A DNA stretch of 23,508 nt. Source: a virus. Location: positions 1 through 23,508 of IMG/VR virus record IMGVR_UViG_3300020192_000082. The stretch is one strand, 5' to 3'. Positions 1 through 23,508 of the stretch are shown piece by piece. The position numbers and the translations under genes were made by a program. The notes under the pieces were generated by a model that was not told the DNA's origin, did no database searches, and saw only the letters and a list, made by a program, of their open reading frames with translations. Position 1 is the stretch's first letter; every line of letters begins with the position of its first letter.

Positions 1-435
1 AAAAAGAAGCTCCAGCAAGCTGCTATAGAGCAGTATCCGGTACGTGACTCGGTAGTGATCCACCGCGATACCATCCGGGACACGCTGGATATTCCACCAC
101 TGGAGCTGATCGTGTATGATACAGTAGAATGCCCACCCAGCGATACGATTCGCTTGGTGCCGGTGCAAAAGGTCGTACTCGTACCAGCTCGCACGATGGT
201 GATCGAAATACCCAAAGCCGATACGACTAATTGGCTGCGCTACACCGCCATAGAGGAAATTTTAAAAGATGAGTTGAAAGAATGTAACCAAATCAGCGCA
301 GGGTGGAAAGGAAAAGCGGAAGCCTATAAAGCTCAAGCTAAACGTGCAGATAAATGGTTTTGGTGGTTTTTGCTGGCGGCGCTGGCACTGATCGGAACAA
401 CCGTGTTTCGGTTCTTAGGATACTTGAGATTTTAG
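1..435 (+). CDS. Coiled-coil/membrane protein, 5'-partial (possible spanin-like lysis protein)
   Basis: The frame is open from base 1 to a TAG at 433-435, so the start is probably outside the window; a GTG at 55 is only an internal candidate. The product ends in one clear membrane segment (about 20 residues, WFWWFLLAALALIG and following) preceded by a lysine- and alanine-rich helical stretch (WKGKAEAYKAQAKRADK). The N-terminal half is rich in valine, isoleucine and aspartate and contains CPPSDTIRLVPVQKVV. Small coil-plus-membrane proteins with a similar CPPSDTI segment are common in Bacteroidota prophages near lysis or head genes, and I recall no firm function. A role as inner-membrane spanin or other lysis accessory is an inference from architecture only. 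It is followed by the tRNA-like gene on the same strand. Confidence 0.6.
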   Translation, partial: KKKLQQAAIEQYPVRDSVVIHRDTIRDTLDIPPLELIVYDTVECPPSDTIRLVPVQKVVLVPARTMVIEIPKADTTNWLRYTAIEEILKDELKECNQISAGWKGKAEAYKAQAKRADKWFWWFLLAALALIGTTVFRFLGYLRF

Positions 436-471
436 CTACGGAGTAGCATTTGCCGTCCTTCTTGGAGCGGT

Positions 472-540
472 TGCCAGGTAAAGCCTAACGGTGCAAGGTT
501 CATACCCTTGAGTGTGCGCGTTCGACTCGCGTCCTGGCAT
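472..540 (+). tRNA. tRNA-like gene, anticodon CAT (Met/Ile2 type), defective D arm
   Basis: Seen in sequence: a perfect 7-bp acceptor stem (TGCCAGG 472-478 with CCTGGCA 533-539), a perfect 5-bp anticodon stem (494-498 with 506-510) closing loop TTCATAC with anticodon CAT at 501-503 and U33 present, a 5-nt variable loop, and a T arm (516-520 with 528-532, one G.U pair) with loop TTCGACT. The D arm is short: after T8-A9 there are 13 nt, with GCCT and a loop containing GG but no complementary 3' strand; at best a 3-bp GCC/GGT stem forms. The base after the acceptor stem is T, unusual for Met or Ile tRNAs, and CCA is not encoded. The T1-A72 pair argues against an initiator tRNA. It may be a degenerate phage tRNA, a tRNA with a small D-arm deletion, or a sequencing deletion. 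A 5-bp hairpin (546-559) follows directly. Confidence 0.6.
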
Positions 541-586
541 CGAATCTTGCTAATGCAAGGTGTTATGGGGTGTTATTAATTAGTAA

Positions 587-622
587 CCTACGGCATTGGA
601 TAGCCGTGCCGTAGGATTTTTT
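587..622 (+). terminator. Rho-independent terminator after the tRNA-like gene
   Basis: A 9-bp perfect stem (CCTACGGCA 587-595 with TGCCGTAGG 607-615), an 11-nt loop, then ATTTTTT (616-622). It would end a transcript carrying the partial gene at the left edge and the tRNA-like gene. Confidence 0.8.
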
Positions 623-654
623 AAACAAATTTTAATCCTTAAAAAATAGCATCT

Positions 655-1045
655 ATGAAACTGAAACTGTACGATCAAAACGCGCAAAACCGGTTTACTA
701 AACCTCGAATCTCTTTTGGTTTCAAAACCAATCAGATACGATTCAATAATCAAGCCGTGAAGTTAATGAACTTGAAGACCGGCGACAAGATTGCCATCGC
801 AATGAATGAAGACAATACCGAGGAATGTATTCCGCTTGGGGTGTCCACTAATGATGATCTTTTTTTTTACCTGCAAAGCGCTTGTTCAAGATTTTTTCGA
901 GTTGTTTAAGTTGACTAAAACAATGGGCTTCCCAATCGTAAAAGAACCAATAAAGGATGCTACACATGGCGATCTATTTTTAATCTTGACAGCAGAAGCA
1001 CTGATAATTGCCAAAGAAGAGGCGTTAAAACTAATCCGCAAGTAA
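655..1045 (+). pseudogene. Small Bacteroidota phage protein, frame broken at a T9 run
   Basis: Translation from ATG 655 gives PRISFGF...IRFNNQAVKLM, then GDKIAIAMNEDNTEE, and ends early at 907-909 just after nine T's (860-868). Removing one T joins it in frame to a second piece (TCKALVQDFFELF, then FPIVKEPI, then LFLILTAEAL) ending at 1045, giving about 129 aa. The joined product has the layout I associate with a small Bacteroidota phage family: a strand-rich N-terminus with a GDK(I/V) turn followed by D/E-x-x-N, then a helix, then a strand-rich tail. Function is not known to me. The break is either a sequencing error in the homopolymer, a real mutation, or programmed slippage. The downstream terminator at 1077-1105 fits a gene ending at 1045. 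Confidence 0.6.
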
Positions 1046-1076
1046 AGATATTGTCCTGTTATTTTTTGATTATTGC

Positions 1077-1105
1077 GGAGGCGCTACCTTACGCGCCTCC
1101 TTTTT
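1077..1105 (+). terminator. Rho-independent terminator
   Basis: An 8-bp perfect GC-rich stem (GGAGGCGC 1077-1084 with GCGCCTCC 1093-1100), an 8-nt loop and TTTTT (1101-1105), 32 bp after the end of the preceding gene. Confidence 0.85.
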
Positions 1106-1141
1106 CCAAAGCAACTATCACACTTTAAATCATTTCATATT

Positions 1142-1558
1142 ATGCGAAGCTTGACGACTTTAATTGGGCTGCTGCTATGTGCAGCCCTGGGCGTTTACGC
1201 CCAAAACAGTACCTACAAAGCGACGTACACGAACGAATGGGAGTACATGGACGTGCTGACAAAAGGAAGCGAACAAGAACCGGCGAGCTTTAAAGCCATC
1301 CGGCTGTGGAGTGCCGAGAAAGGCTTTGATTTGGAACTGATCGGACCGCTCGGTATTACGGCAAAGCAAGTGCAGAAAACACTGGCAAAAGCAGACTATT
1401 ACTACCGAGTGGCTCCGATGGGAGGACAATTGCGCATAACCGCTAAAGATTCGGTAAGCGTTGAACAGGTCTATGAATTGGTGAGTACACTACTGATCGG
1501 CGACTTTGCGTACAAGTTCTACACGTACACGTCATCGGCTCGAAGAATTACACCTTAG
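1142..1558 (+). CDS. Secreted/periplasmic protein of unknown function
   Basis: ATG 1142 gives 138 aa beginning with a good signal peptide: MRS, a hydrophobic core TLIGLLLCAALGV, and a likely cleavage after YAQ or nearby (A-L-G-V-Y-A-Q). An upstream in-frame TTG or other start near 1073 would add residues overlapping the terminator hairpin and spoil the signal peptide, so ATG 1142 is preferred. The mature part is soluble and mixed alpha/beta, with FKAIRLWSAEKGFDLELIG and AKADYYYRVAP segments. I do not recognise the family. The stop codon (1556-1558) lies in the first bases of a palindromic repeat, so the natural C-terminus may have been truncated or replaced by the repeat. Being after its own upstream terminator, it is probably transcribed separately from the gene before it. 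Confidence 0.6.
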   Translation: MRSLTTLIGLLLCAALGVYAQNSTYKATYTNEWEYMDVLTKGSEQEPASFKAIRLWSAEKGFDLELIGPLGITAKQVQKTLAKADYYYRVAPMGGQLRITAKDSVSVEQVYELVSTLLIGDFAYKFYTYTSSARRITP

Positions 1559-1592
1559 CCCCCTAAATCCCCCCAAAGGGGACTTAAAGGGG
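1557..1592. repeat. CCCCC-TAAAT palindromic repeat (Bacteroidota intergenic type), copy 1
   Basis: An imperfect palindrome: AGCCCCCTAAATCCCCCC on one side and GGGGACTTAAAGGGG on the other, separated by AAA. Palindromes of this form are, from memory, scattered through intergenic DNA of many Bacteroidota genomes. A degenerate copy in the opposite orientation lies at 16328-16350. The stop codon of the upstream secreted-protein gene falls at its edge. Confidence 0.6.
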
Positions 1593-1873
1593 TACTGCCC
1601 TACGCACGGTGCATTTCGCAAGAGAGATAGAAGGCGTGGCGGCTTCCTCCGCTCGCGCTCCGATGCCTACAAAAGGAGTAAGTTACGTAGAGCCGTACAC
1701 TGGTAAGCGTAGCAAACGCGGCTACCACTCGAATCTGTGCAAGCCAGATGGCAGCCACTACCACCACATCATCATCATTTTGCTAACAAAGTATTTTAGC
1801 AGCAACTATTTAACAAAAAAAGTATCGGGTGCAGCCTTTAAACGGGCTGTACCCGACAAAAAAAAGTAAAATC
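1559..1873. other. Gene-poor gap of 315 bp
   Basis: No convincing gene is visible. The gap begins with the palindromic repeat, then holds a GC-rich stretch, a (CAT)4 run near 1766-1777, and an 11-bp hairpin (1826-1855) before the next gene. A frame from ATG 1663 to TAA 1869 (68 codons) has a protein-like first half (SYVEPYTGK, then KPDGSHYHH) but a low-complexity second half overlapping the hairpin; it could be the remains of a gene interrupted by the repeat. No promoter can be assigned with confidence. Confidence 0.5.
1826..1855. repeat. 11-bp stem inverted repeat just before the 121-aa gene
   Basis: CGGGTGCAGCC (1826-1836) pairs with GGCTGTACCCG (1845-1855) with one G.U pair, around an 8-nt loop, 18 bp before ATG 1874. 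A-runs flank it on both sides, so in the - direction it is followed by GATAC then seven T's and may act as a terminator for leftward transcripts; in the + direction it could be a leader hairpin. Confidence 0.5.
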
Positions 1874-2239
1874 ATGGTTATTCATTTTAATAAAGGTATT
1901 ACACTAAAAACGGAGTTTCTGGGCGAAATAGTGAATTGGGAAACCGCTTTAGCTATGTTAGGCGGCGATCCGGAGGCTGATTGTGATTGGCTTCAATATA
2001 AGGAAGATGGATTGTATTGCCTGGACGTGGAAGAGCAGGATGCTGTAAACGCAGTTATTGATCGCGTAACCATCAAATTTAACTCGCTTCTTGAACACTG
2101 GGATGCGTGTAATAAATTAGCAGCGTTGAATGCTTGGTTTCAAGCATGGGAAGGGGAACCTTCCAGAGGTGTGCGGTCGAGGCTTACCACCTTCCGCACG
2201 TATGCACTCCAGGCTGGGCTGGTGGAGCCGGATAAGTAA
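1874..2239 (+). CDS. Hypothetical protein, 121 aa
   Basis: ATG 1874 is chosen over in-frame upstream GTG-type starts because those fall inside the hairpin 1826-1855. The product is soluble and acidic, starts MVIHFNKGITLKTEFLG, and has a mostly helical C-terminal half (KFNSLLEHWDACNKLAALN, then WFQAWEG). It contains cysteines at scattered positions but no metal-binding pattern. I do not recognise a family. It is convergent with the packaging operon, whose last gene ends at 2324, and no strong terminator lies between them (2240-2323). Confidence 0.6.
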   Translation: MVIHFNKGITLKTEFLGEIVNWETALAMLGGDPEADCDWLQYKEDGLYCLDVEEQDAVNAVIDRVTIKFNSLLEHWDACNKLAALNAWFQAWEGEPSRGVRSRLTTFRTYALQAGLVEPDK

Positions 2240-2323
2240 TTAATTACATAGACTTCTATCTACATACGTCTTATTTCCATTGCTATTGATGTAATAACAA
2301 CCGCCGCGCCCAAGTATCGGAGG

Positions 2324-2827
2324 CTACAGCTCTGGGTGTACACAAAAGTCCACACCGCCCAGCCCTTCAATCTCCTGCCAAGGCACAAATGGGTTGATCG
2401 GCTCATCATAATACTCCGTACTATATATAAAGGTGTACACGCGTAAGTCTGCGCGTTGCGCATTGGCAAAGCTCACGCGGGTAAGTGGGCTAAAGAACTC
2501 CCCTTCGGTGTTATTGATCGCGCTGTGGATTGCTTTCAAAATATCTAAATGTGCTAATCCAACGGGGCGAAAATCGGTATCGGTTACGCTGTGGGTGCGT
2601 TCCCATACGCGGAAGGCAATACGGAGGGTGACGAGTGTTTCGGCTTGCTGTACGCCCGCGCCAAGGTTGAAGTACGCCGGGGCATTGAAATTTACCAATA
2701 CAGCCGGAAAGCTCAAAGGCGGCATCGGCTCGCGCTCCAGTTGTCCCAGGTCAAAGTCCACCATCCGAACGGGTGTGCCGGCAATCGCCATGATACGGTC
2801 GGAGATGTGGAGAAATAAGTCTTTCAT
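2324..2827 (-). CDS. Tail terminator / tail completion-like protein (gp37-position)
   Basis: 167 aa, the last gene of the leftward operon. It begins with a helix (MKDLFLHISDRIMAIA), followed by FPAVLVNFNAPAYFNLGAG and alternating hydrophobic strands (ETLVTLRIAFRVWER), then a helix (HLDILKAIHSAIN) and further strands (RVYTFIYSTEYYD). An N-terminal helix plus a small beta-sheet with a late helix is the layout of tail terminator proteins (lambda gpU, Mu gp37 position). No specific motif proves this. The position after the gpG-like gene and 17 bp after the membrane-protein gene supports a head-tail joining role. Alternative: an unrelated neck protein. Confidence 0.5.
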   Translation of the reverse strand: MKDLFLHISDRIMAIAGTPVRMVDFDLGQLEREPMPPLSFPAVLVNFNAPAYFNLGAGVQQAETLVTLRIAFRVWERTHSVTDTDFRPVGLAHLDILKAIHSAINNTEGEFFSPLTRVSFANAQRADLRVYTFIYSTEYYDEPINPFVPWQEIEGLGGVDFCVHPEL

Positions 2828-2844
2828 GTTTTTAAGATGTCAGA

Positions 2845-3300
2845 TTAAGAGATGCCAGATACCGGACTTTTGGCGTTGATAGCTTTGTTTTTGGCAGCAA
2901 ATACGGTATGAAAAAAGTAGTGGAATACCACGCTAAGGATGGCTTGCGCCAATAGCCAGCTTCCCCAAAATACCCACCATGCTTTGACTGGTGAATCCAG
3001 ATATACCAGTAAGCCTGCCATTACGCCAATGCAAAGAATTTGGATTTGTTTCATTAAATGGAAACCATCGGTGATCCAAACCATCCAAGTGGTGGAGCCA
3101 ATAAAGGAGCGTCCGTTTTTCGGGTCCCGTCGTTTGTATTTATTCCTCCAGCTTTCGCCTGGGGAAAGCACCTGCCAAAATTTAGCATCCAGGGTTTTGA
3201 AAATACTTACGCTGTAATGGTGCATGGTTTTGTCAATGGCTGCATCGGCTACGCTATAAATGACCAAACACGCTAGTAAGATTAAAGCAGTTGTAAACAT
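2845..3300 (-). CDS. Membrane protein, 151 aa
   Basis: Starts at ATG 3300, 4 bp after the stop of the gpG-like gene. Three hydrophobic segments are visible: residues about 1-20 (FTTALILLACLVIYSVA), about 88-103 (ILCIGVMAGLLVYL) and about 108-130 (WWVFWGSWLLAQAILSVVF). Between the first and second lies a conserved-looking polar loop with SWRNKYKRRDPKNG and FIGSTTWMVWITDGFH. Proteins with a WRNKYK loop followed by a ST-rich and DGxH segment occur in Bacteroidota chromosomes and phages, but I know no function. Its place inside a head/packaging operon is odd for a membrane protein; it could be a passenger gene acting on the host envelope. Confidence 0.55.
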   Translation of the reverse strand: MFTTALILLACLVIYSVADAAIDKTMHHYSVSIFKTLDAKFWQVLSPGESWRNKYKRRDPKNGRSFIGSTTWMVWITDGFHLMKQIQILCIGVMAGLLVYLDSPVKAWWVFWGSWLLAQAILSVVFHYFFHTVFAAKNKAINAKSPVSGIS

Positions 3301-3304
3301 ACCT

Positions 3305-3739
3305 TTAAGGTTTATTTAGACGGTGGTTAATAAATGCAGTTGCTTTGGTCTGAATCCGTTTGTTTAGCTCGGCACTTTCGCCAATAAATTGACGTTTTGG
3401 CATTTTGAAGCCATTGCTGCGCCCGGCGCGTAAGCCTTCGTTGTGTACTTTTTCATACTCCAGGGGAAAAACAAAATCAATGTGATCGCCTACTTTCCGA
3501 CCTTTGAGGGCGTGTCCTTTCAATGTGCTGGTTTTGACCAGCAAAGCGCGTTGTGGCGTTTCGGGCTTTTTGCGCGGCTGCCAGGCGGTAAATACCAGAT
3601 CAGTAAAACCTTCCATGCGGAAGTTCTCTGCCCACATATTTTCGGCTTCCACTGCTACAATGGTGTCCAGTATTTCGTCCTCCAAGCGTGACAAGGAGTG
3701 GAGGATGTTTTTTAAAAAATCCGGCGGTTTGGTTGGCAT
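3305..3739 (-). CDS. Phage virion morphogenesis protein (Mu gpG-like)
   Basis: 144 aa. The C-terminal half carries the family signature: FPLEYEKVHNEGLRAG followed by a basic stretch, MPKRQFIGES and a closing helix. In the Mu gpG / P2 gpS family (PF05069) the equivalent run is Y-x-x-x-H-x-x-G, then MPxRxFLG. The N-terminal part is helical (FLKNILHSLSRLEDEILDTIV). The protein is believed to act in tail completion or head-tail joining in the cytoplasm. It follows the MuF gene by 29 bp, the same neighbour as in Mu (F then G). Confidence 0.75.
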   Translation of the reverse strand: MPTKPPDFLKNILHSLSRLEDEILDTIVAVEAENMWAENFRMEGFTDLVFTAWQPRKKPETPQRALLVKTSTLKGHALKGRKVGDHIDFVFPLEYEKVHNEGLRAGRSNGFKMPKRQFIGESAELNKRIQTKATAFINHRLNKP

Positions 3740-3768
3740 ATCTGCGCGTTTATTGTCATTTCTGACAA

Positions 3769-4995
3769 TTATATTGAATCGGTGATAGAATGTAATTGGT
3801 GTATTGTTAAGCCTTCGCCAATGCTGATCTCTTTTACATTAAAGTAAAATTCACCGCCCACCAGCTCCACCAGGTAATGTATAAACCTGACCCATTTTGG
3901 GTTAAGTGGGTCGCTGATCAGCGTCTCACCCGTTACTTTTAGTTCCGGCGTTACATAGTTGAAAGCTGTTAACAAGTTATTGCGTACCGCCACCATTTCG
4001 TGCGGTCCTTGCATCACCGTTTCAATCATTGCCTGGCTTAATCGCAATGGTTGCGGTAAACTAGGTAGTGTAAACTGATTACTAGCGTGTCGGGCAATTG
4101 CTAGTTTTTTAGTGCTGGCAAGGTCGAGGCGCTCTAAATAATTGTTTGCCTGGCGTTGTACTTTTTCCGCGTCGAGCGTACCTACATCAAAATAAGGATG
4201 GTCGTCGCCGAATACCTTGCCGGTTTTTCCCGCATTTTGCCGGAATCCTTTATCTGGCTGGAAGTTGGCAATCTTGCCATTCGCTTCGGCATCGGTTTGG
4301 ATCACCTTGCACCGGCATCGCCAGCCATTGGGTGGATAGTTGACATCCCAAAATAGATTATTCACCGGATGGATCGCGCCGTCGAGCAGTACGTGCTTTG
4401 GGCGAACTCTTGCATCGCCAGCCGTATCATAACGAAGATTGGGGTACAGAAAAGCCCGCTTTTCAAACTCTGCCCAGTCTTCTGCGGCTTGCGCTACTTG
4501 CGTAGCGCTAGTCAACTCGGTACGTAAATAAGTGACGTTATGCAGTTTTAGAATATCGGCTGCATTCTTTTTATAATCGGCAAAAGGGAGCTTGTTACCG
4601 GCTTTGTCCACCATGATGCGGCGTAGCTCTTCGGTAAGCGCCTGCTGTTTGTGCGCTGCAAAATGACTGAGGTTTTGCTGCATTTGTTGAAACTTGCTAA
4701 ACTCGGCGTAGCTCGTTGCTTCTGTAAATTGCTTGCCATACCCAGCCTCCGCAAATTGACGAAAACGGGTAAAGTGTTCGATCCAAAGCTTTTCGTGAAT
4801 GTCCGTCGTGTCAATGATTTGCTTATACACCTGATCGGCGTAGTCGTCTATGACCTCCGTGCTGATCCGGGTAAATTTGGTAGAGAAGTCAGCAAGTGTA
4901 ATTTCTTCGCCGATACAACCTTCGCACCTGCAACCGTCGTCGTGTAAGCCATATATTTTGCGTATTTCGAGTAAGCGCCGGGTGCTACGACTCAG
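3769..4995 (-). CDS. MuF-like head morphogenesis protein with extra C-terminal domain; start unclear
   Basis: The MuF (PF04233) core is clear: RVRPKHVLLDGAIHP, NNLFWDVNYPPNGWRCRC, i.e. H-x-x-LDG, FW, PP and CRC. The first standard start is GTG 4830 (353 aa), but a clearly protein-like sequence continues upstream in frame for 55 more codons (LSRSTRRLLEIRKIYGLHDD, then CRCEGC with cysteines C-x-C-x2-C) until AAC/AAA codons and a TAA at 5005-5007, with no ATG, GTG or TTG. The coordinates use CTG 4993-4995, which overlaps the portal stop as CTGA; entry by a -1 slip from the portal gene on the A10 run is the alternative. After the MuF core, about 90 C-terminal residues form another domain (FNYVTPEL, KWVRFIHYL, GEFYFNVKEI, HQLHSI) resembling the barnase/EndoU/colicin-like or polyvalent-protein domains fused to some MuF proteins. 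Role: a few copies inside the head, near the portal. Confidence 0.8.
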   Translation of the reverse strand: MSRSTRRLLEIRKIYGLHDDGCRCEGCIGEEITLADFSTKFTRISTEVIDDYADQVYKQIIDTTDIHEKLWIEHFTRFRQFAEAGYGKQFTEATSYAEFSKFQQMQQNLSHFAAHKQQALTEELRRIMVDKAGNKLPFADYKKNAADILKLHNVTYLRTELTSATQVAQAAEDWAEFEKRAFLYPNLRYDTAGDARVRPKHVLLDGAIHPVNNLFWDVNYPPNGWRCRCKVIQTDAEANGKIANFQPDKGFRQNAGKTGKVFGDDHPYFDVGTLDAEKVQRQANNYLERLDLASTKKLAIARHASNQFTLPSLPQPLRLSQAMIETVMQGPHEMVAVRNNLLTAFNYVTPELKVTGETLISDPLNPKWVRFIHYLVELVGGEFYFNVKEISIGEGLTIHQLHSITDSI

Positions 4996-6362
4996 GTTTT
5001 TTTTTTACCGGTCTGTGGCTTTTTGGCTTCGCCTGGCGTGTCGTCGTCTTCATCGTCCTCTATGCCGCCTACTTCCTCGCCCGCTTCTGGCATCGGTATC
5101 TTGTACTTTTCATACCAATACTTGTTCGCAATCGGTACTTTTTCCGATACTTTGAGGTCAATATTTAAGCGCTCGCTGAGGGTGATCGTTTCCTCATCTA
5201 CAAAACTCCATTCGCCTCCTTTTACTGCGTAGCCAATCCGCTCCAGATAGGGCGTGAGTAATTCGTTACAAAGCCGGATGATGAATTTGCGATCTGATCT
5301 ATGGCGTTGGTTTTGGGTCTCCTGGTGGGTTTTGCTTTGGGCGTATCCGCTACTGGTGGAGCTGGTGGTTGTTTCGGTATTGCCGAGTATGGTTACGCTT
5401 ATCTCTTGGTTACAAGCTATCCATAGTTCTTTGAATACGTCCGTACCACTTTGAGCGCCAGGGCTAAAATATTCAAGTTTTGCATCTTCTGGCGCAACGG
5501 CATATCCGGCGCTGCCAGCTTCGGCGAGTGCTTGCTCTAAGATCAGGCGGCTTTGGTCGTTGTTGTACGTCGCCCACCGGAAGGGCATACCGAAGCGTTC
5601 AGCAAACTCCGCCCAGTCGCCGAAGTCGCCCCGCTTGTAGATGACGTATTGGGCAGCCTTTAATAATAAACCAAGATCGTTGTCTTTTCCGATCTCAATT
5701 GTAAAGTAATCGAATGGTGCTTCGCGGTATTTGATGCCATCGGTACCCCATTGCTCTTTTGTGACTATGCCTAGTCGTGGCTTTACGTGTTTGCGGGGAA
5801 TGATATTTGTTTTACCCACATCGGTGCCGGGCGCACCCCAGTGTAATTCTATCAGGGAGTGTCCCCAGATTTTTGCATACAATACCTGGCGCAGAAACTC
5901 CTCAAAGAAACTCTTTTCGGTTAGCTTCTCTACATCGTCCACTTGCTTGCCTTCTACTGTAAAAGTCAGATTGAGGTTGGTGATTGCTTCTACTCGTTTT
6001 TCAATCGCGTCGCTGAGATGACCATCTAAAAGGATGTCCTCATAAAGATCGTAGAGCAGAACCCGTTGGTCACTATCTGCTTCTGCTGCGATCATGGCGT
6101 TGCGCCATTTTTGAATGTCCTGGCTTTGGCGATTGATGGGGCGTACCGTCAGGTTGTTGACAATTACTTGTTTGCCGGTCATATCGGGTTGTGGACTACG
6201 GTAGTTGGTTTTGGTAGCAAGTTCTACCGGTGCTGGAGTGGCAAAGATGCGTGCTGCAGACCGTAAAAAGGTGCTTACTTTCTCTGATTTGAAAAAACTC
6301 AAAAAAGAGCCATTTTTAAGCCTGTCACGAAGCGCGGTATTTTCTGACCCGATAGTACGCAT
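4992..6362 (-). CDS. Portal protein (DUF935, Mu gp29-like)
   Basis: 456 aa from ATG 6362. The DUF935 signature is near residues 235-262: LLKAAQYVIYKRGDFGDWAE followed by FAERFGMPFR. Upstream, LLYDLYEDILLDGHLSDAIE (about 102-121) and WGHSLIELHW (about 166-175) also match the family; downstream come an S/T-rich loop with TETTTSSTSSGYAQ (about 330-345), then NELLTPYLERIGYAV. The C-terminus is acidic (EEVGGIEDDEDDD) and then lysine-rich. The portal forms the dodecameric ring through which the terminase pumps DNA and to which the neck binds. Length is close to Mu gp29 (about 510 aa). It follows the DUF1320 gene by 75 bp and overlaps the upstream-extended MuF frame at CTGA. Confidence 0.9.
   Translation of the reverse strand: MRTIGSENTALRDRLKNGSFLSFFKSEKVSTFLRSAARIFATPAPVELATKTNYRSPQPDMTGKQVIVNNLTVRPINRQSQDIQKWRNAMIAAEADSDQRVLLYDLYEDILLDGHLSDAIEKRVEAITNLNLTFTVEGKQVDDVEKLTEKSFFEEFLRQVLYAKIWGHSLIELHWGAPGTDVGKTNIIPRKHVKPRLGIVTKEQWGTDGIKYREAPFDYFTIEIGKDNDLGLLLKAAQYVIYKRGDFGDWAEFAERFGMPFRWATYNNDQSRLILEQALAEAGSAGYAVAPEDAKLEYFSPGAQSGTDVFKELWIACNQEISVTILGNTETTTSSTSSGYAQSKTHQETQNQRHRSDRKFIIRLCNELLTPYLERIGYAVKGGEWSFVDEETITLSERLNIDLKVSEKVPIANKYWYEKYKIPMPEAGEEVGGIEDDEDDDTPGEAKKPQTGKKKT
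4998..5004 (-). promoter_or_regulatory. Candidate -1 slippery site A-AAA-AAA at the portal end
   Basis: On the - strand the portal gene ends GGT AAA AAA AAA ACC TGA. The A10 run (4997-5006) gives a heptamer A-AAA-AAA in the right phase for a -1 slip, after which reading continues AAC CTG AGT into the MuF frame without a stop. Only a weak 4-bp GAGT/ACTC pairing is visible downstream, so a stimulatory structure is not evident. An 11-A run would fuse the two genes directly. Confidence 0.35.
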
Positions 6363-6437
6363 TTTGCTTTATTTTAAAAATTGAAGGACGTTAAACGTGT
6401 CTCCGTTGAATCTTTTTGGTTTTCTCCCAAACGTATT

Positions 6438-6848
6438 TTAATAGTAATTGCAACGCTTTGGGTTGGAGCCAAAACCAATATGTTTTTGCACTGTTGTTTC
6501 CCGGCGTGGGAGGTCGGCGTATTCGTCGGTTTTGGCGGCTGCGCGTAGAAATTTTAATGCCCGGTCGTACCGTGCTTTACGGTCCTCTACGTCCTGCCCG
6601 GCTTGTACCCTGCTTACTAGCAGATATATGGCAATATCGGCGACGAGATTGACTAGCAACTGATGCCTTCCGCTGCCTGATGTGGCAAAAACCTGATCTA
6701 CATCGAATGAATCGTATAGATACATTCTTGCTTCGGCTTCGGCGCTCATAATAGCGGATAGCACCAGGGTGTCGTCACCGCGTGTAATTTCGTCCAGTTC
6801 ATCCACCAGGATGTAGGGTAATAAATCCGATTTACTTAGGAATGCCAT
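6438..6848 (-). CDS. DUF1320 family protein (Mu gp36-like, head-tail connector region)
   Basis: 136 aa. The start MAFLSKSDLLPYILVDELDE and the following helical segments (LVLSAIMSAEAEARMYLYDS, then LLVNLVADIAIYLLVSRV, then RYDRALKFLRAAAK) match DUF1320, the Mu gp36 family, which is thought to be an adaptor on the portal side of the neck. Its ATG overlaps the terminase stop by one base (TAATG), so the two are translationally linked. In Mu the gp36 gene lies after the major head gene; here it sits between the terminase and portal genes. Confidence 0.75.
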   Translation of the reverse strand: MAFLSKSDLLPYILVDELDEITRGDDTLVLSAIMSAEAEARMYLYDSFDVDQVFATSGSGRHQLLVNLVADIAIYLLVSRVQAGQDVEDRKARYDRALKFLRAAAKTDEYADLPRRETTVQKHIGFGSNPKRCNYY

Positions 6849-8377
6849 TAGTACCGGTGTTTGCTCCGCTGCGGCAGCCCGATTTTAATCGGTGCCATGA
6901 CACGGAGTTTGTTATCAATAATCCAGACCGCGCCTTCGGTTGCGTCGGGACCATCCATTGTTTTGCTGTTTGGTGATACGCTTTTAAACTGGGCTTCTAA
7001 TCTTTTCATGTGCGGATTGTCTTTCTCGTCAATATTGAGAATGAGCAAGCCGAGTCGGTTCTTAGGTTCTAAATTGCCTTCGATGCGGAAAAACTTGTCG
7101 GGTTTGATGCGTTCGTCCGGGCTGATGTTTAGTACACTGCCTTGCTCTTTGCCTTTTTCAAAAATAAGTGGGCGCAATACCTGCTCGTAAAAAGGGTCCT
7201 GCAAAGAGTTGTTCTCAATGTAGGTGTAGAGCTGCACGTTTGTAGGAATGCCTTTGCCGGTTTGATATAGCCAGTCCACAAAGGTGCTGTTGTTTACCAC
7301 GTCCACGAACGCTCTATAGACGTAGTATTTCAATGCTTTTTTACCCACTAGTACCACCGCTTTGCAGGAGTTTTGGGTTTTGCTCCGCACGGCGGGTTTA
7401 TCGCGGTTGGAGGTGCTAGGGTCTGCATACGCGCAGACAAATTCAAGTTGACTGAGCGGCGGGCATTTACCCCAGGTCATTTCTTTAAATACTTTGCCGT
7501 TTGAAACCGGGTTGTTGTAATACTCCTTTTGTTGAGTGGAATAAGGCAGCAGAGAAAGTACGCGATCAATTGCTTCCTCGGTGTTTTTAGACCACGTTCC
7601 CTTACCTTCCTTGTCCCGGATATTGATAATGTCCGCCCGATCTGCATACTCCATTGCCCGTGCTACGCAGCAATCCTCCGCGATAATATTGCCACACCAC
7701 AGTACAAGCGTCGGTTCTGATACAGAACGGGTGCCTAATAAAGCATCGTTGCACCAACGCCATTTTTTATCAATAATATCCGGGTTCATGCACTCCTCAT
7801 CGGTATCAAAATCGTCAAACGTAATAATATCCGGGCGTACCTCCTCATTTTTTGCACCTCTGGGTGATTGACCAGCACCGATACTACGAATGGTGAAACC
7901 GGACTTGGTTGTAAAATCGCCATCGCTCCAGTCTCCTAATGATTGCTGTACACCATAGTCGCTAATGATTCGCCGGTTAGACTCCAAAATGATTTTGTAA
8001 GGCGTGGTTAAGCGAACGGCATTGTCCCAACTGTTAGAAGCCAGAAACATAAACCGCTTTTTGCCATTGAGTAACAAGTACAAGGCTTCCATCATCGTCC
8101 GGGTGGACTTGGCAAGTTCCCGGCTCCAAGCCCGCACTTCGTACCATTCGCTATTTTTTAAAATGCGTTTAGTTGCAGCGATATGGAAAGGTGCAGGATC
8201 GGCTTTATAGAAATTAGGAAAATAAAATTTGAACCACTCTTCTGGGTGTCGCTTGAGCCGCGCAATACGATCCTCTTTTTCTTTGGCGGTTTCCACCGGC
8301 AAAGCCGTTTCGCGGATGAGATTCTTGCGGAACTCTTCCCATTTTTTGAGCGCTTCGTTTTTACTCGCTTTCCCCAT
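6848..8377 (-). CDS. Terminase large subunit (Mu gp28-like)
   Basis: 509 aa. ATPase half: a Walker A-type segment SRELAKST at residues 85-92 (the usual GKS/T glycine is alanine, a known variation in terminases), and a Walker B segment DIITFDDF at 183-190 followed by acidic DTDEE. An SAT-like motif WCGNI is near 228-232. Nuclease half (RNase H-like): first acidic strand VCAYADPS with Asp near 319, the strand pair KAVVLVGKKALKYYVYRAFV, and a late acidic site MDGPDATEGA with Asp near 478. It cuts and translocates phage DNA into the head in complex with the small subunit. It begins directly after the small-subunit stop (TAA then ATG) and overlaps the next gene by one base. Mu-like phages package by headful with host flanks. 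Confidence 0.92.
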   Translation of the reverse strand: MGKASKNEALKKWEEFRKNLIRETALPVETAKEKEDRIARLKRHPEEWFKFYFPNFYKADPAPFHIAATKRILKNSEWYEVRAWSRELAKSTRTMMEALYLLLNGKKRFMFLASNSWDNAVRLTTPYKIILESNRRIISDYGVQQSLGDWSDGDFTTKSGFTIRSIGAGQSPRGAKNEEVRPDIITFDDFDTDEECMNPDIIDKKWRWCNDALLGTRSVSEPTLVLWCGNIIAEDCCVARAMEYADRADIINIRDKEGKGTWSKNTEEAIDRVLSLLPYSTQQKEYYNNPVSNGKVFKEMTWGKCPPLSQLEFVCAYADPSTSNRDKPAVRSKTQNSCKAVVLVGKKALKYYVYRAFVDVVNNSTFVDWLYQTGKGIPTNVQLYTYIENNSLQDPFYEQVLRPLIFEKGKEQGSVLNISPDERIKPDKFFRIEGNLEPKNRLGLLILNIDEKDNPHMKRLEAQFKSVSPNSKTMDGPDATEGAVWIIDNKLRVMAPIKIGLPQRSKHRY

Positions 8378-8806
8378 TTAGCTGTGGGCTTTGATATAGG
8401 CGTTGAAAATGGCACTGGTTTCCTGCGCTTTCTTTACATCGTGGGTGCGTAGCCAGTCCAACACTTCAATACTGACATCAATCACATCCTCCAGTCCAAT
8501 GCGCGTTTTTAGACTCCGAAGGGATGCCGTTAGTTTGGAATAAATATCAATTTCGGAGTTGTTGTAATGCGGTCGTCCCTCCGCTTCCATGTTTTCGCGT
8601 AAGGCTCGCAACTGCCGCTTTACATTAATAATTTCCTCGTTCACCGTAGCTAAGTAGGATTCTTTCAACTCCTCCCACTTTCCAGCCTTTACCCATTTTG
8701 AAATGGTCTGCTCGCTCGTTTCGAGGTACTCGGCGAGTTCTTTTTGGGTAGCAAAATAGCTGCTTACATAAAGCTTTTGCGCAAGCTCTTTTTTCTTAGT
8801 CGTCAC
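8378..8806 (-). CDS. Terminase small subunit-like DNA-binding protein (Mu gp27 position)
   Basis: 142 aa from GTG 8804-8806; an in-frame stop lies just upstream at 8819-8821, and no better start exists. The N-terminal third is a helix-turn-helix: FATQKELAEYLETSEQTISK with WVKAGKWEEL after it (residues about 18-46), as in small terminases that recognise packaging sites. A long helix follows (NVKRQLRALRENME), then a C-terminal helical region. Being first in the operon and abutting the large terminase supports the call. Alternative: a transcription regulator, less likely given the neighbour. Confidence 0.75.
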   Translation of the reverse strand: MTTKKKELAQKLYVSSYFATQKELAEYLETSEQTISKWVKAGKWEELKESYLATVNEEIINVKRQLRALRENMEAEGRPHYNNSEIDIYSKLTASLRSLKTRIGLEDVIDVSIEVLDWLRTHDVKKAQETSAIFNAYIKAHS

Positions 8807-9002
8807 ATTTGTACATAATTAGGTGATAGAATACAGCTCTATAGAGTGGCAATATCTTACTGTTTGTTGAAATGCGCGAAGTGAAGCAACAGAGTTTACA
8901 CAAATAAGTGTAATATGTAAACAAATAAATGAAAGGACTAACACAAGCTATTGCAGAAAGGAAAGGAGCGTCCTATACTTGCAGAAAAATAGCGCAAGCG
9001 AA
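8807..9002. promoter_or_regulatory. Divergent intergenic control region between packaging and capsid operons
   Basis: This 196-bp AT-rich region must hold promoters for both late operons. Seen: a dyad GTTTACA-n15-TGTAAAC at 8894-8922 with an inner ACAC/GTGT pair, and a perfect 10-bp palindrome CTCTATAGAG at 8837-8846. On the - strand TAATTATG near 8813-8820 is one mismatch from the Bacteroidota -7 element TAnnTTTG. No exact promoter was found for the + strand. The dyad is the best candidate for the binding site of a late-gene activator. Confidence 0.45.
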
Positions 9003-10022
9003 ATGCCTAAAACCTTCCTGGTAAGTGATGAGAGTGTGAATAGCTACGGTTCCCGTATCCTGACTGATGGATTGGATGTAACGGATTTTTTAAAAAATCC
9101 CATTATGCTATTCAATCATAAACGCTCAAATGGTTACTACAAGGATGAAATTTTACCAATTGGTAAATGGGTCAACTTGCGAAAAGAAAATGGCAAATGG
9201 CTGGCTGATCCAGAGTTTGATTTAAATGATGAGTTTGCCGCCAAAATTGCCGCCAAAGTAGATGGTGGTTTTTTGAATGCGTGTTCGGTGGGTGTGAATG
9301 TGGTAGAGATGAGTGAAGACCCAAAAATGATTAAACCCGGACAAACGCGTCCTACGCTAACCAGATGCAAGTTAGTCGAAATCAGCATCACCGATATTCC
9401 CAGTAATAAAAACGCCGTTGCGCTCTATGATGCAGATCATAACTTAGTATCCCTCAGCGCAATTGGTGAGTGTCCGATTCCTCTCTTGACTTCTCTTTCT
9501 CAATCAAATAAATCAAATACGTCGGAAATGAATGAAGTGCAAACCCTTGCCATGCTGCTTGGCTGCGAGGCAAATTTGAACGCGCTTACGGAAGCGGTAA
9601 ACAAGCTGAAAACCGACGCTGGCAAAGTGGTAACGCTTTCGGCGCAGATCAAACAGTTTGAAGACGTTGAAAAAACGCGCAAAACCACCGAGGTGGAAAC
9701 CCTGCTGAGTCAAGCGGTGACAGCAAAGAAGATCACCGAGGCACAAAAGCCAGCTTTCGTAGCATTATTTGCTGCGGACCATGACAATACTAAAAAGGTG
9801 TTGGATGGGATGCAGGTAACGGTTAGCCTCTCAGATTATGTAAACCCCGCCGACCAGCCCGGAGGTAGCAACGATAAAATCAAACACCAGGGAATGACCT
9901 TTGCAGAGTTGTCCCAAAAGAACCCGCAAGAATTGGAGCGGCTTCAAGCTGAAAATGTAGAATTATTCAATCAGCTCTACAAGTCGCAATACGGCAAGGA
10001 TTACAGACCAACGGTCCGGTAA
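9003..10022 (+). CDS. Prohead protease with C-terminal scaffold region
   Basis: 339 aa from ATG 9003 (MPKTFLVSDESVNSYG); an in-frame TTG at 8979 would add 8 unlikely residues. N-terminal 145 residues match the HK97-type prohead serine protease: LFNHKR with candidate catalytic His39, GKWVNL, then NACSVGVNV with candidate Ser95, and LVEISITDIPSNKNAVAL (residues 124-141, the usual EvSltd(I/V)P-N-x-x-A). The C-terminal half (about 175-339) is helical and rich in Lys, Glu and Ala (TEAVNKLKTDAGKVVTLSAQ, QAVTAKKITEAQKPAFVALF) and fits a scaffold fused to the protease, as with Mu gpI and its internal Z product. An internal start near 9529 (MNEVQTLAML) could make scaffold alone. It is the first gene of the rightward operon, just before the capsid gene. 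Confidence 0.8.
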   Translation: MPKTFLVSDESVNSYGSRILTDGLDVTDFLKNPIMLFNHKRSNGYYKDEILPIGKWVNLRKENGKWLADPEFDLNDEFAAKIAAKVDGGFLNACSVGVNVVEMSEDPKMIKPGQTRPTLTRCKLVEISITDIPSNKNAVALYDADHNLVSLSAIGECPIPLLTSLSQSNKSNTSEMNEVQTLAMLLGCEANLNALTEAVNKLKTDAGKVVTLSAQIKQFEDVEKTRKTTEVETLLSQAVTAKKITEAQKPAFVALFAADHDNTKKVLDGMQVTVSLSDYVNPADQPGGSNDKIKHQGMTFAELSQKNPQELERLQAENVELFNQLYKSQYGKDYRPTVR

Positions 10023-10090
10023 TAATAACAGGTAAGCCAGCCATTCGCCAACGAAGCTTTTATTTTGTCACACACTTAATTTTGTAAACA

Positions 10091-10999
10091 ATGGCTCTAA
10101 ATGTAGAGATGTGGCTTCCTCAAATTGTGGAGACGCTGTTCAAAGTCAATCCGCACGTGCAATACGCAGTAAATGAGGATGAATATGTGACGGGCGGCTC
10201 GGTCGTACACATCCCTCAAGCCGGTACACCGGCTGAGGTGCAGCGCAACCGTACTGTACTTCCGGCACCAATCGTAAAACGCGCGGATACGGATATAGTC
10301 TATTTGCTGGACGAGTACACCACGGAGCCACGCCTGATTACGGATGTAGAAAAAGTGGAGCTGAGCTATGACAAGCGGCAATCGGTCATAGATGAGGATA
10401 ATGCGGGTTTGATGGAATTTGCAGGGGATGACCTCATTTACAAATGGGCTAAAAATATCCCTGCTGCCAACAAAATCCTTTCTACGGGTGCTACGTCTGC
10501 GGCAACTGCACCGGGCGCTACCGGTACGCGTAAGATTATTACGGAAGCCGATATTCGCAAAGCAGCCACGTTATTGTCCAACCAGAACGTACCGCGCGAA
10601 GACCGCTATATGTTGTTGACTTCCAACGCGCTGGATCAGTTGATTTCTGATAATAACCTGAAATACGCTTTCCAAAATGTAGTGGATTTACCCACCGGTG
10701 TGATCGGAAAATTGTATGGTTTCAATCTGCTGGAGCGCAGTGAGTCGGTGATCCAAACCGATGGTGGTACATCTGGTACGGTGAAACTGCCCGAAGCTGC
10801 CAGTGCTACGACGGATGACGAAGCGATCTTGTTTTGGCAAAAACGGCAAGTAGCGCGTGCATTGGGTACGGTCAAAATGTTCGACAATCCCAACCAGGCG
10901 ACTTTCTACGGAGATATTATTTCTTTCCTGTTGCGGATGGGTGGTCGTAACCGCCGCAGTGATAACAAAGGCGTAGGGTTGATTGTTCTGAGCGACTAA
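10091..10999 (+). CDS. Major capsid protein (HK97-fold)
   Basis: 302 aa. Start MALNVEMWLPQIVETLFK leads into a strand-rich region (VVHIPQAGTPAEVQRNRTV), an EYTTEPRLIT segment, a helix (ADIRKAATLLSNQNVPREDR) followed by YMLLTSNALDQLI and VVDLPTGVIGKLYGFNLL, then QATFYGDIISFLLRMGGRNR near the end. The order helix, then 'YmLLt', then 'G.iGkiyGf.v', then a late WQKRQVARALG strand is the layout of HK97-fold coat proteins in Bacteroidota phages. The long N-terminal delta region of HK97 is absent, as expected when a separate scaffold is fused to the protease encoded just upstream. A TAATTTTG sequence ends 6 bp before ATG (see rejected list). Confidence 0.85.
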   Translation: MALNVEMWLPQIVETLFKVNPHVQYAVNEDEYVTGGSVVHIPQAGTPAEVQRNRTVLPAPIVKRADTDIVYLLDEYTTEPRLITDVEKVELSYDKRQSVIDEDNAGLMEFAGDDLIYKWAKNIPAANKILSTGATSAATAPGATGTRKIITEADIRKAATLLSNQNVPREDRYMLLTSNALDQLISDNNLKYAFQNVVDLPTGVIGKLYGFNLLERSESVIQTDGGTSGTVKLPEAASATTDDEAILFWQKRQVARALGTVKMFDNPNQATFYGDIISFLLRMGGRNRRSDNKGVGLIVLSD

Positions 11000-11008
11000 T
11001 CCAGATTT

Positions 11009-11245
11009 ATGACACCGGAACACGACAAAGTTGATATGAGCAGTTTGACCCAAAAGGAACTGCTCATATTGATAAACCATCAGGTTATGCAGCTTTATCA
11101 GCGTCTGACTACTTACGACAAAGATAATTTGGAGCTAAAGCTCAAAGTGAACGTGCTGGAGACCAAAATGAAATTATGGGCGGCGGTGATTGGGTTGTTG
11201 AGTAGTGGATTAATGTCCTTATTGTTTGAATTGTTTAAACACTGA
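11009..11245 (+). CDS. Small coiled-coil protein with C-terminal membrane segment
   Basis: 78 aa, starting 9 bp after the capsid stop. A heptad-like helix (residues about 15-52, TQKELLILINHQVMQLYQRL then LELKLKVNVLETKM) is followed by one membrane segment (LWAAVIGLLSSGLMSLLF) and a short cytoplasm-like end. This is the layout of XhlA-like haemolysin/holin accessory proteins. A lysis role is possible, but the place between capsid and tail genes also allows a structural passenger. Confidence 0.6.
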   Translation: MTPEHDKVDMSSLTQKELLILINHQVMQLYQRLTTYDKDNLELKLKVNVLETKMKLWAAVIGLLSSGLMSLLFELFKH

Positions 11246-11248
11246 GTT

Positions 11249-11563
11249 ATGGATTACAAAAAAGTATTTGAATGTCACCCGGATGCCGAAGTCATCTTTG
11301 TGGTCAACGATATGCCTTTTCTTAATCGTGGCGACGCGCACAATTATGCGGTGTCGGAAGTTGCAAGAATGGTAACAGTGAAGCGCGAGGGAGTGTATGC
11401 TAAAGATTCCAAAAAACTCGTAGCCGAAGCAAAAGCTGAAGCGGAAAAACCGAAAGGTGATCCCGTTGCTGAGGCAAAATTACTTACGGAAGCACAAACC
11501 AAAGAGGAAGCAGAGGAAGCGGAAAAACGCAAAAAAGAGGAAGCGAGTCGTAAGATCGAATAA
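11249..11563 (+). CDS. Hypothetical protein with charged coiled-coil tail
   Basis: 104 aa. The first half (MDYKKVFECHPDAEVIFVVN, then LNRGDAHNYAV) looks like a small folded domain; the second half is almost entirely Ala, Glu and Lys (residues about 55-104, with AEAEKPKG and EEAEEAEKRKKEE) and should be a solvent-exposed helix. Small proteins with an 'F.....a.ev.ft.dG..Fl....A..ya' start followed by an acidic/lysine tail are frequent after capsid genes in Bacteroidota phages. No function is known to me. Confidence 0.6.
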   Translation: MDYKKVFECHPDAEVIFVVNDMPFLNRGDAHNYAVSEVARMVTVKREGVYAKDSKKLVAEAKAEAEKPKGDPVAEAKLLTEAQTKEEAEEAEKRKKEEASRKIE

Positions 11564-11630
11564 ACTTCCTTTCCTGCTGCAAAAACCAATTTCGTAATAT
11601 TTGGCTATTGAGCCATCAATCATTAATATT

Positions 11631-11966
11631 ATGTACACCACTGATCCAGTATTTCCATTTGGTAAAGCAACGGCGGTCACGCTTGCTTTCGCCGCTACCA
11701 TCGCCGCCGAGGTGAATAATACCATGAATATTTACACACTGGCAATGACTGGCATCGCTACGCTCAACTTGACCATTGGTGCAGGTACGCGGGTGGGCAG
11801 TGTGTTAGTTCTTAAATTATCGAGCGATGCGACTGCTCGGGATTTTACGCCTGGCACCGGTATGACCGGCACCGAAGTGGCGGGTGTCGTTAGTAAGACG
11901 AAGGTTGCGACCTATGTTTTTGACGGTACGAAATTCGTCCACCAATCCACGCAGCAGGTAAATTGA
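11631..11966 (+). CDS. Beta-rich small structural protein (possible capsid decoration)
   Basis: 111 aa from ATG 11631; a TTG at 11601 would add ten residues and is less likely. The sequence is alternating hydrophobic strands rich in Thr, Ala and Gly (TAVTLAFAATIAAEVNNT, TLNLTIGAGTRVGSVLVLKL, then TYVFDGTKFVHQST) without charged helices, a composition typical of small beta-sandwich virion proteins. Its place after the capsid gene suggests a decoration or head protein, but there is no direct motif. Confidence 0.6.
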   Translation: MYTTDPVFPFGKATAVTLAFAATIAAEVNNTMNIYTLAMTGIATLNLTIGAGTRVGSVLVLKLSSDATARDFTPGTGMTGTEVAGVVSKTKVATYVFDGTKFVHQSTQQVN

Positions 11967-12003
11967 TTGGCATTATTTTATAACCTTTCATATCCCTATT
12001 TTA

Positions 12004-12189
12004 ATGAAAAATTACAAAACTACGCTTTGGGGACTTGGCGCTATCCTGGCTGCACTGGGTTTAGGTTTGGTTGCTTTTTTTGACGACAACCCAAATACCA
12101 TTTTTGATTTTGCTGGCACTATTTCCGGCATTCTGGCAGGCATTGGCTTGCTAAATGCGAAGGATGCTCTTAAGCCCGCTGATAAGTAA
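12004..12189 (+). CDS. Small two-helix membrane protein (possible holin)
   Basis: 61 aa with two membrane segments: WGLGAILAALGLGLVAFF (about residues 9-26) and FAGTISGILAGIGLLNA (about 36-52), joined by the short polar loop DDNPNTIFD, and a lysine-rich end. Size and topology fit a class II holin, but many Bacteroidota phages carry such a protein before the tail genes and no function has been established to my knowledge. Confidence 0.65.
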   Translation: MKNYKTTLWGLGAILAALGLGLVAFFDDNPNTIFDFAGTISGILAGIGLLNAKDALKPADK

Positions 12190-12268
12190 AGAACTTTTGT
12201 TTTGGCGAAACCGGCAAAGGGGCGTGGCTTTCTAAACCACGTTCCCTTACCTCTAAAACGTAAGAATT

Positions 12269-13462
12269 ATGGCGCTTCCTGGCATTTCCATTGAGATACA
12301 AAACGGCGCACTTGGTCAAGTGACGCAAACGGATGACGCGGTAGTTGGGATGCTATTGCAAGGTCCTGCCATTACGAGTGGCTTGCAATTACTTACACCA
12401 ACCCTCCTCACTTCGCTTGAAGATGCGACGACCCTGCTCGTAACGGCTGCGTATGATACCACCAACACCGTGCGGGTGTATAAGCACATCAAAGAGTTTT
12501 ATGATGAAGCGGGTACCGGTGCCAAACTGTGGATCATGCTAGTAAGCCAGGCGGTGAGTATGGAGGATATGGTGGATAAAGCAGAAGCCAATTATGCGGT
12601 AAAACTGCTCGACGCAGCAGGCGGAACCATCCGCGTGCTGGGTGTGACCAGAAGCCCGGCTGGCGGCTACACCCCTGATATTACTGCCAATCAGGTTGAT
12701 TTAGATGTAATTACAGCCATTGATTTTGCACAAGCGCTAGGTAACGAATATACCGGCAAGTTTGCACCAGTGCGTATCCTATTGGAGGCGCGGGCTTATA
12801 CCGGCACCAGTGGTTCATTGCCAAACTTGAAACTTCGGGATGATAACCGGGTGGCTTTACTCCTTGGCGATACGGTGACGGGCGGCAATGGAGCCGTTGG
12901 TTTGCTTTTGGGCAGGCTGGCAGCTATACCGGTACAACGCAACCCTGGACGAGTGAAAGATGGAAGCCTTACCCTTGCGGCGGCTTACATTGGTAGCCAA
13001 ACACCGGAAGTAGCAGCGGGCGCAGTGACAACTATTCACGATAAGGGCTGGATCACCATCCGAAATTATCCGCGTAAAGCGGGTTACTTCTTTACAGATG
13101 ATCCAACATCGACCACATCAACAGATGATTATAATAGCTTGGCACGTGGGCGGGTGATTGATAAAGCCATCACGCTGGCTTATGATACGTTTGTCAATGA
13201 AATCCTTGACGAAGTGGAGATTGACCCGACTACCGGACGCATTGCAGTGGATAAAGCAAAATACTACCAGGCGATTATTGCAAATACCATTGACACTGCG
13301 ATGACTGCCAACGGCGAAATTAGTAGTGTGAGTACCTTGGTGGACCCGGCACAAAACGTACTGAGTACCGGAAAAATCTGTGTAGAGCTGCGGATTGTGC
13401 CGCTTGGATACGCAAGATTCATTTTAGTGAAACTTGGATTTAATAACCCTGCAAACGTGTAA
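12269..13462 (+). CDS. Contractile tail sheath protein (DUF2586-like)
   Basis: 397 aa. MALPGISIEIQNGALGQV, then VVGMLLQGPA, is the usual sheath start in Bacteroidota (DUF2586). The C-terminal half has AIPVQRNPGRVKDG, AAYIGSQTP, TIHDKGWITIRNYPRKAGYF and the conserved VIDKAITLAYDTFVNE helix with the final strand CVELRIVPLGYARFILVKLG, which is the sheath's handshake region in the family. It forms the contractile outer tube. It is followed 3 bp later by the tube gene. Confidence 0.85.
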   Translation: MALPGISIEIQNGALGQVTQTDDAVVGMLLQGPAITSGLQLLTPTLLTSLEDATTLLVTAAYDTTNTVRVYKHIKEFYDEAGTGAKLWIMLVSQAVSMEDMVDKAEANYAVKLLDAAGGTIRVLGVTRSPAGGYTPDITANQVDLDVITAIDFAQALGNEYTGKFAPVRILLEARAYTGTSGSLPNLKLRDDNRVALLLGDTVTGGNGAVGLLLGRLAAIPVQRNPGRVKDGSLTLAAAYIGSQTPEVAAGAVTTIHDKGWITIRNYPRKAGYFFTDDPTSTTSTDDYNSLARGRVIDKAITLAYDTFVNEILDEVEIDPTTGRIAVDKAKYYQAIIANTIDTAMTANGEISSVSTLVDPAQNVLSTGKICVELRIVPLGYARFILVKLGFNNPANV

Positions 13463-13465
13463 GTA

Positions 13466-13882
13466 ATGGGATTCAGTAGTAAACAATACGCCTGGAGCGA
13501 TGTAAAGATCAACCTGTTAGGGCGTACCCTGGTCGGTGTACGCGGGGTGAGTTACAAAGTAAGCGTGGATAAGGAAGCCGTGTTTGGACGGGGTAAAAAG
13601 GCGCTGGCGATCCAGAGTGGGAACGAAACCATAGAGGGTGAGTTGATGCTGCTCCAAAGTGAATTAGTGGCATTGGATACTGCTGTAAAAGCTATTAATC
13701 CACTTTATAAGATTACTGATGTTAGTTTTGACTTAATTGTTAGTTATGGTGATAACATTGCCACGACCGACATTATTAAGGGTGTGGAGTTCACAGAATA
13801 TGAAAAAGGGCTGGAGCAAGAGGATAAATTCATGGAGATAACTTTGCAATTTATTGCGCTGGACTTACAAGAGGGTGTATAA
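13466..13882 (+). CDS. Tail tube protein
   Basis: 138 aa. MGFSSKQYAWSDVKINLLGR, a GVSYKVSVDKEAVFGRGKKA segment, the GNETIEGELMLLQSELVAL turn-plus-helix and the final FMEITLQFIALDLQ strand give the beta-barrel plus helix pattern of phage and T6SS tube proteins, as does the length of about 140 aa. It polymerises as hexamer rings inside the sheath. The order sheath-tube-terminator-chaperone supports the call. Confidence 0.85.
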   Translation: MGFSSKQYAWSDVKINLLGRTLVGVRGVSYKVSVDKEAVFGRGKKALAIQSGNETIEGELMLLQSELVALDTAVKAINPLYKITDVSFDLIVSYGDNIATTDIIKGVEFTEYEKGLEQEDKFMEITLQFIALDLQEGV

Positions 13883-13928
13883 AACCGTCATACGATAGCT
13901 TTTTGTTCATGGGATTATAATTTGTGAT

Positions 13929-13953
13929 GGCAGTGTAAAAAGCTGCCTTTTTT
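13929..13953 (+). terminator. Terminator/attenuator between tube and chaperone genes
   Basis: A 5-bp stem (GGCAG 13929-13933 with CTGCC 13943-13947), a 9-nt loop and six T's (13948-13953). Because the operon continues, it is probably partial and would lower expression of chaperone and later genes relative to tube and sheath. Confidence 0.65.
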
Positions 13954-13974
13954 CTAATAAGTAAATAATATATC

Positions 13975-14511
13975 ATGGTTTCGCAGAAGCAAATAGAGAA
14001 ATGGAAGGAAGAGCATGGCGAGGTGTTGCACCTTCCTTTTGGCGATGGTAAGGAGTGTTACCTAAAACAACCGGATCGCCGGGTACTAGGTTTGGCGTAT
14101 GCCAAAGGCGCAAAGGATCCGCTTGCCAGTGCCGAGGTGCTACTTAATAACTGCTGGCTGGCTGGTGATGAGGAAGTAAAGACAGGGGTGGGCTATCTAC
14201 TCGCTATAAGCGACCTAGCAAATGAAATAGCCGGGCGGGTGAACGTGGAGGCAGTAGAGTTTGCTAATGAGATACACTTTCAATTTGAGAATGGTAAAAA
14301 TTGTGTGATTCGCCGCCCAAATCGGCAACAGGCAAGCGAGGCAATGCTGGCAGCGCGTCGGGACCCCATCAGCATGGTAGAAAGTTTTTTGCGCAATTGC
14401 TGGGAAAGTGGCGATTTGGAGATTAAGACCAACGTCGGGTATCTCATCAGCCTGGTGCAAGAAGTGGATCGAATACTGGAGGTAAAAACCGTGCAGGTAA
14501 AAAAAATTTAG
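13975..14511 (+). CDS. Tail assembly chaperone, unshifted product (G-type)
   Basis: 178 aa, located between tube and tape measure genes, the fixed position of the G/GT chaperones. It consists of two tandem copies of one domain. Copy 1 has GDGKECYLKQPDRR, LLNNCWLAGDEEVKTGVGYL; copy 2 has ENGKNCVIRRPNRQ, FLRNCWESGDLEIKTNVGYL. Each copy is about 70-75 residues with the same spacing of G-K-x-C, R-x-P-x-R, NCW-x-x-GD and K-T-x-V-G-Y-L. It ends at TAG 14509-14511 directly after an A8 run. It should bind the tape measure protein and keep it soluble until the tube grows. Confidence 0.8.
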   Translation: MVSQKQIEKWKEEHGEVLHLPFGDGKECYLKQPDRRVLGLAYAKGAKDPLASAEVLLNNCWLAGDEEVKTGVGYLLAISDLANEIAGRVNVEAVEFANEIHFQFENGKNCVIRRPNRQQASEAMLAARRDPISMVESFLRNCWESGDLEIKTNVGYLISLVQEVDRILEVKTVQVKKI

Positions 14512-14669
14512 AAAGCGCCGCCGGCTCCTTTGAAGCCAATCCAATCAGCTACATCAATACGCTCTTACGCTACTATCTGCATATAAACGAACCGGAAAAG
14601 CTGGAAGACGATACCTGGGCAATGTGCTACGCTCAACTACAAGACATCCGTAAAAAAGAAGCTAAGTAA
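13975..14669 (+). CDS. Tail assembly chaperone, -1 frameshift product (GT-type)
   Basis: A -1 slip on A-AAA-AAA (14499-14505) bypasses the TAG and reads on through SAAGSFEANPISYINTLLRY, YYLHINEPEKLEDDTWAM and CYAQLQDIRKKEAK to TAA 14667-14669, giving about 231 aa. The extension has no start codon of its own, is protein-like throughout, and its stop overlaps the tape measure start as TAATG. In lambda and many other phages the GT extension recruits tube protein to the tape measure. Confidence 0.75.
14499..14505 (+). promoter_or_regulatory. Programmed -1 frameshift slippery site A-AAA-AAA
   Basis: The frame reads GTA AAA AAA ATT TAG, so the heptamer at 14499-14505 is A-AAA-AAA in the correct phase, three bases before the stop codon. 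A GC-rich stretch and a 4-bp GGCT/AGCC hairpin follow within about 35 nt. Confidence 0.75.
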
Positions 14670-16324
14670 TGCCTGGATTCACTTATAGTATAAGATTCGA
14701 CGCGGTACGCGCAGGCAACGTCAGCAAAACGCTGGAGGTGCTGGAGCGGATTGATAAACGAATTGAAACACTGAATTCAGATGTGAATCGCTTTGGTAAT
14801 AGCCTTGCTACGGCTGGGAATAAAGGTACACAAGCATTTAGCGGGATGTCAACGAGTGTGGGCGGTCTCATTACTAAACTGGGTATTGCTGCGCTTGCCT
14901 TGAATGGCATTAATGCGGCTGCGTCAAGCGAAGGTATTGAAAAAAGTATTGCTTTTGCGACAGGTAGCGCAGAGAATGGCGCTAAGTCATTGCAGTTTTT
15001 GCGCAATACAACGGAGGGTTTGGGTTTGGATTTTGTGGCGGCTACCAAAGGGTATAAGTCGCTATCGGCATCGTTGAAAGGGACTACCTATGAAAATAAG
15101 GTTAATGATATTTTTTATAGTTTAGCAGAAGGCTCCAGTGTAATGCGGCTTTCCCAGGAGGAATTCAATGGTGCGATTGTGGCAATGGGGCAAATGGCGA
15201 GCAAGGGAAAAGTAACAGCAGAGGAATTGCGTGGGCAACTTAGTGAACGGTTGCCAGGTGCGTTCCAGATGGCGGCGCGAGCAATGGGTATGACCACAAT
15301 GGAGTTGGATAGACAGATGAGTTTAGGCAATATTTATGCAGACAAATTTCTCCCTCGGCTTGCGGCTGAAATGCACCGCACGTATGGCAGCGCAGTACCA
15401 GAAGCTACGCAGAGCGCCATGGCAAACATAAACCGCTTTAAGAATTCCTTATACGATTTGAATGTAACATTCGGTCAACAGTTATTGCCTACTGTAATAA
15501 CTTTCTTGAAAAAATATTTGATACCTGGTGTAAAATGGATTGGTCAACACATGGGGCTGATGAAAGAACTGGCGGTTACAGTCGGCTCTGCTTGGCTGGT
15601 ATATAAAACCTGGACTTTCTGGATAGGGGCTTCCACTATTGCCACACGCGCCGCGGCATTGGCGCAGCTTCTTTTTGCGGGGAATCTTGGTAGAGCGGTT
15701 GCAATGACTAAGATCGCTGGATTTTTTACGGGTGGGTTTACGGCGGCTATGACACTCTTAAATTTAGTAATAGCTGCAAATCCAATAGGTATTATTGTGA
15801 CTGGTTTATTCTTGCTTGGCAATGCTTTTATGTATGCGTTCAATCATAACCGTAATTTTAGGGGTGGGTTAGAAGGGACATTCCGCTGGCTTGGAGCGGT
15901 TGGGGATCGAGCTTCTGCTGTTGTTAAAATGCTCTCAGGTAATACGGTTTTGGCAGCGCAAGGCTTAGCAGAGTGGACGGCTGCCGGAAAAGAACGGGGC
16001 AAGGCTTACACAGAAGGTTGGAACAGAGGCGTAGGAAAGTTTGATGCAAAGAATCCGGGCGGAGACCCAGTGAGTGGCGCATTTGCTAATGTGCCAGGTG
16101 GAGGCGGTGGAGGTAGTGGATCAAACGACAAGATAAAAGCTGGCATTGATTCCATCACGGGCGGCGGTAAGCAAACTAAGAATGTAGTTATCAATTTCAG
16201 TGGGAAGTTTTTTGAGGATTTGGTTATTCAAAGTCAAACGGCTGAACTTGGTATTCAGAAGATAAGAGATATTGTTCAACGGGAATTTTTGCAAGTTCTA
16301 AATAGTGCAAATCAGGTACAATAA
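14669..16324 (+). CDS. Tail tape measure protein
   Basis: 551 aa. Start has a coiled-coil (ERIDKRIETLNSDVNRFGN). The tape-measure domain typical of this family (TIGR02675) covers about residues 75-245: LDFVAATKGYKSLSASLKG, GQMASKGKVTAEELRGQLSE then RLPGAFQMAARAMG, ELDRQMSLGN and FLPRLAAEMHRTYG. Hydrophobic segments lie at about 310-400 (AALAQLLFAGNLGRAV, LLNLVIAANPIGIIVTGLFL), which may enter the host membrane at infection. Gly-rich linker GGGGGGSGS near 475-485. It fixes tail length; a 551-residue ruler predicts a fairly short tail of roughly 80 nm at 1.5 angstrom per residue (inference). Its ATG overlaps the chaperone stop. Confidence 0.9.
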   Translation: MPGFTYSIRFDAVRAGNVSKTLEVLERIDKRIETLNSDVNRFGNSLATAGNKGTQAFSGMSTSVGGLITKLGIAALALNGINAAASSEGIEKSIAFATGSAENGAKSLQFLRNTTEGLGLDFVAATKGYKSLSASLKGTTYENKVNDIFYSLAEGSSVMRLSQEEFNGAIVAMGQMASKGKVTAEELRGQLSERLPGAFQMAARAMGMTTMELDRQMSLGNIYADKFLPRLAAEMHRTYGSAVPEATQSAMANINRFKNSLYDLNVTFGQQLLPTVITFLKKYLIPGVKWIGQHMGLMKELAVTVGSAWLVYKTWTFWIGASTIATRAAALAQLLFAGNLGRAVAMTKIAGFFTGGFTAAMTLLNLVIAANPIGIIVTGLFLLGNAFMYAFNHNRNFRGGLEGTFRWLGAVGDRASAVVKMLSGNTVLAAQGLAEWTAAGKERGKAYTEGWNRGVGKFDAKNPGGDPVSGAFANVPGGGGGGSGSNDKIKAGIDSITGGGKQTKNVVINFSGKFFEDLVIQSQTAELGIQKIRDIVQREFLQVLNSANQVQ

Positions 16325-16327
16325 TTT

Positions 16328-16350
16328 CCCTTTCGGGGGTAAAGGGGGCT
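16328..16350. repeat. Degenerate copy 2 of the CCCCC palindromic repeat, inverted
   Basis: Read on the - strand this is AGCCCCCTTTACCCCCGAAAGGG, aligning with copy 1 at 1557-1581. Stem CCCTTT (16328-16333) with AAAGGG (16341-16346). It fills the whole 27-bp space between the tape measure stop and the next ATG, so it may affect translation of that gene. Confidence 0.45.
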
Positions 16351-16351
16351 T

Positions 16352-16966
16352 ATGGCGAAGGTAAATTTTTCAATAACGGGTATTTTTCAGAACACGTTTG
16401 GGATCGGGCGGGGCAAACCTTTCGATTCGTCAAAAGCGGATACGCCCGGCATCCGGGAGGAGCAGCCATTTGAAGACTTGCCAGCTTCCAGTGATGACGA
16501 AGGGACGGAGTTTGTGAATATGCGGAATAGCTTAAGTGCTAATAACCCGATTACCGGCGCACCGTTTTTTATGCCGATCCGACTGGGTGGGGTGCTGCTG
16601 CCAAATGAGCCTTCGATTATTATAATCGCTAAAAAAAATATACTGGAGACTGCCCTGGTGGGCAGTACCCGGCGCGGGACCGTTAAGGAATTAATTGCAG
16701 TGGAAGATTATGAAATCACCATTCGAGGTATTGCCATTAATTACGAATCGAAACTGGTTTACCCAGAGGATCAGGTAAAGGCATTACATGATCTGTTTTT
16801 ACGTAATGAAGCGCTCGAAATACAAAGTGCTTTGACTAATCTATTTGGCATTTATCGGCTGGTGATAAAGCAAGCCACTTTTCCAGAGATGACCGGCATT
16901 CAACACGCGCAAGCGTATGAATTTAGTTGTGTGAGTGATGAAGATTTTATTTTAGAATTGGATTGA
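16352..16966 (+). CDS. DUF6046-like baseplate/tail protein
   Basis: 204 aa. The N-terminal 60 residues are polar and acidic. The rest contains PIRLGGVLLPNEPSIIII, KKNILETALVGSTRRGTVKE and VEDYEITIRGI followed by YPEDQVKALHDLF, a pattern I associate with DUF6046 proteins in Bacteroidota phages, which sit between tape measure and hub genes. The fold is likely a beta-sandwich like distal tail or baseplate-initiator proteins; comparison with gp53/LysM partners is an inference. It is 1 bp from the next gene. Confidence 0.65.
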   Translation: MAKVNFSITGIFQNTFGIGRGKPFDSSKADTPGIREEQPFEDLPASSDDEGTEFVNMRNSLSANNPITGAPFFMPIRLGGVLLPNEPSIIIIAKKNILETALVGSTRRGTVKELIAVEDYEITIRGIAINYESKLVYPEDQVKALHDLFLRNEALEIQSALTNLFGIYRLVIKQATFPEMTGIQHAQAYEFSCVSDEDFILELD

Positions 16967-16967
16967 T

Positions 16968-17936
16968 ATGTATGTACCGCAGCTTGAAATAATAATGAAT
17001 GACGTGACTTTTCGGCGCGTGAACGAGGTACAGATAGAGCGTAGTTTGAAAACGTTGGGTGCAACAGCACTCATAAAAATACCTGCTACGGCTCGGCTCG
17101 AACGACAAGGCGAGTTTGTCAGCGAAGTGGAAACAGCTAAGAAATTTGACCGGGGCGATGCGGTTGCGATATACGCAGGTTACAATGGTAAGCTGCGGTT
17201 AGAATTTCAGGGGTATGTAGCAAGAGTGAAACCCGGAACGCCGGTGGAAATTGAATGTGACGACGCTATTTTTCTGCTGCGGCGGCGCAATCTGAAAAAG
17301 AGCTTTAAGGATACGACGCTCAAAGCTTTGCTGGATTATATTTTGCAAGGGACCTTTATTAAAGTGGTGGGCGAAACGCCGGTTATTAACTTTTCAAAAT
17401 TTTACTTTACAAATACCACTGCGGCGAACGCGCTGCAAAAGATCAAAGAGGAATACGGGTTAACGATGTACTTCCGGGCGATTGATGAGTTATTTGTGGG
17501 TTTGGCTGCGGATAATGATGGCGTGGAAGTAAAGTATCGGTTTGGGTACAATGTGATTGACAACAACCTAGAGTGGATGGCTGCCGAAGATGTGCGATTG
17601 AAAGTGAAAGCCATCCACATCCGTAAGAATAACACCAAGGTAGAGAAAACGGTGGGTGATGCGGATGGCGAGCAAAGGACGCTTTATTTCTACGATCTAC
17701 CTAATGGCGCAGACCTGGAAAAAGTGGCAAAGCAAGAGATTTTGAAATACAAGTTTTCGGGGTACAAAGGCGGGTTAAATACCTTCCTTTTGCCCAATGC
17801 CGCACCGGGTAACGTAGCGAATGTGGATGACACGCAATTCGATGAGCGTGACGGCAAGTATTTGATTGATAAAGTGGTGACGACGATTAGTACGGGCGGT
17901 GCAAGAAGAAAAGTAGAATTGGGTTTAAAATTGTAA
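16968..17936 (+). CDS. Baseplate hub protein (gpD/gp27-like)
   Basis: 322 aa. MYVPQLEIIMNDVTFRRVNE, the ATALIKIPATARLER stretch, FDRGDAVAIYAGYNGKLRLE and FQGYVARVKPGTPVEIECDD are typical of the first barrel of late-control D/gp27 hubs, in which a field like 'i.iGY.g.l...F.G.I' precedes 'i.c.D'. A helix follows (TTLKALLDYIL), then ALQKIKEEYGLTMYFR, then a second barrel. The hub is a trimer linking tube and spike. The following gene is 4 bp away. Confidence 0.8.
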   Translation: MYVPQLEIIMNDVTFRRVNEVQIERSLKTLGATALIKIPATARLERQGEFVSEVETAKKFDRGDAVAIYAGYNGKLRLEFQGYVARVKPGTPVEIECDDAIFLLRRRNLKKSFKDTTLKALLDYILQGTFIKVVGETPVINFSKFYFTNTTAANALQKIKEEYGLTMYFRAIDELFVGLAADNDGVEVKYRFGYNVIDNNLEWMAAEDVRLKVKAIHIRKNNTKVEKTVGDADGEQRTLYFYDLPNGADLEKVAKQEILKYKFSGYKGGLNTFLLPNAAPGNVANVDDTQFDERDGKYLIDKVVTTISTGGARRKVELGLKL

Positions 17937-17940
17937 GAAT

Positions 17941-18256
17941 ATGTGGGAGGAACCATATCCAGATGAGTTTGGCTACGATGCCGACAAAAAGCAATGGACG
18001 GTAAAAGGCGGCGAGGCAAAATTTAAGCAGGCTTACAACCTGTGGTGTAGTGGGCAAAATTTTCCCATTCTCCGTTTTTTCACATACGAGTATTTGCCAG
18101 AATCGCTCCAGGCGGTTAGCGTTAGCAAACCCTTTTGTGAATTGGCAGTAACGATTGACTACAAAACTCGCCGGTACGCAAGCGCAGGAAGTGGCTGCAA
18201 TGCTGCGTAAATTATTGGAAACAAAAGACTGTGCGGTACGTGCGGCGGTTCAATGA
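17941..18256 (+). pseudogene. Small two-helix protein, Acb2/Tad1-hairpin-like, frame broken
   Basis: Translation from ATG 17941 gives FFTYEYLPESLQAV, SKPFCELA, then goes out of phase and stops at 18210. The +1 frame continues with AGTQAQEVAAMLRKLLETKD and CAVRAAVQ to TGA 18254-18256. Deleting one A of the AAAA at 18163-18166 joins the two parts into about 104 aa. The joined C-terminal 55 residues form two helices with the pattern 'yLP..LQ.vS.pF.eLA ... LRKLLE.KD..VRA', found in small proteins of many tailed phages and, in my view, resembling the helical hairpin of Acb2/Tad1 anti-CBASS/anti-Thoeris sponges. That function is inferred. The N-terminal half (PYPDEFGYDADKKQW) is unrecognised. Sequencing error, mutation or slippage could explain the break. 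Confidence 0.6.
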
Positions 18257-18274
18257 TTTGTAAATATTTCAAGC

Positions 18275-18385
18275 ATGAAAAATAAAAAAATGGGTAGTTA
18301 TTGGGGTTTGTTTTTCTTTGTAACTGCACCAATTTGGGTGGTTTTTATCATTGTTTTAATCGCTATCGTTCGTGGATGTAGCTAA
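18275..18385 (+). CDS. 36-aa single-span membrane protein
   Basis: ATG 18275 to TAA 18383-18385: MKNKKMGSYWG, then a hydrophobic run of about 22 residues (FFFVTAPIWVVFIIVLIAIV) ending RGCS. The lysine-rich start and the hydrophobic core make a genuine single-pass membrane peptide. It overlaps the start of the spike gene by 14 bp. A small lysis or inhibitor peptide is possible, but no family is recognised. Confidence 0.5.
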   Translation: MKNKKMGSYWGLFFFVTAPIWVVFIIVLIAIVRGCS

Positions 18386-18926
18386 TGAAATTGTGCAAAG
18401 TCTGCGCAACCTGACTAATTATAACCGGATGACAATGGTCATACCGGCGCAGGTAACTGCATTGAATGAAAGTGATGCAACGGTGGACGTGTTGGATGTG
18501 GACGATAATGAAATATTTGACGTGCGGATCCGCGCGGCGGTGGATGAACTGGAGGATGGTGTGACGATTTACCCGGCTGTGGATAGTTGGGTGTTGATTG
18601 CGAATCTGGGCGGATCAGGAGCGGAGTGGGCGGTGATAGCAACCACCGAAGTGGAAAAGGTAGCGGTGAAAATCGGTACTACCCAGATCGATGCGGATGA
18701 GCAAGGGGTGAGTATTACGCATTCAAGTGGTACAGTAGCCATTGATACAAATGGAATCGGTATTGAACGCGGTGGGGAAAACTTAAAAGATGTGCTAAGC
18801 GACTTATTGACGGCGATAAAATTGATAACAGTTACTTGTGCAGCGCCGGGCAGTCCCTCGACTACGCCGTTGAATTTTGCAAGTTTCAGTTTATTGGAAA
18901 CCCGGATTAATAACTTGTTAAAGTAG
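18372..18926 (+). CDS. Baseplate spike / central puncturing protein (gpV-like)
   Basis: 184 aa from GTG 18372; the next ATG in frame (18429) would lose a helix (ANEIVQSLRNLT) normally seen at the start. After it comes an OB-fold: VIPAQVTALNESDATVDVLD, then DVRIRAAVDE and the typical YPAVDSWVLIANLGGSGAEW. Repeated short strands follow (KVAVKIGTTQIDADEQG, VSITHSSGTVAIDTNGIGI), the beginning of a trimeric beta-helix needle, then a C-terminal helix. The spike pierces the outer membrane on contraction. Confidence 0.75.
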   Translation: MDVANEIVQSLRNLTNYNRMTMVIPAQVTALNESDATVDVLDVDDNEIFDVRIRAAVDELEDGVTIYPAVDSWVLIANLGGSGAEWAVIATTEVEKVAVKIGTTQIDADEQGVSITHSSGTVAIDTNGIGIERGGENLKDVLSDLLTAIKLITVTCAAPGSPSTTPLNFASFSLLETRINNLLK

Positions 18927-18935
18927 GTTTAATGT

Positions 18936-19235
18936 ATGCCGATAGACATCCTGCTAAACTCGAATTTTGACCTTTTGGTAGAAGACGGCGACTTCGTGTT
19001 GGGTGAAAGCACCCGGCAACACCAGGTATTAATTGTATATGCGGAGAAAGGCGAAAATAGGGAATTCCCAACGCGTGGGGTGGGCGTAAGAAGCTGGTTG
19101 TTGGATGAGCGCCCAGGCGATTTGAATGCAGCCATCAAACGCGAATTTGAAGCGGATGGCATGAAAGTATTGGGTGTAAAATCCCGTCCGGCGCTGGACG
19201 GTGCAAATATTATGACGGACGCAGTATATGAATAA
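18936..19235 (+). CDS. Baseplate wedge protein (gp25/gpW-like)
   Basis: 99 aa. MPIDILLNSNFDLLVEDGDF, VLGESTRQHQVLIVYAEKGE, REFPTRGVGVRSWLLDE fit the gp25-like/DUF2634 pattern of 'D..L..GD...G..t.Q....il...kGe....P..GvG...'. gp25-type proteins bind the sheath start and set its nucleation. Overlaps the next gene by 8 bp. Confidence 0.75.
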   Translation: MPIDILLNSNFDLLVEDGDFVLGESTRQHQVLIVYAEKGENREFPTRGVGVRSWLLDERPGDLNAAIKREFEADGMKVLGVKSRPALDGANIMTDAVYE

Positions 19236-19788
19236 AGTAACGGTACAACCTGGACAAACGCTATTGGATATAGCTATCCAATACTGTGGGAGCGCGGAGG
19301 CTTCGGTGCTTTTGGCGCAACTAAATGGTTTGGGTGTGACGGATGTGCTGACGGCGGGAATGGTGTTAGACCTTCCTGATGTGATTGACAAGCGAGTGGT
19401 AAGGGTGTATAGCATAGCTGGTTATGTGCCAGCGTCGCAATTCACTACGGAAAGTGTTTCGATCACCTTACCGATCCATCGTTACACGATTCGTACCACA
19501 TCGGCAAACGTGGCGGTGGCAAAATCCGGGCAGCGGCTTATTGATATTGCCATACAGTATTTAGGTAGCCCGGAAGGGGTGATAAGCCTGGCACAGTTCA
19601 ACGGTATAAGTGTGGGCGCGAGCCTTTTGGCTGGGACGGTATTGCAATTGCCATCCGTAGCAAATATAGAGGTAGTGAATTACTTCCTGACCGGTGGATA
19701 TGAACCGGCAACGGATACGGAGGGCGATGTGGCACCAGGTGGTATTGGTTATATGGCAGTAGTATTTGATTTCAAAGTAGGTTTATAA
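19228..19788 (+). CDS. Double LysM tail protein (gpX-like)
   Basis: 186 aa built from two tandem copies of about 90 residues. Each starts with a LysM-type motif: VQPGQTLLDIAIQYCGS then LLAQLNGL and LTAGMVLDLPDV in copy 1 (residues 4-51), and AKSGQRLIDIAIQYLGS then SLAQFNGISV and LLAGTVLQLPSV in copy 2 (about 96-145). Each LysM is followed by VYSIAGYVPAS or YFLTGGYEPAT. LysM proteins in contractile tails (P2 gpX, T4 gp53) clamp the baseplate wedges, with peptidoglycan binding also possible. Overlaps the next gene by one base. Confidence 0.8.
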   Translation: MNKVTVQPGQTLLDIAIQYCGSAEASVLLAQLNGLGVTDVLTAGMVLDLPDVIDKRVVRVYSIAGYVPASQFTTESVSITLPIHRYTIRTTSANVAVAKSGQRLIDIAIQYLGSPEGVISLAQFNGISVGASLLAGTVLQLPSVANIEVVNYFLTGGYEPATDTEGDVAPGGIGYMAVVFDFKVGL

Positions 19789-20630
19789 TGGCAAGAACAA
19801 TCGCACAAATTCAGGCGCAGATCATTTTGTCGGTACAAGCAGACTCGACGCTGGCGCAGATTAACAGCCCCAGTGCCTTCGCTATTTGGCGGTTGTGGAC
19901 GTATGTGGTTGCCTCCGCGATTTGGCTATTGGAAACTTATTTTGATATACACAAGGCAGAAGTGAATGAAGCCTTGGCGACTTTAAAGCCGCACCGCCTC
20001 CGCTGGTATCAGGCTAAAACACTGGCGTTTCAGTATGGGTCTGACTTAGTGGAGGATGAGGATTATTACAATAATAGCGCCTTAACGCCGGATGAAATTG
20101 CCGATCAGCAGATCGTTGCACAGGCTTCTGTTACGGAAGCGGATGGCAAGGTGACCGTAAAGGCAGCAAAAGAAGTAGCGGATGAATTGGAACCATTGGA
20201 AACTGCGGAATATAATTCGCTACTTGCTTACTTGCAAGAGATCAAAGATGCGGGTGTAAGATTGGAATTACTGAGTTTCAACGCCGATAAGTTGAAATTA
20301 ACGATAGATGTGTATTACGATCCATTGATCCTCAACGCCGATGGTGAACGAATAGATGGTACGAATGATGACCCGGTGGGCGAAGCGGCGCGGCTGTTTT
20401 TGCGCGAAGGCTTAACTTTCAATGGCTTGTTTGTGGTAGAGAAGATGCGGGATGCTTTACAAGGGGTGGATGGTGTATTTGTGCCAATGATTCGCTCCGT
20501 GTCAGCAGCCCGGTATGATAATCCAAGTTTGTCTGGGGTGGATGTGGTGTATCAGCCATACAGTGGCTTTTTGCGCTTTTACGATGCGGGTGATCTGACG
20601 TTGAACTTTATTGAAAAGAACCTAGCATGA
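19788..20630 (+). CDS. Baseplate J-like wedge protein
   Basis: 280 aa. The N-terminal helical part (IAQIQAQIILSVQADSTLAQ, SPSAFAIWRLWTYVVASAIW, LLETYFDIHKAEV) and the C-terminal half (GVRLELLSFNADKLKLTIDV then YDPLIL, GEAARLFLREGLTFNGLFVV then EKMRDALQGVDGV) match the gpJ/gp6-like wedge layout used in Bacteroidota phages, shorter than Mu gp47 or P2 gpJ because the central domain is reduced. It forms the baseplate ring. The last four bases overlap the next start. Confidence 0.75.
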   Translation: MARTIAQIQAQIILSVQADSTLAQINSPSAFAIWRLWTYVVASAIWLLETYFDIHKAEVNEALATLKPHRLRWYQAKTLAFQYGSDLVEDEDYYNNSALTPDEIADQQIVAQASVTEADGKVTVKAAKEVADELEPLETAEYNSLLAYLQEIKDAGVRLELLSFNADKLKLTIDVYYDPLILNADGERIDGTNDDPVGEAARLFLREGLTFNGLFVVEKMRDALQGVDGVFVPMIRSVSAARYDNPSLSGVDVVYQPYSGFLRFYDAGDLTLNFIEKNLA

Positions 20631-21073
20631 TGAATTATTTCACCTCCTGGACACGGTTTGTCCGCGAGCGGGTGTACAACCTGACGGCGCAGCCAGTCCA
20701 CTTGGCGTGGCTTCGGGCTTTGTTGTCGCCAGCTATTTACGTGTACAATTTCTTTATTTTTTTTGTAGATTTTGTAGAGGAGGATTTGATGACCTCGCCG
20801 CAGGTGCGGGTGTTACGCGGGCGATTGAATGATAAGTTTGACATTTCGGACCGTCGTATTTTGATACTGGACGGCGCAGAATTCGGCATCACTTATATGT
20901 TTCTCGAAAGTGAGAATATGCCGCTTTACTTACCAATTTTCATTGGCGGCTATCAGATAGATTTTGAAGTGCATATTCCTGCCTCTTTGCGAGGACAGGA
21001 AGCGGAGACACGAGCATTTTTAAACCGGAACAAGCTCGCCGGTAAAACATACGTAATTGTTTGGATACCATGA
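20627..21073 (+). CDS. Tail protein I-like baseplate-periphery protein
   Basis: 148 aa. It starts MMNYFTSWTRFVRERVYNLT, has a hydrophobic stretch with ALLSPAIYVYNFFIFFVDFV (residues about 30-50) and then QVRVLRGRLNDKFDISDRRI then LILDG, which is the common pattern of the gene between gpJ and the fibre in Bacteroidota phages. It replaces gpI, the protein that anchors fibres to the baseplate ring. Assignment is by position and pattern. The run at 30-50 is aromatic-rich and need not span a membrane. Confidence 0.6.
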   Translation: MMNYFTSWTRFVRERVYNLTAQPVHLAWLRALLSPAIYVYNFFIFFVDFVEEDLMTSPQVRVLRGRLNDKFDISDRRILILDGAEFGITYMFLESENMPLYLPIFIGGYQIDFEVHIPASLRGQEAETRAFLNRNKLAGKTYVIVWIP

Positions 21074-22209
21074 ATTATAGCGATTTTTTTACCCAACCTA
21101 ATGGTTTTCCGCTGGAGTCTGATTCAACACTAGGCTTTATGCAAACCGACTATCAGTCGGCGATCAAAGCCCTGGGCAAACTGGCGGGCGAGGATAATAT
21201 TATTCTCACCGGCTTGGTTGTTTCGGGCGGCGTGGCATCTAATGGCTGGATATTGTACGGCGGTGATGTGGTATTTTTTCAGGGCGGGGCGGTGCAAAGT
21301 ACCTTTATTATTGTAGAGACGGTAGTGAATAAGAATAACCAAAATGGTGCGTCCGTGCCGCGTTATACTACCAAACGCGCGGTTTTTGGCACTGGGACTG
21401 GCGCGGTCGCTTTTTCTACCCTGGTGCGGGTGCAATCGCTTTCGTTTTTACAAGAGCGCTTGAAATCCATTGTGAATCCAACTGCGGAGGAAGGGGTGTT
21501 AATTTCTGGTTTTGGCGTATTGAATGATACGCCTGGTGCCGGGCAGGTGACGATAGCGGCGGGTTTTGCATTGGTGGGTAGTACTTTTGTGTCCACTTTG
21601 CAGTATGTCGGGGTTTACCCGGTGTATCTCAAAGAGGATGGTACGTACACTACCACCGAGCCGGTAAGTGGAAGTTATATTACATTCGATCCATACAGCT
21701 CGCAGGAGTACGGCAAAGTGCAGCGCCGGGCGCAAGTGTCAGCCGGTGAGGTAGTGATGAGTAATTCAACATCGGTCCTTTCTAATTTTGATGGTACTGG
21801 ACTTGGTAAATGGGCTTGGAAAGGCTGGGCTATTGCCAATGGCGCGAATGGTACGGAGGATATGCGGGGGTTGTTTGTAGTGGGTTATGATAATCGAACG
21901 GCGGACCCTGGCGGGGACGTGTGGGATTTTATTTATACAACAATTGGCAACGATGGCGGTGAAAAAGAACACGTGCTAATGGTCCCGGAATTGCCAGCGT
22001 CGCCTACCTCCCTAATTGGCTATGGGTTGATCCGTAGAAGTTTGCCGGGCGAAAACGTTACGACGCAAGGCGTGAACAGCAATGGAAGTGGCACAGAGCC
22101 AGATGTTGAAAGCCAACCAGCTAATTACCCTTACACCCTTGCGGCGAGTGAGGCACACGAAAACCGTCCACCATTCTTAGTAGTTGCATACATCCAAAGA
22201 ATCGCATAA
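21070..22209 (+). CDS. Tail fibre with collar domain
   Basis: 379 aa from ATG 21070 (MNYSDFFTQPNGFPLESDST); an in-frame TTG at 21061 is less likely. It overlaps the gpI-like gene by 4 bp. The N-terminus is likely to bind the baseplate. The C-terminal 130 residues are a phage tail collar domain: WAWKGWAIANGANGTEDMRG, LFVVGYDNR, GGEKEHVLMVPELPASP and finally EAHENRPPFLVVAYIQRI. This domain is shared with T4 gp12-type short fibres. The gene stop and the next start overlap as TAATG. Confidence 0.8.
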   Translation: MNYSDFFTQPNGFPLESDSTLGFMQTDYQSAIKALGKLAGEDNIILTGLVVSGGVASNGWILYGGDVVFFQGGAVQSTFIIVETVVNKNNQNGASVPRYTTKRAVFGTGTGAVAFSTLVRVQSLSFLQERLKSIVNPTAEEGVLISGFGVLNDTPGAGQVTIAAGFALVGSTFVSTLQYVGVYPVYLKEDGTYTTTEPVSGSYITFDPYSSQEYGKVQRRAQVSAGEVVMSNSTSVLSNFDGTGLGKWAWKGWAIANGANGTEDMRGLFVVGYDNRTADPGGDVWDFIYTTIGNDGGEKEHVLMVPELPASPTSLIGYGLIRRSLPGENVTTQGVNSNGSGTEPDVESQPANYPYTLAASEAHENRPPFLVVAYIQRIA

Positions 22210-23508
22210 TGGCAGTACGACCGCTCAGCACCATAAAGTCGTGGTTTGAAACCAATGACATCCCGACACAAACGCAGTTTTGGGACACGTGGGATAGTTT
22301 TTGGCACAAGGAGGAAGGAATACCGACGACTGGTGTTACTGATTTGGATACCATCATTGGCGATTTGTACGCGCAGATTGCGTCGGTAAGTGGGTCGTTG
22401 TCTTTGCCATCAGCTAAAATATTAGTTGGGAATGCAAGTAATGTGGCGACGCCCATGATTTTAAGTGGCGATGCGACGATTGATAACGTGGGCGCGCTTT
22501 CGTTAGCTACGGTGAATAGCAATGTATTTGCTTCCAATATCTTTTTGAAGTTTGGCGTAAATGCCAAGGGTTTGGTGACAAGTGCCGAGCCAGTGGCATT
22601 GAGTGACATCACAGGGGCGTTGGGTTATACGCCGTATAATGCTACCAATCCTGCTGCTTTTATTGATCTGGTTGATCTATCGGCTACCACGCCATTGTCG
22701 TATAATAATGGCACTGGTGTGTTTTCTATACAGCAGGCGAGCGGCTCGCAAGCTGGTTTCTTATCCTCTACGGATTGGACCACTTTTAATAATAAACAAA
22801 ACGCGATTCCTTCGCAAACCGGCAATAGTGGCAAGTTCCTGGCGACGGATGGCAGTACGCTGAGCTGGGGAACCGGGTTGAATATTTATAATGCAGATGG
22901 CACTATCCCTACTTCTACCACCCGTGCTGTTACCTTTCCAACAGGGGCTTTATTAGCATTTACTAAAGCTACTAATAATGCTACGATACGCCTGGATGGC
23001 TTCGACCAACAGTTTATAGCTGCAAATAGTGGTAGTGGAGTATCGCAAATGGCCTTTGCTCGTGCGTTTGGAAATCTTACAACACCTACTGTGGTTAGTG
23101 CCGGAGCAGGTATTGCAGATTGGGCATTTGATGCTTATACCAACACTGGGTACACTCGGAGCATGGGTATGGTGGTATATGTTGATAGCGTATCTGGAGA
23201 TACCCCATATGGTGGGATTAGTTTTACTGACCATGCTTTTACAGACATTTTAACGATTCGTGGTCAGGATAAGAGTTTGCAGTTTCATGGGTATGGATCA
23301 GGGCGTAGTTTTGCAAGTGCTACTGGTATAGCAGGTTTTGATAACAGTGGGAATGTAGTACGGGTTGATCCTTCCACACTAGGGTTGAATATTTATAATG
23401 CAGATGGCACTATCCCTACTTCTACCACCCGTGCTGTTACCTTTCCAACAGGGGCTTTATTAGCATTTACTAAAGCTACTAATAATGCTACGATACGCCT
23501 GGATGGCT
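22209..23508 (+). CDS. Tail fibre/receptor-binding protein with internal repeats, 3'-partial
   Basis: Open from ATG 22209 to the window end, 433 codons and no stop. The start MAVRPLSTIKSWFETNDIPT then QTQFWDTWDSFWH is a characteristic Bacteroidota tail-fibre start. It contains NAKGLVTSAEPVALSDITGA then LGYTPYN, GSQAGFLSSTDWTTFNNKQ, the linker motif of such fibres, and PSQTGNSGKFLATDGSTLSW. From about residue 223 a long unit starts (GLNIYNADGTIPTSTTRAVT) which begins again 169 residues later. It is the probable receptor-binding fibre; a chaperone or intramolecular peptidase may lie beyond the window. Confidence 0.8.
   Translation, partial: MAVRPLSTIKSWFETNDIPTQTQFWDTWDSFWHKEEGIPTTGVTDLDTIIGDLYAQIASVSGSLSLPSAKILVGNASNVATPMILSGDATIDNVGALSLATVNSNVFASNIFLKFGVNAKGLVTSAEPVALSDITGALGYTPYNATNPAAFIDLVDLSATTPLSYNNGTGVFSIQQASGSQAGFLSSTDWTTFNNKQNAIPSQTGNSGKFLATDGSTLSWGTGLNIYNADGTIPTSTTRAVTFPTGALLAFTKATNNATIRLDGFDQQFIAANSGSGVSQMAFARAFGNLTTPTVVSAGAGIADWAFDAYTNTGYTRSMGMVVYVDSVSGDTPYGGISFTDHAFTDILTIRGQDKSLQFHGYGSGRSFASATGIAGFDNSGNVVRVDPSTLGLNIYNADGTIPTSTTRAVTFPTGALLAFTKATNNATIRLDG
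22875..23001 (+). repeat. Direct repeat in the tail fibre gene, copy 1
   Basis: 127 bp identical to 23382-23508 at a distance of exactly 507 bp (169 codons), so the repeat is in frame. Copy 2 is cut by the window edge and the repeat may be longer. Confidence 0.9.
23382..23508 (+). repeat. Direct repeat in the tail fibre gene, copy 2 (continues past the edge)
   Basis: Perfect match to 22875-23001 over all 127 bases inside the window, reaching the last base. Confidence 0.9.

Follow-up and report, generated by a model that had tools for sequence, protein, structure and literature searches.

A probable programmed −1 ribosomal frameshift, with a conserved signal, between the portal and MuF genes of Mu-like phages

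The window analysed here, which is the whole 23,508-nucleotide stretch of IMG/VR virus record IMGVR_UViG_3300020192_000082, is a fragment of a Mu-like phage carrying a series of head genes on its minus strand: the small and large terminase, a gp36-like adaptor, the portal, MuF and a neck protein. The host is likely to be a member of the Bacteroidota, since relatives of the portal were found in Saprospiraceae MAGs. The portal gene (positions 4992 to 6362, minus strand; Portal_Mu, PF06074/DUF935) encodes a default, zero-frame product of 456 amino acids, which matched the Pfam profile with an E value of 1.4e-71 (242 bits against a curated cut-off of 23.9). The codons closing the ORF are GGT AAA AAA AAA ACC TGA, giving a C-terminus of GKKKT before the TGA at 4992 to 4994, and the 3′ end of the gene is spanned by a run of ten adenines (5006 to 4997, minus strand). 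Inside this run, and in phase with the portal frame, lies the slippery heptamer A_AAA_AAA (5004 to 4998, minus strand), a place occupied in relatives by A_AAA_AAG or G_GGA_AAG. The same A10 is present in a second IMG/VR contig, 3300020219_000087 (99.5% identity over 7.2 kb, 29 mismatches), thus making an assembly slip unlikely.

MuF occupies the −1 frame relative to the portal; a TAA where the A run begins closes this frame on its upstream side, and from there it is open to 3769, which bears out the earlier proposal that a −1 slip on the heptamer would enter MuF without encountering a stop. Entry by such a slip (AAC CTG AGT ...) would yield 409 codons (3769 to 4998, minus strand) and, together with 455 residues of portal, a product of about 864 amino acids. 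The Phage_Mu_F domain (PF04233) was matched over residues 155–233, at 4300 to 4536 on the minus strand (E 1.3e-13, 52.1 bits against a curated cut-off of 29.6). It had also been noticed that MuF lacks an ordinary start, and indeed no ATG, GTG or TTG is found for about 55 codons, the first being the GTG at 4828 to 4830 (minus strand), 164 nt past the portal stop. This upstream stretch contains a C-x-C-x2-C motif (CRCEGC, 4915 to 4932, minus strand), and the Cys cluster is conserved in close relatives. The MuF-frame codon which overlaps the portal stop is CTG (CTGA, 4995 to 4992).

Relatives were searched for in viral contigs, genomes and phage records using the portal as query and never the junction; as loci were picked by portal similarity, their selection took no account of the junction. 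The portal and MuF were located by profile HMMs, both built from the same locus set, and their frames were then compared. Following the removal of near-copies, 80 non-redundant Portal_Mu/MuF junctions were obtained, with MuF in the −1 frame in 44, in a single ORF with the portal in 30 and in the +1 frame in six. A strong, in-phase slippery heptamer was present in the overlap at every one of the 44 −1 junctions, against approximately 2.2 expected by chance, and at the junction of 29 of the 30 single-ORF loci, against 2.6 expected. The chance rate was taken from the portal bodies (33 in-phase heptamers in 86 kb), and the loci are phylogenetically related, so nominal p-values overstate their independence. 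The best heptamer at the −1 loci was T_TTT_TTC in 23 cases, A_AAA_AAG in eight, A_AAA_AAA in five, and G_GGA_AAG and T_TTT_TTT in four each. Within the clade of the window the heptamer sequence varies while the slippery class stays the same: A_AAA_AAA is found in the window, L016 and L026, A_AAA_AAG in L015, L017, L029 and L036, and G_GGA_AAG in L018, L027 and L028. In L015, L018 and L029 one of the latter two heptamers takes the place of the A run, at the same position.

At the junction it is codons rather than amino acids that are conserved. TTTTTTC occurs there 45 times in phase and four times out of phase, and of 60 Phe-Phe pairs encoded at the junction 45 use T_TTT_TTC, compared with three of 69 elsewhere in the same genes (Fisher p 4e-18, a nominal value as the loci are related); the two Phe codons, TTT and TTC, are otherwise used equally in these genes (1019:994). 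An outgroup of 13 more distant Mu-type portal–MuF pairs, amongst them those of Escherichia phage D108, Faecalibacterium phage Mushu, Alteromonadaceae phage B23 and Pasteurella phage AFS-2018a, has no heptamer in any of the 13, and each of the three relative frames is represented among their MuF genes; a start codon lies near the portal stop in most, and further downstream in L107, L110 and L115. Strong heptamers were found in five Bacteroidota genome loci near the family profile (L116, L118, L122, L125 and L127), L128 and L130 have A_AAT_TTT instead, and L129, the portal of which is more distant, also has an A-run heptamer. Amongst the +1-frame loci, four (L008, L009, L046 and L058) lack the heptamer and carry an ATG close to the portal stop, and L083 is of the single-ORF type with T_TTT_TTC, its frame break coming later. 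The sixth, L041 (4246 to 5251), is near the clade of the window; here an in-phase A_AAA_AAA (A8) is followed by MuF in the +1 frame, with the first ATG 40 nt past the portal stop.

The heptamer is accompanied by a hairpin. A stem beginning 2–10 nt past the heptamer was found at 39 of the 44 −1 loci (9.4 in shuffled sequences, 8.3 in control windows) and at 25 of 29 single-ORF loci (5.3 and 7.2, respectively), which amounts to 64 of 73 junctions where about 15 would be expected. In the T-type loci a stem score of 6 or more was reached by 49 of 50 (shuffles 9.3, control windows 10.7), with the hairpin mostly starting 5–6 nt 3′ of T_TTT_TTC. The T-type stem is GCCCC/GGGGC, with the variants GCCCAC/GTGGGC, GCCCGA/TCGGGC, GGCCTGA/TCAGGCC, AGCCCTTC/GAAGGGCT, AGCCCAGC/GCTGGGCT and GCTCCTCA/TGAGGAGC. 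When the 3′ arms were swapped between T-type loci the mean number of Watson-Crick pairs fell from 6.64 to 5.09, and none of 500 swaps reached the observed value (maximum 5.44), thus indicating that the two arms covary. The stem in the clade of the window is GCCGTAG/CTACGGC, and the homologous stem-loop predicted in the window itself (4945 to 4994, minus strand), presumed to be stimulatory, pairs 4994–4986 with 4953–4945 through 9 bp including three G-U wobbles (UGAGUCGUA/UAUGGCUUA). At −10.5 kcal/mol (z −0.7) it is not better than shuffles, and the signal of the window is therefore a structurally weak member of its family; pair counting in the subclade of the window alone, where the stem hardly varies, gave no more covariation than shuffles. 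The longer A run in the window may compensate for the weak hairpin, or may add transcriptional slippage.

Most of the single-ORF loci retain the hairpin, and the heptamer is T_TTT_TTC in 22 of the 29 which carry one. A −1 slip at the junction would here leave the MuF frame and, from the site chosen at each locus, meet a stop after 2–30 codons (29 of 30 loci), a reversed polarity akin to that of dnaX, in which the full-length protein is made in the zero frame and slipping truncates it; the polarity of the window is the opposite. On a maximum-likelihood portal tree, from which the junction was excluded, at least 10 switches between the split and single-ORF arrangements are needed, with the signal kept, and each requires just one frame-changing indel between the slip site and MuF. 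The strongest reason to think that both arrangements need a short portal as well as a portal–MuF fusion is that the signal has been kept while the arrangement changed repeatedly, and this makes an unusually clear evolutionary case that both products matter; the short and the MuF-tailed portal are apparently always made. L051 (1336 to 3876) is the sole single-ORF portal–MuF without a strong junction heptamer, having CCT TTT CGT (within DPFRNAP) where relatives have T_TTT_TTC, and seems to have lost the signal. The short tails predicted after a slip in single-ORF T-type loci often contain W-x-(S/N)-P-H before the stop, for example RRSPASRGIEWKSPHTAE (L004, L021, L049, L061, L068–L070, L073, L077 and L100); this could be a by-product of conservation in the zero frame or a real tail of the short form. 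A PBECR2 domain was found in 14 of the 23 single-ORF proteins scanned.

Features of the proteins are in keeping with translation across the junction. In the stretch which precedes any start codon, differences between close pairs fall at codon positions 1/2/3 in the numbers 139/112/232 (the pairs are not independent), and this third-position excess indicates that MuF is the frame translated there. In a predicted structure of the single-ORF protein of L042 the slip codon is residue 430, in a disordered linker (390–431) that follows the portal fold and precedes the first MuF helix, so the portal should tolerate the addition or omission of MuF. In a structure search the portal part of this predicted fold resembles the JBD30 and Mu portals, with nothing specific to MuF among the matches listed; with a mean pLDDT of only 73 and a pTM of 0.48, the placement of the domains is uninformative.

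We consider the portal–MuF junction to be a conserved site of −1 programmed ribosomal frameshifting, yielding a short portal and a portal–MuF fusion, with a probability of roughly 92%; the fusion by a −1 slip suggested in the initial annotation is strongly supported by the heptamers of the −1 relatives and by the signal kept in the single-ORF ones. Ribosomes translating the portal would reach the in-phase heptamer, A_AAA_AAA in the window, with the hairpin about 3–6 nt further on; most would terminate at the TGA and release the portal alone, whilst a fraction would slip back by one base and continue into MuF to produce the fusion. Sister phages have the two frames the other way round: as with dnaX, the short portal would result from the slip and the fusion from zero-frame translation. 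MuF proteins are located in the capsid, on the portal, have a low copy number and can bear toxin or nuclease payloads. The frameshift would most likely serve to equip a ring composed mostly of plain portal with a few MuF domains that are covalently attached and lie on the capsid interior side, the copy number of MuF thereby being set at translation. As an arithmetic estimate, slipping by around one in ten ribosomes would give a few tethered MuF domains per ring; for single-ORF members to arrive at the same composition, frequent slipping or later proteolysis would be required. The occurrence of slippage in cells, how efficient it is and what it serves are matters we infer from the sequences, and the product ratio and the mixed ring are predictions on the same footing; the fixed low ratio of MuF to portal put forward in the initial annotation would be a reasonable outcome. 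A_AAA_AAA slips less than A_AAA_AAG in E. coli (PMC5009743), and Bacteroidota tRNAs may differ from those of E. coli in this behaviour. With odds that we put only a little better than even, the portal ring of Bacteroidota Mu-like phages would combine short and MuF-tailed subunits in a programmed mosaic, their ratio being set by −1 frameshifting; the selected trait would then be the ratio of the two products and not the gene arrangement, leaving the default product free to flip.

An alternative route to the same fusion is transcriptional slippage, in which the A10 run would be copied with A's gained or lost, so that a fraction of the mRNAs, carrying 11 or 8 A's, could be translated into the fusion in the ordinary way. 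The initial annotation was right that 11 A's would fuse the genes outright, and slippage of RNA polymerase could also bring this about in the window phage. At ten, the run exceeds the nine-A run at which bacterial slippage has been documented (PMC5009743) and falls within the limit of at least nine A or T used for such sites; long A runs also occur in L040, L048, L064 and L006, and the hairpin of the window is weak. However, the runs of most relatives are short, the heptamers in use being T_TTT_TTC, A_AAA_AAG or G_GGA_AAG, and a hairpin at fixed spacing, which polymerase slippage does not need, has been retained. The dependence of T_TTT_TTC on phase would also be left unexplained, and we regard this route as unlikely.

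Other explanations dispense with the slip altogether. MuF might initiate independently, through translational coupling, at the CTG that overlaps the portal stop, as the initial annotation had offered; a CTG sits exactly there, it recurs in L012, L013, L016, L017, L026, L027, L028 and L036, and phage p00 (L003) has an ATG overlapping its portal stop. The close relatives L015, L018 and L029, however, have CTA at this position with the same hairpin, 27 of the 44 −1 loci have no ATG, GTG or TTG until more than 40 nt past the stop, and initiation at an ordinary start codon accounts neither for heptamers being in phase nor for single-ORF phages having kept them, all of which renders the CTG start very improbable. 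An ATG in place of the CTG together with loss of the A run, named earlier as the pattern that would speak against slipping, is absent from the clade of the window, where those three relatives have CTA. A usable start near the portal stop exists in a few −1 loci (ATG in L003, L063 and L098, TTG in L087 and L101), and separate initiation of MuF may occur in some of these; the three with ATG are more distant from the window and retain the heptamer and hairpin. Slightly less credible still is production of MuF only from the downstream GTG at 4830, the first common start codon in frame and the one that automated annotation would choose, as similar late starts have been annotated in TCUEAP3 and Peternella_1; such a start would discard 55 codons whose protein sequence is conserved in relatives, along with their Cys cluster and their excess of third-position substitutions, and the match to the MuF profile begins about 41 nt past the portal stop. 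We give hardly any credence to the frame break having arisen through gene decay or through a mistake in assembly or sequencing, the true gene being one fused ORF: single-ORF fusions are common among relatives and homopolymers are prone to error, but two contigs agree on A10, the flanking frames are intact and the same −1 offset recurs at 44 junctions with differing heptamers, many without a long homopolymer. The CTG start, the GTG start and the assembly error were each tested and rejected on these grounds.

The programmed frameshift proposed here resembles several known systems. In bacterial dnaX (tau/gamma) the heptamer A_AAA_AAG and a 3′ hairpin give two C-terminal forms, and the roles of the zero-frame and shifted products can reverse between species (PMC5009743). 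However, dnaX is a different gene with a different purpose and its reversal has been noted in few bacteria, whereas at the portal–MuF junction both polarities are common and have been exchanged at least 10 times on the tree. The tail assembly chaperones G/GT (lambda G-T, SPP1 17.5/17.5*) likewise append a C-terminal domain at a set ratio by −1 frameshifting in a structural gene; UUUUUUC is used in SPP1 (PMC6316719), and T TTT TTC has been proposed as the slip site in PaMx73 (PMC4378225). The portal–MuF slip site differs in lying in head-side genes, outside the tail tube–tape measure interval that defines G/GT, in its products, and in having single-ORF relatives of reversed polarity. SPP1 gp17.1/gp17.1* offers a minority of subunits with a frameshift-encoded C-terminal extension, at a 17.1:17.1* ratio of 3:1 in tails (PMC6316719), but there the shift is +1 and the protein is that of the tail tube. 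MuF proteins such as Mu gp30 and SPP1 gp7, and the in-frame portal–MuF–PBECR fusions of PMC5512222, in which no frameshift is mentioned, share the domains and gene order but are separate genes or plain fusions; D108, Mushu, B23 and AFS-2018a fall with the former, having no slip signal.

In-frame portal–MuF fusions, the polarity reversal of dnaX and frameshifting of phage tail chaperones are already known, and a literature search that covered few subscription papers found no account of a frameshift between the portal and MuF. The conserved signal would provide a direct answer to how the low copy number of MuF is fixed in a large group of phages, including Hankyphage (p00) and Porphyromonas gingivalis phages, and portal rings may not consist of identical subunits. 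There is also a consequence for annotation, as MuF in some of these phages appears to be annotated from a late start. In Elizabethkingia phage TCUEAP3 (L005, OK632026.1) and Winogradskyella phage Peternella_1 (L006, MT732475.1) the annotated MuF begins 278 and 101 nt past the portal stop, respectively, with the −1 frame open from the slip site in each, and an N-terminal part seems to have been missed in both.

An apparent second −1 frameshift is found in the window phage at 13975 to 14669 on the plus strand, in the ORF directly upstream of the tape measure gene. This ORF ends GTA AAA AAA ATT TAG and carries A_AAA_AAA at 14499 to 14505, beyond which the −1 frame runs for 54 codons to a TAA at 14667 to 14669 which overlaps the tape measure ATG. 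The layout is that of a tail chaperone G/GT pair, and the window thus seems, judging from this arrangement, to have a G/GT-type system of its own. PHROGs returned no function for the chaperone-like ORF; the protein that it encodes (13975 to 14511, plus strand) contains an internal tandem duplication, residues 13–78 matching the second half with 38% identity (E 1e-20).
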